A stretch of 64,000 nt of DNA from Enterocytospora artemiae (taxonomy: Eukaryota; Microsporidia): NCBI GenBank assembly GCA_038659295.1, contig JASNGC010000001.1, positions 186,001 to 250,000 on the forward strand. Reading direction: 5' to 3'. Shown here one piece after another: positions 1-64,000 of the stretch; within the stretch, counting starts at the first letter, position 1; each line of letters starts with the position of its first letter. The notes beneath the pieces were generated by a model, which had not been told where the DNA came from, did no database searches, and saw only the letters and a list, made by a program, of their open reading frames with translations. Made by a program: the position numbers and the translations under genes.

Positions 1-13
1 CCATGTCATACTG

Positions 14-3000
14 ATGGACCAGTATCAGAATACTGAAATATACCCAATATCTCAAATCAGAGTCAATCCAACACTGGGGATAATTAGATATATTTCTAAT
101 TACCATGTTTCAGAATACATCAATGAGGGCAAAGTACCATTTTTTGTTAGAATCTTAGATACTCCATACTCTCGGTTTATCTACGATTATAAACTACAGT
201 TATTTGTTTCTCCACCATTTTTAATACCACATATAAAAAATGTAGATGAATACATCCGTAGCTTACTCCAAAGACCCCTTTCTGATGAGATGAAAGAACT
301 TTATGAAAAGAGAATTATTTATGGAGGAAATAGCCCAAAGATTGTCCCAATAACACTGCTAGAGATTATAGATAAGGCGTGCTTTGATATTATTTTCATA
401 TGGGAGATGGTTTCGGTATTAATATGGATATCTATAGAATTTTATGCATATGCCGTGGTTACCGGAACGATATTTCTATTCGCATTTTTGAAGGGTATAT
501 ATGATGAGTACTCTAATAGAGATGTTCCTTCTGATGCTACTAAGGTTAGGATATTTCGAGAGGGTGCATTTAAGGATGTTGATGAGGATGATGTGTTCCC
601 GGGTGATATTGTTTATATTGACAAAACCGATAATTTTAAATGTGATGTAGAGATATTAAAGGGTGATGTGATTACCGACGAAAGTTTTCTGACAGGAGAA
701 ACTGTACCTATTTGTAAGGGAGTCAATCAATATGTATACTCAGGAACGAAAGTTATTAGAAGCTCATCCATCGATTACTTAAGAGATGATTCGGTCTCTT
801 CCAAAAGCATGCAAAAAATGGTGAAAGTTCGAAATCTGTTTTCAAAAGAGGAGCCGGTAGTGAAAAGCCATGGCGATACCTGTGATAAAACCCCCAAAAG
901 CCTTGATGATAAGGGAAGACAGATTAATTCTTCAGCAATCGGAATTGTAGTAAAAACCGGTAGACATACTAAAAGGGGTAAGTTGTTGCAAAATATGCAA
1001 ATTAGAAGTCAGCCTACAAACGTTTTTGAGGAACAAAGCAAAAGAATCGGTACTAATTTAATGCTGGCCTCGGGTATTGCTGTAATATGTTATGTTATTT
1101 ATTTGTCAATTTACCTCGAAGTAACAAAGGTTCTGGAGTTTTGTTCTGATCTATTTATGACCCTTTTTTCTCCATCATTGTATACGTGCTTGAAATTGGG
1201 CGTAATTCATGCTCAGAATGCTCTAAAAAAAGTAAATATTAGAACAACGGATAAGAAAAAAATCACAATGGCAGGAGAGGTGGATGTGGTTATTTTTGAT
1301 AAAACAGGTACTCTTACGGAAATTGGTTTGGATATTTTGCTTTTGGATTGTGCCGATAGAGTTGTTGAAGAGTTTTCGGAGCTGTCAAATATTTTAAAAA
1401 TAGGAATTTCTTCATGCCATTCTGTTTTAGAGCTAGATGGGGAATACTCTGGCGATATATTGGATATGAAGATGTTTTTATTTTCCAATTCCAAGATATG
1501 TATGAATGGCAAGCAAAGAGTGATCAAATTCGACCAAGATATTCCCAGTGAGTTTAATGAGTTATGCAGAGAATACGACAGTGAAAAGTACCTGGATTCA
1601 GTAGTAGACCATCATCAAGAATATTCATCCGGAAATTACCCAAGGATTGAATCACAACCATTTTTAGTCGATGGTTATAGTTGTAAGTCCCAAGATAAGC
1701 ACGGTGTTGCATCTAAAGAAAGTGATATGGATAACTATACAACATACTTGACTACTGAACCAGGTAAATCAAGAAAAAGGAAAGATAGCAGATGGTGCAA
1801 ACTGTATCACAAAGCCAATGATCCAACTAAATGTATAAAATTACAGAGAAAAAGGGTATGTAATGAGAAAATAGCTTCTGTTAACTTATCGCCCACAAAT
1901 CAAATTGACAAGTCATCTGACAATAATTTTCAATATGGTCAATTATTAAAAGATGATCGGAAGAAGTTCCCATTATCAAGCAAGAAAAGCAAGTTATCTA
2001 ATGAAAAAAATATAGAAACAAACCCAGCTTTGACTACTGCACAAGTTGAACACTTTGATGGAAAATTCAATGAGCACAGCTATGAATATCTACAAAGCAA
2101 TTTCCTTTTAAAAACCACATTCGATATGGAATCAGATAATCTACAAAATGAATCGGAACTGAGTGGGGAGATAGAAGTTTTAAAGGTATTTGAGTTCAAT
2201 TCATTTTTGAAAAGAATGAGTGTAATAGTTCAACTGAAAAGTGGGAAGCGGTATATTTTCTGCAAGGGTGCGTCCGAGTGTATCAAAGGAATTCTTAAAG
2301 AAATCCCGTCCAATTACGATAAAAAGACTCAGGAATATGCAATTTCAGGGCACAGAGTAATTACAATGGCTTATCACGTTCTTGACGACGATATTGACAT
2401 TGAAAATATTCATAGAAAGGATTTGGAGAAAAACCTAGTCTTTGGCAGCTTTATAGTCTTTGCCAATAAATTAAAGATAGAGACGGAAAACGTCATTTCA
2501 GAATTAAATGGGTCTAATATCCAGACACGAATGTGCACAGGAGATAATATTTTAACAGCTATTAGTGTAGCCAGAGACTGTTCTATGATTTCAAAAGATA
2601 TCCCGGTTTTATTCCCAGTAATAGAAGACAATGCAGCATCATATTTAGATGCTGATTGGTTATGCGTTGCAGATGAAAATCTTGTTTTTGATAAGGTTAA
2701 AATGTGTCTATACTCTGAGTTTGATAAGAATACAGAATGTGAGTTTGTTATTGCCATAGAAGGAAAGGAATATGAGGCATTTAAGGAGACAATCTATCAT
2801 TCGTTCATTATTAACAAGGGAATAATTTTTGCTAGGTTTAATCCTGATAATAAGAAGGAATTAATAGAGGATATGGTCAATGCAGGATTTACTACTATGT
2901 TTTGTGGAGATGGTGCTAATGATTCTGGTGCACTTTCTGCGGCAGATGTGGGACTTTCATTGGCTAATAATGAAGCGAGTCTTATTGCACCATTTAATTC

Positions 3001-3682
3001 ACCATATTTACATTCAGTCTTGGATTTAATAAAAGAGGGTAGATCTGCTCTGGCAATGAGCATTAGTCAGTTCAAGTATATATTTTACTCCCAATTACTG
3101 GCTGGTATTCAAATGGCTGCATTACTTCCGTACCTGTATTTTCCCTCAGACTATATGTCACTTCTAAATGATTTACTATCTTGTTATGTTCTTGGATATA
3201 CACTAAGTATGTTTAGGTGTAGTGATGTTATCTATAATCGAAAGATCAAAATTGATTTGGGTGGAGACTGTTCAATGATTTTGATTGAAATAACAGGGAT
3301 TTTTCTAGTTTATTGTATTACTCTCTACTTCTGCTATGATAATCCGGCAACGAATGAAATCAAGATTGAAACCAAGCATTCCACAGTTCTCTTTATAACC
3401 ACTTTGTTTTTATTTATATACAAAGCGTTCTTTTTTGCAGATTTTGGGCCATATAGACAGCTAAGAAGCAGAAACAGCATATTTTTAGGAGTAATGTTTG
3501 GATCTATCCTTGTTTTTGCAAGTATAGTTGCACTTATTTGGAATAACTGTGAGTATGTGATGGAGTTGTTTGAGTTTGCAGAGTTGGGTAATGCTGAATA
3601 TAAGATTGTGTTTTACTGTTGGTGTTCGACAGCGATGATTACATTTTTGTTTAATAGATTGAGGAATATTAAATCAATATAA
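14..3682 (+). CDS. P5B-type (ATP13A2/Ypk9-like) P-type ATPase, probably 5' partial
   Basis: P-type ATPase of subfamily P5B. Known family members sit in lysosome or vacuole membranes, and ATP13A2 exports polyamines. The core motifs are present: PGDIVYI and a TGE loop in the actuator domain, DKTGTLTE with the phosphorylated Asp at residue 429, the nucleotide-binding KGASE (Lys about 751), TGDN (about 842) and GDGAND (about 965), followed by six C-terminal membrane segments. The stretch before DKTGT closely follows P5B proteins, but the usual PPxLP motif of M4 reads FSPSLY. Between the phosphorylation site and KGASE is a Lys/Ser-rich insert of roughly 180 residues. The frame stays open to the window edge, and the N-terminal membrane hairpin typical of the family is not seen before residue 14, so the true start is probably upstream. 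Substrate is inference; the parasite may use it for polyamine traffic. Confidence 0.85.
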   Translation: MDQYQNTEIYPISQIRVNPTLGIIRYISNYHVSEYINEGKVPFFVRILDTPYSRFIYDYKLQLFVSPPFLIPHIKNVDEYIRSLLQRPLSDEMKELYEKRIIYGGNSPKIVPITLLEIIDKACFDIIFIWEMVSVLIWISIEFYAYAVVTGTIFLFAFLKGIYDEYSNRDVPSDATKVRIFREGAFKDVDEDDVFPGDIVYIDKTDNFKCDVEILKGDVITDESFLTGETVPICKGVNQYVYSGTKVIRSSSIDYLRDDSVSSKSMQKMVKVRNLFSKEEPVVKSHGDTCDKTPKSLDDKGRQINSSAIGIVVKTGRHTKRGKLLQNMQIRSQPTNVFEEQSKRIGTNLMLASGIAVICYVIYLSIYLEVTKVLEFCSDLFMTLFSPSLYTCLKLGVIHAQNALKKVNIRTTDKKKITMAGEVDVVIFDKTGTLTEIGLDILLLDCADRVVEEFSELSNILKIGISSCHSVLELDGEYSGDILDMKMFLFSNSKICMNGKQRVIKFDQDIPSEFNELCREYDSEKYLDSVVDHHQEYSSGNYPRIESQPFLVDGYSCKSQDKHGVASKESDMDNYTTYLTTEPGKSRKRKDSRWCKLYHKANDPTKCIKLQRKRVCNEKIASVNLSPTNQIDKSSDNNFQYGQLLKDDRKKFPLSSKKSKLSNEKNIETNPALTTAQVEHFDGKFNEHSYEYLQSNFLLKTTFDMESDNLQNESELSGEIEVLKVFEFNSFLKRMSVIVQLKSGKRYIFCKGASECIKGILKEIPSNYDKKTQEYAISGHRVITMAYHVLDDDIDIENIHRKDLEKNLVFGSFIVFANKLKIETENVISELNGSNIQTRMCTGDNILTAISVARDCSMISKDIPVLFPVIEDNAASYLDADWLCVADENLVFDKVKMCLYSEFDKNTECEFVIAIEGKEYEAFKETIYHSFIINKGIIFARFNPDNKKELIEDMVNAGFTTMFCGDGANDSGALSAADVGLSLANNEASLIAPFNSPYLHSVLDLIKEGRSALAMSISQFKYIFYSQLLAGIQMAALLPYLYFPSDYMSLLNDLLSCYVLGYTLSMFRCSDVIYNRKIKIDLGGDCSMILIEITGIFLVYCITLYFCYDNPATNEIKIETKHSTVLFITTLFLFIYKAFFFADFGPYRQLRSRNSIFLGVMFGSILVFASIVALIWNNCEYVMELFEFAELGNAEYKIVFYCWCSTAMITFLFNRLRNIKSI

Positions 3683-3893
3683 TATAAACGAAAAATAAAT
3701 TAATTTTATTTAAGGATAGTATCGCTATAGAAAATAAAAAACTGTATTACGACATTGAGTATATTATTCTACAAAGCCCTTTAATAGATATGGTGTATCA
3801 CACACCAAACAAACTATGCTACTTATTGTTAATTTATAGTCATCGTTATGTATAAATTCTTTGTAAATTTTACTAAAATATTCTCCCTTCCAA

Positions 3894-6212
3894 ATGTCTG
3901 AAAAAGAGTCCCCAAATAAAACTCAAAATGGTTCCAGGGATTCCTCGGTGCAAGATGAAGGGAGAAAATCAGAGATTCCATCGTATGACGTATTGCATAA
4001 TAACTTATTAGAGAATTTGGAAGATTATACAATATTTACAAGGAAATTTCCTAAAAAAGTTTCTTTGCCAACTCGCAATCTGCATAATTGGCATATAGAG
4101 GTAATACCAATACCCAGTTGTAATGTTAAGATAGAAGGAGAGTTGTCTATATCTGAGAGTTGGATTGCTGTTGTGGGGAAAGTATATTTGTCAGCCATTA
4201 AAACTGAGAATTCTAAAGGGATAATGAATTTTTCCACCTTAGAGAGCAGTTCTGACTGTTCTTATCAATGGATTCGTACTTCACAAATTGTGAGTAGAAT
4301 ATCTAACAGTAAGATAAAAACATCGAACTGTATCTATAACCTACTTGAGAATGAGTGTATTGACTATCCAACCACGTTTGGATTAGAAAAATATTTTGTT
4401 GATGGATTTCCGGAGAATTGGGAAAGAGTAGTATTGAATATTCTAAATGTTAGGGAAAGCACTAAATTATCTGGGGAGAAACCTGTTCCCCAAAAGGATA
4501 ATTCTCCTCAAGTGCAAACTACTGATGACAAAGAAAAAAATTATATTGAGAAGATATCTATAGCAGAAGTACATTCCAACAGTGATTTTAGTCATGAAGC
4601 CATATCCAAAGCTTTCACTAATCTTGATCTCAATGATAACTTAGCAGTATTCAATGCAGATTCTGAACCTGGTAAAATGCAAAATAATGCGGTGATAACA
4701 GCCAATTCGAGGGAAGATTCTCATTCAAATGTCTTAGAAACTGATGATACCCTGATTTCCATCGAAGAAAAGAATTTAAATATTTCTAAAGAGTGTTTGG
4801 ATGTTCATAGAAGTGAGAGTTATAATAATCCGAGTTCCACTAAAAGATCGTCAGTTGCGGGTTTTCTTGATACTCATCAAATTCCAAAATCTGTTGCATC
4901 ATCTAAAAAGGTATCCATTGGTGCTGTTTTTAGAGATTTGGATAAGCTTCAGCAATCACACAAGAACATTAAAGTTACATCTTGTGTAGACTCTAGCCAA
5001 AGCACACTATCAAAGGATTGTTTCGATGATACATATTATGAGACAGCGGAGTGTGAGCAAGAAAGTCTTGAAAATGTAGGTAATACGTCTACAGTACAAT
5101 GTAAAAAGTTTATAGAGAAAGCTACAGGAAACTTATCAGAACATACCAAAGCGGATCTTGTTGAATACAAGCCTGATTCTATGATAAAAAGTGTGGATAA
5201 TGAACATGGTTCTACTTTAAAATGTTCTGATAAGCCCACCAACACCTGTTTAGCTGATTCAGGTACTATTTTGGATTCAGTTGAAAACACTATAGATACT
5301 GAAGATGTGCCGGTTCCAGACTGTGATTTTGGCAATACGGAAAAATCAATCGGTGGATCCAATCAGTATAATACAGAAATGAATGAAGTTGCAGTGAATC
5401 AGGAAAAGGGTGAAAAACTTACAGGATTTGAAAGTGATGAATCATCGAATCTGACCAGTATGAATCAATTTAAAAATATTTCTCTGAGGCGTCAACAGTA
5501 TCTTTCTAAAACAAAATTGGGAGAAATTATTGACAGCCATGGTGATAATCAATATCCATTAGCAGATTTCCAAAGTCACCTTGCTGGCATTCCTAAAGAA
5601 AATTCTGGTTCTTTTACTAATATTGTTGATTATAAGAGTGATAAATTTATGAGCAATGGCGAAATCGGCACTAGTTTTGAAAATATTCCAGATGTGGGTT
5701 CTATAAATCACCATTCCATGCCTCCTAATGGTGAGTGTGATACTTCGTCTGAGGAAGAATCTACTGTTGGGAATTGTCGTTCATCCATTCCTCCAACCAT
5801 CAAAGCAATTGATTTAGAAGATGTCGAAAAACGGTTCAAATGCAGTTCAATTACAATAAAAATAGAAGGGCTTACAAAACGTAATTCATTAGAAGTTGAA
5901 AACTCCATTCAAGGTGATAATCGTAAGGAAAAAGTAACTTGTACTGAGGATAGTTTAAATGTAGAAAACCATATGAATAATATTGCTAAATGTAAGAATG
6001 AATATGCCAGTGTCTCGTCTGTTATGTCATATCCAGTTGAAACTGCTAAGGCCTTAGAAAAAAGTTGTAGGGATGATGAAAATAGTTCAATAAAAGGTTT
6101 TAAACCTGCAAGTTCTGCAGAATCTAATGCAATCAAAGCAATTTATAGAGTGCCAGCTAAAAAGAAACAGATTAAAAAGAAAGGTAAATTTTTTTCCTGT
6201 AAAAAAAAATAA
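3894..6212 (+). CDS. SANTA-domain protein, KNL2/M18BP1-like
   Basis: 772 residues. Residues about 62-185 read as a SANTA domain: Leu-x-x-Trp at the start (HNWHIEV), a WI(R)TS-x-I-x-x-R-I motif, a Thr-Ser-x-x-Ile-Tyr-x-Leu strand, and the diagnostic end FVDGFPENWERVVLN, which matches the FxxGFPxxWe ending of plant KNL2 and animal M18BP1. These proteins bind centromeres and help load CENP-A nucleosomes. The rest (about 190-750) is Ser/Asn/Asp/Glu-rich and looks disordered. The last 25 residues are strongly basic, with Lys runs that could bind DNA or act as a nuclear signal. I do not see a SANT/Myb domain or a clear CENPC-like motif. The start is supported by CCC 8 nt upstream. Role in centromere licensing is inferred from the family. 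Confidence 0.65.
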   Translation: MSEKESPNKTQNGSRDSSVQDEGRKSEIPSYDVLHNNLLENLEDYTIFTRKFPKKVSLPTRNLHNWHIEVIPIPSCNVKIEGELSISESWIAVVGKVYLSAIKTENSKGIMNFSTLESSSDCSYQWIRTSQIVSRISNSKIKTSNCIYNLLENECIDYPTTFGLEKYFVDGFPENWERVVLNILNVRESTKLSGEKPVPQKDNSPQVQTTDDKEKNYIEKISIAEVHSNSDFSHEAISKAFTNLDLNDNLAVFNADSEPGKMQNNAVITANSREDSHSNVLETDDTLISIEEKNLNISKECLDVHRSESYNNPSSTKRSSVAGFLDTHQIPKSVASSKKVSIGAVFRDLDKLQQSHKNIKVTSCVDSSQSTLSKDCFDDTYYETAECEQESLENVGNTSTVQCKKFIEKATGNLSEHTKADLVEYKPDSMIKSVDNEHGSTLKCSDKPTNTCLADSGTILDSVENTIDTEDVPVPDCDFGNTEKSIGGSNQYNTEMNEVAVNQEKGEKLTGFESDESSNLTSMNQFKNISLRRQQYLSKTKLGEIIDSHGDNQYPLADFQSHLAGIPKENSGSFTNIVDYKSDKFMSNGEIGTSFENIPDVGSINHHSMPPNGECDTSSEEESTVGNCRSSIPPTIKAIDLEDVEKRFKCSSITIKIEGLTKRNSLEVENSIQGDNRKEKVTCTEDSLNVENHMNNIAKCKNEYASVSSVMSYPVETAKALEKSCRDDENSSIKGFKPASSAESNAIKAIYRVPAKKKQIKKKGKFFSCKKK

Positions 6213-6505
6213 TCTAGCTCATCCAGGAAGTAAAATTACAGATCTTTTTTAGCGGAAGGAGAAGCGCTGTAATGTAGAAATTAACAATGGGATAAAAATG
6301 ATTACATGCATATCTACCATTGATAGAATTTCAAAATGTGTATATAATATTTATCAAAAAAGCAAGATCATTCTTTTTTACGATACAAATTCTCGAATTA
6401 CCCAGGAATTGACACCAAGCTTATAAAACGTAGTGATTTCTCTTTAAACCGAAATAAATACAGTTTAAAGGACTCTTAAACTAGTTACCTCAATATTTAT
6501 TTGAT

Positions 6506-9500
6506 TTAATTCTTCTTTAGCAGATTATTTCGTATCACCTTTGCCCTTTGTAAGATGCACTCGGGGATACCAGCCAGTTTTGCAACATAGAGGCCGTGTG
6601 AGTCCACCGAAATTCCAGGAACTATTTTGTAAAGAAATATAATATTTTCATTTTCAACCATACATTTGACAAAGTACCTACTAATCTGTGTTCTACCGTT
6701 GGAAATTTTATAATCACTCACCAATTGATGATAGTGAGTGGAAAACAGTGTGAAACAACCAATTCGTCCAAGTTCATCCAATACAGCTTTCGCAATTGCC
6801 TCTCCATCTTTTGTTGATGTACCCCTACCCAATTCATCCATTATGACAAAAGTATGGCAGGTAGATTTGTTCATTATCTTGGCTGCTTCATTCATCTCCA
6901 TCATGAAAGTAGACTCTCCTTTGGATAAAGAGTCAGACGCTCCGATTCGAGTGAAAATTTGATCAAATATTGGAATTTGAAACGAATCGGCAGAGACATT
7001 AAAGCCAATCTGGGCCAAAATAATGTTTAAACAAACACTTCTAAGAAATGTGGACTTGCCCCCCATGTTTGGTCCAGTAATTAAGCAGATGTTTGATGAA
7101 GGAATAAAATCGTTTTTAATATATTTTGAATAAATGGGATTGGTCATGTTTCTTATAACAATTTGGTGGAAATATGCCTGCTGCTTATCAGAGATAGATT
7201 GGTCGTTATAATCAACGAAAGTTGGTGTAGTATAGCCTGTGGTTTGATTAAAAATAGCAATGGAGATATAGCAATCAATAACAGAAATATAATTGATGAT
7301 TTCAGAAATTTTATGCGAAAAGGTCTTTAAAAAAGAAATGGATCTGTTTAAAAGCCCTTCTTGAGATTGAAAAATTTTCTCCTCAATATCCTTTAGTGAA
7401 TTGACAAATCTAAGGAGATCTTTTGAGTAGTATCTCTTTGTTGTTTTTGTTGCGCTATTTATATAGAATTCACTGGGCATTCTTACACTGGAATCTGCCT
7501 CAATTTGATAAATATCCTTATTAATACTTTTATATTTTAAATCACCCGATGTCCTCTTTGATATTTCTCGTAGATATTCATTTAGTGCATTTTCAACATC
7601 TTGAAGCTCTTCGGTGAGTTTGTATAGCTCATCTGACGAATTTACTGGCTGTATGGACTTATCTGAGATTGAATAGTTAGAGTTGAAAGAGCTCAGTATA
7701 TTTTGTACCTGATCAAAATAATTATTTTTGAAAAACTCAAGATCATCTGATCGAGATTGACTTTGATCAAAGACTTTCTGCATTTTCTGGAAAAACTCAC
7801 AGCAAATCGAAAGAGAATTCAGAAACCTCCGTAAATCCTTCAAGGTTGCACTACTGTTATTCAACTTTCCAAAAAATCTTTCGATATCTCCAATTCTTTT
7901 AATATCCTCAACCAATTCATTAGGTTGGTTCTCAAAAATGACTTTTGCTCTCAGCTGTCTTTCCAGTATTAAGTCCTTCTGAATTAAAGGAGTCAACAGC
8001 CACCTTTTAAGCAATCTTGTTCCAAATGGCGTGTTGCAATGGTTAATTTTATTAAACAAGGTAAAGTTGCTACCACAATCAAAATTATTTTTCAGAATAT
8101 CCATATTTTCAATTACAGATGCATCCAATTGCATTATTTTCGATTCGCTCGACAGTCTTTGGACATCAGCTATTTCAAGAATATCTTGTCGATTTAACCT
8201 AGTAAAATATTTATATAGGAGCATATAGGATTTTAATTCATTTAAATCTTCAATCTCCTTGCATTTCTCTGTAAACCCATCTGTAGTCGTAAAATCTTCA
8301 TTCAAGACAATTTTGATTTGATTTAGGTTTTTAATGCATTTGATTTTGAAATTTTCTTCAGAAACCAACTCTCGGATATCATTCTGAACAAATATCGTCT
8401 TCAGAGTTGGCATATCCAAATCATCACAAAATGTTTTAAAAAATAGACGATTTATGGAGGCATCATATAACAAAATGGAAAAATGAAAAGCTGCCTGGCA
8501 AGTATTTGATTGTGAACTTAATATCTGGGATTTGGTAGTTATATCTGCAGAAATTATGTTATCAGCAGTTGGGCTGGAATTGTTTGAGCTAGAAACCAGA
8601 CCACCATGATCTGAATGGGAAACAATTGCCCCAATGTAAATTGGAAGTGCAGAGTCAAGATAATCATTATTGTAAATAGTTCCTTGGGTAATTATTTCCT
8701 TCAGCTCTCTTTCAATGATACTCTTACTGCTCTTTGCCCCGGCCTCTCTTAATCTTTTTCCAATCTGATTTTCTCTCTGATCGACTCTTGCAATCTTAAA
8801 ACCTTTTTGGAGAAACTTTCCTGCCCAAATATCATAAGAACTTTCAGGAAACCCTGACATCTTCATGTTTACTCTATCACTAACTTTCATATCAAAATAT
8901 TTTGATGCTATTTCAGCATCATTTTCATATAATTCATAAAATTTCCCCTTCTTAAAAAAAATCACAGTATCATAATGATCCTTCTTGATGTCCCAAAATT
9001 GCCTCTCAAATGATGTAAATAGCTTATATGCCTCTGGCGGAATAAATAAACTTGTGGGATCGTATCCATGCTGATCAGGCGCTAATCCATTCTTATCCCT
9101 CACATCTACAAGGAATGAATATCTTCCTGATGCAACCGAAGCATCAACAGCATTCGAAGAGTCAATGGTTTGATGATTATCTAAATAGGAATGATCATGA
9201 TTTATTATAGTATGATCTAATTCTGAGTTTTCGAATCGGCTTAATTGAGAACTATGACACATATTGGCATTACTGTCGGAAAATGAAACATCTCTTTTAT
9301 CACAGTTGGCAGAGGAATATAATCTGCTTAAATTCGTTTGATTTTCATCAGATTTTTTGAATACTTCTATTGAGGACTTAATAAAAATCTCAGAATCATC
9401 TGAAATGAATGATGTAGATGCTCTTTTCTGTGATATATTGGGCTCACTCTGATTTATGGAACCATTTTCCTCACTGGGATTGCAAACTGATGATTCGGCT

Positions 9501-9589
9501 TCTTTTGTAACCACTTTGTTGCCTTTATTCTCTTTTTTGTTCTTCTTGATACTATCGAACATGTCTAATATAGATTTTCTCTTTTCCAT
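6506..9589 (-). CDS. MSH6: DNA mismatch repair protein MSH6
   Basis: 1027-residue MutS-family ATPase, the partner of MSH2 in MutS-alpha, which recognises base mismatches and small loops in the nucleus. The mismatch-reading Phe-x-Glu lies in GKFYELYE (Phe217, Glu219). The Walker A GPNMGGKST is near residue 836, Walker B is FVIMDELGRGTST, and the HYHQL helix follows. The sequence after Phe-x-Glu (SGFPE, KGFKIARVDQ, ITQGT) fits MSH6 better than MSH2 or MSH3. The N-terminal 150 residues are disordered and begin KSILDMF, which resembles a degenerate PCNA-binding box lacking the Gln. The length is below yeast MSH6 (about 1240). A CCC motif lies 4 nt upstream of the start, and AATAAA lies just after the stop. 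Confidence 0.9.
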   Translation of the reverse strand: MEKRKSILDMFDSIKKNKKENKGNKVVTKEAESSVCNPSEENGSINQSEPNISQKRASTSFISDDSEIFIKSSIEVFKKSDENQTNLSRLYSSANCDKRDVSFSDSNANMCHSSQLSRFENSELDHTIINHDHSYLDNHQTIDSSNAVDASVASGRYSFLVDVRDKNGLAPDQHGYDPTSLFIPPEAYKLFTSFERQFWDIKKDHYDTVIFFKKGKFYELYENDAEIASKYFDMKVSDRVNMKMSGFPESSYDIWAGKFLQKGFKIARVDQRENQIGKRLREAGAKSSKSIIERELKEIITQGTIYNNDYLDSALPIYIGAIVSHSDHGGLVSSSNNSSPTADNIISADITTKSQILSSQSNTCQAAFHFSILLYDASINRLFFKTFCDDLDMPTLKTIFVQNDIRELVSEENFKIKCIKNLNQIKIVLNEDFTTTDGFTEKCKEIEDLNELKSYMLLYKYFTRLNRQDILEIADVQRLSSESKIMQLDASVIENMDILKNNFDCGSNFTLFNKINHCNTPFGTRLLKRWLLTPLIQKDLILERQLRAKVIFENQPNELVEDIKRIGDIERFFGKLNNSSATLKDLRRFLNSLSICCEFFQKMQKVFDQSQSRSDDLEFFKNNYFDQVQNILSSFNSNYSISDKSIQPVNSSDELYKLTEELQDVENALNEYLREISKRTSGDLKYKSINKDIYQIEADSSVRMPSEFYINSATKTTKRYYSKDLLRFVNSLKDIEEKIFQSQEGLLNRSISFLKTFSHKISEIINYISVIDCYISIAIFNQTTGYTTPTFVDYNDQSISDKQQAYFHQIVIRNMTNPIYSKYIKNDFIPSSNICLITGPNMGGKSTFLRSVCLNIILAQIGFNVSADSFQIPIFDQIFTRIGASDSLSKGESTFMMEMNEAAKIMNKSTCHTFVIMDELGRGTSTKDGEAIAKAVLDELGRIGCFTLFSTHYHQLVSDYKISNGRTQISRYFVKCMVENENIIFLYKIVPGISVDSHGLYVAKLAGIPECILQRAKVIRNNLLKKN

Positions 9590-10081
9590 ATGAGGGTAAA
9601 ACTAATTTTACATTGACAAAGGCTTAGTCGAAATTGTTCTATATTATAAGACCAAAAGGTCTATGCAATCCAATGTGCCCGAAATTTTTCGAGATACTAC
9701 CATGATTGAACTGTGTAAAATTACAAATCATAAAAAAATACAGATTACTTCTGAATATTTTATTGATTGTTGGATAATATTGTGGATTATTGTGTAGGTA
9801 TTCCAATTATTCAATATCTACGGGAATTTCAACGAATTTAAAAATATTGCTTTGCAACTATAATAAACAATCCCATAATTTCTCCTAACTTTGAATCAAA
9901 TTGTAAAGTCAACAATATATATTGAGATAATTTTTTAGCTTCGGTCAGATAATCCTTATATCACATAGTTGATATTTTCCTATTTTGTAACACAAGAATA
10001 TTTACAAAACCTACCATACAGAAGAATTATATCTTTTATCCAATATCTTCATATCCTATATTATACTAAATCAGGATTTTC
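9590..10081. other. intergenic region, no gene seen
   Basis: 492 nt between the end of PRP8 and the start of MSH6, very AT-rich. Neither strand holds a convincing frame. It is too short for the Jab1/MPN domain (about 220 residues) missing from the upstream Prp8. It presumably holds the PRP8 3' end and the MSH6 promoter. Confidence 0.6.
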
Positions 10082-13000
10082 CTACTCCAAAAGCGCTTTA
10101 ATATTTTTCTCTAATTCAATCCATTCTGAGGAGCTACCATTTTGCAAAACCAGCTTGATCCGATCTAGCATCAATTTTTCATCATTAATCATGTTGGAGC
10201 TTATCTTTGTTCGAGTTCCAGAAGCGCTTGAGTAGGAAAGAAATTCCAAAACCAATTTCAGTCGTCTATAGTTCGTGTACTTGGTACTGTTGTTACTATA
10301 TATATTTTGAACTCTTTTAAGATTGCTTATCATAGTTTTTAGATACTTCAAATTCATTGGTCTGTCCATAACCTTATAGTTAATTTTATAGTCGTCATCC
10401 ATGGTGACTCGTTCATTATAACAGCCATACTCCAATCTACTTACGGCTATCGTAGATATATTTAACTTTTTAGCGTGACGAAGGACAAACTCTACAGGAG
10501 AACGATTATGATCCTTTTTAGTTTCTAGCTTATCTATAGCCTGTCCATGTGGCTTCTGGGCTAGATATTCTCTAACAGAACCCTTGTGGTCTGAGTCTGG
10601 AGCCTTTGGGCCCTGATTATTTAATTCATAAAAATACAGATTGCCTGTTTGGGGAATTAACATAAATACCTCATTTTTGAATGTTTCTGCAATCATCTCC
10701 ACTCCGTATTCATCAATTTCCAGTAAACTTTCTGCCGAATAATTTATTGAGAGAGCTGTTCTAACCCTTTCCCTTAAAATGCATATAAAGTGATTGTTAT
10801 AGATAAACTCTGTTAAGATGGCATTCAAATCTGACAAATATGTTTTCAAAGCAAAATCGTCCATATCTGAAATGGTATGTGGTTTGATTGTAGGGACCGG
10901 ATATACAGCACCAGTTGTACTTGAAATTACCCGTATGGAATACTCCATTTTGCACAAATCAACAATAATATAGTATGAAAAGCTGGATGGCAATTCATTA
11001 TTCATGTCTAGTAGGTTATAACAAGCATTACTCCTATTGATATCATCTTCTGGAACTGTGTTTTGAATCATTGTATCTATATTGGACCAAATTAATGATA
11101 AATGAATATCAGATGATATCTTACAAGTGGATGCATATTTTTTATTCTCAAAAGCATTTGTTTTGGGCATATTCCTAGCAAAAGATGAAGAACATTCTTC
11201 TAACCTTGTTTGATTTAAACCATTGCTGTGACATAATGTGCCTCTAATTTCTTGAACTAGTTCATTGTAAATCTTCTGCCACAGCTTATTACGGAATATC
11301 CCCACGTAAAAACTCTTTAAATTATTTAATTTCCCATACATATCAATGTTAGTGTGTTCAATACTGCTGCGATATCCCATATATACCCCAGAGCGATTTA
11401 GCACAGGTGACCACCACAGAACAAATCTTCTATTAGGAAGTAAAATAGAACCTCTAGCCTGGGCATGTGTTGAGTGTGTATAGGCAGGAACATCCCATAG
11501 TGATTGAATATTAGATATTTCCGATGACACTTGATTAATTTTACATTTGTAACTCTCATTACTATCTGTTCTTTTCATGGTTATTGTTGAATATAAAGTA
11601 TATGACAGTATTTTTTCTTTACCTCCAAAGTACTTTAAAATGGATTTCTCATAGTTTAATCTATCAAATGTTTTTGGATGGTGAAAAATCGGACGAGGAT
11701 TTCTGATAGTTGAAAAAGTAGAGAAATAATTCCTTAATTGGTCAAAGTGGCCTGGTACATTGCTAGATAAAAGCATAAAATCCAAAATAGATGGCAAACC
11801 AGTGGTGTTGTTTGAACAGCAATGTGCATTGATATCTTCATTGCTCTTAATTTTATTGTTCCCGCAAGAGTACATCCCCAATCCTCCTAACTCACGTGGA
11901 GAGTAAAATATTACATCGGGAAACCTTACGGCCATCTTGCTATTTATTCCCCTCTTAATGCACATTTTAACTCTTTCCTCTTCTTTTAATAGTTCTTCAT
12001 TTGTAATATATTTATGCCCACCCGAATAAAACAAATCATGTAATAATATGTTATATTGATTTATAATTTTTAGAAATGGTTTGCCTACGGAATTTTTAGA
12101 AATGTTACTGATTCCTAGGATATATTTTACTTTAATATTATTTAAGATTTCATTAGAATCTCTATCAATTTCATAAGTATTATTAGACTGGATGGGGCCA
12201 TTTGAAGACCTCTTCGACATTGATGCCTCATCTTGCAACAGGTCATTATCCCCTAGAGAGTTTAAACTATTTGTGCAAACACTGTGGTCTAATGTAATGC
12301 CACAGTTACACTCCTCAATATATTTAAAACTCCTCCCAGAAATTGTCATTATAATACAATAAATATAGGAAGCAAATTGGAAACCAGGAATTACCCCTAT
12401 TCTGTTTGTATATGTAATGTCCTTATATTGAATTCTGCATGCACACCTTGCGATGATATAATCTGCTAGGATTGGTGATAAAAAAATTCGTAAAAGCCGG
12501 CTTAGTAAATTAAGATCAATTTTAGAAAGTACTCCAAAAATACATCGGTCACAGTACTTTTTAGTGAGGAATAAACTAGTGTTGGTTTTATCCCATAAAT
12601 ACTTGTTTAAGATGCAATCAGTTAATTTGTCAAAATATAGCATTTTCCAGTAAAATACCACAACATCTAGACATTTTGATTTCAATTTTATATCTGTGAA
12701 GACTCGTTTGGATAGAAGGGATTGAATAACATTTGTAAGTGGATCACTATTGATATCAATATCCATAAACCCTATCGATTCTAATCCTGATAAATTCTTT
12801 GATCTCAATTCTGAATTAAAAAAGTCCATGGTTTGGTCTTCCCTCTCTAATTTTTTCAAAGATCCTTCATAATCTAGTGCACCCTTTTTAGGAAATTCAA
12901 TAAAGAGGGGATTTATCTGAAAAAATTCTAATGCATCTTTGTACAATTGCAGGTTATCTCCAAAGCTTACAATATAACTGTTATATCCTTGATATTCGTG

Positions 13001-14731
13001 ATATAGTAAATTATCATCTTTTACTGTTTTTTGCCTATACATTTCAGATAATGCATATAATCTAGTCCTCTTTCCAACTTGCTTCCTTCTTATTGATATC
13101 TTTCTTGACAGTTTTTTATAAGCCGACGCCTTATAAATTTCGATTCTTTTCATAACCGCTGTCTCGACAACTTTCGTAATATCAGACATATCGAGAAGAG
13201 ATTCAGATATCTGATAAATATTATGACATTTTTCTAATCTGACCATGTCTATAGTGCCTGATTTCCACTGTTTCCATTGTTTGGAATACATGGATAAGAC
13301 ATAATTTACAATAATAGATTTATTAGGAACTTTAACTTGTTGATTTGAGAGAGGATTATCGGTGGTATGTCCAAGCATTGGACCATTTCGACAACTAATT
13401 GGCGTATTACACAAAATCAGGTTTTCCCTTTGTTCCCTCACTCTTTTGGAATATACATCACCAAGTCTTGATTCAATTTCTTTCCTAATAAATTCACGTA
13501 TTTTCCTATCTACATTTGATTCTTCTCTTTGCGAAGTTTCGTCTAATAGTCCTGTGTGTCGTCCTGAGGATTCCCTTTCAATAAAATTCTGCCAATGCGA
13601 TTCTAGAAGTGGAATCAATCCCCTAAACATAAAACACCAAGTACGCCACTCAATTGCCCAGCACAAATTTAAGAACATTCCTCTTTTGTACCTATTCTTA
13701 TCACTGATTTTAAAATCATTTGCCTTACAAAGGGAAATTTGTTTGTTTATGGAATATTTGTATCTATAAATTCCCGTTAAAATTCCAACATTTGAAAAAA
13801 CATACTTCAGGTGAAAAGCAATATTTTTTTCTCCAGTGATCCCACCACTTTGACTTTGTATATTAAATACTATATTTAATAGTTTTAATAATTCTCTAGT
13901 AATGTGGAAAGTGGCTCCTAAATTGCTTCTTTTCTTCTCTTTTGTAGTCAGCTGTCTTACAGATTCCAAATCAAAGTTTTCAGTAATCTTTAAGAACGAA
14001 TGTTTTTTATGATACAGTATGTTTTGAAGTAATTTTCTACCATTCATCAGAATAAATGATACTGCCTGAGACCAATCCATGGTGGTAATTTGAAAGTTTT
14101 TGGTATTTTTCAAAGTGTTAATGAGTAAATTGGATTGTCGAGAAGTAGATTTGGCTGGTTTTGTTTTGTTAATCCTTAGTGATCTTTTAGAATAGCGGTC
14201 CATCATTTTAAGAGAAATGTTTACAACCCTTTGCTTCTTTCTGTGAGCTCGATATAGGTAGTTGTGCAATTCATTGCTCTTAAGAGTTCCATTTGAAGCA
14301 TACTTATGATAAATTCTACTGCAGATGAATTTGTTGCTTTTATCTGATTGTTGCATTGTTTTGTCATTATATCTTGTTTTATGTTTATCATGGTAGATAA
14401 TTTGATTCAAAAGAGAATTGAGATCATTCAATATGGGCGATACTGGTCTATCCTGATACATTTTATTAATATCATTATCTAATGCACCAGAACTGCAATG
14501 CTTACTCCATTTCTCCTTATATTTTATCTCACTTATTCTATAGCTATCTTTTATAAGACCAATTAATCCTTTTCGATGAAAAACCAATTGAACCTGTTTA
14601 TTTGGCTGCCATGGCATAGGAATAGATTGTATTGCGGAATGTATAGAACGTGGAAGCAACTTAGCAAAAGAAAATGATTTATTATTTGATTTCAACAGAA
14701 TAAATGGAAGTTCTTGTGGTGTAAGATGCAT
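10082..14731 (-). CDS. PRP8: Pre-mRNA-processing factor Prp8, shortened, without Jab1/MPN domain
   Basis: Central U5 snRNP protein that cradles the spliceosome active site. The N-terminus matches the start of the Prp8 core (LLPRSIHSAIQSIPMPW against family PHAVLKLLENMPMPW). Later blocks also match: WSQAVSFILMNGRKLL, LTTKEKKRSNLGATFHI, RYKYSINKQISLC, and the palm-region KIDLNLLSRLLRIF near residue 735. The RNase H-like domain starts near 1250. The protein ends with SEWIELEKNIKALLE, matching the EEWIKVEVQLKDLIL segment that in other Prp8 proteins comes just before the Jab1/MPN domain. That C-terminal domain, about 270-300 residues that bind Brr2, is absent. At 1549 residues the protein is far below the usual 2,200-2,400; the N-terminal domain is also condensed. 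CCCCC lies 5 nt before the ATG. Its presence implies that splicing persists. Confidence 0.88.
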   Translation of the reverse strand: MHLTPQELPFILLKSNNKSFSFAKLLPRSIHSAIQSIPMPWQPNKQVQLVFHRKGLIGLIKDSYRISEIKYKEKWSKHCSSGALDNDINKMYQDRPVSPILNDLNSLLNQIIYHDKHKTRYNDKTMQQSDKSNKFICSRIYHKYASNGTLKSNELHNYLYRAHRKKQRVVNISLKMMDRYSKRSLRINKTKPAKSTSRQSNLLINTLKNTKNFQITTMDWSQAVSFILMNGRKLLQNILYHKKHSFLKITENFDLESVRQLTTKEKKRSNLGATFHITRELLKLLNIVFNIQSQSGGITGEKNIAFHLKYVFSNVGILTGIYRYKYSINKQISLCKANDFKISDKNRYKRGMFLNLCWAIEWRTWCFMFRGLIPLLESHWQNFIERESSGRHTGLLDETSQREESNVDRKIREFIRKEIESRLGDVYSKRVREQRENLILCNTPISCRNGPMLGHTTDNPLSNQQVKVPNKSIIVNYVLSMYSKQWKQWKSGTIDMVRLEKCHNIYQISESLLDMSDITKVVETAVMKRIEIYKASAYKKLSRKISIRRKQVGKRTRLYALSEMYRQKTVKDDNLLYHEYQGYNSYIVSFGDNLQLYKDALEFFQINPLFIEFPKKGALDYEGSLKKLEREDQTMDFFNSELRSKNLSGLESIGFMDIDINSDPLTNVIQSLLSKRVFTDIKLKSKCLDVVVFYWKMLYFDKLTDCILNKYLWDKTNTSLFLTKKYCDRCIFGVLSKIDLNLLSRLLRIFLSPILADYIIARCACRIQYKDITYTNRIGVIPGFQFASYIYCIIMTISGRSFKYIEECNCGITLDHSVCTNSLNSLGDNDLLQDEASMSKRSSNGPIQSNNTYEIDRDSNEILNNIKVKYILGISNISKNSVGKPFLKIINQYNILLHDLFYSGGHKYITNEELLKEEERVKMCIKRGINSKMAVRFPDVIFYSPRELGGLGMYSCGNNKIKSNEDINAHCCSNNTTGLPSILDFMLLSSNVPGHFDQLRNYFSTFSTIRNPRPIFHHPKTFDRLNYEKSILKYFGGKEKILSYTLYSTITMKRTDSNESYKCKINQVSSEISNIQSLWDVPAYTHSTHAQARGSILLPNRRFVLWWSPVLNRSGVYMGYRSSIEHTNIDMYGKLNNLKSFYVGIFRNKLWQKIYNELVQEIRGTLCHSNGLNQTRLEECSSSFARNMPKTNAFENKKYASTCKISSDIHLSLIWSNIDTMIQNTVPEDDINRSNACYNLLDMNNELPSSFSYYIIVDLCKMEYSIRVISSTTGAVYPVPTIKPHTISDMDDFALKTYLSDLNAILTEFIYNNHFICILRERVRTALSINYSAESLLEIDEYGVEMIAETFKNEVFMLIPQTGNLYFYELNNQGPKAPDSDHKGSVREYLAQKPHGQAIDKLETKKDHNRSPVEFVLRHAKKLNISTIAVSRLEYGCYNERVTMDDDYKINYKVMDRPMNLKYLKTMISNLKRVQNIYSNNSTKYTNYRRLKLVLEFLSYSSASGTRTKISSNMINDEKLMLDRIKLVLQNGSSSEWIELEKNIKALLE

Positions 14732-15101
14732 AAAGGGGGTAGCGAAGATAATGTAGGATGCGTTATTTAACTAATCAAAAGTTAGTTAGTTCTATTATAG
14801 ATTAGTCGACCTCTTGCTAATAGAGAAATAATATTCACTGACTATTCCAAAGAAACAGTTTGTAATTCCTCACAAATATATATGGTGGAATACTTAAGAA
14901 ATGGAATGGTGTAATGGTATTTGTCTAAATGTAGAAAACAAGACAAAAAATTTAATATCTATCTTTCCAATTTATTTTTAAATTCCTTGAATGTATAGAT
15001 GTTTAAAGAGACAGTAAATCACACAATTTATGACAACATATACCACAACCTATTGAGCCTAAAAACAATCCCATCTTACCAAGGAACGATTAGTATCACC
15101 C
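14732..15101. other. intergenic region, no gene seen
   Basis: 370 nt, AT-rich, between the divergently placed PRP8 promoter end and the 3' end of the TAF12-like gene. I see no tRNA-like boxes and no frame preceded by a CCC motif. Confidence 0.5.
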
Positions 15102-15404
15102 TCATTTTTGTCTACTCAATTCAGCCATTCTAGCAACATGTTCATCGGTTGGCCTATTCTTCTCTCGCAATATCTCTCTCAAACCAAATGTATAATCAAA
15201 ATTTTTTTCTATTACATTACTAATTTCCGGAAAATCAATTATGTCGGTGTCCATATGCTTTGCCAGAAGGGCAGAACGATTTATGATGTCCGAAATAATT
15301 TTTTCTGAAAACAACTGGATTCCCTTCACGGTTTCCGCATCTATTTTCCGGTTTACCATTTTTATTAACTTTTCAGAGGGAAGAAAATGGGAGTCTCTGG
15401 CCAT
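15102..15404 (-). CDS. TAF12: TAF12-like histone-fold subunit of TFIID/SAGA
   Basis: 100 residues, almost all histone fold. The order and spacing of hydrophobic positions follow TAF12: LPSEKLIKMV (helix 1), FSEKIISDIINRSALLAKH (long helix 2), a DIIDFPEISNVIEKNF helix 3, then an FGLREI segment in place of the family's GFGSEEI. The C-terminal EHVARMAELSRQK mirrors the HKQRMALIRK tail of human TAF12. TAF12 pairs with TAF4 in TFIID and with ADA1 in SAGA. An in-frame TTG lies 15 nt upstream, but the first ATG is chosen because CCC (15413-15415) lies just before it. TAF1 is encoded 30 kb away in the same window. Assignment is by eye and could be another histone-fold TAF. Confidence 0.65.
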   Translation of the reverse strand: MARDSHFLPSEKLIKMVNRKIDAETVKGIQLFSEKIISDIINRSALLAKHMDTDIIDFPEISNVIEKNFDYTFGLREILREKNRPTDEHVARMAELSRQK

Positions 15405-15412
15405 AAGATTAA

Positions 15413-15415
15413 GGG
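15413..15415 (-). promoter_or_regulatory. CCC start motif of the TAF12-like gene
   Basis: Three Cs on the minus strand, 8 nt before the ATG at 15404. They decide in favour of that ATG over the upstream TTG. Confidence 0.5.
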
Positions 15416-15522
15416 TCAAATGCCGGGAGTTTTACTTTAAAGTTAGGTATACAAAAATAAATTCAACTAACAATTCATGATATTATAATGATAAATGGTT
15501 TTAACATATATGACTAGTTTTA

Positions 15523-17424
15523 TTACTTATCTTCTCCAAAGCAGGAAATGATTTCAGATTGAAACACTTTATCAAAAACTCTTCTTTTTTTCTTGAAAGA
15601 TGGAGTCAACAAAACACCATTATCATACTCTATGAACGGCTTATGAATAACTCGACAAAACGCTGGAATTTCATACTTATTTATCTTATTCTCAGCAAAT
15701 AATTCATTACCACGAGATTGAACTTCCAGCAAAACATCCATGTCTTTAATAGTTTTATCAGTGCACACAGCTATGGCCATGATTTTATCAGAATATCGCC
15801 CTCCAGTGATGTAAATATCTTCAATATTCCCCCCAGTGAAGAGATTTTCCAATGTTTCTGGGACAATATATTCTCCGTAACTGGTTTTAAAAATTTCCTT
15901 CTCCCTCCCAATGGTGTACAATAAACCATTCTCAACCTTCACAATATCTCCAGTTTTGAGCCACCCATCTTCAGTGAATAACTCTGCCGTTTGCTTCTCT
16001 CTCTTATAATATCCTTGTGTTATTGCAGGTCCTTTTAATAGCAAATGGCCTGAATTCTTTTCATATCCATCAACTTCCTGAATCTTAACACACGTGCTAA
16101 CGTATGGGACTCCAATAGTAGAGCTATCATGAATAGACATAGGCTGGATAGTACTAGCAGCTAAACTTTCTGTTTGGCCATATCCCATACAAATGTGGCA
16201 GGAAAGAACAGATTGTAAAAAATCCTTTACAGAGGGATTTAATGATGCCCCACCAATTAGTATATACTTGATGTTTCCACCAAATTTTCTAGATACCTTC
16301 CTGAAAATAAAACGGTCCAACAAAAATGAAGAATATTGTCCTTTTTTAACCAATTTTTGTTTCCATTCTACAGCCTTATTGAATATCCATCTTACTATAC
16401 AGTTGGATTAGTCAACATTAGATTGGATTTTTGATTGAAAAACATTCAGTACCCTGGGTACTGCACCAATAAACATCGGCTTAATTATTTCAAAATCTTC
16501 TTGGAGCATTTTTGGTTGTCCCCTGTAAAATCCAATTTTAACATGATTATCAATCATAAATGCAAAAACAATCCTTTCGAAGACGTGGGCCAACGGAAGA
16601 TATGAAATGTATGACTCTCCTCTGCACAATTTCACCATGTCATCTGGAAAAGCTGGCATATTCAAGGCGGTAGTCTGGGAAATGAAATTTTTATGAGTTA
16701 GGATAACACCTTTCGGTTCACCTGTGGTTCCACTAGTGTAACAAATGCTAGCTATACTATCAGGAGAACATATCCTTTTGGAATTTACATCTGTAGAATT
16801 GTCATTATCGTCGGCATTGCAAGAACTGCCCCTCATATGAACATCATTATGTGTTAATATTTTTCCTAAATCATATACTTGAACATCAAATGCTTTAAAA
16901 TTTTCAACATATTTGTCGTCAAAATCCATTAATATAATGTGACTAATACTCGAACTACTATTTTTTAATATACTTTGCAAGAGGAAAAGTGCTTTATCTG
17001 TGGAAGAAATTATAACCCTCAGATTAGTTTCTTGTATTATCGAAACTAATGCGTCAGGTTGAAAAGAAGTGTAAAGTGGCACATTTGGACAGTTTACCAT
17101 ATACCCTGCATATTCTGCAATAATCCATTCCGGTCTGTTGTTACTTAGAAGTCCGATGTTTTCTCCCTCCGTAGTTATCTGCCTCAAGAAAGATGCCAGA
17201 TTTGTGATTTTGTTGTAGACCATAGTATTTGACATATATTCAACATTATTCTTTACAATTTCCCCAAGAAAATCATCATCTGGAAATGCCTTAACTCTTT
17301 TATTCAGCAAATCCAAAAGAGTTAGTTTCTCGGTTTCTACCTTAGTAACCAAGCTGTCATAGTTAACATGCTTCATTTCATTGTTGCTAAAAATGATTCT
17401 ACCGCTCATGCTATCCAATTTCAT
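15523..17424 (-). pseudogene. Long-chain acyl-CoA synthetase with one in-frame stop
   Basis: ATP-dependent fatty acid-CoA ligase (AMP-binding family), paralogue of the divergent gene at 18525. The N-terminal half (350 codons) holds ICYTSGTTGEPKGVILTHKN and SYLPLAHVFERI; the C-terminal half holds YGQTES, GWLKTGDI and GREKEIFKTSYGEYI. The halves are joined in the same frame across a single TAA at 16408-16410. Aligned without gaps to the neighbour (VSQKNFLVRCIF against VD-stop-SNCIVRWIF), the stop falls exactly on a Gln codon, so one C-to-T change explains it. Without the stop the product is 633 residues, close to its 645-residue neighbour. Nothing else is decayed. The start at 17424 is chosen because CCCCC lies 10 nt upstream. 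Recent pseudogene, readthrough gene, allelic variant and sequencing error remain possible. Confidence 0.8.
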
Positions 17425-17434
17425 TGTTAAGTTA

Positions 17435-17439
17435 GGGGG
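17435..17439 (-). promoter_or_regulatory. CCCCC start motif of the interrupted acyl-CoA synthetase
   Basis: Five Cs on the minus strand, 10 nt before the ATG at 17424. This excludes the longer frame start at 17460, whose extra codons run through the motif itself. Confidence 0.5.
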
Positions 17440-17875
17440 AAAAATATAACAAATTATCAAAAGAAACTATTATCTGATAAATTTAAAGAGAAAATAGTTA
17501 ATAGTTAATTCAAATAAATATTGCCTGACCCATTAACTTTCTGACAAATATCCTTTTAATGTCGCATATTAAGATTAATACTGAACCTCAAATGGTATAT
17601 TTATTTACTACTGAGTTTCAAAAACTTAATTTGGTAATTCAAGAACACACACAGCCTGCATATACTTGAAGTACAATCATTAAGTTGCCTGTTATATTTG
17701 TCTGAAGATACTATGGAAAGAATAACAGATCTTCTAAGTATTAAAAGAAATGTTTTCTGTTTAAAATATTTAATTTTCATATATTGCATACATACAGTGT
17801 AGTAATCATGTAAATGTATACATACTACACAGAGCTATTTAATACTTGGTTTTTTGAAAATTTTATTTTGGATTC

Positions 17876-17939
17876 TAAAATTTAAAATTGGATAATTTAC
17901 GAATGTTTTGTCTAATGAGTTATCCAATTTAAAATTTTT
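17876..17939. repeat. imperfect inverted repeat (hairpin)
   Basis: Two 20-nt arms (17876-17895 and 17920-17939) are reverse complements with two mismatches around a 24-nt loop; the inner core ATTGGATAA pairs perfectly. It lies about 20 nt beyond the stop of the possible minus-strand exon at 17960-18100, so it could be a 3' element of that gene, or a small mobile-element remnant between the acyl-CoA synthetase paralogues. Confidence 0.5.
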
Positions 17940-17959
17940 ACTTGATTAAAAAATCTAAA

Positions 17960-18100
17960 TTAACTTGTTCTTCTGGAAGCTGATTTAACAACTGTCGTCG
18001 GCTGATTGTCTTTCAAATGCTTTTTAGATATATGATAATCTCTTGATGAATCTCGAACCCTGTCGGTTTCTGCAGCACTATTTCTATAGAATATTTTGTG
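17960..18100 (-). CDS. possible last exon of an unrecognised small gene
   Basis: A 46-codon frame of protein-like composition (begins HKIFYRNSAAETDRV, ends SASRRTS) is preceded by an intron-like 69-nt stretch, 18101-18169, which starts GTAAGT and ends ATACAG on the minus strand. 69 is a multiple of three and the joined frame is open for about 20 codons upstream through a hydrophobic stretch (FFIFLCYSF), but no ATG with a CCC motif was found. There is no perfect TACTAAC; AATAACTATTAAT may serve as branch site. It may be a small membrane protein with several exons, a decayed gene, or chance. I do not recognise it. Confidence 0.3.
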   Translation of the reverse strand, partial: HKIFYRNSAAETDRVRDSSRDYHISKKHLKDNQPTTVVKSASRRTS

Positions 18101-18524
18101 CTGTATATTAATAGTTATTTTAATCATTAATTATTAACATTGCAGAAAACACTGACGCATTCTACTTACATTTAGTGGTATTCGAAAACTATAACATAGA
18201 AAAATAAAAAAACCATTATATGATTCCGTTTATAAATTTGGTGCCATTCTGTAAATCCATGCTATAGCTAGCAAACAATAAATAAAAATATTACTGCCAT
18301 TAGTTTTGTATTAAAATAAAATGACTGTTTCAGACATAGTTTTTAATTATTGACAGATATTTAAAATATGAAATATTCCTGAAAGGGCTAATTATATTAC
18401 CTACAAATAAACAAATAATTTTATATTACATTTCGAGGTTTGGCAGAAAATTCGCACATATACTTTGTTTTCATAAACCGAAATAGGTGATGGTTCATTT
18501 GAATTATTTTTGCTTTTCATACCC

Positions 18525-20462
18525 ATGTTGCGGAAGATAATCAGCAAGGGAAATGTTTTTAAACATATCAATTTCGACAATGTTATGAAAGAGACACCCA
18601 CTGGAGACAAAACCCTTTATGAAGTTTTTACAAATAGATTAAAAATAGATCCGAATGGCGAATTTTTAGGTTCTATCATAGGAGGAAAACTTTTGTATGA
18701 AACCAATCTACAAGTTAGTGAAAAGATTATCAAGCTGGGAAATTTTCTCAAGACTATTCTCAAATATGGTGAGTTTATTGGGATTTACAGTATAAATAGG
18801 CCAGAATGGACCATCACCGAGTATGCTGGATATTTGGCAAACAATCCTAATGTGCCACTATACTCCACTTTTCAGCCAGAAGCAATTTTGCATATTTTGA
18901 AGGAAACCGAAATGGAAGCTATTGTGGCTTCTTCTGTTAAGGCTAGGTCGCTTTTTGAAAATGTGCTTAGTGATTACCATTGCAAGCCTACATTAGAGCC
19001 AGATGCAGGAGATAATAGTGCCGACAAAACAGAAGCATCAGATGGCAATTCTAAAAGCAGTTATCGGGTTAATTTAAAGCATTTGATTTTAATGGATGAT
19101 GACGATAGTTCTATAGAGGAATCTTATAGGTCCCGTGGAATTACTGTGCACAGACTTACCAAAATTTTCCGAGATTCTACAATGACAGATGGTGCTATTG
19201 AAAAAACTCCTTGTACTCCAAGTGATATAGCTACTATTTGCTATACAAGCGGAACTTCGGGAATGCCAAAGGGTGTTATTTTAACACATGAAAATTTTGT
19301 TAGTCATATTTCAGGGTTTTGTAATGCAGCTACTGAAAATGACATTCCACGTCTCAATTACGATACTGTTTATATGTCTTATCTACCTCTTTCACATGTT
19401 TTCGAAAGAATTTGCTTTTCTATGACTGTGATGAAATCTTGTAGAATTGCATATTTCAGGGGCGATGTGAAATTACTACAAGACGATTATTCTATAATTC
19501 AGCCAACATTCGTTGCAGCAGTTCCCAGGGTTCTGAATATTTTTGAAGAAAGAATTTTGAAGGAGGTTAGTCAGAAAAACTTTTTGGTGAGATGTATTTT
19601 TAAGATAGCTATGAAATATAAAAAGTGGAGACAGAAAAGCGGGGTGTTCGAAACGCCAATTGTGGATAGACTTGTTTTTAAAAAGGTTGCTGATAAATTT
19701 GGTGGAAAGCTAACCAATTGTCTTTGTGGTGGCTCCTCAATAAATCCAGAAACTTTGAGTTTTATCCAGGCCGCACTCTGTATGAGAGTGTTTCAAGGGT
19801 ATGGCCAAACCGAAGGATTGGCTGCAAACATTGTTCAGCCTTTAGATTATATCGAAAGCGATACTGTTGGGGTGCCGTTTCCATCTACTCAAATCAGACT
19901 GGAGCCTGTTGATGGCTATCCAGCAAATTGTGGGGAAATATTGATGAATGGACCATCTATAATGAGTGGCTATTACAAGCAACCTGGATTGACTGAAAAA
20001 GCATTTATCTACATTGAGGGAGAGAAATGGTTAAAAACTGGGGATATTGCCAAATTTGAGAACGACCGGTTCTATATTGTGGGTAGAGTTAAGGAGATGT
20101 TTAAGACAAGTTATGGAGAGTATATTTCTCCAGAACATTTGGAAAATTACTTTACTGGAGGACTTATCAATGATCTATTTATATGTGCTCATCCTTACTC
20201 AGATGGCTTAATAGCTATTATTTATTCTGAAGATAACCTTACAAAGAGAACAGCTTTGTCAATCTTAAGGGAAAGAGGTAATGAGTTGGTGAATGAAAGA
20301 AAAATCAATAAGTATGAAATCCCCGCTCATGTAATCATTACAGCGATTCCATTTATTGAGCTAGATAGTGGAAATTTAATCACTCCATCTTTTAAGAAAA
20401 GAAGATTGCGTATTTATGAGTACTTTGCAAAGGAAATTGAAAAAGTAGAGTTATCTAAATAA
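18525..20462 (+). CDS. Long-chain acyl-CoA synthetase (fatty acid-CoA ligase)
   Basis: 645-residue member of the AMP-binding family. It activates long-chain fatty acids, probably scavenged from the host, to acyl-CoA for lipid synthesis. Motifs in order: NRPEWTITEYAGY near residue 88, the P-loop ICYTSGTSGMPKGVILTHEN near 240, SYLPLSHVFERI near 285, the YGQTEG motif near 425, the adenylate-binding WLKTGDIAKF near 505, GRVKEMFKTSYGEYISPE near 522, and the C-terminal TPSFKKRR. This order and the fatty-acid signature fit the eukaryotic ACSL/Faa group. The ATG at 18525 directly follows CCC. A near-complete paralogue lies head to head upstream, so the pair probably arose by inverted duplication. AATAAA overlaps the stop. 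No signal peptide is seen; membrane association is likely but inferred. Confidence 0.9.
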   Translation: MLRKIISKGNVFKHINFDNVMKETPTGDKTLYEVFTNRLKIDPNGEFLGSIIGGKLLYETNLQVSEKIIKLGNFLKTILKYGEFIGIYSINRPEWTITEYAGYLANNPNVPLYSTFQPEAILHILKETEMEAIVASSVKARSLFENVLSDYHCKPTLEPDAGDNSADKTEASDGNSKSSYRVNLKHLILMDDDDSSIEESYRSRGITVHRLTKIFRDSTMTDGAIEKTPCTPSDIATICYTSGTSGMPKGVILTHENFVSHISGFCNAATENDIPRLNYDTVYMSYLPLSHVFERICFSMTVMKSCRIAYFRGDVKLLQDDYSIIQPTFVAAVPRVLNIFEERILKEVSQKNFLVRCIFKIAMKYKKWRQKSGVFETPIVDRLVFKKVADKFGGKLTNCLCGGSSINPETLSFIQAALCMRVFQGYGQTEGLAANIVQPLDYIESDTVGVPFPSTQIRLEPVDGYPANCGEILMNGPSIMSGYYKQPGLTEKAFIYIEGEKWLKTGDIAKFENDRFYIVGRVKEMFKTSYGEYISPEHLENYFTGGLINDLFICAHPYSDGLIAIIYSEDNLTKRTALSILRERGNELVNERKINKYEIPAHVIITAIPFIELDSGNLITPSFKKRRLRIYEYFAKEIEKVELSK

Positions 20463-20610
20463 AAGGATTAGTAAGATTTTTTAAATTCTCCGTTTTTACT
20501 TCAAGAATTAATTATCCCATCACTGCTTTCGAATATATATTCATGACGGGATCTATCCCAGAATGTACTTCTTGGTAATTTAGTTTTTAAAATCCATCCT
20601 CCCCATTCGA

Positions 20611-21315
20611 ATGTCTAAGAAATATAGTTTCTTGAGTGCCTATGTTCCAGAAGCATTCATAAGCAATAATTTTATTGAACATGGCGAATTTTTGATTCCT
20701 AAATCACCGGGAAATAACATTTTTAGACACTTTGGGATAAAAGATCTCGATGGATTGCTCCTAAGCCATCTAGAAGTATTTTTCATCTATAAAACCCATC
20801 ACAATTTTGGAAGAAGTACTTCGAAAACCAAACTTTCCGATGAATTTGCAGTTGAAACAAATTCATTTGATGATGATGTAGATATCGATGTAAACGTATG
20901 TCTTTCATCAGGGCATAATGAAAACTCTGATGGTAGGAAATTAAATTTTATTAAAAAAATGCACAGCTGTGCTACATCAGGTATAAATCACCGCAAAGAC
21001 TCCAAGATAGACCCATCCATTCCGTTTCAATGTCAACCGTATTTTTACATTAAAAATCTGGGTTATAATATTTTGCAAAGAGGCGATAAATTAGTTTTAT
21101 ATAGAAAAACTGCCCAATTTAATAGGAATAATGCAGACTCAGTTGGAGAGTTTGTTATTAGGAACAAAAATGACAAGGTTACCTTTGATGGAGATGTTCC
21201 CATCACGGATAATGGTTTGGTTGTAGGAGTTATAGGTGAATCAGACTTTTGTTTCTTGAAAGTTGCATATTTAAAATGTTTAACCTTTGATACTCCCAAA
21301 GACCTATTAAAATAA
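20611..21315 (+). CDS. SEN54: tRNA-splicing endonuclease subunit Sen54
   Basis: 234 residues. The N-terminal block (GEFLIPKSPGNNIFRHFGIKDL, then LSHLEVFFIYK) follows the TSEN54 N-terminal domain, in which an ELKSPAGKFWQTMGF-like segment precedes a PEEALYLLE helix. The C-terminal block (FYIKNLGYNILQRG, LVLYRKTAQFNRNN, LVVGVIGESDFCFLKV, LTFDTPKDLLK) follows the family's HLKRLGYVVRR, YDVY...FRKNNPG, PLIFALVDHGDISFYS and FTLPQDV. Sen54 is the structural subunit paired with the catalytic Sen2 in the heterotetramer that removes tRNA introns. The middle (about 70-135) is an Asp/Ser-rich loop. At less than half of yeast Sen54 (467) it is strongly reduced. CCCC lies 9 nt upstream of the ATG. Its presence predicts intron-containing tRNAs in this genome. 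Confidence 0.72.
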   Translation: MSKKYSFLSAYVPEAFISNNFIEHGEFLIPKSPGNNIFRHFGIKDLDGLLLSHLEVFFIYKTHHNFGRSTSKTKLSDEFAVETNSFDDDVDIDVNVCLSSGHNENSDGRKLNFIKKMHSCATSGINHRKDSKIDPSIPFQCQPYFYIKNLGYNILQRGDKLVLYRKTAQFNRNNADSVGEFVIRNKNDKVTFDGDVPITDNGLVVGVIGESDFCFLKVAYLKCLTFDTPKDLLK

Positions 21316-21823
21316 GAACTTAGTAGCATAATCAGCTATCAAGGTACAAAAACATATCATGGTATAAGTGGTTGCATTAACAGTACAGTACATACTTTCA
21401 ATAAAGTATCAGTTATGTGGCTTTAACTTTCAATGTTTTTCCTGCTAAATATCTTTGGATAAGACCAAATTAGTTTGCATTAAACTATTAGATTTTTGGA
21501 TTGAAAATTTTAAGTAATAAAAGGCTTAAATAATCAATGAAATGAGGTAGTTCAAATTTAATAGTTTTCAGATAATAACTCAACGAAGTAGAAGTTTGTA
21601 ATTGGTCATATCCTAACAGTATAAACTAATTGAACCATATATTTATCAATAAAAGAACCTATTTATATTCATTATGACAACAAAGATGATAAGGAAATTT
21701 TTTTACCTATTGTAATTTGTTGATTCTACTTGTGCTATTTGATCCTGGCTTTTAATTCCATGTCATTCAATTTTTTGTGTAAACCTTCAATTTCAAATGA
21801 AAAAAATAAAAAATAGATAGCCC
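21316..21823. other. intergenic region, no gene seen
   Basis: 508 nt, AT-rich, between SEN54 and the CPSF100 gene on the same strand. No frame with a CCC-marked start and no tRNA-like boxes were seen. Confidence 0.5.
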
Positions 21824-24328
21824 ATGTTGAAAATCAACGACGAGTGTAATAGAAAGAATTGTCAAAATAATCCCACTCAAGGCTTCCAGTCTCATACCCT
21901 TAAGCTAGATGAATATTCAGATGCTCTGGGATCACGTTTATTGCTGGATAGCGAGCCGAACAACTCCATGACATTTAAACCATTGGTAGATTCTTCAACA
22001 GGGGTATTCTGTCATCTTTTAACTATTAAGACAGATGTTGTTACAAAAATCATTGTTGATTGTGGTATTGGTCCAACATTTGATTACAGTATTTATACAG
22101 AAGATATTTTGAATGAAATTCGTACCAGTGATTGTATTTTAATTACCTCTTTTGATATTTCACATTTTGGAGCCATTGGATTGTTTACAGACATGAAAGT
22201 ATATTGTAGTGTTCCTACGGCTACTCTTGGTAAGATCATGCTAGATAATGCACACTCCAAGGCAAAAATTATAAAGATTAAGAGAACGAACGAAGAAGAC
22301 TCCATCAGTAATTGCACATCGGAACTGGAAAAGTCACCAAACATGGAGGATATCCACAAACCTCAATTATATTATCATGATGTAATTGATGAGTGTGAAC
22401 AGCTGCAACACCAAGAATCTGATAATAAAGTGTATGGGGATGACTATACTCCAACCCTAGAGTATCTTATGCCAGAAGATCCAATTTTAGATCATGGTGC
22501 CAATACTATTAGGAAAGATGATGCAAGACACGATTTTTTCTATCCAGAGATCAATCATACAATTTTAAATGACATAAATGTTACAATGATCAAGTACTGC
22601 CAGCCTTTCAAGGTTAAAAATATAGAAATCTGTGCCTACAATGCGGGCTGCATTGTTGGAAATTGTGTGTACAAAATTCAATCAAACCTGGATACTATTT
22701 CTGTTGGATATAATTTTAATCACAGAAAAGAAAACTATTTGGATGGATTATCAAGTTCCATTAGTTCTGATACAATCATTTCCAACTCCAAATATACTAT
22801 TCCTGGTGGACCAATGCTGAAGTTGTGTGATTTGGATAGACCCATCGATAGCAAATTCGACAACATTATATCTCATAGTAGCAAGAATAATGTTTTACTT
22901 AAGGAAAGGGATGAGGATATAAATGGATTCATCAAAAGAGTGAAGGGTAAGGTTATTATAAGCATCTGTATGTCAAGACTTATAGAGTTATTACTAGTCA
23001 TAAAGACGGGAATCTATGTGGTATCAAACATTAATATCATGGACAGAGTGAGATCCATGGCAGAGTGGGCAGGATCAAGGTCTTCAATACTGTTCGATTT
23101 AAACATTACTTTTGGAAAAATTGATGGGATTAATAAAAAAGTTATTATTGTGGCTAATGACTACGGAAATTCTGCATATTTAGGGAATATTCTGAACAAA
23201 TTTCATGGGAAACACGATGCTCTAATTATTGTTAACTCTGAAAAGGTAATAGGGCACTTTAATGGAAAAGATCGAGATGAAGCTGATATCACAAATAATG
23301 ATAAGACTGCATTTACTAACTGTGCCAATAGAAGATCGAAAGTTAGCAATTTACCCAAGACTTTGAAATTTCCAATTTATGAGTTTAAGTATGAATGGAT
23401 TAGAGTGGACAATGAAGTGGAGGTTAGGAGCAGTACTGATTGTACAAAACCAGTAGATAGCAAAAATTGGTATGAGACAACCTCAACTATTTTTGACAAG
23501 CTTGGAGATAAAAAATTCCCACCTAAAAATAGAATTTTACTTGACAACGATTATGGAGAGCCTGTTGTATTTGATTTTGATGATGTTTTGGAAACTGAGA
23601 TTCAGCCTTCAAAACCAGAAGAGGTTGAGGTTGAGACGATCTTGGATGCTGGTCAAGTTATCGAAATCTCCAATCCATGCTATGCTGGTAATTCATCTAA
23701 TGATGAAATGGTCGTGTATTTTTATAACTTTTTGGGTGTAAGCGATCTAAGAAGTATAAAAACGGCTTTTGAGGGATTTTCACCTAAGCAGATAGTTGTG
23801 GTTCCTGATGGCATTTTTTCGGGATCACTTTTTCACTCTTCGTTGGCTCTTGATAAGAAGTATGAAGTCTATTCATGCTTGGATGAGATTTCAATAGCAC
23901 TTCCTAGAACGATCAGACAAATTAAAATTTCCGATGAAATTGCAACATTACCATATAAAAAAATAGGTTCAAAAAGGGTAGTCCTTGAAAGATGTAAAGA
24001 AGCTAATTTGATACTGTCAAAATACACTAAATCAGAAGAGAATCAAAGTACTTCTGAATGTATCCAAGATGATGATAATTGTCCTGTGTTATCCAAGGAA
24101 GATAATGATTTTAAGTTAAATGTGGCTATTTCTCAATTAAACCCCCAAAAATTAAAAAATGAACTCGTTAAAAACAATTTTTATGTGGAAATTGTTGAAA
24201 ATGAGTTGCTAGTCGAAGAAAAGCTGAAAATTACATTTAAACAAGGTAAAATATTTGTAGAATCTGAAGAAAATGATTTGCTTGTTGCCATACGAGATAT
24301 TTTGTACACCAATGTGGCTATTTTATAG
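21824..24328 (+). CDS. Cleavage and polyadenylation factor CPSF100/Cft2-like
   Basis: 834-residue metallo-beta-lactamase/beta-CASP protein. The N-terminal region reads CHLLTIKTDVVTKIIVDCG, then LITSFDISHFGAIGLF where an active enzyme would have the HxHxDH zinc motif, then VYCSVPTATLGKIML. This is the degenerate, non-catalytic pattern of CPSF100/Cft2, the partner of the nuclease CPSF73 in mRNA 3'-end cleavage. Further support comes from TISVGYNFNHRKENYLDG, which parallels the VYAVDFNHKREIHLNG strand of CPSF100, and from AEWAGSR in the beta-CASP region. The region about 160-245 is an acidic insert. The C-terminal third is divergent. CCC sits directly before the ATG. It presumably acts on the AATAAA signals found at most stop codons here. 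Confidence 0.8.
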   Translation: MLKINDECNRKNCQNNPTQGFQSHTLKLDEYSDALGSRLLLDSEPNNSMTFKPLVDSSTGVFCHLLTIKTDVVTKIIVDCGIGPTFDYSIYTEDILNEIRTSDCILITSFDISHFGAIGLFTDMKVYCSVPTATLGKIMLDNAHSKAKIIKIKRTNEEDSISNCTSELEKSPNMEDIHKPQLYYHDVIDECEQLQHQESDNKVYGDDYTPTLEYLMPEDPILDHGANTIRKDDARHDFFYPEINHTILNDINVTMIKYCQPFKVKNIEICAYNAGCIVGNCVYKIQSNLDTISVGYNFNHRKENYLDGLSSSISSDTIISNSKYTIPGGPMLKLCDLDRPIDSKFDNIISHSSKNNVLLKERDEDINGFIKRVKGKVIISICMSRLIELLLVIKTGIYVVSNINIMDRVRSMAEWAGSRSSILFDLNITFGKIDGINKKVIIVANDYGNSAYLGNILNKFHGKHDALIIVNSEKVIGHFNGKDRDEADITNNDKTAFTNCANRRSKVSNLPKTLKFPIYEFKYEWIRVDNEVEVRSSTDCTKPVDSKNWYETTSTIFDKLGDKKFPPKNRILLDNDYGEPVVFDFDDVLETEIQPSKPEEVEVETILDAGQVIEISNPCYAGNSSNDEMVVYFYNFLGVSDLRSIKTAFEGFSPKQIVVVPDGIFSGSLFHSSLALDKKYEVYSCLDEISIALPRTIRQIKISDEIATLPYKKIGSKRVVLERCKEANLILSKYTKSEENQSTSECIQDDDNCPVLSKEDNDFKLNVAISQLNPQKLKNELVKNNFYVEIVENELLVEEKLKITFKQGKIFVESEENDLLVAIRDILYTNVAIL

Positions 24329-24534
24329 AAATTTCCAGGTTCATTGTACATGAATGTTTAATAATAAAAGTTTTAGATGCTTTGTAGAAAATCTATTTAT
24401 TCTGGACTGAATAGGATGATATGTGTAAAAGAGTCAAATCCTGCTGCTTCTAGACAAGAGTGTAACTGTTTGTAAATCCTTTGAACTTATATTTTGGTTA
24501 ATTTCAATCAGCTGATATAGTAATACACGGGGAA

Positions 24535-25437
24535 TTATTCATTTCTATTTCTCTTGATATTCTTAGTTTTAAATAAATCATTAACAATAAATGGATTATC
24601 TTTGAGTTTTGGGAACAATGTACTTTTCAGTGTAGACGAAGCAGGACTTTGTACATCTAAGGAGGTATTATCATCTAACTTAAAACGCTTTAAAATATTT
24701 GTTATTTCATAGGTAGCATCGGCAGCTCGTTTAGACTGAGCCACATTTTCAATACTTTGGAACGCATTTTTTAGCTCTCCAAAGTTGTAGGTTCGCTGAT
24801 ATAATTCTTCAGATTTCCAAGTATATAGTTTGTCATCAGAAACAGATTGCCTCTTATTTCTATAAGTATGTGATCCTATAATACCACCTGTAGGTGATTT
24901 TGGCATTGTATTGATACCATTCTGGAGAAATTCATCATTTTCAAAACTATCCACTGCATTTCGTTTTTGAGGCATGATATCATCATTTCCTGGTTTATTA
25001 ATTTTAATTTCTGTACGGATATTTTGTTGACTAGCAAAATTGTTGAAAAATTTCGTACTCCCATGCTCCTGAGAGTGCACAATATTGTCTACCAACAATC
25101 CATTCGGTGTGGATTCAGGTTTTGAGGAATTTTCAAAGATATCAACACCATTTAGATGTATATCATCGCTCCTTCCTCTAAATCCTGCCGCCACACCATG
25201 TGTATTATTGTGTACTGTACCAAGATTCTGCATTAATTCTTCTTCAAATGTATCTGTTGTCGAGTCCCTAACAAATCCAATCCCTCTAACCAATGAATTT
25301 TCAGTTTTGGGTTGATTATATGAGTTCACTGTCTGTGTTATTTCTATATCTGAAGTATCATTGAGCAAATTCCTATCTATAATAATTGTTTTTGAACGTG
25401 TGGATCTTCTTCTTGATTTAGGTCGGATATATTCCAT
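24535..25437 (-). CDS. unrecognised protein
   Basis: 300 residues, not recognised. The start is very basic (RPKSRRRSTRSKTIIIDRN). The middle is Asn/Ser-rich and probably disordered. The last 90 residues look more ordered, with amphipathic helices (FGELKNAFQSIENVAQ, ATYEITNILKRFKL) and a basic tail. The basic start followed by IIIDRN faintly recalls the central segment of cohesin kleisins, but the conserved kleisin ends are missing, so I do not use that name. The composition suggests a nuclear protein. The start follows CCC directly (CCC-ATG on the minus strand); a TTG two codons upstream is rejected for that reason. Confidence 0.55.
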   Translation of the reverse strand: MEYIRPKSRRRSTRSKTIIIDRNLLNDTSDIEITQTVNSYNQPKTENSLVRGIGFVRDSTTDTFEEELMQNLGTVHNNTHGVAAGFRGRSDDIHLNGVDIFENSSKPESTPNGLLVDNIVHSQEHGSTKFFNNFASQQNIRTEIKINKPGNDDIMPQKRNAVDSFENDEFLQNGINTMPKSPTGGIIGSHTYRNKRQSVSDDKLYTWKSEELYQRTYNFGELKNAFQSIENVAQSKRAADATYEITNILKRFKLDDNTSLDVQSPASSTLKSTLFPKLKDNPFIVNDLFKTKNIKRNRNE

Positions 25438-25744
25438 GGGCAAGTAAACAAATTAATATATTTAAAATTTAAAAGAATCATCAATGTAACAAATCCTTGA
25501 GATTATTCCAAAAGACTTTGAAAATCTCCAGAATATCATCATTTTATGGAGATTAACTACAATAAATTATATTAACCATAATATTCACTCAGCGCATATT
25601 ATCAAAAATATCATACAAACCAGTGTATCATGAATAGATAGAATTCCATTTGTGTTGCCTTCAATCAAAAGCAACCAATCAGGAAATCAATTCATATCAG
25701 TAAGGCAATAGTTAAAAAATAAACAAAAGTTTTCACAAAAGCAT
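25438..25744. other. intergenic region, no gene seen
   Basis: About 300 nt of AT-rich sequence between two minus-strand genes. AATAAA overlaps the stop of the upstream Ars2-like gene; nothing else stands out. Confidence 0.5.
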
Positions 25745-26851
25745 TTATTCTTCCAAATTTCCAGAATACACTTGTGGAATATTGTACCGAACCATGTTAT
25801 ATTCAGGCCTTAACTTACCGAACCATGGTGTATACTTATATTCGTTCATTTTATACCGTTCGTTCGTAGCTGTTCCATCAATCCACGATAGCAAAAATAA
25901 ATCCATATTTTTTGCCATACTAGTTAAATTGTTGACTTCATCAGATAGCTCAATATGAACACCTACAATATGATTCACTGCACCCTCCTCACTTTCGAAC
26001 ATCTTATGGCATTCCATACATCTTATTCCATCACGAGAGCTATGGAAGTACGGCTTCAGCCATGATGAAGACTCTTTTAAGGAATCAAGTAAAGACCTTC
26101 CGTCTTTGAACAAATCTATAAAGAGTTCTAAGGTCCTATGAGATGGAAATGTCCTCTCATGAGAAAATCCACAAACATCATACATTTGAATTTCTGAATC
26201 AAACCTAATATTGCAGGTTGTGCAATATAAAAAGTCCTTTCTCAACTGCTTTGTAAGTTCCTTGGCAGTTAAACCTTCAATGTCTATCTCTACTGATCCC
26301 TCAAGCCTCATCCCCATGGATTCTAAGTTTTCATATACACTTCTCAGTTGTTTTTCGCTGAAGTTATCATTATCATCAACAATTTCTTGAGAAAATGTAA
26401 AACTTTTCAAATTTTCAACAGGAAATCTACTCAATATATACAAATCCCTTTCAAAATTATAGTCAAACCCATTCTGACAAATATGCATTCCATCAGCTTT
26501 ATTTCCATACCTTTCAAATATTTCACTAGTCGATCCAACCACATGCTGGATACGATACCAAGAACCTTGACTTCTATCCTCAAGGTTATTCGTAAAATCA
26601 AACCTACCATCGTATTTGTTTCCAGAAAGATATCTCTCCTTAAACCAAGGCTTTTGTTTAAACCTTTCTAAGCATTCTCTAAAAATATTTGCATAGTATT
26701 TTATTCTATACTGTTCATAGCATCCATTGGGGATTATAGAAAGGAATTCAGATTTGGTCAGAACTCTAAGCTGTTGAAGCAGCTGCTCCTCATCTATCTT
26801 ACCGCTTAGATCGCAATTTTTATCATCAGCCAGCTTTCTTTTCTGATTCAT
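25745..26851 (-). CDS. Ars2/Serrate-like zinc-finger protein
   Basis: 368 residues. Three blocks match Ars2 (animals), SERRATE (plants) and Pir2 (fission yeast) in the right order. First, residues about 32-75: LTKSEFL, a YEQYRIKYYANIF helix and PWFKERYLSG, against family TFKQFL, YNDYK and EWFRSKYHP. Second, the core segment FLYCTTCNIRF...YDVCGFSHERTF (about 208-234), against the family's SLDYYNTCEY and GIIHVR. Third, a C2H2 finger with Cys278, Cys281, His294 and His299, against [20 protein letters not shown], followed by a helix and an Arg-Tyr-Asn C-terminus. Ars2 links the nuclear cap-binding complex to RNA processing and decay. The usual RRM and long acidic linker are missing or very short. 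CCC lies 2 nt before the ATG. Plausible, not certain. Confidence 0.55.
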   Translation of the reverse strand: MNQKRKLADDKNCDLSGKIDEEQLLQQLRVLTKSEFLSIIPNGCYEQYRIKYYANIFRECLERFKQKPWFKERYLSGNKYDGRFDFTNNLEDRSQGSWYRIQHVVGSTSEIFERYGNKADGMHICQNGFDYNFERDLYILSRFPVENLKSFTFSQEIVDDNDNFSEKQLRSVYENLESMGMRLEGSVEIDIEGLTAKELTKQLRKDFLYCTTCNIRFDSEIQMYDVCGFSHERTFPSHRTLELFIDLFKDGRSLLDSLKESSSWLKPYFHSSRDGIRCMECHKMFESEEGAVNHIVGVHIELSDEVNNLTSMAKNMDLFLLSWIDGTATNERYKMNEYKYTPWFGKLRPEYNMVRYNIPQVYSGNLEE

Positions 26852-27107
26852 AGGGCTATGAAATTTCTAAAAATTTATAACAAATCAAAAATAATTCAAC
26901 CGTTATTATATAAAGAACTGTATGTAGAGTTAGGTTTAAAAATTGATTGATTCTAGAGCACTATACACAACGTAAGTCCAAGTTTTGCATCCAACATAAT
27001 ATAGCTAAAATAATTAGCACCAATATATCATATCTCAAATGGTGTACTAAATAAATTTTTTTGACAAGAAATTACGAATTGTTACTCTATGTACCCGAGT
27101 TTATATA

Positions 27108-27656
27108 TTATAATGTGTACTTAATATTAATATTCGAATTAAACCACAGGAGCTCGTAGCCGTCCTCAGTGGTAAACAGTAACTCGTACTTAATATCAGG
27201 CATTTGAAGATATGTACTCGATAGCACTTTGTAGATATCATTGACCAAGTCATCACTAATTTCATTGATAACATCCTTGATTCGTATTAAATAGGCATTT
27301 CCCCAGGCAAAATCTTCACTTGTAATCAAGTCTCGAACAACATTCTTTGGTACATTGTATACACTTGTTATAGTATAATCAATGTCATCAAATGTAAGTG
27401 TTTGTGTCAGATAGTGATGTTTTGTTGTTAAAACATCATGATTACGCTCATCACAAAGTAAATTACAGAAGTCTTTAGACTCATCACTCAGAATATCAAA
27501 GAATGCACATTTTGATACTAAAACTGTTGTGTAATTGTCATCAAATGCATTGTCTACAATGAGTCTTTTTATTACATCAAGATCTTCGCCATTACCTCTC
27601 TCACCTATTCCTATTGATAAAACTTTGTCAGATAGTTTTTTAATCTTAACATCCAT
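27108..27656 (-). CDS. unrecognised protein
   Basis: 182 residues, not recognised. It reads like a compact alpha/beta domain with alternating strands and helices (KVLSIGIG, YTTVLVSKCAFF, LTFDDIDYTITSVYN, AYLIRIKDVINEI, KYELLFTTEDGYELLWF). No transmembrane segment, cysteine motif or nucleotide-binding motif is visible. Composition is ordinary and well balanced, so it is very likely a real protein. No classical CCC precedes the ATG; only a CGG/CCG-containing stretch is near. Confidence 0.6.
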   Translation of the reverse strand: MDVKIKKLSDKVLSIGIGERGNGEDLDVIKRLIVDNAFDDNYTTVLVSKCAFFDILSDESKDFCNLLCDERNHDVLTTKHHYLTQTLTFDDIDYTITSVYNVPKNVVRDLITSEDFAWGNAYLIRIKDVINEISDDLVNDIYKVLSSTYLQMPDIKYELLFTTEDGYELLWFNSNINIKYTL

Positions 27657-28329
27657 TTTACCGTAGGACGGTTTTTTGAAATAATTTATAGCTCACTTTT
27701 TTGGTTATATTCATTAATAATGCCCTTTATGTTTAATTTTTCAAATTAACCTAAAACAGCAGCTTATAATTAAAATAAGATATTTTTTCACAAGCCAAAC
27801 TATCTTTTATTACCACCAACCAGTTTTTTCTCTGATTTATAGAGTTATGAAATTCATCTCTACACAAAAGCCTCCAGATTAATATTCGTAGAAATCACAA
27901 ATAACAGTACTTTATTGATAGTTAAGAGGAATATTTTTTTGAAGAAGCCTATCTCTGCAGTTAAATATAGATGTTGATGAGGATTAGGAGGAAATTAGTT
28001 TAAATAAATAGATGTATTGTTATTGTACTAACCAATAAAGCCTTAAAGGTCAAAAATGTAGTAGATATATTATCACCGATAAAATATAAATAATGTGTAA
28101 ATGCAATAGAAAGAAGATTTGAAAGCTTAAAAATTCTAGATCATAAGTATCCAATGATACTTTATTGATTAAGGCATAATTACAGGTGGGTATTGACATC
28201 TTTAGATATGTCCCTATGTGACATTAGTATGACTTTATCCAAGTCATAAGGATTTAATATAGCAGTATAACTGTTATACTGATTGGCCTCATCCTGCTTT
28301 TGCTTTTCAAAATTAGAATTTTTTTATCC
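27657..28329. other. intergenic region, no complete gene seen
   Basis: 673 nt of AT-rich DNA between divergent genes. It contains a TACTAAC at 28027-28033 followed by AAAG, but no credible 5' splice site upstream. The 12-mer TACTTTATTGAT occurs twice, about 240 nt apart. Confidence 0.5.
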
Positions 28330-28842
28330 ATGAGAATTTTGATTTGTGGAACTCCAGGGAGTGGAAAAACGACACTTGCAAAAAAAATTGAAGGAGAGTT
28401 TGATATCAAACACATCGATGTTTCAAAATTCATCAGGAGTCAAAAAATATTCGAGAATTACAATAAAAAATTTGATACTTATGAATTTGATGAAGAACTT
28501 GTTACTAAGAAATTGAATGAATTCGTTGAAGGTATGTCTTCATTCATCATAGATACCCATTCGCCCTGTGTTGCTGTAGATATTAAATTCGATTATATCC
28601 TTCAGTTAAGATCTGATTTTCAAACGTTACGTGAAAGATTAGAAACTAGGGGATATTCTACAGTTAAGATCGAAGAGAATATTGATTGTGAGGCATTTAA
28701 CGTGATCGGAGAAGAACTTGAAGAATATTTTGATGAACCTCAAGTTATACATGTTAATGGATGCAACTATGATTTAACTGATGTTAATCTCACAACGGAA
28801 GATATAATAGAATGGATTGGACAAGATTTTGAAGGAAAATAA
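28330..28842 (+). CDS. FAP7: Adenylate kinase isoenzyme 6 / Fap7
   Basis: 170-residue P-loop NMP kinase of the AK6/Fap7 family, an NTPase needed for late maturation of the small ribosomal subunit (18S rRNA 3' end), with weak adenylate kinase activity. The Walker A GTPGSGKTT is at residues 7-15. The family-specific ERLETRGYS, the NIDCEAFNVIGEE helix and the C-terminal IIEWIGQDF match human AK6 segment by segment. Length equals the family norm. The first in-frame ATG is at 28330, right after CC; longer versions start on non-ATG codons. AATAAA overlaps the stop codon. It fits with the other ribosome-assembly genes in the window (fibrillarin, MAK16). Confidence 0.88.
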   Translation: MRILICGTPGSGKTTLAKKIEGEFDIKHIDVSKFIRSQKIFENYNKKFDTYEFDEELVTKKLNEFVEGMSSFIIDTHSPCVAVDIKFDYILQLRSDFQTLRERLETRGYSTVKIEENIDCEAFNVIGEELEEYFDEPQVIHVNGCNYDLTDVNLTTEDIIEWIGQDFEGK

Positions 28843-29074
28843 ATCAAACTAATTTTCAGCTTAACTCTCCGATGGAATATTGCTTCATCAGTTAATATTT
28901 TACTCTGTATTAGATATACAACAAACTACCAATTCCACAACCGCTTAACACTAAAGTATTCCTATTATAGAAATTTATATAATCAATATAATTTTTCAAT
29001 TATAGATTTCGCATTTCAAATAACGTAATGTCTTAGCAGAAGTAAGTCGAATTTGAAGAAAATAAATTTATTTT

Positions 29075-31393
29075 TTAACAAGAGCATGACTCACACACTC
29101 CATTATCAATGCCTACACTGCTCCGTCGGCTTTCATCATCTCTTATGGATTCAAGCTGACTCTTGATAAGCTCCTGATCGACCGTAAATTTAATTGCACT
29201 AGCAGAAGGGATTGTTCGTAAGTAATACATTCCTGTTTTCAATCCTAATTTCCACCCATAGAAATGCATTGAAGATAGCAATGCATATGTTGGCCTTGGG
29301 ACAAAGAGATTTAAGGATTGAGACTGATCAATGAAGGCCTGTCTATCTGCAGACAGCTGCAAAACGCTCTTCATTTTAATTTCCCAGACTGTTTTATAAA
29401 GATCCTGGATCTCCTTGGGAATACTTGGAATGTTTTGAATGGATCCATCGCGTTCAATGATCAGGTTGCGCATTTCATTGTTCCATAACCCCAGCTTGAT
29501 TAGATCACTCATCAAATGGGTATTAACACATTGAAACTCGCCAGCTAGAGTTCTTCTTGTATAAATGTTACTTGTGATTGGCTCTATGCATTCAGAGTTC
29601 CCACAAATCTGAGATGTAGATGCTGTAGGCATACAACACAAAAGTAGGGAATTCCTGACACCATATTTTAAAATGTCTGCCCTTAACTTTGTCCAGTTCC
29701 AGTAGTCTGAATTGACCTTTTGATTTGGAGCAAACATTTCAAAGTGAAAAATACCTTGTGATAATGGGCTTCCATGGAATGAATTATAGGGTCCATGAAT
29801 TTTGGATAGGTTGCACGATGATTCAAGCGCCGCAAAATATAGGGTTTCAAAAATAAGCCTGTTTACTTCTCTAGCTTCTTGACTTTCGAATGGATATCTC
29901 ATTAGGATAAATACATCTGCTAATCCCTGCACACCTAATCCAATCGGCCTGTGATCAAAATTACTCTTTTGACAACTATCTAACGGGTATACTGTGGTGT
30001 CTATTCCCTTATTCAAACACTCAATAATTTTTCCAGCAACATATTTCAGTTTATGATAATCGAACGTTCTATCCTCTCTTACAAATTTGGGCAGGCATAC
30101 AGAAGCTAAATTACACACAGCTGTCTCATTGGGTGAAGAATACTCCATTATTTCTGCACATAGATTACTAGACTTGATAATTCCAATATTTTTTTGATTA
30201 GAATTACGATTTGCACTATCCTTATATACCATATAAGGTGTGCCTGTCTCAATTTGGGAACTTATAATTGCCTTCCACAAACTCTGAGCAGAAACCACCT
30301 TTCTACTTTTTGTTTTTTCATACTTTTCATATAAACGTCTGAATTCATTGCCATAAACCTCATCAAGTCCTGGAGCAATGTTAGGATCAAAAAGACTCCA
30401 CTCACCCCCATTTTCCACCCTTTCCATAAATAAATCATTAATCCAAAGAGCTTGAAACACCTCCCTTGCCCTATGTTCCTCGAGACCGGTATTCTTTCTA
30501 ATGTCTAAAAACTCAAATATATCTGCATGCCACGGCTCCAAATATATGGCAATGGTACTGACCCTACGGGCACCACCTTGATTAATATATTTTAATGAAT
30601 CATTGATGATCTTAATCATTGGAACAATACCCTTGGATGCACCCCCAGATTGAATTAATTTTGAACCTCTTGATCTAACATTATGCATATGAAGACCAAG
30701 TCCACCAGATAGCTTACTGATAACAGCCATATCTGTAAGGGTAGAGAACAATCCTTCTATAGAATCCTCCTTGTTTGCCACCAAAAAACAGCTGGCTAGC
30801 TGACACTTTTTAAAGCAGGAGTTGTAAAGAGTAGGTGTGCCATGGGTGTAATATTGAAAACTTAGTAAATCGTAGGTTAACTTGACATTTTCAAAATCGT
30901 CACGATGTAACTGTAGAGCCACTCTCATGTAAACATCCTGGGGTCTCTCGATTCTTACATCATCTATTGTTATCATGTATGATCTGAGAAGCGTTGTCAT
31001 GCCAGAATAGTTAATTGCATAATCTCTTGAATAATCAATCATTTGATCGATCTTTTCAGAATTGTCCACAACAATTTGGAATATATCGTCATTGATGATG
31101 TTTTTTTTCTTCTGAATCAGCTTGATTTTTTCCGAAAAGGAATTCATGGTGACTGAGGAATGATATGAGGTAAGGATCACCGCAGCAAGTTGAATGTACT
31201 GGGGGTGTTCCGTGAACATTGATGCTGCCATCTCACTACAATACTTTGCCATATCTTCCTTGGACATATTGGAAGCCATTCCTGTGGAAATTTTGGCCAA
31301 AAACTTGTCTATATCAATTTTATCCAACTTAAACTTTTGTACATATCCTGGGATAACATTAAAATAATTGGAATAATCCAAAGAACCTTCCAT
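29075..31393 (-). CDS. RNR1: Ribonucleotide reductase large subunit
   Basis: 772-residue class I R1 subunit; reduces ribonucleoside diphosphates for DNA synthesis. Catalytic motifs are intact: QLASCFLV (first redox Cys), NLCAEIMEY with AVCNLAS (radical Cys, Asn, Glu and the partner Cys), PTASTSQI, GMYYLRT with the radical-transfer Tyr pair, and the C-terminal CESCSC that shuttles electrons. The specificity-loop region KLSGGLGLHMHN is present. The N-terminal ATP cone, which in active proteins carries the conserved VxKRDGxxExF start, is shortened to FNVIPGYVQKFKLDKI and has lost the Lys-Arg, so overall dATP feedback may be weak or absent. CCC lies directly before the ATG. AATAAA is at the stop. 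The small subunit is not in this window. Confidence 0.93.
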   Translation of the reverse strand: MEGSLDYSNYFNVIPGYVQKFKLDKIDIDKFLAKISTGMASNMSKEDMAKYCSEMAASMFTEHPQYIQLAAVILTSYHSSVTMNSFSEKIKLIQKKKNIINDDIFQIVVDNSEKIDQMIDYSRDYAINYSGMTTLLRSYMITIDDVRIERPQDVYMRVALQLHRDDFENVKLTYDLLSFQYYTHGTPTLYNSCFKKCQLASCFLVANKEDSIEGLFSTLTDMAVISKLSGGLGLHMHNVRSRGSKLIQSGGASKGIVPMIKIINDSLKYINQGGARRVSTIAIYLEPWHADIFEFLDIRKNTGLEEHRAREVFQALWINDLFMERVENGGEWSLFDPNIAPGLDEVYGNEFRRLYEKYEKTKSRKVVSAQSLWKAIISSQIETGTPYMVYKDSANRNSNQKNIGIIKSSNLCAEIMEYSSPNETAVCNLASVCLPKFVREDRTFDYHKLKYVAGKIIECLNKGIDTTVYPLDSCQKSNFDHRPIGLGVQGLADVFILMRYPFESQEAREVNRLIFETLYFAALESSCNLSKIHGPYNSFHGSPLSQGIFHFEMFAPNQKVNSDYWNWTKLRADILKYGVRNSLLLCCMPTASTSQICGNSECIEPITSNIYTRRTLAGEFQCVNTHLMSDLIKLGLWNNEMRNLIIERDGSIQNIPSIPKEIQDLYKTVWEIKMKSVLQLSADRQAFIDQSQSLNLFVPRPTYALLSSMHFYGWKLGLKTGMYYLRTIPSASAIKFTVDQELIKSQLESIRDDESRRSSVGIDNGVCESCSC

Positions 31394-31856
31394 GGGTCAA
31401 AAAAATCCTAAATTTTTCTTATAAAAATGGAGGGAATATAGAATTTTAATAAAATATGATGCCAATTTTGGTATATTAATGCTTTCAAATATCCACTTGC
31501 ACTTTAGTGCAAAAGATTTTAATACAAATTACAATGCGACTCTGGAGTTCTGGAAATTCTGCATGGAATTGTCTTCATAATAAATGAGTATTGACATCTA
31601 ATTTTGGTAGTTTAAAATTATATGAAGGTTAATCATGAATGTTATGGTTTAAAACTCTTAAAATTGGCCTTTAGACAAATCTTTGAAAGTCATAGACTAC
31701 TAGGTGATTATTCTTAAATTCCAGATATCAAAATACTGGAAAGACGATTTTAGTACATTTAATACAATATCTTTATTATGAATAGCTATGGCAGTTTATC
31801 CATTAGAGTGCACGAGGATTTTCGCTACAACAAACTACCTTTTCCAACTATTTTTC
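31394..31856. other. intergenic region, no gene seen
   Basis: 463 nt between RNR1 and SLD5. AT-rich; no CCC-marked frame, tRNA-like box or repeat noticed. Confidence 0.5.
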
Positions 31857-32405
31857 TTACAATATTCTTACCGCATTGTTATCTATCAAATGTATGATAT
31901 CGGACTTCTTTAAATAATATAGTCTATCTTTTTTCAAATCAATAAACTCTTCTCCACTCATGACTATTCCACAGTCTTCCAGAGGAATTACCTGGACAAA
32001 AAATTCTATGGGGATGTGTCTATTGTAGAAATCTACTCCTTCGAAATTACTCAAGTATTCGTCCAAAATGTTTTTATAGGCATATGTGAAATCCAATTCA
32101 GATGTATTAATCAAATGGTGAATATTCTCCCTTGTAAAATATGCGTCTTGGATTTTAAGTAATCGATTGAAATGATATGCTCGTATCAGTCTTAAGTTAC
32201 GTTCTTTATGTAGATGAAGTATGGCGTAGTTTATTGATATTTCATCCGATATCCCTGACTGTGCCTCCTCATTAAGCCGTTGCATTTGTCTATCCATGTG
32301 TTCCATTTCCCCTCGAATCTGATTTGTATGAAAGGTATTATATGGCTTTATAGATGTCTGTTTCATTTCCGCAATCAAATCTATAACTGCGTCGTTTTTA
32401 AGCAT
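31857..32405 (-). CDS. SLD5: GINS complex subunit Sld5
   Basis: 182 residues. The family helical A domain is visible (INYAILHLHKERNLRLIRAYHFNRLLKIQ), followed by a LDEYLSNFEGVDFYNRHIP segment and the small C-terminal beta domain FIDLKKDRLYYLKKSDIIHLIDNNAVRIL, which parallels YVIDLEKGSQHLIRYKTIAPLVASGAVQLI of human GINS4. Sld5 is one of four GINS subunits of the CMG replicative helicase and contacts Pol alpha/Ctf4. Length is slightly below human (223). CCC lies 3 nt before the ATG. The other GINS subunits are not in the window. Confidence 0.7.
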   Translation of the reverse strand: MLKNDAVIDLIAEMKQTSIKPYNTFHTNQIRGEMEHMDRQMQRLNEEAQSGISDEISINYAILHLHKERNLRLIRAYHFNRLLKIQDAYFTRENIHHLINTSELDFTYAYKNILDEYLSNFEGVDFYNRHIPIEFFVQVIPLEDCGIVMSGEEFIDLKKDRLYYLKKSDIIHLIDNNAVRIL

Positions 32406-32822
32406 TTAGGGATTATTTTTTAAAGCATTTTATTCATCTTTCAACAGCTTGATAGATTCATATGAAACAAAGTAAAAGTTAGTAGAAACCAATTTTGTTA
32501 GAATACTAAAAATAGCATGCTCTAACCCTAAAGCTAAGGAATCTTTGCCATAAAGTTCTGAATATAGTCTAACAAAATTTATCTTGTTCAGTTTCCTATT
32601 TTTATTAAAACACAGCTTAGACCAATAAATGAAGAACTACACGATAAAAAAAGTAAATTGTTTAAACACTGTAGATATTTTATACTTTTGTTGTGAGACA
32701 AGTAAATAATTTGTGGGGAAAAACTACTTTAACAAGACACTGATCTGTAAATAAATACTAGCTCCAAAATAAAATCTATACTTTAATAAATTCCAGCATT
32801 GCTCCAAAATCCTTTTAAAACT
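32406..32822. other. intergenic region, no gene seen
   Basis: 417 nt of AT-rich sequence between two minus-strand genes. A minus-strand TACTAAC occurs near 32470 without a convincing 5' splice site. Confidence 0.5.
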
Positions 32823-33323
32823 TCAAAGATCCTTTTTATTGTTGAAAACAGCTTCTTCCGTTGCATACTTGTTTGTCCATTCTCGTGCAGTCTTGTTGTA
32901 TTCTTCAATATCTTTAATGTATTTTTCGGCTGCATCTTTATTGAGAGGATCCATCGGATTAGGTTCATTCAAAAGAGAAACTATCGATAAAAGTACTTTG
33001 TCTATTGTCAATGCAGGACTCCATTGGTTCTTCAGAATATCCAGGCAAAGATACTTATTTGCAATATTACAGTGGTATATCTTGGTTATAAAATCTATAC
33101 GTGGTGGTTTAAATGGATAGTCAGCTGGAAAATCAATCTGCAGCTTGAAAACTCCATTGGCATATGGTGTTTCCTTTGGTCCAAATATAATCGCATGCCA
33201 CTTGTACATGTCACTATCGTCTATGGGAGCTGCACTAATGTTTGGAGGTGCGTCTGTTTGCATAATTGCAATTTCTTTCATGATTCTTTTAGCTGTAGAA
33301 GATCCAATTCCAGAACCAGCCAT
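32823..33323 (-). CDS. Ubiquitin-conjugating enzyme E2, Ubc4/Ubc5 type
   Basis: 166 residues, a UBC fold most like Ubc4/5 (UBE2D/E). Shared features are AKRIMKEI at the start, FGPKETPYANGVFKLQIDFPADYPFKPPRIDF, catalytic Cys93 in LCLDILKNQWSPALTI, and LLNEPNPMDPLN. The E2 signature His-Pro-Asn reads His84-Cys85-Asn86, so the Asn that stabilises the oxyanion is kept but the Pro is replaced by Cys, eight residues before the catalytic Cys. The C-terminal tail is about 15 residues longer than Ubc4 and basic. Likely role: general protein ubiquitination for proteasomal turnover. CCC lies 7 nt before the ATG. Confidence 0.88.
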   Translation of the reverse strand: MAGSGIGSSTAKRIMKEIAIMQTDAPPNISAAPIDDSDMYKWHAIIFGPKETPYANGVFKLQIDFPADYPFKPPRIDFITKIYHCNIANKYLCLDILKNQWSPALTIDKVLLSIVSLLNEPNPMDPLNKDAAEKYIKDIEEYNKTAREWTNKYATEEAVFNNKKDL

Positions 33324-34018
33324 TTTGAGGGTATGGTTTATTTTACATAAATATTAGAAAAAGAAATAAATCTGAAACAAATTTGTAAATTGTAACTGGC
33401 AAGGTACTTTAGACTGGATGCCTACATTTTTTAACAAATATGACCCAACAAAATAAATTGGGACGATAGCATTTTTTTAAATTAGTTAAATCTTAACTCA
33501 AGACGTTTTTTATCTACATATGTAGATGGAAATCAGCATTATACTAACTCAAGTCCTGGTTAACAAGGTTGTAAATGGAGTTTGAGTAATTAAAATTTGA
33601 TTGATAGGATTGGGATTGTTACCAAATTAGAACTCAATACCATAAATTCAGTTAACAAAATATTTGTCGAATTGTTAATAGTTTACCTGCGAAATTATAA
33701 ATACTAAACTTTCAAGTTAAAAATACTGGGTATGGTTTCAAGACCATGAAAATACTTACAATTAAATAGTATTTAAACCTTTCAGTTAAACTATAATATT
33801 TATTTAATAAGTTAAAAGAATATTTAAAGATCTGGGATTTTAGTAATCAAAACTATCCGTTAGCAATTTAACTGTACCATCAAATTATTCGAATCATAAC
33901 TTCTGTAAAAATCACTTCCATGTGACACTCTGATTTAATAAAATAACAAAAAACGCCTTTGTGGCTATACTGTTTCCATCAGTCACGAAAGATCATTCCA
34001 TATCAATTTGCTGTTTTT
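33324..34018. other. intergenic region, no gene seen
   Basis: About 700 nt, part of one of the longest gaps in the window. It contains a TACTAAC at 33542-33548 without a 5' splice site and runs of TTAAC-like repeats. The frame of the small intron-bearing gene is open upstream to about 33947, so an earlier exon may lie here. Confidence 0.5.
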
Positions 34019-34253
34019 ATGTCCATCCAAAAGTTTGATGCCCATGATTGGTATCTAGAATGGTTTTCCTTCTCCCATACTTTGTAAGACTAGTTTCAAA
34101 TATCCTCTTATTCTTAACTGGATACTAACTGATGATGCTTCTGTATTGATTAGAAATGTAATCATTGATAAATTCCAGGAAAAGAAGTGCCATAGTGTTG
34201 AAGGTTATGTGAGTTTTTGTAGAAGAGCTATTTTTCTTGTAGGAAGTACATAA
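34019..34253 (+). CDS. small intron-containing gene, possibly Sm-like
   Basis: Two short frames join across a spliceosome-type intron (34084-34153) into 54 codons: exon 1 at 34019-34083 (MSIQKFDAHDWYLEWFSFS...), exon 2 at 34154-34253. Splicing keeps the frame and the product ends GYVSFCRRAIFLVGST. The join region SHTLNVIIDKF followed about 13 residues later by a GYVSFCRRAIFLV strand resembles the end of the Sm1 motif (FMNLVIDE) and the Sm2 motif (VVIRGNSIIML) of Sm/LSm proteins. The N-terminal part is too short for a complete Sm fold, and no CCC precedes the ATG; the frame is open upstream for 24 codons, so another 5' exon may exist. Could be a decayed gene. The Sm call is tentative. Confidence 0.42.
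34084..34153 (+). other. probable spliceosomal intron
   Basis: 70 nt, starting GTAAGA, with a perfect TACTAAC branch site at 34123-34129 and ending ATTAG, 25 nt after the branch A. Removal joins two open frames in phase, and exon 1 otherwise hits a stop at 34085. Retention of Prp8 in the genome supports the idea that introns are still spliced. Confidence 0.5.
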
Positions 34254-34476
34254 TACTACTGATGGATCACAAATTTATATGTACATAAAACTTATCTAAT
34301 TGCATTCATTCTATTTCTTGTTATTATTTATGCAGAATTCTGAATCCCACTAAGACACCTTTTAACATCACAGAATCATTAACTAACAAGAACCTACTGT
34401 CCGAGCTTTTGTTTTTTACTTCCTGCAGTTTATTATTTGTTCGATGCTAACTTATTTTAAATACCCCAATAATTAA

Positions 34477-36678
34477 ATGAGTGAAAATTATAATAAGAAG
34501 TTGTATGAAAGTAATAAATACAAACAACAAAGTATTTTGAATGCAAGAAATCGTTCACCAAACGAGCAGACAGATATTTTCCAGGGAAATAAGCAAGTTA
34601 CTCCAAACTATAATGAGCAAAACAGCCAAGTATCCAACGGAATATCAAGTAGAATTCTAAACAATCACCAGAACAGCATGCAATTTCAAAATTCGAGGAT
34701 TTTGAGAGATGGGTATGATCACTTAGGATTTACAAACCAAAACACACCCAACTTAGTAAATCATATGCCCAATACAGAGTTGAATCAGAAATCAGGAGGT
34801 AACATGAGAAATCAAATGACATTCGGAAACTCAAATAATATGATGCGCCAGAATTCAAATGCTTCGACAAATAGTTTTGGAATGCCATCCGAATATCCCA
34901 TCGACTTGGGTGCATCAAAGAATATGAATGAGAGTCCAAGAATGGATATTACTAAGGGGCATTCTCCAACCGAGGCAATAAATACGAGGAGAAGCTCTCA
35001 ATTCCAAACACCTCTTGAAAACTTTCCATACCCAAACTTTTCTCATGCTCAAAAGAGTATTACAGAGAATAGGCTTCAGGCACATGGTGAGAAACTAAAA
35101 TCATGTTTTGAGGTTCTCATGACTATAAAAAAGAAATTAGATAAAATATCCAACACAAGACAGCTTAGTGATGATGAAAAGATGGAACGTTATTTGAATG
35201 AATCGAAGTTGAGTATGTTTATGGACAAATGTGGAAAATATGTTCGGCCAAGGAAAAATGGAGTCGGAAAGTTTTCAGTAGATGACTATGTTAATTTCAG
35301 TATGGCAAATACCAGTTCCGACAAACTTCTAAATTTGAATGGTGGATTACATCAACCAAATCAAAGAATTTCTCCGTTACAAGTACATGGTGATCCAGAT
35401 GGTCACCATGCATCTTTGCTATATCAAAATAGTCCCTACCAGCCTCAAAATATTCAATATTCACCCAATAACCACCTAATTCGTAATATGCAATCCCCTC
35501 AGACTCATCAGTTCATAAATGGAAATGGCAGAAACATTCCTAGCGGCACTATCAATGGTCCGATGGCCTTTATCAATGGTCAACCACTTTGCAACTTTTC
35601 AGATAGACAGTCTTCACAGATTTCAGGACTTCGAACGCCACAAACTTATTCAGAACCTCAGAGAATCTTTGATTCTCATCAAAATATATCCAGAACTCCT
35701 CATATCAATCAAAGCATGCCCAATGGTTTAAAAAATACTCCACAGATAAGACTTGCCGAACAAGCTAGAAACATCCAATATAAACCACAACGGAGTATGA
35801 ATGTCCCAGGTTTTTCTACCCCATGCAATCAAATAAAAGATCTGTCAACTTCTCGGAATTATAACCCCATCCTCAATAGTCGAAGTTTAAATAATACGGA
35901 TCCTAAGGAAATTGCAAAGGTTTTGGATGAATTTGATTTGCAACAGTCTATTATTAATAGTAACCAACAGAAGGACAGCACTGTTAAAGAAAATAGTTAT
36001 CAGCTTGGGAACATGGATTATTTGTATGATAATGGTGGATTGGCCCCACAGAATGTAATTTTAGCAAATATGGCCTCTGTAAACACTGAATCTGTCCCAC
36101 AGAATCAAGTAAATACTCCGGTTATGAGTGCGGATTTACAGAACAATAATGGAAATCCATCTTCTGAAATGAGTCAAGCACATGCATTGGATCCTTGGAG
36201 ATCCGAGATTGAAAAAACTCAGCACAACCAAACTACGAAGATGTACAATCCCGATTTATTTCACCCTGCAGATTCTTTTGTCGCTCAAGAAACTCAAAAT
36301 CTCAGTACTCCTTCCAAAGGTTCAGTTTCGAGCCCTTCAGCGAATGAGCAATGTAAGTCTACGGCCTTTAGAAATATATGCTCCAAAAACTTGAAGCCAA
36401 TTGTTTATGAAGTACAAAAGAATTCTTCACCTAGAATCTCAATTCATTCTATAGTTGAAAGTTTCAAGTCAAATGGTTATTCAGATAAATGTACTGTCTT
36501 AAATGCTGTTGAAAATGTAGCACTGTCATTAGATTCTATTCTTCACCAAGTAGTTAGTGAAACATGCGAACTCGCCTCTTCAAAGCCGAATAAAACATTA
36601 TCCAGAAGGGATTTTGACTTTGTGCTTAAAAAGGTGTACAATTCGATTAATAGCACCTGGAAGTCAAAGATGTTGTGA
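34477..36678 (+). CDS. Asn/Gln/Ser-rich protein with possible C-terminal histone fold
   Basis: 733 residues. Most of it is low-complexity, rich in Asn, Gln, Ser, Met and Pro. An ordered island at about 190-275 has helices (KLKSCFEVLMTIKKKLDKI, DDEKMERYLNESKLSMFM). The last 80 residues have a helix-long helix-helix pattern (ISIHSIVESF; VLNAVENVALSLDSILHQVV; RRDFDFVLKKVYNSI) like a TAF-type histone fold. A Gln/Asn-rich N-terminus plus C-terminal histone fold is the layout of yeast Taf12 and of TAF4/Ada1-type proteins. The clearer TAF12 is at 15102, so this could be its partner. I do not name it. CCCC lies 11 nt before the ATG. Confidence 0.6.
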   Translation: MSENYNKKLYESNKYKQQSILNARNRSPNEQTDIFQGNKQVTPNYNEQNSQVSNGISSRILNNHQNSMQFQNSRILRDGYDHLGFTNQNTPNLVNHMPNTELNQKSGGNMRNQMTFGNSNNMMRQNSNASTNSFGMPSEYPIDLGASKNMNESPRMDITKGHSPTEAINTRRSSQFQTPLENFPYPNFSHAQKSITENRLQAHGEKLKSCFEVLMTIKKKLDKISNTRQLSDDEKMERYLNESKLSMFMDKCGKYVRPRKNGVGKFSVDDYVNFSMANTSSDKLLNLNGGLHQPNQRISPLQVHGDPDGHHASLLYQNSPYQPQNIQYSPNNHLIRNMQSPQTHQFINGNGRNIPSGTINGPMAFINGQPLCNFSDRQSSQISGLRTPQTYSEPQRIFDSHQNISRTPHINQSMPNGLKNTPQIRLAEQARNIQYKPQRSMNVPGFSTPCNQIKDLSTSRNYNPILNSRSLNNTDPKEIAKVLDEFDLQQSIINSNQQKDSTVKENSYQLGNMDYLYDNGGLAPQNVILANMASVNTESVPQNQVNTPVMSADLQNNNGNPSSEMSQAHALDPWRSEIEKTQHNQTTKMYNPDLFHPADSFVAQETQNLSTPSKGSVSSPSANEQCKSTAFRNICSKNLKPIVYEVQKNSSPRISIHSIVESFKSNGYSDKCTVLNAVENVALSLDSILHQVVSETCELASSKPNKTLSRRDFDFVLKKVYNSINSTWKSKML

Positions 36679-37032
36679 GTAATTAGAATGAAGCTCATAA
36701 GCAGATATTGCCATAAATTTATGAGATATTAAGGGAGACGATACTACCATGGCTTTATTGTTAAATAATGAGATTTCAAATAAATAATTTCATAAAATGT
36801 AAGCTATTTCTTACAATCACAGCAGAAAATCGGATAAAATCTCATAGTCATTAAAATATCTCTCTTATACACTCTCGAAATTGCATTCTGAAATACTTTG
36901 CCGAGAATAATTACTCCTCAACTTACGGCTTACAACTTTTTAATCAAAGAATCTTGGAACACTGAGAATAATTGCTAGAGATTATTTGTCACATTACTTT
37001 ATTTAAGTGGCCGGAAACGACATATAAAGAAA
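36679..37032. other. intergenic region between convergent genes
   Basis: 354 nt holding the two 3' ends. No gene seen. Confidence 0.5.
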
Positions 37033-38061
37033 TTATTTTTTATTTCTTGAATAGAGTGCTACTCCCACGGCAGCAATTACGCTAGCAGCAGCACCTACGA
37101 CTAAAAAAGACCAAGGATCATAATCCTCATCACCGGTTTCATAGACTGCTTTGAACTCTACATGTGCATTTTTAATGTCTTCCATAAAGTTATCAGGTAG
37201 TTTGTCCATGGATCTATTGTTGAGATTAGTCAAATCTTGAGTTTTTAAGTGACCAAACAAAACAACCAGCATGGAAAATAGGACACTACAGTCAGACAGA
37301 ACAATGATATTATATATTTCAAAGATGGCTTCGGGTGTTGAAAATTCTCTAGTAAAAAATGTCAGAAGAAAATTCATATATTTGAGAGATACGTTTTTAT
37401 CAATTTTAATACCTCTCTTCTTCATTATTTTTATAAATACTTTGTTATAATCAATATACAATGAAAAATTGTTGGAAGTCAGTGGCGTGAGTTTGTCTAA
37501 GATAAAATTACAAAAAATTCTCTGAGTTTTCGCTATTTCTACACTATTTGAATTGAGAAACTCCTTCAGAACACGATTATTTTCTGAATTTTTCAAATTG
37601 TAAAAATTGTCTGGCATGGTGCTATCCTCTTCATCTATGTACAAGGTCCTCAAAGTAGATGGATGGCCATCTTTGGATCTTAATCTACTTATGTCTTTAT
37701 TTTTTGTCTCATTTTCGTCATGTCTTCTATCATTATCCCTGTTTATCACATCACCCTCATCTATTGATTCTTCTTCATCAACAACAAATTTCAATGCATC
37801 TACTTTTTCGTAAAAAAATAATTCCACAAAAACACTCGCAATCTCAGACATTCCTTGAATATATTCCAGTGAAGTGTGTTTGAAAACTTCAAATAAAATA
37901 TTTTTATACACTATAATTTTTATTTTATCGGACTTCAGTCTGGAGAATATAAAGTTTGTACGCTTGATATCTGCATTTATAGTGCTCAAACTGTGGTTGT
38001 AGCTTGATTGTAGCTCAATTTCTTTGTTATATTTTTCTAGTTTGATTAGAAGCTCTTTCAT
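37033..38061 (-). CDS. TBC-domain Rab GTPase-activating protein, tail-anchored
   Basis: 342 residues. TBC domain with both catalytic fingers: the Arg finger in IxxDxxR (INADIKR, Arg34) and the Gln finger in YIQG (Gln69), followed by MSEIASVFVELFF. An acidic insert (about 85-150) splits the domain. Later TBC helices include FCNFILDKLTPL and the LLTFFTREF/FEIYNIIVLSD region. The C-terminus has one transmembrane helix (about 317-336, FLVVGAAASVIAAVGVALY) and a short basic end, as in tail-anchored TBC1D20/Gyp8-type GAPs that act on Rab1/Ypt1 at the ER-Golgi. The domain starts right at the N-terminus, so it is trimmed. CCCC lies 3 nt before the ATG, and AATAAA overlaps the stop. Confidence 0.78.
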   Translation of the reverse strand: MKELLIKLEKYNKEIELQSSYNHSLSTINADIKRTNFIFSRLKSDKIKIIVYKNILFEVFKHTSLEYIQGMSEIASVFVELFFYEKVDALKFVVDEEESIDEGDVINRDNDRRHDENETKNKDISRLRSKDGHPSTLRTLYIDEEDSTMPDNFYNLKNSENNRVLKEFLNSNSVEIAKTQRIFCNFILDKLTPLTSNNFSLYIDYNKVFIKIMKKRGIKIDKNVSLKYMNFLLTFFTREFSTPEAIFEIYNIIVLSDCSVLFSMLVVLFGHLKTQDLTNLNNRSMDKLPDNFMEDIKNAHVEFKAVYETGDEDYDPWSFLVVGAAASVIAAVGVALYSRNKK

Positions 38062-38297
38062 TTGGGGTGATCCGAGAAAACCTATTTAAATTTTCTTACC
38101 AATCATCTTTAAGGAGAAATTACATAAAGCGAGCTGCATGGGAAATTGATTGGATCCAAAGTATGGTGTATAAACCAATTAGTTCCCTACATATCTATGC
38201 TAACCAATTAAACATGGCGGATATATAAGTTTGACTCATTTTGCTTTATCATGAAACGAGCGTAACATGGAATATAAGGAAATGCCGTGGTTTTTCC

Positions 38298-40076
38298 ATG
38301 ATTGGATTTTTTGTTAAGCTAATCTTTTCGATATTCTTGATAATATTTGGTAGAATGGCATATTATTCCTACAAGAATGTATGCCATCAAAGAGAAGCAG
38401 ATGCTTTGGTGAAAAGAATGAAATCTGCTAAGCGACCAAAAAGTCGGCAGAGGATTATAGAGGAACTAATGACAACCAACTTTGATGTTTGTATAATTGG
38501 AGGTGGTTCTGTTGGAGTGGGGTGTGCTTTAGATGCAGCATCAAGAGGGTTGAAAGTTGCACTTATTGAGGCGAAAGATTTCTCTTCAGGAACCAGTTCT
38601 AAGTCAACAAAATTGTTGCATGGTGGTGTGCGTTACCTAGACAAGGCCTTAAAATATTTTGATTTATCTCAACTTTTCTTGGTTGGAGATGCATTGCACG
38701 AAAGAGCTACTGTTATGAGGATAGCACCTTATTTATCCAAAACCGTGCCATTCATGCTTCCGATTTATAAAAAGATACATATCATTTATTATTGGGTTGC
38801 TCTTAAAATATATGACTGGCTAAGCATGCCATATTCTTTAGGAAGAAGTTGCTTTATCAATGCCAAAGAGTCCAAGATAAAGTTTAGTAATCTGAAAAGA
38901 TCGAATTTAGTTGGAAGTATGATTTATTATGATGGAGTAATGGATGACTCAAGAATAAATATCATGCTAGCTGTAACAGCACATTACCATGGTGCTATTG
39001 TGGCTAATCATGTAAATTTGAATGAATTTGTGAAAGACGGGGGCAAAATCTCGAAAGCATTATGTTTTGATCAATTATCTAAGAAGGAATTTCGTATAAA
39101 TGCCAAGTGTTTCATATCTGCAACAGGTTCATTTACAGATATCATTAGAGAAAAGGCTACTCCTAAAACCCACATTATGGTCCATAGCACTGGAACACAC
39201 ATAGCTGTCAAACCCTCATTTGGGCCTGCAAACATGGGACTTGTAGATAGCGAAACCGATGATAAACGGATGTTGTTTTTAGTTCCTTGGAAAGGAGTTG
39301 TGATAGCAGGATCAACAGAAGTTGAAAGAGATCTTGTTGAAAGCCCAGCCCCAACAGATGATGATATTAATTTTTTGAAGCATGAGGTACAAAAGTATAA
39401 TGACCTGAGTATTTATGATGAGGATATTTCGTCCGCATGGACGGGTATTCGTCCTCTTGTAAAGGAAGAATCAGGTAATGGATCAACCGAATCTATCGTA
39501 AGAAAATACAAACTTGTTGATGATAGAAACAATCTAATCACAATTACTGGTGGAAAATGGACTACATTTCGACTTATGGCTGAAAAAACTATAGATATGG
39601 CAATCCAAAACTATGAGCTGCAATCAACTCGGAGATGTCTGACAGATTATCTTTCTATCGACGGAAGTTATGGGTATAGCATAGATCTCTACTATAAAAT
39701 AAAAGACCAGCTTAAGATTAGTTTAGAATATGCTAAACACCTTCAAGACCACTATGGAACGAATTCCCTGAAATTAAAGTCATATCTATCTAGATATCCT
39801 GAGAGAATCAGTGAGAAATATCAATTCAGAGCAGCTGAAGTAATCTATGTTGTAGAACATGAATTTGCAATGACAATTGGTGATGTAGTGAATAATAGAT
39901 TCAGAATTGGATTCTTCGATGTTTTAGAAGCATTCAATGTGAGCATAGCAGTTGGAAAAATACTTAAGAAGTATTTTAAATGGAATGAAGAACAATCAAA
40001 AATAGAATTTGAAAGATCAGAAATGGAGCTAGAGGCTCTGGGTTATAAAATTATCAAAAAAAGAATGAATAAATAA
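38298..40076 (+). CDS. GUT2: FAD-dependent glycerol-3-phosphate dehydrogenase (mitosomal)
   Basis: 592 residues. Oxidises glycerol-3-phosphate to dihydroxyacetone phosphate; in microsporidia it is thought to work in the mitosome with an alternative oxidase to regenerate cytosolic NAD. Starts with a hydrophobic helix (MIGFFVKLIFSIFLIIFG) that may anchor or target it. FAD-binding GGGSVGVG is at 68-75, followed by SRGLKVALIEAKDFSSGTSS and STKLLHGGVRYL, the GlpD/Gut2 signature. Later come ITGGKWTTFRLMAEKT and a C-terminal helical domain with RAAEVIYVVEHEFAMTIGDVVNNR. No EF-hand is seen. The first in-frame ATG (38298, after CC) is chosen; longer frames begin on non-ATG codons. AATAAA overlaps the stop. 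Confidence 0.92.
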   Translation: MIGFFVKLIFSIFLIIFGRMAYYSYKNVCHQREADALVKRMKSAKRPKSRQRIIEELMTTNFDVCIIGGGSVGVGCALDAASRGLKVALIEAKDFSSGTSSKSTKLLHGGVRYLDKALKYFDLSQLFLVGDALHERATVMRIAPYLSKTVPFMLPIYKKIHIIYYWVALKIYDWLSMPYSLGRSCFINAKESKIKFSNLKRSNLVGSMIYYDGVMDDSRINIMLAVTAHYHGAIVANHVNLNEFVKDGGKISKALCFDQLSKKEFRINAKCFISATGSFTDIIREKATPKTHIMVHSTGTHIAVKPSFGPANMGLVDSETDDKRMLFLVPWKGVVIAGSTEVERDLVESPAPTDDDINFLKHEVQKYNDLSIYDEDISSAWTGIRPLVKEESGNGSTESIVRKYKLVDDRNNLITITGGKWTTFRLMAEKTIDMAIQNYELQSTRRCLTDYLSIDGSYGYSIDLYYKIKDQLKISLEYAKHLQDHYGTNSLKLKSYLSRYPERISEKYQFRAAEVIYVVEHEFAMTIGDVVNNRFRIGFFDVLEAFNVSIAVGKILKKYFKWNEEQSKIEFERSEMELEALGYKIIKKRMNK

Positions 40077-40282
40077 TTATTAAGTAATGGTAATATAGAG
40101 TATGCTGCTGAAATCATAATTGTTAAGTGCATATAACCTGGCTCAATAAGCCAATTCAGTATTATAACGATTCCTGATATTATTAAACCTCGACGAACTA
40201 ATAGTATATTTTATGTCATCTTGCTTTACTGTCAACAAAATATGAATGTTTGCTCAAACAATCGGACCATTTGCTCCTATAA

Positions 40283-40286
40283 CCCC
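40283..40286 (+). promoter_or_regulatory. CCCC start motif of GOT1
   Basis: Four Cs 4 nt before the ATG at 40291. They place the start 15 codons inside the longest open frame. Confidence 0.5.
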
Positions 40287-40290
40287 TCAA

Positions 40291-40653
40291 ATGACTTATT
40301 TTTCAAGAGAAACGGGGTTTATAACAATAATGATGGGGCTTGTTGTTTTCATTATGGGAGCTATTCTTCTACTGGATACAGCGCTGATTATTGCAGGGAA
40401 TTTGTTATTAACGGTAGGAATTTTGATAGTTTTCCAAACGAATGCATCATATTTCTTTAAAGTAGATAGAATGCAAGGAACTCTAATGTTTGGGCTTGGA
40501 ATTATACTGATGTGTTGTAAATATGGTCTTCTAGGATTTATACTTGAACTATGTGGGCTAATACAGATTTTCAGGAGATCATTGCCAGATTTTAAAACTG
40601 TTTTGACGAAATTTTTGTTTGGTAGACCAATCTACAAAAAGACTAGGAATTAA
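40291..40653 (+). CDS. GOT1: Golgi transport protein Got1
   Basis: 120-residue tetraspanning membrane protein of the Got1/Sft2 family, which works in ER-Golgi vesicle transport. Four hydrophobic segments are seen: FITIMMGLVVFIMGAILLL, IIAGNLLLTVGILIVF, TLMFGLGIILMCCKYGLLGFI and LELCGLIQIFRRSLPDF. The order and the FEIYG-F-RGFFP-like LELCGLIQIFRRSLPDF are family hallmarks. The longest frame begins at 40246, but CCCC just before 40291 and the family length both favour the internal ATG. The basic C-terminus (GRPIYKKTRN) faces the cytosol in the family. It fits functionally with the two Rab-GAP genes in the window. Confidence 0.82.
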   Translation: MTYFSRETGFITIMMGLVVFIMGAILLLDTALIIAGNLLLTVGILIVFQTNASYFFKVDRMQGTLMFGLGIILMCCKYGLLGFILELCGLIQIFRRSLPDFKTVLTKFLFGRPIYKKTRN

Positions 40654-41044
40654 ATAGATTTTATATATTGTCAACAATAAAATAAAGATAATACTGAGCT
40701 TGTTCAAGGCATTGCTTGATATTTGATAAGGATCCAAATATCTGTTACCTATTGTTAAGTTTTCTTTGAATACATGTAAGAAGACCTTTTTACAATAACT
40801 CTTTCCGGTTTTTATTAAAGAGGTCATCAGACATAAAATCCTTCAATAAAGTTATTTAGTTGATGATCTGAAGCTGGTTATTAGAAAGTCGATGAATATA
40901 TGTGGTTATAGTAGCAAGTATAGAATATCCATGTTATTATTCTTTGGAGTTTGTGCAAACAGTAAATTTTATTGGCAGGTTTAAAACAATCTCCTCTACA
41001 AAATTTGGTGACTAACTCTAAAACTAACTAACCTAACCCTCAGT
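40654..41044. other. intergenic region, no gene seen
   Basis: 391 nt, AT-rich. The last 40 nt are a C-spaced CTAACTAACCTAACCC run leading into the next gene's start motif. Confidence 0.5.
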
Positions 41045-42076
41045 ATGCAAAAGCTTTCTAGAGTAGCTCAAAAGAAAGTGATAAAGTCTTCGGACACTGG
41101 AAAGAAATATATATCAATGGATATTCAAATTCCAAATGATATAGTATTACTTCTATCGGAAATTGACCCGAGAATCAGGAAGATAATTTCTTGTAACACG
41201 TCGAAAATTCCAAAAATCCTTAACTTCGATTTTAATTATGCCTTTACAGACACAATTAACTCTTCTGAAACGGTAGATAAGATCATAATTAAAAATACGA
41301 AAAGACTGTTTTTCCATACACTTAGACATATTGCTGTGCATGAATTGGAAATTAATGGAGTTTTAGGGTTTGACTTCTCAGGAATAACACAAATTAACGC
41401 TTTTGCGCTAAAGCTCGTCAATCTTGAAATTGAAATCGAGGATTTGGACCAAATTTTAAAACTGATTACACCAAAATCTCTTGAACTGGAGGATGTCAAT
41501 TTAACGAACTTCAACCAATATTCGACTCGTACACTATACTCAAGAATTAAGAATTCAAATCTACTTCAACTTCTGATTGCTAGATCCAATATTAGATTTG
41601 AAGAATTTTCCATGTTAGCTAATAAAATAGGGAATATTGCATATGTGTCAGATAGTATGGTGTTTTCATTTTACCTAAATGGTAATGCATACAAGTCTGC
41701 AACACTTTTGGAAAACAATTCCCTGATTAATCAGCTGCCTACGGAGGAAATCGAGTCCTTGGCACTCTGTGGAGATGAGATAATAAGCAAAATAAAGATA
41801 TTTCCGAACTTGAAGTTCCTCCATTTGAAAAAACTAAGTTTGAATACAAAAACTATCAGGCTGTTTACCCAAAAATTAGTACAATTGAAGATTGAGAGTA
41901 TCAATTTTTATGATGAGATTGGATTCTATGAAATGGTTGAAAAAATTAAAGTCCACTTGAGGTACTTTGAAATCAATAATGTACTGTTGCCACATGATGG
42001 AATAGAATGGATCAAAAAGAAATTGAGAAATTGTCAGGTGGTAATTAATAAGTGCAATAGGTTTTTTATAGATTAG
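41045..42076 (+). CDS. unrecognised protein, leucine-rich-repeat-like
   Basis: 343 residues, not recognised as a named family. The body is made of irregular units of 20-30 residues with spaced Leu/Ile (LRHIAVHELEING, LEIEIEDLDQILKLI, LELEDVNLTNF, LKFLHLKKLSLNTKTI, LVQLKIESINF), which looks like a divergent leucine-rich repeat solenoid as in microsporidian LRR families. The N-terminus is basic (MQKLSRVAQKKVIK); there is no signal peptide or membrane segment. CCC lies 7 nt before the ATG. It may be a scaffold for protein binding; function unknown. Confidence 0.6.
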   Translation: MQKLSRVAQKKVIKSSDTGKKYISMDIQIPNDIVLLLSEIDPRIRKIISCNTSKIPKILNFDFNYAFTDTINSSETVDKIIIKNTKRLFFHTLRHIAVHELEINGVLGFDFSGITQINAFALKLVNLEIEIEDLDQILKLITPKSLELEDVNLTNFNQYSTRTLYSRIKNSNLLQLLIARSNIRFEEFSMLANKIGNIAYVSDSMVFSFYLNGNAYKSATLLENNSLINQLPTEEIESLALCGDEIISKIKIFPNLKFLHLKKLSLNTKTIRLFTQKLVQLKIESINFYDEIGFYEMVEKIKVHLRYFEINNVLLPHDGIEWIKKKLRNCQVVINKCNRFFID

Positions 42077-42400
42077 AATTTTTTGAATTTGGCATTAAGA
42101 GATAAACTATTCAAGGATCATACAATATAATGGTGTATTTTACTTATGTTGCAGAATATTATGGATAAATTTTATGTTGGAAGATCCACAGTTATTACAA
42201 GTTGGAAATTTCTTGGATCGATTTTGGAATAGACATTAAAAATAAGGATAAAAAGTTATTGTTTGAAATCAGGAGATAATATTTCATCAAGATTTTGATA
42301 CTTCTTCAAAGAAAAAATATTCAGTTTCACTTAAGAAGAGATGACAGTTCCACAAAACCCAATTTCCAAAAAATTATTCTGAGTACTTTTATCCCCCGTA
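42077..42400. other. intergenic region, no gene seen
   Basis: 324 nt of AT-rich sequence between two plus-strand genes; nothing recognised. Confidence 0.5.
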
Positions 42401-43303
42401 ATGCAGGAAATTGTCTTGAACTTAGGTACTCCAATCGATTCTATAGTTGAATTTGGCAATTTTATAGTCACAGGAAGCTATTGTTACGAAAAAAATACCG
42501 GGACAAGAAGTGGAAAAATTCATTTTCTGGAGAAAAAATCCAAAAAAATAAGAAAAGTTATATCTACAAGTGGAACATTCTGTCTACATGCCAGAGATGA
42601 TAGGCTATATGCTGCAAATGTAGATGATGTTAGCATACTAAGCGACAATGGTGAGATATTAAGCAAGATAGCTACTCAGCATATGAATATGCATATTTCC
42701 ATTGGGACATATGTTATTATTAGCAATAATGCGGGAGAAGTTGTGTTACGTGGATTTGATTTGGAGGTATTGTTAACAATTAAACTTTCCAACGATAGCA
42801 TATGGGTTTCCAGGGAGATTGGTGAGGCTATCTTTGTTGGAACAGAGTCTGGAAATTTATTCTCCATTGATTTAAACATGTTGCGTTCTAAATGCTTAAA
42901 CTCTTCACAAACCTCGTCATCAAATATTCTGTCACCTTCCATGGATATTTTTCACACAATTGTAAAACAGATGGGCCATAAGAGAGAAGGTATTATTGAT
43001 GTTGTTCAAATTGGGGATCAAATAGCTATTAGTTCGTATGATGATCATGTTCAATTGTTTTGTGAAAATAAATTGTTAAGATCTATCAGAACCGGTTCTC
43101 TATGGAAGATTATATACTTTGATGACAAAATTTATTGTGCATCTATGTATGAGGGTATGAAAATATTCGATCTTCAATTTAACTTAATCCAAACCTTCCC
43201 AACAAATTCTATATGCTATGGATTGTGTGTAACAGACACAGAGGTTATTTGGTCTTCATTTTATGACAATTGCATATATTATACTTTAATATCGAATAAA
43301 TAA
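42401..43303 (+). CDS. DPH7: Dph7-like beta-propeller (diphthine methylesterase)
   Basis: 300-residue beta-propeller of degenerate WD repeats. The closest pattern is Dph7/Rrt2, the enzyme that removes a methyl ester from diphthine on elongation factor 2 before final amidation to diphthamide. Support comes from IAISSYDDHVQLFCENKLLRSIRTGSLWKIIYFDDKI (shown here as blocks ISSYDDHVQLF and GSLWKIIYF), then ASMYEGMKIFD, which parallels SGSYDEKVRLWD, GGGVWRIKW and ACMHNGFKI of the family. The earlier repeats (ITGSY, GKIHFLE, ISNNAGEVVLRGFDLE) also fit the expected order. Other WD40 proteins remain possible. CCCCC lies 4 nt before the ATG and AATAAA overlaps the stop. Confidence 0.58.
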   Translation: MQEIVLNLGTPIDSIVEFGNFIVTGSYCYEKNTGTRSGKIHFLEKKSKKIRKVISTSGTFCLHARDDRLYAANVDDVSILSDNGEILSKIATQHMNMHISIGTYVIISNNAGEVVLRGFDLEVLLTIKLSNDSIWVSREIGEAIFVGTESGNLFSIDLNMLRSKCLNSSQTSSSNILSPSMDIFHTIVKQMGHKREGIIDVVQIGDQIAISSYDDHVQLFCENKLLRSIRTGSLWKIIYFDDKIYCASMYEGMKIFDLQFNLIQTFPTNSICYGLCVTDTEVIWSSFYDNCIYYTLISNK

Positions 43304-43588
43304 TTTTACGATTTAAACTCGGTTGGCAAGTTTGACGTGGCAATGTTTAAAATCAATTTCAGATATTATACTTTAAAGTTCTGCAATATTTGTATGTAAC
43401 GATAAAAACTCACAACATCTTGTACACTTTCGATGTGACGGAATATTATACAAAATAGACCATGATTTCAAATTTTGAATCCATCAAATAATGGACGAAT
43501 TAGTTTAGAATAAATAAAGTTAAACAGAATTAAAACAGTGATTTACTAAATTTCCAATCAAAACATAACATCTGAGTGAAAAATACAT

Positions 43589-44122
43589 TTATTTTTCTGA
43601 TGTACATTGGTTTAATTCCTTCAATTGAACAAAGATTAATCCCTCCTTTAAATTATCAACAACCACTTTTTCGTCCCCGTTGACTATTTTCCCTAAATTT
43701 CCAGAAACCTTGGCCTGAAGCACATGGCTTACGCGTGCTCGAAGTCTCATTTGATGATAAATGAGTTTCATCTTTTTAAGCTCTAGGGCAATTTCAAGGA
43801 TATGCTCATTATGGATATTTTGGTCAAATAGTAGTTCCGGCTCGCTACTGTTGGCATTTAGAATAGCTAAACCCTTCATAACCAACATCTCTCTCCTTTT
43901 TTCAATTGCATCGGCTAACAGTTGCTTCCTTTCAGCATCTAAGTGGTTCAGGTCCATTTTCATCTGCAACTTTGTCGGTTGTAATCTATGAATGGCACTC
44001 AGCTTTTCTTTTTTTGAAGTCATATTTATTGTGTTTTTATGGTAATCAGTACAAAACGCGTATGGATTCTCATTGTTCAGATACTGCAATGGAAGTGTAT
44101 CATCCTCTTCGTTTTCAAACAT
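43589..44122 (-). CDS. unrecognised protein, mostly helical
   Basis: 177 residues, not recognised. The N-terminal 35 residues are acidic, followed by charged helices likely to form a coiled coil (LDAERKQLLADAIEKRREMLVMKG; ILEIALELKKMKLIYHQMRLRARV given here as two helical spans around 75 and 120). The C-terminal part may be a small beta domain (VSGNLGKIVNGDEKVVVDNL). No cysteine or nucleotide motif. CCCC lies 5 nt before the ATG, and AATAAA overlaps the stop, so it is a real gene. It may be a small subunit of a nuclear or kinetochore complex, but that is a guess. Confidence 0.6.
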   Translation of the reverse strand: MFENEEDDTLPLQYLNNENPYAFCTDYHKNTINMTSKKEKLSAIHRLQPTKLQMKMDLNHLDAERKQLLADAIEKRREMLVMKGLAILNANSSEPELLFDQNIHNEHILEIALELKKMKLIYHQMRLRARVSHVLQAKVSGNLGKIVNGDEKVVVDNLKEGLIFVQLKELNQCTSEK

Positions 44123-44228
44123 TGGAGGGGATGCAGAAATTTTTTATTTTATCGTATAACTTTCCATTAAACTGTTTTTAACTATTTTGGATAATAACCA
44201 CAGAAACTGTCTCACTTATTGATAACCT

Positions 44229-46841
44229 TTATTGATTCTGAGAATCAATTTCGGACTCGTTCATTTGAATACGCATTTCCAAATCATTTAACTCATCGAA
44301 ATTCAGCATTCGATAGTTGGATCCCTGATCATAAATTTCTTTGGCAACCTCGGTAAGAGAGTGAACCGGTCCATTGAAAACCTTGCAATTTTCATATATC
44401 TGTTCAAGATCAAATAGAAAATCACCATATGAAGAATACAAATTGTTCTTAATATTGCTTCTGATCTGTGAAAAATCCATGGGCCTTGTAATGATTGTTG
44501 CATAGGTTGGAAATTTCTTATTAGAAACTGGACGATGAAAGGGAGATGAAAATGGTATGTTAGTAAGTTGAGCCATCAGCTTTAGTAGTTTTTCTTGGAG
44601 TATTTCTCTTGGAGTTTTTCCAGCAATTTTTTTCACTCCTTGATATTTTGGACAATTCTTGTTGGTCTTCATATGTCCACTTTGTCCACAATTAGAACAT
44701 GTCAAACTCGTCTTCTTCTCTTCTGATCTATACTTCTTTTTTGCCAGCAAATATGCCTTAACAACTTTCGGATCATAGACCTTTACTGACCTGACAACCT
44801 CTTTACCATTTTCCAAATAAGTTCTTTTAATTGTTAAACAGTTGTTTTCATCCATCATATCATTAGACAATTCATCAGGCTTGTGCTTCTTTAAGGTTTT
44901 ACTAGATTCATCCTGGACCTCACCTGGAGTGGGAAAATGACCACTTTTGATCAGACTGTAAGGATCTAAATTATGTCTCAGCTTACCATTTTCATACTTC
45001 TTACTTAATGACTCCACATGTAAATTCCAGATTTTGGCTATTTCACTTTTATACTGTGCTTGGTGTTCACTAAGCATTCTACGGTTCTCGGTTTCTGAAT
45101 TCTTTTTAAATCTCACTTTACCAAAGCTGAATCCTTCACCAACCCCCGTAGGATCGCTCTTTCCTCGTAATTCCAAAAGACCTTTACCATTGGTAGAATT
45201 CACAAAATTTTTACTAAGAACCCAGCTTGGTGTATATTCATAATTACCCTCGTCCTCCAGTATTTTGTAACCCAAGTCCTCCATCCTCCTTTCTTCAGCG
45301 AGCATGCTTTCATACTGGCAAATGTTCTCAGGTATTACAAGCTTTCTCAAGTCTTCTTCGTTCATCATATTACAGTTTTCCTTTGGAACATATATGTTGT
45401 CTTTCCCCCTTTTAATCGTGTCAGAATACTCTTTCAACCACTTTCTCTTGGACCCTTCAGAAAAGTATGGCATAACCTCATCTAGCTGCTCCATAGTAAG
45501 ATCTTCTTTCTTATTATAAATTCTGTAAGCCGCAACTTTTAAACGATTTTTGCAAAATTGATTCAGCTTCCTTGAATGAGGCGCATAAACTTCTTCTTTT
45601 GGTAGCTCTTGCCCAACCAACCAAACTTTACTTATTTTACGAGCAATCAACTTGTTTTCTGTGATTATGCATAAATAATCATTCTGAGCCTTGTGCATAA
45701 AAACTGGAGCAACAAACAAATTATTATCAATTGTGTTCATTGTATTGCCAAATGGTACATTTCCATACCCCATAAAGGGGCCTTCATCATCAGGCTCCAG
45801 TATAATACAGTCCTTTGGTGTCAAATCATCTTGATTGTCAATTTTACGATAATATCGATTCAGCAAACTCACCATTCCAGAATTAACCACGAAAAATGGA
45901 TGTTCTTCTGAATACTCAAAAATAACAATCTCCGCAGAATCATTGCAAGTAAGTTCATAGGGCTTTCTTATGAATGCATTGGGGGCATTCACACTGGTTC
46001 CAAAAGAAGCATTGTCAAATCCAACTGTTCTATAGAACAAATACTTCTTATCAGACATAACAAGTGGCGGTTTATGGAAATTGCGCAACTCTTCCTTGGT
46101 ATGGTTGATCCTATAAAACTGGCTATTAAGTTTCAGAGCTGGGATAGAATGTTGCACTCCGAAACTAACTAGGCTTGTCTTACTCTTCACCTCTGAATCA
46201 TAATATTTATCATTGCTAATGTTGTACTTGTTTTTAATAGGCTTCTCTAGATTACCATTTTTGATTGGCTTCTTTTTGATTTTCTGTTGTTTATCAATAC
46301 TTTCAAAGATTAGGTTGGGGTCATCAATAAAGATAGTCATGGGTTTCTGATCGCATACCTTATCATACACAATATTTTTCTCCCAATTTGACTCCAGAAG
46401 TTTGGAAACATATTCCTTTATTTCAACAGTTAAACGATTTGAAGTTACTGCACTATTAAATCGATTCTGGATAATTCTCTCCGGAGCTTGTGTGTATAAA
46501 TTACAATCATCATTTGTATCCACATCAAATATTTCGTTCTCCCATTTTACAATATCAATGGGATGAATACCGTCGATATTCTGGACTTCATCCCGGCATT
46601 CAGGTCTTTTCGACGAGGTTTTCTTCTTCTCATCGACTTTTTTCTCATGAATATATACACTATTTCTGAATCTATGGCAATCATCAATCTCGTACGGTAT
46701 ACTTTCAACAGAGTGCTTGCCAGACCTATATTTTTTCAACTTATATTCAAAAGGAACTTCATTCACAAGTATATCTAAGAATGACTTCGAATATTGCTCT
46801 TCATTTTTGAAAATTTTTGGTTGAGTTGTTCTATCTTCCAT
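44229..46841 (-). CDS. TAF1: TFIID subunit TAF1 with one bromodomain
   Basis: 870 residues. The large central DUF3591 domain that binds TAF7 is recognisable (YRTVGFDNASFGTSVNAP, PFFVVNSGMVSLLNRYYR, GPFMGYGNVPFGNTMN). A zinc knuckle follows (CSNCGQSGHMKTNKNC, near residue 712), matching CGACGAIGHMRTNKFC of human TAF1. The C-terminus is a single bromodomain (about 765-850) with ITRPMDFSQIRSNIKNNLY and YENCKVFNG. TAF1 scaffolds TFIID and reads promoter chromatin. Human TAF1 has two bromodomains, yeast Taf1 none. Length is less than half of human. The N-terminal TBP-inhibiting region is not obvious. The start is the ATG at 46841 because CCC (46846-46848) precedes it; the frame itself is open 27 codons further. 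Confidence 0.88.
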   Translation of the reverse strand: MEDRTTQPKIFKNEEQYSKSFLDILVNEVPFEYKLKKYRSGKHSVESIPYEIDDCHRFRNSVYIHEKKVDEKKKTSSKRPECRDEVQNIDGIHPIDIVKWENEIFDVDTNDDCNLYTQAPERIIQNRFNSAVTSNRLTVEIKEYVSKLLESNWEKNIVYDKVCDQKPMTIFIDDPNLIFESIDKQQKIKKKPIKNGNLEKPIKNKYNISNDKYYDSEVKSKTSLVSFGVQHSIPALKLNSQFYRINHTKEELRNFHKPPLVMSDKKYLFYRTVGFDNASFGTSVNAPNAFIRKPYELTCNDSAEIVIFEYSEEHPFFVVNSGMVSLLNRYYRKIDNQDDLTPKDCIILEPDDEGPFMGYGNVPFGNTMNTIDNNLFVAPVFMHKAQNDYLCIITENKLIARKISKVWLVGQELPKEEVYAPHSRKLNQFCKNRLKVAAYRIYNKKEDLTMEQLDEVMPYFSEGSKRKWLKEYSDTIKRGKDNIYVPKENCNMMNEEDLRKLVIPENICQYESMLAEERRMEDLGYKILEDEGNYEYTPSWVLSKNFVNSTNGKGLLELRGKSDPTGVGEGFSFGKVRFKKNSETENRRMLSEHQAQYKSEIAKIWNLHVESLSKKYENGKLRHNLDPYSLIKSGHFPTPGEVQDESSKTLKKHKPDELSNDMMDENNCLTIKRTYLENGKEVVRSVKVYDPKVVKAYLLAKKKYRSEEKKTSLTCSNCGQSGHMKTNKNCPKYQGVKKIAGKTPREILQEKLLKLMAQLTNIPFSSPFHRPVSNKKFPTYATIITRPMDFSQIRSNIKNNLYSSYGDFLFDLEQIYENCKVFNGPVHSLTEVAKEIYDQGSNYRMLNFDELNDLEMRIQMNESEIDSQNQ

Positions 46842-46845
46842 TGAA

Positions 46846-46848
46846 GGG
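46846..46848 (-). promoter_or_regulatory. CCC start motif of TAF1
   Basis: Three Cs on the minus strand, 4 nt before the ATG at 46841. They decide against the longer open frame that begins 27 codons upstream. Confidence 0.5.
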
Positions 46849-46999
46849 TTTGAAGAAGAACAGGCTTTAACACATAAAAATACTGGGAAATCTTGCCGGT
46901 AAAATGCCAAAATGATTATCAATTTTAAATCGGTAATTTTTAATCAATGATAAGATAGGGTCCTTAGACATTTTACTCGAATAAACTGATGGAATTTAT

Positions 47000-47653
47000 T
47001 CACTCTTTCTTAGATTTTATTATCTTTTCCTTCTCTTTTAACAAAATAAGCAATTTATAGATAATAAGGGGCATAAAAACTAATAATCCATAAAATCCTG
47101 TGATTTCCAAATAGCTTCCATTTTTTAAGAATGGATATGTATACTCCTGATGGAAAATACGTAAATATTGAATATATCCGATATATGTTAAGGTAATTGT
47201 GAAAAGTGAAGTGTTTACTATCCTGCTACCTGAGCAAATATTAAATGGAGATAATAAACAGGCAATGAATGGAAAGAAATGCTGGCAAAGATCTGGGAAT
47301 ATGGAAACTTTCATAGAAATGCTGTTGGGATTCTCTATAATTTCACGATTGAAAGCTTCAGTATCTACCAGTTTGATTCCCCAGTAAAATATTGTGAGTG
47401 TAGTTTCCAGAGGAAGTGCAATGGACATCAGATAGGAATGGATTCTCTTTAGAAAGTTGAATTTAAAGATCCTTTTGAGGACATAAAAGACGAATGAAAG
47501 CAAAGATGTATAATTTACTATGTTTGTATAGTATTTTACTCTGCCACCTGGTGATTCTGCAAAGAATTTGGCTGCTTTGGGATCCATAGAACAATCTAAA
47601 CATCCGTATAGGGTCAATCCAAACAACAGACCGATAACAATGTCGCTAAGCAT
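47000..47653 (-). CDS. AIG1/ADTRP-like (Far-17a) membrane hydrolase
   Basis: 217 residues with about six membrane segments. It matches the Far-17a/AIG1 family: YYTNIVNYTSLLSF (holding the candidate catalytic Thr in the second segment), LPLETTLTIFYWGIKLVD (the family's P-x-x-WxxY-like turn) and FPDLCQHFFPF with the candidate catalytic His. Animal AIG1 and ADTRP are threonine hydrolases that cleave branched fatty-acid esters (FAHFAs). Here it would act in ER or Golgi membranes on host or parasite lipids; that is inference. The C-terminus is a Lys/Glu-rich cytosolic tail. CCC lies 9 nt before the ATG. It is divergent to the gene at 47802, with about 150 nt between starts. Confidence 0.65.
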   Translation of the reverse strand: MLSDIVIGLLFGLTLYGCLDCSMDPKAAKFFAESPGGRVKYYTNIVNYTSLLSFVFYVLKRIFKFNFLKRIHSYLMSIALPLETTLTIFYWGIKLVDTEAFNREIIENPNSISMKVSIFPDLCQHFFPFIACLLSPFNICSGSRIVNTSLFTITLTYIGYIQYLRIFHQEYTYPFLKNGSYLEITGFYGLLVFMPLIIYKLLILLKEKEKIIKSKKE

Positions 47654-47793
47654 CTACAAGGGTCGAAAAATTAAGTGCCTTCATATAAACAATGGAAAAT
47701 ATTTACTTGATACAAGAGAGATAAAAATATGCTGCATCATACCTTACATTTCCGATATCTTTTCTAAGATAATATTTTCGTTGAAATATTTTT

Positions 47794-47798
47794 CCCCC
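47794..47798 (+). promoter_or_regulatory. CCCCC start motif
   Basis: Five Cs 3 nt before the ATG at 47802. They show that the in-frame open region overlapping the AIG1-like gene is not translated. Confidence 0.5.
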
Positions 47799-47801
47799 TC
47801 A

Positions 47802-48692
47802 ATGACAGAGAAGGAAAATAATTCTTTTTCTGGGAATAGTGGATATAGCAGCAACTTTGCTCAAACAAATAAAACAATTTGCAATGTAAATAGCAATAAA
47901 GCATTTCCAAACGGAAAGAATACAACCTCGGTTACACATACAGAGTTTATGAATTTTGTAGATCCATTTACCGGTGTTATGACTGAAAAAAGATTTAATG
48001 ACTTTGTCGGTGATACAGAAAAGAAAGAACTTATAGGTTTGGATATTTATACGAGAAATGCAAAAATGCTTCGTAGACGGTTATGTGGATCTGTTGTTCT
48101 TACAGGAGAGATCGAGGAGATCGGATGTTATGAAGAAGAGTTGAAAATGTTAGACAACGTCAACAACAATAATGAATCCAATGCATTTTTTCCTGGAAAT
48201 ACCAACAATACTTCACCATATGATGCGGAGAAAGAGTATCAATCTTATGACAACGATACAACCAGATCAACAAATCAGATCCAAGAAGAAATACTGTCCA
48301 AAGACCATTCTATTTCTTTTTTATATAACCACTCTGTTTTGGATTCTTTTTTTCTATTTTCTGATACAATAAAGGCTTATAAGCAGCAAATTGATATCAA
48401 TAATAGCAATAAAAAACTGATTAGGCAAGCTATTGCAAAGAGGGCAATATTGCCAGCCTATTTCAAATTGTACGACATCATTTCTAAGGAGTTGGAGGGA
48501 TATTTTGCAAAAAGAAACATTAAAAAAAAGAGGAAGGCCGATGAATTTGATGACTTAGGCTTGAAAGAGTACTTGCTGCGGTATGAGGAATTCATTCAAG
48601 AATTTGGAAAACCAGAACAATTTAAAGATGACGAGATGAGTTATCCAGACATACTGGACTCTTCAAATGTTTGTGAGCAGTATTTGCGGTAA
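47802..48692 (+). CDS. unrecognised protein
   Basis: 296 residues, not recognised. The first 60 residues are Asn/Ser/Thr-rich. A conserved-looking block follows (FMNFVDPFTGVMTEKRFNDF, then ELIGLDIYTRNAKMLRRRL). An Asn-rich linker (about 125-165) precedes a helical C-terminal half (FFLFSDTIKAYKQQID, AYFKLYDIISKELEGYF) with a Lys-rich stretch (RNIKKKRKADEF) that may be a nuclear signal. No membrane segment. The frame is open for 78 more codons upstream, overlapping the divergent AIG1-like gene, but the CCCCC motif marks the ATG at 47802. Confidence 0.6.
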   Translation: MTEKENNSFSGNSGYSSNFAQTNKTICNVNSNKAFPNGKNTTSVTHTEFMNFVDPFTGVMTEKRFNDFVGDTEKKELIGLDIYTRNAKMLRRRLCGSVVLTGEIEEIGCYEEELKMLDNVNNNNESNAFFPGNTNNTSPYDAEKEYQSYDNDTTRSTNQIQEEILSKDHSISFLYNHSVLDSFFLFSDTIKAYKQQIDINNSNKKLIRQAIAKRAILPAYFKLYDIISKELEGYFAKRNIKKKRKADEFDDLGLKEYLLRYEEFIQEFGKPEQFKDDEMSYPDILDSSNVCEQYLR

Positions 48693-48864
48693 AGCCAATT
48701 ATATTTATGGAAAATATTATTAACTCCTATTTATCATGAAGTTTATCAAGCCAACAGCGCTTTTGATCACTCCAAATACAACCATTTACCGTATTGTGAG
48801 AGATTAATGGAGTAATTTTGATTATTCATAAAAGGATTATTGATTAGTAATCCATCTTTAAAAA

Positions 48865-49134
48865 ATGATTGGTTCATTGAAGTATAAATTTCATAAGCGT
48901 TTATTAGAGATGAACGCAGACAATAAGTTGACTGGAGAAAAGAAGACAGTTAAGGAAATTAATAAAAAAATAGAAGAGAAACTTGGCGAAGACAACGGGT
49001 CTTCCATTGAAAAGGCTCCAAAGAACATTTTGGGTGACTTGAATGCACCAGAGAACAATAAAGATGACACGCACTCTTCAGAATCATCCAAGACAGAAGA
49101 AAAGAAAAAGGGGTTTTTCAAGAATATCTTCTAA
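48865..49134 (+). CDS. possible small charged protein
   Basis: 89 codons rich in Lys, Glu, Asp, Asn and Ser, probably disordered, ending KKKGFFKNIF. No domain recognised. The upstream context has only CC, not CCC, 10-12 nt before the ATG. An alternative start is the Met at codon 15. AATAAA overlaps the stop region (TAATAAAT), which supports a real gene. Composition of the shadow frames is poor, so the plus-strand reading is the best candidate, but it could still be chance. Confidence 0.4.
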   Translation: MIGSLKYKFHKRLLEMNADNKLTGEKKTVKEINKKIEEKLGEDNGSSIEKAPKNILGDLNAPENNKDDTHSSESSKTEEKKKGFFKNIF

Positions 49135-49256
49135 TAAATTCGTGAGTTAAAAATTTACTTCCATAGTCTTGTGTAGCTGATCAGATGGAAAACAAGCTCT
49201 TTATCAACAAAACCTCACACAAAAAATTCAACGGTTAGAATCTAATTGTTAGGCTA

Positions 49257-50801
49257 TCAACAATCATTTAATAAAGCTTTTAGTTCCCCTTCCATTTCAA
49301 TAATTTTACCAAATTGGGCTGAAATATCATTGTGAAATATCCAAATTGTCTTATTAATTTCATCCACTTCACGGGAAACCTGGGATTCCAGGAGATCCAT
49401 TTCGATCCGTTTTTCAGAAAGCTCCTTCTCGCTTTTTTGTAAACTAGAAACTGACTCCAATTTCAGCTTCAATAGATGATTTTCTAATCTATCGAGGTCT
49501 TTTAAAGACTGCTGCTGTTGTATGTCAAATATGTCCTTCTTTTCGGCGTATATTGCTCCCATAGTGGTTAGCTTATTTATTAGGTAAGAATGCTGTGCTT
49601 CATAATCCTTAATTGTGTCAACTCTTTCTGCAATTTTCACTTCTAAATTTTTGTTGTTAATCTCAAAATTAGTTAATGTTTCTTTTTTATCATTAAGTTC
49701 ATTATCATAGTCTATTAAGTTGACAGAAGGCTTCGAATTATCTCCAGCTCTCATCGTGGAGATTTCATTCATGATATTATCATGGTAATCTTGTGCCAAA
49801 ATAAGTTCATTATCGTAATTCTTAATGTCTTGCAACAATTGGTCTCTGGCTGGCTTTATTCGATCTAGTTCGCGTATTAAATCTATTTTTTGCCTTTGTA
49901 ATTGTTGAATATCTTCAATATTTATTTCCTGATCCGAAATCAACCCATTCAAACTCGTCTGTTCTTTCAACAGTGCCTCTGTTTTCTCTTCCATTTTGAG
50001 TATTTCTTGTTTTATTTCTTCAATAATTTTTCTGTACCTTATTTTTCTGGATTCTATCTGACTTTGATGCTGAATCAGCATGCTTAAATCCTCCTCCAGT
50101 TTCTTCTTTTTTTGCTCCAATTTTCCAATATCTTCAAACTTACTTAATATTGTTTTCAATTCGTTCTCTTGAAGCTCTATCTCATCCTTCATTAGTTCTA
50201 TCTGCTCGTTCTCTTTGGAATGCATATTTTTCATTTTCTCCATAAACTCCTTCTCCCCGCAATCGTCCTCCTCATTGTTCATAAACTTTTCATACTCCAT
50301 ACAAACAAACTCAAAGAATTCCGATTCCACGGTTTGCTCCTTCAAATTATTGTTTTCGCAGTTTGTGATCAATTCCACAACCCAGCAAATCATACTCAGT
50401 ACAGCTGGCCAGGCATGTGGAGTTATAGAAGATAGTTGACTACGTGTAATTTCATTCGAATAGGGATATTTTAGGATTTTCAAAATTTGGATGATGTCAT
50501 CCTCAAATCTATTAAATGGCTGCGGATCTATGTATGAAAATATAAACTTAACAATGCTCTGAAAATCCTTATTTGATGGGTTTATTAGAGTATTTTGGGT
50601 CAAATTTCCATCGTATTTGTTGTGAGTCAGGAAGTTAAAAATTGTTTTCACGGACATCTGTCGGTACTCCTTGTCACGAATATTCCTAAAGCTTTTTTTG
50701 GTATCATCCATGGAAATCGATGTTCGTATAGCACTTGAATTTACATGAGTCCCGGTATTGGCGTGGATGCTTTTTCTAGGGGTTAGAGTAAATCGTCTCA
50801 T
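49257..50801 (-). CDS. NDC80: Kinetochore protein NDC80/HEC1
   Basis: 514 residues. After a short basic tail (MRRFTLTPRKSI), residues about 45-150 form the calponin-homology domain: MSVKTIFNFLTHNKYDGNL, FQSIVKFIFSYIDP, DDIIQILKILKYPYSNEITRSQLSSI and PHAWPAVLSMICWVVELI, the classic Ndc80 sequence order. From about 185 to the end it is a long coiled coil with a likely loop. Ndc80 pairs with Nuf2 and binds microtubule plus ends. It is shorter than yeast (691) and human (642), mainly in the tail and coiled coil. The start at 50801 is marked by CCC 3 nt upstream; the frame is open 20 codons further, but that part covers the motif. It fits with the SANTA-domain centromere gene at 3894. Confidence 0.92.
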   Translation of the reverse strand: MRRFTLTPRKSIHANTGTHVNSSAIRTSISMDDTKKSFRNIRDKEYRQMSVKTIFNFLTHNKYDGNLTQNTLINPSNKDFQSIVKFIFSYIDPQPFNRFEDDIIQILKILKYPYSNEITRSQLSSITPHAWPAVLSMICWVVELITNCENNNLKEQTVESEFFEFVCMEYEKFMNNEEDDCGEKEFMEKMKNMHSKENEQIELMKDEIELQENELKTILSKFEDIGKLEQKKKKLEEDLSMLIQHQSQIESRKIRYRKIIEEIKQEILKMEEKTEALLKEQTSLNGLISDQEINIEDIQQLQRQKIDLIRELDRIKPARDQLLQDIKNYDNELILAQDYHDNIMNEISTMRAGDNSKPSVNLIDYDNELNDKKETLTNFEINNKNLEVKIAERVDTIKDYEAQHSYLINKLTTMGAIYAEKKDIFDIQQQQSLKDLDRLENHLLKLKLESVSSLQKSEKELSEKRIEMDLLESQVSREVDEINKTIWIFHNDISAQFGKIIEMEGELKALLNDC

Positions 50802-50804
50802 TAT

Positions 50805-50807
50805 GGG
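50805..50807 (-). promoter_or_regulatory. CCC start motif of NDC80
   Basis: Three Cs on the minus strand, 3 nt before the ATG at 50801. They choose this ATG over the upstream in-frame one. Confidence 0.5.
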
Positions 50808-51060
50808 CAAAACAGTCTGGAAATTTCTTCGATTTAATATAGATACCAAAAGTTGGCTCAATAATTTCCTACTTCATTCTAATCAATAATCAAAGGAAAT
50901 ACACAGTCCTTACATTGAAGAGTTTAACATGAATGTTAAAAATACGATTTATCATCTAATTGTAATTTATCGACATCCCAAGCACTTCATTTCAAAAACT
51001 TTGTTATCTGTAGAAAGTTGGCTTGATTAACTTTGATTCTCTTAAAATTTTAGCCCAAGA

Positions 51061-51918
51061 ATGGCAAAAATTACCAAAAGTGAGTTTAAGCCAACTACAT
51101 CGAGATCAAAGTCCGTTGGAAATAGACAAGATTTCAAAAATGACAGAAATATGCGTGAAATTAACAAAAAAAGGGGAACTAGCATTGCAGGAGCTCCAAA
51201 GTCGGTAGTTGTAGAAGCACATCCAAAATTTCAAGACATTTATATTGGAAGAGGTAAGGAGGATGTACTATTAACTTTAAATATGGTTCCTGGAATCAGT
51301 GTATACAATGAAAAGAGGGTAATGGTTGAAAAGAATGGTGAAAAAACAGAATATCGATTTTGGAACTGTTTCAGAAGTAAACTAGCGGCTGGCATTGTAT
51401 GTGGTTTAGAATTTATGAACATCAAATCAGGAACTACTGTTTTATATCTCGGGGCATCTTCAGGAACTACACTTTCCCATGTTTCCGATATTGTGGGCCC
51501 AGATACTTTAGTTTATGCTGTTGAGTTTTCGACCAGATCTGGTAGGGATTTAATCAATTTGGCAACTAAAAGATCCAATATTGTTCCAATTATTGCTGAT
51601 GCTCGGAATCCTAGTAGGTATAGAATGCTGGTACCCATGGTTGATACTATTTTTAGTGATATCAGCCAAGCAGATCAGAGCAAAATTGTTATGGAAAATG
51701 CACAGTACTTCTTAAAAGATGAAGGCACAATTATGATAAGCATAAAGGCCTCTTGTGTTGATTCCTCGATACCAGCAGAACAGGTATTTGTAAACGAAGT
51801 CGATTGGCTTAAAAGGCACGATTTTAAACCAAAAGAACAAGTAACACTGGAGCCTTACGAAAAAAACCATGCCATGGTTGTGGGTATTTATAGGCCAACA
51901 AACAAAACTACTGAATAA
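51061..51918 (+). CDS. NOP1: Fibrillarin (Nop1), rRNA 2'-O-methyltransferase
   Basis: 285 residues. Methylates rRNA guided by box C/D snoRNAs in the nucleolus, and also histone H2A in yeast. The Rossmann methyltransferase domain is clear: [20 protein letters not shown] (SAM binding, about 125-144), [31 protein letters not shown] and the Lys in [11 protein letters not shown], followed by [15 protein letters not shown] at the C-terminus. The N-terminal domain ([19 protein letters not shown]) is the archaeal/eukaryotic fibrillarin type. The long Gly-Arg-rich tail of most eukaryotes is replaced by about 45 basic residues without RGG repeats. CCC lies 5 nt before the ATG; AATAAA overlaps the stop. 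Confidence 0.95.
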
Positions 51919-52070
51919 ATTATAAGTATTTTAAATGTTCTACATGGAATATCTCAATTCCCAATAATAAAATTAATGTAAGTTACTACTAGAAAATATA
52001 ATATTTGCCCTGGTCTAAAGAACTATGAAGTCGTTTATTTTAATGTTTGCAGCTATTCCACTCATATACA

Positions 52071-52241
52071 TTAAAGTGCTTGCATCTGAATTGGAGAATT
52101 TGGCTTTCTACGTTTTCCTAGAACATTTTTTCCACAATGTTGGCAGCGAATTGGGTCTTTTGGTCTTAGTGTGATATCCACACCACAATTTGTACAATAA
52201 TATAAACTAGAGGCTGACTCCGAGGAATTTCTAAGCTCCAT
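52071..52241 (-). CDS. RPB12: RNA polymerase subunit Rpb12 (RPABC4)
   Basis: 56-residue zinc-ribbon protein, shared subunit of RNA polymerases I, II and III. The four zinc ligands are Cys16, Cys19, Cys33 and Cys36 (YYCTNCGVDITLRPKD, then DPIRCQHCG), matching the family's [25 protein letters not shown] spacing exactly. The RKPNSPIQMQAL end is longer in non-conserved residues than the usual KRTKRLVVFDAR but keeps the basic KRRK turn. It is too short to show up in length-filtered gene predictions. CCCC lies 3 nt before the ATG. Confidence 0.88.
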   Translation of the reverse strand: MELRNSSESASSLYYCTNCGVDITLRPKDPIRCQHCGKNVLGKRRKPNSPIQMQAL

Positions 52242-52662
52242 TTGGGGAAAAATGTTTTAGGAACGGGAAAACTGAATTTTTCAACGATTTAATAAAATTT
52301 TTGAATAAATTGTAAAATCAATATTAGCAAACAAGAACAGTATTTCCGATGCCTTCCATATGTTTAAGAGTAACTAATCACTGGTGATTTAATACCAGAA
52401 ATATATCATACATCTTTATGCTTTGTTACCCTGAACTCACCAGAAATAGGATGTTTATTAATCATCTCCTTGATATACTGCATACTTCTGTGTTTTAAAC
52501 GCATCATCTCGACAAAGAATAAAGCTGGCATTCATTTCAATAAAAATAACATTGCCAAACAGAAATCATAAATCAGGCTCACTCATTAACGAAGTTTGAA
52601 CATGATAATAAGTTCGAACAATCCATTTAGAGAATATATCAAAGATATTTATTAACTTAAGC
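52242..52662. other. intergenic region, no convincing gene
   Basis: 421 nt between RPB12 and MAK16. A 41-codon minus-strand frame (52406-52531) was examined and set aside; nothing else seen. Confidence 0.45.
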
Positions 52663-53340
52663 CTACCATTCCATGTGCATTTCTCTTTCTTTTTTCTTCT
52701 CGAGTTTCTTAGTATCTTCAACTTCGTTACTTTCTTCAAAATCTGCAATATATCGTTTCTTCCTTTGTTTCTTAGAAACTTCTTCGGCATATTCGACTTT
52801 GTCTTTAAGCTCCTCTCCATATATTCCTGATTTAAGACGGACCATTAATTCCTCACCAATTTCTTTTTCAAAATTTGCTGTGTTTAAAATCTTAAGGGCT
52901 CGAACCTTTTCCCGTCTATTCATTTTTGTTTTTCTAACTGTCATTTCTGGCATTCCGTGTTCTTTGTAATATTCCAAACGACCCAAATATTCGGTTAATT
53001 TTGTAAGTCGTTGTTTGCATTTGTGAATTACTTCAGAGCTCCAAAACTCCAAATTCTCCTCAATCTCCTTGAGTGCTGTTGGATAGTCACTGCTCAGCTT
53101 TATTTCCTCATACATATTTTTTGGAGAACTAGCTCGTTCTGGCTCTTTAACAAACAAAAATAGCTCCTCACCAATCACTCTAACTGTTGCATATTTTGTA
53201 TTTGCAAGCGGGCAGCTAAACTCGTTGCAAAGACCGGTCACATTGTAAACGTTCTTACAAAGAGTTTCTGTTTTTGTTCCCAGACGAAACGAGCACGTTT
53301 TCTTGTTGCCGATCGTGTTCCATATTCTCCTATCGAACAT
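52663..53340 (-). CDS. MAK16: Ribosome biogenesis protein MAK16
   Basis: 225 residues. Nucleolar factor for 60S (25S/28S rRNA) assembly that works with Rpf1. Family landmarks in order: IWNTIGNKKTCSFRLGTKT, LCKNVYNVTGLCNEFSCPLANTKYATV with the cysteines proposed to bind a metal or Fe-S cluster, HKCKQRLTKLTEYL, RREKVRALKI, and an acidic then basic tail. Yeast Mak16 is 306 residues; the C-terminal tail is shortened here. No clear CCC motif is seen before the ATG, one of few exceptions. Confidence 0.92.
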   Translation of the reverse strand: MFDRRIWNTIGNKKTCSFRLGTKTETLCKNVYNVTGLCNEFSCPLANTKYATVRVIGEELFLFVKEPERASSPKNMYEEIKLSSDYPTALKEIEENLEFWSSEVIHKCKQRLTKLTEYLGRLEYYKEHGMPEMTVRKTKMNRREKVRALKILNTANFEKEIGEELMVRLKSGIYGEELKDKVEYAEEVSKKQRKKRYIADFEESNEVEDTKKLEKKKEREMHMEW

Positions 53341-53829
53341 CTAACGTCTAAATTTTTCAAAAAAAGATTGAATATGTAAATATAAAAAGAAACAAAAGTA
53401 TTAAAAGAAATGGTATTTGAATTATTCTAAAAGTCGATTCAACGAGGCTTTTTCCAGCCTGGTTAGAGGGTTTATTGTATTATAAACACTTAATACGATA
53501 ATAAATGATACCTAAATCTAATGAGATATTAAGCTTTAGTGTTTTAATGGTTTCAAGCGTGCTGCCAATTGGGTCGACTCAGAAAATTTAAGTGTGAAAC
53601 TTGGGCTTCTATAGTAAGGAAAAATTAGAAATGTAGGCATAATCAATAAAATCATATGAGGAACAATACTTCAATTTTAATATATAGCATATAGTCACGA
53701 GTAATATCTACCAAGCGGTCGATATTATTACTATATTTCCCAAATAATCTAATGTTCTCATATAAGAAACAAGATATTAAAATGCCACAGTGTGATAACC
53801 AGTTGGGTTTATTAATTATGTAAAATATA
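53341..53829. other. intergenic region, no gene seen
   Basis: 489 nt of AT-rich sequence between two minus-strand genes. I looked for tRNA A/B boxes and CCC-marked frames and found none. Confidence 0.5.
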
Positions 53830-55086
53830 CTATCTCTTTGGGAGTGTTCCAGGTTTCATCCCTGATTTCATTAATCCTCGGTAATAATCACTTTCCAGTA
53901 GATTTTGCACCGATGAATTAATTTCAAAACTATATTTCCCAGTTGATCCATTAACTCTTTCTGTAACAACCTCATGCACAACATTTAGAGGCGCATTTGT
54001 CTTAAAAATATTATTGTCACAATGCGAAAAAGATACCTCATAGCCAGCATTCACTAGTCCATACATTATGTATTTTATTTTACAGACATTCAACTTAAGA
54101 AATTTCGATATCAAAGACATATCATAGTAGAACAAGGTATTAATTTCCTGATACATCAACTTAAGAAGCCCAACCATGCGTTCATTACCTTCTTCGCTGG
54201 TGTGCGAAAGAATATCAGATATAACTTCTTTGTTATAAAGAGGCTTTGTCCAGAATGGGCCATATAGCTTCATATTTGATCCACATACTTCACAAAGTGG
54301 ATTTATTATGCTTCCAAACTTCTGTTCTCTATTATTTTGACAATCGCAAATCAATACATGGGAATTATTGGCCAAGGCCTGGGAGCCCCCCGATCTCTTC
54401 ACCCTAACAATTACTCTAACATAGAAATCAACACTAAGACTGACTATGGGCTCGATACTTGCATCATATTTGGAAAACTCACGAGAAATAAAGCTCAGTA
54501 AAACCCGAAGTGGTGTTTCATTCTTGGAATAAATTCTTTTGATTAGCGTATTATATCTTACAAAACATTTGCCTTCTTTCGAACATAGAGCAGCTTTGTC
54601 GGTGCAAGTAAAGCAAATAATACCATTATGCTTAGTAGATTTAAATGCTGCATCTACAAACCCAGCACAGCTTCCAAAGGGATCGATATCAACCACATCA
54701 AATATTCTGCTTACTTGATTCATTAGTACATTGCAATCACTTTGAGTGATGTTTATTTTTTTCTCACTCGATCTAAGCTCCGAAAAGTTCACAAATTCCG
54801 AAAATTCGCTAAAACCATTGTATTTCAGATTCTCCTTAATTGTAGAAATTGCATTTGGACAAATATCATTGAAAAATAGTTGCACATTTGGAATCTCCTT
54901 TAAATATCTAATTCCCCTCAAGCCGGTAGCTGACATGGCAGTGAATATTCGAATGCGCTCTCTATCCTTGAATAGACTCTTTATTACAGATGCAGAAATA
55001 TCACGATTCAGGATTTGAGCTGGGTTGAAAAAGGTGTCTTCGGATTTTCGAATTTTTGTTGAACGCTCTTCAAAAAATTCTGTCAT
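53830..55086 (-). CDS. TRM1: tRNA (guanine26-N2)-dimethyltransferase Trm1
   Basis: 418 residues. Methylates G26 of many tRNAs using SAM. Recognised by the N-terminal FFNPAQILNRDIS, the RIRIFTAMSATGLRGIRYLKEI SAM-binding block (shown as IFTAMSATGLRGIRYL), NDICPNAISTIKENLKYN, the catalytic VVDIDPFGSCAGFVDAA, and CFTCTDKAALC. The C-terminal half holds a zinc-ribbon-like pair (ICDCQNN...CEVCGSNMKLYGPFW) and GPFWTKPLY, typical of Trm1. Length is at the low end for eukaryotes (yeast 570). Only a CTCCTC pyrimidine stretch precedes the ATG. Ends GMKPGTLPKR, with the basic end expected for the family. Confidence 0.92.
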   Translation of the reverse strand: MTEFFEERSTKIRKSEDTFFNPAQILNRDISASVIKSLFKDRERIRIFTAMSATGLRGIRYLKEIPNVQLFFNDICPNAISTIKENLKYNGFSEFSEFVNFSELRSSEKKINITQSDCNVLMNQVSRIFDVVDIDPFGSCAGFVDAAFKSTKHNGIICFTCTDKAALCSKEGKCFVRYNTLIKRIYSKNETPLRVLLSFISREFSKYDASIEPIVSLSVDFYVRVIVRVKRSGGSQALANNSHVLICDCQNNREQKFGSIINPLCEVCGSNMKLYGPFWTKPLYNKEVISDILSHTSEEGNERMVGLLKLMYQEINTLFYYDMSLISKFLKLNVCKIKYIMYGLVNAGYEVSFSHCDNNIFKTNAPLNVVHEVVTERVNGSTGKYSFEINSSVQNLLESDYYRGLMKSGMKPGTLPKR

Positions 55087-55203
55087 TAGAGGAGAAAAAG
55101 ATTTAAAAATGCGTAGGAAATTTTTTAAGGCCTTGATTGAGATAAGAATACTTTTACCTAGGATCTTGCATTACAAATACATGATGGGCAAATGATCAAT
55201 TTA

Positions 55204-56184
55204 TTACACTATTGACTGGGTTTGTTCTGCAAAAACTTCTTCAAATACCTTGTTGGACCGTCTTAATTCATCTGCAAGACTAAATATCATCTTCACATCA
55301 ATAACGGAGGGATTCTGCAGAATTATCATGCATTTATCGAAGGTATTTTTCAAAATCAATGGTTTAAGAAGCAGAATGGTTGCTGCACAAAGATAATTCA
55401 AAACTTCAAACCTTGAGGAATCGCTCAAAATTTTATCCCAGAGCCAAATTGAGTCATCCAAGGTGAAAACGGTGCTGAAAAGTTGAACAATCCATTTCAT
55501 TGGAAAATCTGTGTCAAGAAGTCCCTTGTCTAGCATATCATAATAAATCTCCTGATCTTTTTCAAAAATAATATCAAAGACAGCTCCTATTTTACCTTTT
55601 ATTCCGTTTTTACAGTTATCGAAACTTTTGTGAAAGCAATCATTGATTTCGGACATTAGGGAGTTAAACATATAAAATGAATCCTCTTCTGCATATTTTT
55701 GGATATCGAGATCTTTACTCGTGGCCATGACATGATAAATTGGAAATACCAGATCAATCATTCCCTGTACATAGCCTATGCTTGAATTTGTTGAAACAAA
55801 CTTCAGTAGAATTGTCTTAATTGAATCTATATACTCAACATATCCGGTGTTTGGCAGCAATAGTTTTGTTCTTAATATATCTTTGTTGATCATATCTATG
55901 AATTTATCGGAAGCGGATATTTCAATTAGTGAATATGAATTTCTAGCCTTTGAATAATAATTGGCGGAGTTAAATTTGTTTTTACAATGGTATCCCAAGA
56001 TTACTCTCCAATACTGTGGTCGTAAATATTCATTACTAAATCCATAATAGATATAATTTTTAATTTCAAAAACATTTAAAGGAGTACAATCCATATGGTT
56101 TAACTGCTTTTCTATGAGTTCATACAATTTATATTTGGGTGTTCTCTGTAAACTTTCAACATCTTGTAAATACAGCTCACTCAT
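55204..56184 (-). CDS. TBC1D13-like Rab GTPase-activating protein
   Basis: 326 residues, nearly all TBC domain. The Arg finger is in IxxDxxR (INKDILR, Arg105) and the Gln finger in YVQG (Gln140). The region after it (EEDSFYMFNSLMSEINDCF, IWLWDKILSDSSRFEVLNYLC) follows TBC1D13 (FFCFTNLMAEIRDNF, IRIWDSLFADDNRFDFLLLVC) very closely, more than other TBC families. LRPQYWRVILGY also matches its RALCWKILLNY. TBC1D13 regulates Rab35 in animals; the target here is unknown. No membrane segment, unlike the tail-anchored TBC protein at 37033. Confidence 0.82.
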   Translation of the reverse strand: MSELYLQDVESLQRTPKYKLYELIEKQLNHMDCTPLNVFEIKNYIYYGFSNEYLRPQYWRVILGYHCKNKFNSANYYSKARNSYSLIEISASDKFIDMINKDILRTKLLLPNTGYVEYIDSIKTILLKFVSTNSSIGYVQGMIDLVFPIYHVMATSKDLDIQKYAEEDSFYMFNSLMSEINDCFHKSFDNCKNGIKGKIGAVFDIIFEKDQEIYYDMLDKGLLDTDFPMKWIVQLFSTVFTLDDSIWLWDKILSDSSRFEVLNYLCAATILLLKPLILKNTFDKCMIILQNPSVIDVKMIFSLADELRRSNKVFEEVFAEQTQSIV

Positions 56185-56596
56185 TTAGAGGGTGTAAACA
56201 CCAGATTATAATAAACTCCTTTCTCCTAAATAAAACCGAATCTTAACCCCAGTGAGAACTTAAGGGATAGTATTTAACTTGAAGTTACAGGACCAACTCA
56301 GTTGTTGTCCACTGTTAAATTATTTCCATGAACTAATAAGTCTTCATATGCTATGCACAGTACTCCTCCATGTACATTTAATCTTAGGTGTTTAGCTTCC
56401 AAGTAAGTGATGGCAACCTTTAAAGTTTCAAGAGCCACCTTCATATATCTCTGGATTGTTTAACTTTACTTTATACTATTGTCCGTTCATTTCAAGATCT
56501 GAATTGTTTCAAAAGATGAAGAAATCGAAGAAATATTCTGAATCCGCCTAAAAGGCCGGAAAATAAAAAATCAACTTTTTGGATTAATTTAATAAA
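56185..56596. other. intergenic region, no gene seen
   Basis: 412 nt between the TBC1D13-like gene and PABP. AT-rich, nothing recognised. Confidence 0.5.
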
Positions 56597-58084
56597 TTAA
56601 CCAAGCTTTGAACGATCATTTACTGAGATGATTGCATGTGAAACTTGATTCTTAAGCTCTGATGTATTCTCTAGAACTGCAGTGATAGTATCAGGTGACT
56701 GCTTCATTATTGATTCTGCAATAATTTCTGCGAATTCACCCTGATCTGAAGCATTTACACTTTTCCAACTTTCGACATATTGTGAAGCGATGGGCATGAT
56801 TAAAGAGATCAATTTCTTTCGACACTCTTCCTTTGAATTTCTAAACCTCGTGGTGTAATCCGGAGATGAAACTCCATTGGATGTGTTATTCTCAAAGTCC
56901 CTCTCATATTTATTCTTGTAAACCAGTAGTTCCAGTTGGTTTCCATCCAAAAGTACTTGCCTACTACGTTCCAGAGCTATCGCAGCCTCCTCCAAAGTAG
57001 CATAACAGACAAATCCGTACTGCTTTGTCGGATGAAGGGTATCCTTTGCAAGATAGATATCTGTAATTTCGCCAAATTCTTTCAATACACTGAGAATTTC
57101 CTCCCTTGAAAATGTTTCAGGTACATTTTTGATGTAAAGATTTTTCTTTAGTTTTGAGCTGGTAGTCAAATTGGAGTTTGTTTGTTCCTTAAAAGAATCC
57201 ATTCTATCTTTCTTCTTCTCTGCCTTTTGAATGTAGAATGGTTCAACAACAAACTCAGGATCCTTTTCCATTTCTTCATTCGTAAATATTCTCCTATCAT
57301 GCAACTCGCTTATAGCTTTAAGAGCATTTTCAGGCTTCTCAAAGTTTGCACATGCAAAGCCCACAGTCATTCCATTAGGTTTTTCTGGAAAATACATTTC
57401 CGTGATCCTACCGTATTTCTCCAATAATTCCTTCAAATTCTCCTTGGTATAGGATGGAGGGAAGTTTTTAATAAAACAGTTTGTGAAAGACGATGAAGCA
57501 GTGTGATTAACATTTCTTTTGCATTTTGAATTATCAAATAATTCAACCACCAATGCATTGCTGCCAATTTTGACATTTTTGCAGCTTGCAACAGCCCTCT
57601 TAGCGGATTTACTGGATTTATACTTTACAAACCCGTATCCCTTGGACTTCCCATTCTGATCGGTCGAAATTTTGCAGCTAACAATCGTCCCAAATGCCTG
57701 AAAAATAGCATCTAAATCCTTAGCAGCCATCTCTTCTGGGAGATTATTTACAAACACGTTACTCTCATCCTTATATTTATTTTGTGGATCATAAACTGTC
57801 ATGATTATTTCTTTCTCATGTAGCTGCGTGTAGTTAAGGGTTTCCACTGCTTCTTCTACAGCTTCAATGGTGTCAAGATAAACGAAGGCGAAAGAATATT
57901 GGTTGTTAGGAGTCTTTTTCAAAACAACATTCGTCACGTTAAAATCTCCAAAAATAGACTTAAGCTCCGATGATGTGGTTTTTAAGGACAAATCCCCACA
58001 GTGGATTATCGGCTGTCTCATCTGCGTAACTTCTGCTGCTTTTATTGTTAGATTATTCAAGCTAGTGCTAAGATCGTTATTCAT
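56597..58084 (-). CDS. PAB1: Poly(A)-binding protein
   Basis: 495 residues with four RRM domains at about 20-97, 108-180, 200-275 and 313-390; RNP1/RNP2 motifs are clear in RRM2 (VFVNNLP, KGYGFVKY), RRM3 (CFIKNFP, VGFACANF) and RRM4 (LYIKNVP, YGFVCYAT). After a short linker (about 395-415, much shorter than the usual Pro-rich one) comes an MLLE/PABC domain (about 415-490) with the family's helices (KKLISLIMPIASQ, GEFAEIIAESIM, LENTSELKNQVSHAI), but the KITGMLLE motif itself is altered to EIIAESIMKQS. Binds mRNA poly(A) tails, promotes translation and stability. CCCCC lies about 10 nt before the ATG. Confidence 0.92.
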   Translation of the reverse strand: MNNDLSTSLNNLTIKAAEVTQMRQPIIHCGDLSLKTTSSELKSIFGDFNVTNVVLKKTPNNQYSFAFVYLDTIEAVEEAVETLNYTQLHEKEIIMTVYDPQNKYKDESNVFVNNLPEEMAAKDLDAIFQAFGTIVSCKISTDQNGKSKGYGFVKYKSSKSAKRAVASCKNVKIGSNALVVELFDNSKCKRNVNHTASSSFTNCFIKNFPPSYTKENLKELLEKYGRITEMYFPEKPNGMTVGFACANFEKPENALKAISELHDRRIFTNEEMEKDPEFVVEPFYIQKAEKKKDRMDSFKEQTNSNLTTSSKLKKNLYIKNVPETFSREEILSVLKEFGEITDIYLAKDTLHPTKQYGFVCYATLEEAAIALERSRQVLLDGNQLELLVYKNKYERDFENNTSNGVSSPDYTTRFRNSKEECRKKLISLIMPIASQYVESWKSVNASDQGEFAEIIAESIMKQSPDTITAVLENTSELKNQVSHAIISVNDRSKLG

Positions 58085-58362
58085 CGAATTCGGGGGTCCA
58101 AAAAAATTTTAAAAAAAGTGTTTATAATTTCGAAATCGTAACTGATGAGACCAAGAATATGATATTTATAAGCCGATAGAATATTAATTACGCGTCAAAA
58201 TCTAGAATATCTTCAAATTATAGCAAGAATGCCTATAACGCTGGAGTTCCAAACTGATCACTATATTATGAAAGGACTAGCATTTCAACATGTTAAAGAT
58301 CCACTACTATGCCCTAACCTACCTATTCAATGAGAATGAATGTTTGTATTTATTCACATATT

Positions 58363-58563
58363 CTATTTTCTCAGTGACTTCAGCTTGATTAAACCTAGCG
58401 CTGCATCAATTCTTTTACGACCTTCATGATTAATAAATCCACGGTTGTTATTAATATGCATAAATGGAAATCTCTGCCAATTATTGATTTTAGGGTTTGA
58501 TGATGACTTAAAAAATACCAATTTATTGTTCAGTTCCTCAATGTTTTTTAGTTTTTTATTCAT
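58363..58563 (-). CDS. small unrecognised basic protein
   Basis: 66 residues, basic (starts MNKKLKNIEELNNKL, ends LIKLKSLRK). It includes HINNNRGFINHEGRKRIDAALGL, which reads like a structured loop-helix. No family recognised. The CCCCC motif (58565-58569) directly before the ATG is as strong as for known genes here, so it is likely real. A TTG four codons upstream is rejected because the motif lies between. Confidence 0.5.
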   Translation of the reverse strand: MNKKLKNIEELNNKLVFFKSSSNPKINNWQRFPFMHINNNRGFINHEGRKRIDAALGLIKLKSLRK

Positions 58564-59337
58564 TGGGGGTAGCAAAACTTCAATCTAAGATCGATTGATG
58601 ATTATCAAATTTTATAGAAGGCTGGATTTGATAAATGTTGGAAATCCCCAGACAAAATTAACATTGTTTACGTGACTCCAACGATAGCAAAGTATATTCA
58701 CCACAAAATCATATACGATTGAAGTAAAAACAAACCAAAACGGTAAATTGTAAACACAATTAACGGGGTCATATTAATCTATCCAAAATTTTGTTAAATT
58801 AACTTTTAGTTAGATAAGCAACACAACTGTAACTTCATGTAAGTCGATTATCTAAAGTGAATTTCACAGAATAATCCTTACATTTTGACCATATAATATA
58901 ATTAAGTTGTTTATCAAAATAAAGAATCTACTGTTTTTATTCGTATGAATATTACATATCTTTGTAGATTTACAAAGCCGACTAGAATTCTTATATGGAG
59001 AATATGGCCAAAACATTTTTTATATCGATTATTCTATTTCCTCAAAAACAATTATTCACAGCTTAACAGTGAAACAATTAGAGTAGCATAAACAAAAGAC
59101 AAAAATTCTACTGTTTACTTTATATTTAGAGTATTTTTATTCATACTTATAGTTTTCTGCGTAGATTAAGAATCCACAAAAAATCGGTAGCATTACGTTC
59201 ATGATTTAATTAATTCTGACCATAGTCTATTTCTTAATTCCATGTTATTAGTGCTTTAAAAATAATAACATATTTTTCAATTCCAAATTATTTATCTAAA
59301 ATATTTCAGATAAATTTTACAGTGTTTACCCAAGGAA
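58564..59337. other. intergenic region, no gene seen
   Basis: 774 nt, very AT-rich, between divergent genes. Two loosely similar TCTACTGTTT-containing stretches about 200 nt apart were noted. No CCC-marked frame or tRNA boxes. Confidence 0.5.
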
Positions 59338-60021
59338 ATGCCCCGAATTTCGACAGAAAAACTGACAAATAGTAACAAATATAAATGCGCTCTTGAAAAC
59401 TGTAGGGCTGAATACAGGGAACATACATCTGAGGAGAGTTTGCAAAAATTAAAGAAAGCACAAAAGGAGTATGATCTTTACGTGGAAATATGCAATATTA
59501 TTGCTTTGGAGCATGAAGATAGCTACAAAATTTTGGGAGTCGACTCTACATTCTCTGTAGCCGATATTAAGAAATCTTATAGAAAATTGGCGTCGAAGTA
59601 CCATCCTTCCCGTGCTCACATAGATGGGTCGTGTGATGCCATGAGAATACTTCAAAAAGCATATTTAGATCTAAACACGCAAGAAAAAAGAGATGCTTAT
59701 GATAGACGCCAGGCTTACTCTCCTCAATATGGAAATCTATTTGGTAATAATGATTTTTTTACCAGAGAATATGCCTATGAATCTAATATTGGGGATGGGT
59801 ATTATTTTACTATGCACAGCTATCCCAGATTTAATAGTTTCACTTTCAATTCATCCTTGGATGAAAATCCCCTACTTAGTCAAGTTTACCGAAACATATA
59901 TCAGCAGTCAAGAAGACCATCATATCAAAGGAGACCTGAGCAAATCCAAAATTTAAAAGAATTGATAAAATTTTGTATATTTTCGTTTTTGGTGGTTTTT
60001 ATCCTCATGTTTATCTCATGA
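59338..60021 (+). CDS. tail-anchored J-domain protein with HPS in place of HPD
   Basis: 227 residues. A J domain lies at about 59-123 (DSYKILGVDSTFSVADIKKS, YRKLASKYHPSR, MRILQKAYLDLNTQEKRDAYD). The invariant His-Pro-Asp that activates Hsp70 reads His89-Pro90-Ser91. The C-terminus has one transmembrane helix (about 208-226, FCIFSFLVVFILMFI), giving the layout of ER tail-anchored J proteins (Hlj1, DNAJB12/14). There is no zinc finger or substrate-binding domain. The N-terminal 55 residues are a basic helix. Because HPD is essential in known J proteins, this one probably cannot stimulate Hsp70 in the usual way. CCC lies 7 nt before the ATG. Confidence 0.82.
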   Translation: MPRISTEKLTNSNKYKCALENCRAEYREHTSEESLQKLKKAQKEYDLYVEICNIIALEHEDSYKILGVDSTFSVADIKKSYRKLASKYHPSRAHIDGSCDAMRILQKAYLDLNTQEKRDAYDRRQAYSPQYGNLFGNNDFFTREYAYESNIGDGYYFTMHSYPRFNSFTFNSSLDENPLLSQVYRNIYQQSRRPSYQRRPEQIQNLKELIKFCIFSFLVVFILMFIS

Positions 60022-60157
60022 TAGGGATGTGAAAATGGACCTTCAAAGGAATTGCTTGTATTTTTCTTTATTAATAAAATTCAAACAATTTGAAATTTTT
60101 TTGAAAAATTTTAACCAAATTTTAAAAAACCCCAAGCTTTCAGCCCCTAACCGATAA

Positions 60158-60451
60158 ATGCAAAAGACTACAATTAACAAATCATATGCTCATGCTGCTT
60201 TGCTCATCCATGCAACTAATCAGGAGGTAACTAAAGATAAAATAGAGTCTGTATTCAAGGCACTTGGCTTGGAGTACTCATCTAAGGTAGCTTCCATGTT
60301 TTCCTTGTCTCCATCTAAATATGTCGATCTCTTATCCTCAACTGGGTCCTCTGCACCGGTAGCTGCTGTTTCCGAAGCTTCAGCCAGTGTTGCTGCTGCA
60401 GAAAAAGTGCAAGAAGAAGAATCTGAAGAGGATGCTGACATTGACTTCTAA
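60158..60451 (+). CDS. 60S acidic ribosomal protein P1/P2
   Basis: 97 residues. The helical N-terminal domain (YAHAALLIHATNQEVTKDKIESVFKALGLEY, described as a span at 9-40) is followed by an Ala/Ser/Val-rich hinge and an acidic C-terminal tail ending EESEEDADIDF. The N-terminus resembles P1 more than P2. P-proteins form the flexible stalk that recruits translation GTPases; the tail ends shorter than the usual DDDMGFGLFD. CCCC lies about 12 nt before the ATG. It ends 21 nt from the convergent phosphoglycerate mutase gene, so the two transcripts must overlap. Confidence 0.85.
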   Translation: MQKTTINKSYAHAALLIHATNQEVTKDKIESVFKALGLEYSSKVASMFSLSPSKYVDLLSSTGSSAPVAAVSEASASVAAAEKVQEEESEEDADIDF

Positions 60452-60472
60452 TAAATCTATTTTAGAAAAAGT

Positions 60473-61882
60473 TTATTTCCTTCTTAACAGTTGCCTCCCG
60501 GACATTTCCGGTGGTTGACTGATGTTCATAATTTTTAATATTGTAGGTGCCACATCGCTTAATCCCATCCTACTATGTAATAGCTTCCGATGTTTGGTTG
60601 ATGAGATTATTAGTGGGACCTTATTTGTTGTATGTGTTTTACAAACATCGTTGTGTTCAAACATTTTCTCACAATTGCCATGGTCAGCTGTAATCACAAT
60701 CGTATAGTCGTATTTCATGCAGCAATCAAATATTCTCTTGATGGCTTTATCTACTGTTTTAATGGCTTCCAGTACAGCCTTGTAGTTTCCAGTATGCCCA
60801 ACTAAATCTGGGCCTGCAAGATTTACTAGAATGAAGTCTGTCTGTTTTTTTATGAACTCGATTACCTTTTCACAGACCTCAGACATTGAACAGTCTGGAA
60901 ATTGATCGAATCCTTTAACCTTCTTGCTGGGGACTAGAATATTTAATTGATGTGGAAATGTCTTGCTGGATAGTCCGTTGAAGAAATAAGTTACATGAGC
61001 AAATTTTTCTGTTTCTGCCAAGTGAACCTGGCTTTTCCCACACCTAGAGATAACCTCTGAAAGGGTATTTTTAATTTTATGAGTTGGGAAAATAGCTTTC
61101 CCCAATCCAGGTTTATATTCTGTCAATGTATAGATGCTTTTATTGATTTTAGAAAATTTTTCGACTATTTGAATCATTCTATCTGCACGGGTATTGAAGA
61201 AAATAAGCGTGTCATTGGGATAGATACATTCATCTTTAATCAAAATTGGTTTAATAAATTCATCGGTTATTCCATCCCTGTAAATCATATCCCAATCAAG
61301 CTTTTCAACACATCCCCTGGTCATCATATTGAAAGCTTTATCAACCCTATCATGATTGTGATCTCTATCCATCGTATAGTATCTTCCAGCAACAGAAACA
61401 ATATTTTCAAATCGATCAAAGAATCTTCTAAAGACCTTAGGAGAGGTATCTCTTCCATCCGAGATGGCATGGATTAATATCGTTTTGGAAGTATCTATCG
61501 ATAAGATTGTATTCATCAAAACTTCACAGTGTCTAATTGATGAATGTACACCACCATCACTCAACAAGCCTACCAAGTGAATTCTATTGGACATTTCAGG
61601 TAAAATATTGGCCATTTTCATCCTCAATTTACCGTTTTTGATATTTTCATTGACCATTTCAATTCCCTGAGGAACAACTCTTCCTGCCCCAATTGTCATA
61701 TGTCCAGCCTCAGAGTTTCCCATTGTGTGATCCGGAAGTCCTACATGTGTACCATGAGCGTTTAATTCGAAATACAAGCAGCTCTTTTTGAGAGAATTTA
61801 GAAAGCTCGCTTCTTCAGTAGAATTAATATGGCTGTTTGAAATACCATACCCATCTATCACCACTAGGCAAACCTTAGACAT
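60473..61882 (-). CDS. 2,3-bisphosphoglycerate-independent phosphoglycerate mutase
   Basis: 469 residues. Interconverts 3- and 2-phosphoglycerate in glycolysis with two Mn ions and a phosphoserine. Key features: metal-binding VVIDGYG (Asp10), phosphorylated Ser57 in MGNSEAGH, SDGGVHSS, ISDGRDTSP, RYYTMDRD, FFNTRADR and the second metal site LVNLAGPDLVGHTG plus ITADHGNCE. It is shorter than the usual 510-560 residues. Animals and yeast use the unrelated cofactor-dependent enzyme; microsporidia are known for the independent form. No clear CCC before the ATG. AATAAA just after the stop lies in the 21-nt gap shared with the ribosomal P-protein gene. Confidence 0.93.
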   Translation of the reverse strand: MSKVCLVVIDGYGISNSHINSTEEASFLNSLKKSCLYFELNAHGTHVGLPDHTMGNSEAGHMTIGAGRVVPQGIEMVNENIKNGKLRMKMANILPEMSNRIHLVGLLSDGGVHSSIRHCEVLMNTILSIDTSKTILIHAISDGRDTSPKVFRRFFDRFENIVSVAGRYYTMDRDHNHDRVDKAFNMMTRGCVEKLDWDMIYRDGITDEFIKPILIKDECIYPNDTLIFFNTRADRMIQIVEKFSKINKSIYTLTEYKPGLGKAIFPTHKIKNTLSEVISRCGKSQVHLAETEKFAHVTYFFNGLSSKTFPHQLNILVPSKKVKGFDQFPDCSMSEVCEKVIEFIKKQTDFILVNLAGPDLVGHTGNYKAVLEAIKTVDKAIKRIFDCCMKYDYTIVITADHGNCEKMFEHNDVCKTHTTNKVPLIISSTKHRKLLHSRMGLSDVAPTILKIMNISQPPEMSGRQLLRRK

Positions 61883-62027
61883 GCGCTAAATTTCAAAAGT
61901 TCTTAAGGCCAGGGTATTTTGTAATTGGTTGACTTTGAACCAATAATTTTTTAAAGAAAGTGATCTTGAATTTGTGTAAATTGATCATTAAACCACAGGC
62001 CTTTAACTATCATATCTTTATTTATTT

Positions 62028-62384
62028 CTATTCTTTCTTTTCTTCTATATCATCCAAATATTTGATATATTGGTTGATAAGTGGCCGCAAATTTCTGTTA
62101 GCTTGTGTTTCAAGCGTCTTAGAAACTGCGTGGAAAAACGATTGGTTCAACCCGGCCAAAAGATCGTCATAATTTTTAATAATTGGATTAAACAACTTTT
62201 TAGTTGAACCAAATATTCCACGTAAATTGTCTTTGTTGGCTGCTTTATTTCTCACAGCCCTTGCGCGCTTCTTTATAGGCGAATCAGTTGATTCTATAGG
62301 TATATCATTACCCTCTAAATCCTCATTTCCGCTATAGGGAGAAAGCTGTTCAGCAGCTCTTCTTTTCCTGCGGTTCAAGTCCAT
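62028..62384 (-). CDS. unrecognised small nuclear-type protein
   Basis: 118 residues. Basic N-terminus (MDLNRRKRRAAEQ) and a second basic cluster (SPIKKRARAVRNKAAN) look like nuclear signals. The C-terminal half, RGIFGSTKKLFNPIIKNY to the end, is helical and finishes in a charged helix (YLDDIEEKKE). The RGIFGST segment followed by a charged coiled coil faintly resembles the start of pinin/SDK/MemA proteins of the exon-junction complex (RRMFG...), but the match is too short to name it. CCC lies 6 nt before the ATG, so the gene is real. Confidence 0.55.
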   Translation of the reverse strand: MDLNRRKRRAAEQLSPYSGNEDLEGNDIPIESTDSPIKKRARAVRNKAANKDNLRGIFGSTKKLFNPIIKNYDDLLAGLNQSFFHAVSKTLETQANRNLRPLINQYIKYLDDIEEKKE

Positions 62385-62436
62385 ATTGGGACCATTACAC
62401 TATAAAATTAAAAATAAATGTTTTGTGTTAAACTCT

Positions 62437-63891
62437 TTATTCATCATAGTACTTGTCCAGAATGTTCTTTGGAATTCTATTGAGCATGTTTCTTGGAAAT
62501 ATCTTGAGCAACTTCCATCCTAGATCAAGACTTTCGTAAATCGAGCGGTTTTCCGATTTTGTCTGTGATACAAACTCTCTTTCGAATTTGTTCAAAAACT
62601 CAATAGATAGTTTGTCCTCATCAGTTAAGCTCTCCTCTCCAATGACAGACTTCATGGCCTGGGCATCCTTTCCTATAGCATACCTTGCATAAAGCTGATT
62701 GGACAGGTCAGAATGATCACTTCTTGTTCTTTCATTCCCAATAGCACTCTTCATTAAACGGCTAAGTGATGGAAGAACGTTGATTGGTGGATACAATCCT
62801 GCATTGTGCATCTTGCGATCAACATAGATCTGTCCCTCAGTTATATATCCAGTCAGGTCTGGTATTGGATGGGTGATATCGTCGTTGGGCATACTTAAAA
62901 TGGGTATTTGAGTTATAGATCCATTCTTGCCCTCTATTCTTCCTGCCCTTTCGTACAAGGTTGATAAATCAGTGTACATATACCCTGGATATCCTCTCCT
63001 GCCTGGAACTTCTTCTCTTGCTGCACTAATCTCCCTTAGGGCATCTGCATAAGAACTCATATCAGTCATTATTGTTAAAACATGCTTTTCTGTCTCGTAT
63101 GCCAGGTATTCTGAAGCTGTTAGAGCAAGTCTTGGTGTAATGATTCTCTCAATAGTTGGATCGCTGGCTAAGTTTAAGAAAAAAGCAGTTCTCTCAAGAG
63201 AACCGTTTTCTTCAAATTGGGACCTGAAGAACTTAGCTGTTTCCATATTTACGCCCATTGCAGCAAAAACTATGCAAAAGTTCTCTTTGGAAGTATCCAG
63301 AGTATCCTTCCTTTTGACTAAGCTGGCTTGTTTACAGATTTGAGCTGCTATTTCGTTATGGGGAAGTCCAGCCCCACTGAAAATCGGAATTTTCTGCCCT
63401 CTAGCAATGGAGCTCATCGTATCAATTGCCGATATTCCAGTCTGGATCATTTCTTCCGGGTAAATTCTTGCCTGTGGATTGATTGGTTGGCCCTCAATAC
63501 TCAAATAATCAGCAGGTATAATTTCAGGGCCACCATCAATAACCTTGGCACTCCCATTAAAAATTCGACCCAAAAGGCCTTCGGACACTCCCATCTTTAA
63601 TATGTCACCGGTAAATGTTACATGGGTATCTCTTACATCTATACCAGACGTTCCTTCAAACACTTGTACCACTGCTTTGCTTCCACAAACCTCCAGAACT
63701 TGACCTTTTCTAATTGTATTGTCAGAGAGTGTGATTGTTACTATTTCGCTGTATTTTAGATATTTAATATTGTCTAAGATGACTAGTGGCCCGTTAACAC
63801 CAGAAATATGCTTATATGTCATTCTTGGTTCAATACGAATGCTCTCCATATTTGTATAAACATTTTGATTGTTAAATTGTAGCTGTTTCAT
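62437..63891 (-). CDS. VMA2: V-type proton ATPase subunit B
   Basis: 484 residues, non-catalytic B subunit of the V1 head of the vacuolar proton pump. Nearly every block of the family is present: [21 protein letters not shown] (shown as [11 protein letters not shown]), [19 protein letters not shown] [113 protein letters not shown] and [13 protein letters not shown]. The V-ATPase may energise vacuole and spore compartments. Two ATGs are possible: 63891 (chosen, first in frame) and 63849 (MESIRIEPR), which fits family length equally; no CCC decides. AATAAA overlaps the stop. Confidence 0.95.
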
Positions 63892-64000
63892 AATATTTAT
63901 GAAATGAGTGGTTTTAATCAAAAATGTCAATTATTCCATCAAACATCTTCTCGTAGGATTCAACCATACTTTTCAATACCACAAATAATTAAAGTATATT

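Follow-up and report, generated by a model that had tools for sequence, protein, structure and literature searches.

A divergent microsporidian Prp8 that ends at its RNase H-like domain, without Jab1/MPN, in a genome retaining U2 and U6 snRNAs

The window (the whole stretch of DNA analysed, 64,000 nucleotides) carries on its reverse strand a 4.6 kb frame (10082-14731(-)) that is uninterrupted across 1549 codons, from an ATG start to a TAG stop at 10082-10084, and encodes a Prp8 protein of 1549 residues. Five Pfam families score above their cut-offs and lie in the Prp8 order: PRO8NT, which includes the IQSIPMPW motif (PF08082, 39.1 bits; residues 22-77, 14501-14668(-)), PROCN (PF08083, 152.2 bits; residues 169-425, 13457-14227(-)), RRM_4 (PF10598, 53.4 bits; residues 737-792, 12356-12523(-)), the U5 snRNA binding site 2, U5_2-snRNA_bdg (PF10597, 61.7 bits; residues 876-961, 11849-12106(-)), and the U6 snRNA interacting segment, U6-snRNA_bdg (PF10596, 110.3 bits; residues 1018-1163, 11243-11680(-)). 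The RNase H-like domain (domain IV, residues 1338-1549, 10085-10720(-)) is also present, and terminates with the protein. Prp8 chains in the PDB match the ORF with a best E of 9.7e-84, while the Pfam scan of the protein gives no match at E<=1 to PF12134, PROCT or JAB. The first-pass annotation had described an intact Prp8 frame from IQSIPMPW to the RNase H-like domain and a condensed N-terminal domain, and we see both. The alignment behind the structure model misplaced about 70 residues at the start of the slice, and use of the model was confined to its later part.

It is at the C-terminus that the protein departs from its homologues. Alignment with 14 other Prp8s, and BLAST, place its end where the RNase H-like domain finishes, the last helix, SEWIELEKNIKALLE (10085-10129(-)), being followed by the stop codon; in the other Prp8s the chain runs on into the linker and Jab1/MPN. 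The 492-nt intergenic stretch 3' of the gene (9590-10081(-)) holds stops in all frames and no Jab1/MPN similarity, and Pfam, the alignment and Jab1 profiles all fail to find a C-terminal Jab1/MPN with PROCT in either the ORF or these 492 nt. Both had been proposed from the letters alone, that Prp8 stops before Jab1/MPN and that the 492 nt after the TAG are closed in every frame, and both are confirmed. As Jab1/MPN is absent, we name the protein Prp8 without Jab1/MPN and not a complete Prp8, and there is a high likelihood that the loss is real. A 5'-splice-like GTAGGA overlaps the stop codon.

Such an ending is rare. A Jab1/MPN profile, itself built from 14 of the same proteins, matches 101 of 106 database Prp8s. 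The five without a match (P0076, P0082, P0088, P0096 and P0102) are 77-85% identical to the canonical P0009, and their BLAST match to it ends at its residues 1747-1862, the window protein reaching the equivalent of 1997; their short stray tails suggest they are gene-calling fragments. The 14 of the 106 taken for the C-terminal alignment all extend into the linker and Jab1/MPN, whereas the window Prp8, with a far more diverged core, has neither. Up to that point its domain order is that of eukaryotic Prp8/PRPF8, including the short P0001, P0006, P0007 and P0008.

The nearest likeness in architecture is to seven proteins (P0001 and P0003-P0008) that we call short divergent Prp8s, since the label 'microsporidian-like' rested on their shortness and on a tree with long-branch warnings. 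Like the window Prp8 they have a shortened N-terminal part, and in the alignment they lack all or most of the RNase H beta-hairpin stretch, as does the window protein (10085-10720(-)). A profile that draws on just seven canonical Jab1 domains detects the Jab1 of all seven short proteins (27-51 bits) and gives no match in the window Prp8. PROCT is annotated in six of the seven, and all keep an R..HF motif in the Jab1/MPN tail, which we read as human R2310 and F2314, two residues that are reported to contact Brr2 and to be mutated in retinitis pigmentosa (PMC3677097). Its retention in 7/7 suggests that docking of Brr2 is conserved in those lineages. Two of the database Prp8s, P0005 (recorded under Menopon gallinae and contamination-flagged) and P0100 (Kocuria palustris), bear names under which a Prp8 implies that the assemblies seem to contain foreign eukaryotic DNA.

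The core that remains has drifted far. In 25 other Prp8s, chosen from the 106 for the conservation analysis and tree, 182 alignment columns are invariant; the window protein keeps 112 of these (61.5%), with gaps at 22. When the window row is removed and other proteins are left out one at a time, P0100 keeps 94% and P0002 88%, neither having close kin in the set, and P0001, P0006 and P0008 keep 100%, 96% and 95%, figures flattered by the close kin that stay in it. Retention along the window protein is uneven, being best in the U5_2 segment (16/18) and in U6-binding residues 1082-1170 (24/29), intermediate in the PROCN part (34/46 in residues 185-450), and least in the RNase H-like part (6/15), residues 962-1081 (5/21) and the N-terminal part (0/2). 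The branch leading to it in the Prp8 tree is 6.48 changes per column long, with long-branch warnings, against 0.54 in a separate tree for a helicase of the same species (below). Judged from these sequences, the drift may signal a relaxation of constraint and not a simplified machine that works.

The gene lies in a genome of 3,015,070 bases in five contigs, which may lack pieces. Its SSU rRNA matches the microsporidian model RF02542 over positions 1-1311 of 1311 with 1179 bits, as expected of Microsporidia, five of 45 candidate loci having been scored with that model alone, which also matches 9/14 prokaryote controls. Of the five contigs, four have scored rRNA genes (L005-L009, five in all) close to an end, and C1 has them close to both, a placement expected of near-complete chromosomes.

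The genome bears spliceosomal RNAs, with U2 and U6 retaining functional sequences. U2 snRNA scores 52.0 bits (Rfam cut-off 46) and keeps GUGUAGUAUCUGU; U6 snRNA scores 57.6 bits (cut-off 44) and keeps AGC and the CUGCGCAAGGA core. In U6 (L010:1501-1601; G000:C1:329689-329789 +) the usual ACAGAGA box is replaced by ACUGAGA, whose pairing partner at intron position +4 would be an A. A U4 candidate falls below its Rfam cut-off (26.6 against 46 bits); it has a 5' stem-loop, and its pairing with U6 could include a stem I of 7 bp and a stem II of 16 bp. In a simpler calculation the U4/U6 duplex has an energy of -39.6 kcal/mol, ~2.3 SD under the mean, -29.0 (SD 4.6), for 200 shuffles of its letters, the lowest of which reached -43.3 kcal/mol; with a gap of this size the duplex energy by itself lends only moderate support. 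We regard the candidate as a probable U4. U5 snRNA has no Rfam match in the genome. An ORF of 368 aa (25745-26851(-)) considered as SF3A3 has no PDB match at E<=0.001, and Pfam finds zinc fingers in it and, weakly, SERRATE/Ars2; not being SF3A3, it is left out as evidence of a U2 snRNP.

Two protein partners of the Prp8 extremities were sought. The GTPase-domain family has 13 matches in the genome, of which 12 were read, the thirteenth being a 253-aa frame; six translational GTPases are, by their motifs, what we take to be EF2, eRF3, EF1A, eIF5B, EFL1/Ria1 and eIF2gamma, and there is no Snu114 among the 12. Scored against human EFL1 the EFL1-like gene reaches 99.9 bits, compared with 92.5 for the best EF2 and ~46 for human Snu114. 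A published survey likewise reports Snu114 as lacking in Microsporidia (PMC4342817).

The Sec63 family matches one gene, a single-cassette Brr2/Slh1-type helicase of 1168 aa (G000:C5:224852-228355, +; L018:1352-4858) that is the sole family member found. Its DEAD, Helicase_C and SNRNP200_wHTH domains and part of Sec63 (profile positions 31-143 of 252) are shared with both Brr2 and Slh1 (ASCC3), but these have a second cassette, which it lacks. A search with the helicase itself finds three further genes, by motif presumably Ski2-like, Mtr4-like and one other Ski2-type. Neither this nor the Sec63-family search finds in the genome a two-cassette Brr2 with a Sec63 unit in each; the Brr2 search suggested at first pass yields a gene of the family but not Brr2 in its two-cassette form. 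Nor is the protein a two-cassette Slh1/ASCC3, in which it resembles the other members of its clade, 16 single-cassette proteins (including those of Glugoides and Pancytospora) with which it groups at 100/100. Proteins of this clade are ~1000 aa long, and five related ones are also partial for the Sec63 profile, to position 140-203 of 252.

Which of the two paralogues the helicase represents is answered differently by different evidence. It carries the Slh1-type QIFGRAGRPQ motif, the best tree, with a single Brr2 row, joins its clade to the Slh1 N-cassettes (support 45/91), and a residue vote over 38 positions gives 18 to Slh1, 9 to Brr2 and 10 to other, with one gap. Against this, the AU test does not reject one clade of the single-cassette helicases and human Brr2 (p 0.186), and the cassette scores 376 bits with human Brr2 and 364 with ASCC3. 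The sequences lean towards Slh1, and as tree, vote, AU test and cassette scores disagree we have dropped either outright label; the last two results mean that 'Brr2 absent' falls short of proof. The tree used 36 chosen of 120 listed proteins (593 found), P0108 being dropped as it has no single stretch passing the length limit, and canonical Brr2s above 2044 aa could not enter the list, so that its richness in Slh1 is by itself no evidence. On Brr2 the surface to which Jab1/MPN docks is reported to lie in the N-terminal Sec63 unit, in its ratchet and FN3 parts (PMC3677097). As the Sec63 match covers profile positions 31-143 of 252, some of that surface, if not all, is unrecognisable in this helicase.

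We favour, with a probability of about two in three, the view that this is a genuine Prp8 whose Jab1/MPN was lost cleanly at a domain boundary as part of a broader reduction of the U5 particle. In other organisms the Prp8 N-terminal domain docks Snu114, and its condensation here would go with the failure to find Snu114. At the other extremity Jab1/MPN would have gone alongside the two-cassette Brr2, on which it is reported to dock and which it stimulates (PMC3677097). What is best kept, the U5- and U6-contacting segments, is the lining of the RNA core, and the pared-down Prp8 may still scaffold the U2/U6/U5 active site. U4/U6 would then be opened without control by a Prp8 tail, either through the single-cassette Brr2/Slh1-type helicase, working unclamped by Jab1, or through a different one. 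Our best reading is of a real loss of Jab1/MPN together with its partners, in a spliceosome that is either minimal but working or disappearing. The conserved snRNAs, the RNA-core residues kept and a long frame that is still open speak for function; the drift of Prp8 and the want of recognised introns speak for decay. The more specific proposal, that splicing works with a U5 particle of little more than core Prp8, without Snu114, canonical Brr2 or Jab1/MPN, and with U4/U6 opened independently of Brr2 or by an unclamped one, is put forward tentatively.

The strongest rival, somewhat less probable than even that proposal, is that splicing is being lost altogether, Prp8 being a relic under relaxed selection that shed its tail first, with few or no introns left and the snRNAs lingering or reused. 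The extreme divergence of Prp8, not shared by the helicase of the same species, accords with this, as does an intron scan with two consensus patterns, in which GTAAGT...ACTAAC...AG gives 2 matches against 14 for its reversed-pattern control, and GTRAGT...CTAAC...AG gives 13 (two at one place) against 82. Every one of these 13 and 2 matches was inspected and falls within an open ORF or in intergenic DNA that has short frames, and none is a credible intron. The Glugoides and Pancytospora with whose proteins the helicase groups lie near Enterocytozoon and Vittaforma, which are splicing-less. The absence of splicing from these last two is reported in PMC4435813. However, the reversed control is composed of different base words, which leaves the depletion uncalibrated as a test. 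Against the relic also stand the open 4.6 kb frame, the 24/29 and 16/18 invariant residues kept in two RNA-binding segments, the U2 and U6 sequences named above and a U4 candidate able to pair with U6. The marked simplification envisaged at first pass is partly supported, in the clean loss of the tail and in the presence of U2, U6 and a probable U4, but working splicing gains nothing from the intron scan. The setting is more extreme than the first pass described, since neither Snu114 nor a two-cassette Brr2 was found and Prp8 evolves very fast.

A good deal less probable is that a separate, very divergent gene provides Jab1/MPN in trans, or that a distant exon encoding it is spliced to Prp8. 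The GTAGGA across the stop, and the R..HF docking motif kept in every other short Prp8, are what might be expected of it. In the genome, searched in six frames and exon by exon, the JAB family matches exactly two genes, by motif presumably Rpn11 and Rpn8, and PROCT, searched in six frames with a set lacking a positive control, has no match at E<=10; PROCT is a family annotated in 6/7 of the short Prp8s. The more sensitive Jab1 profiles, run on the window and on 59 loci that overlap in part (208,304 bases), give 8 to 13 matches at E<=10, with a best E of 0.079, which we judge to be chance. The top match of all four profiles (6.6 to 11.0 bits) is a Jab1-like peptide, WNYWF...LRITHPMEF (56812-56976(-)), with ~26 aligned residues in an out-of-frame stretch of 55 aa within another ORF; ten shuffles of the window reach a best Jab1 profile score of 8.0 bits, and it is the in-gene position of the peptide, not its score, that leads us to take it as chance. 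Given the PROCT set and the reach of the profiles (window and loci), a very divergent separate Jab1/MPN could escape. The genome search for a supplier, as first suggested, returns only the Rpn11-like and Rpn8-like genes, and of the two options then offered, a Brr2 free of control by the Prp8 tail is the better fit, ahead of a separate supplier.

A false stop through assembly or sequencing error is very improbable, for although the acyl-CoA-synthetase-like ORF elsewhere in the window has an in-frame stop, no frame past the Prp8 stop regains Jab1/MPN similarity in the way that that ORF resumes its own, and the Prp8 end coincides with a domain boundary. In that ORF (15523-17460(-)) the single in-frame stop is at 16408-16410, and similarity to the neighbouring 18525-20462(+) continues on both sides of it. 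An intron-split gene is rejected there, the frame being whole save for this one stop, and such stops do therefore occur in the assembly.

The reduced spliceosomes of Encephalitozoon, other microsporidia and mikrocytids have few components, as here, and the snRNAs named for mikrocytids are U2, U4 and U6, the same set if our U4 candidate is counted, but in the available parts of these papers (PMC3629993, PMC4435813, PMC10245619) loss of Jab1/MPN from Prp8 is not described. Nor is a Prp8 without Jab1/MPN described in the titles and abstract openings returned by a literature search of CC-licensed PMC papers. The cryptophyte nucleomorph is reported to lack U5 snRNA yet to keep Prp8, Brr2 and Snu114 (PMC6461891). 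Prp8 and Brr2 are reported in most splicing-less microsporidia (PMC4435813), and we suspect that the Brr2 of that report may be of the single-cassette type found here.

In man, mutations in Jab1/MPN are reported to cause retinitis pigmentosa (PMC3677097). A lineage that keeps its splicing RNAs while the Jab1/MPN tail is gone, and in which neither Snu114 nor a two-cassette Brr2 is found, would show which parts of the machinery for spliceosome activation are dispensable. Alternatively, it would be a snapshot of a spliceosome in the course of being lost. Either way, it would provide a natural test of whether the Prp8-Brr2 clamp is needed for the unwinding of U4/U6.
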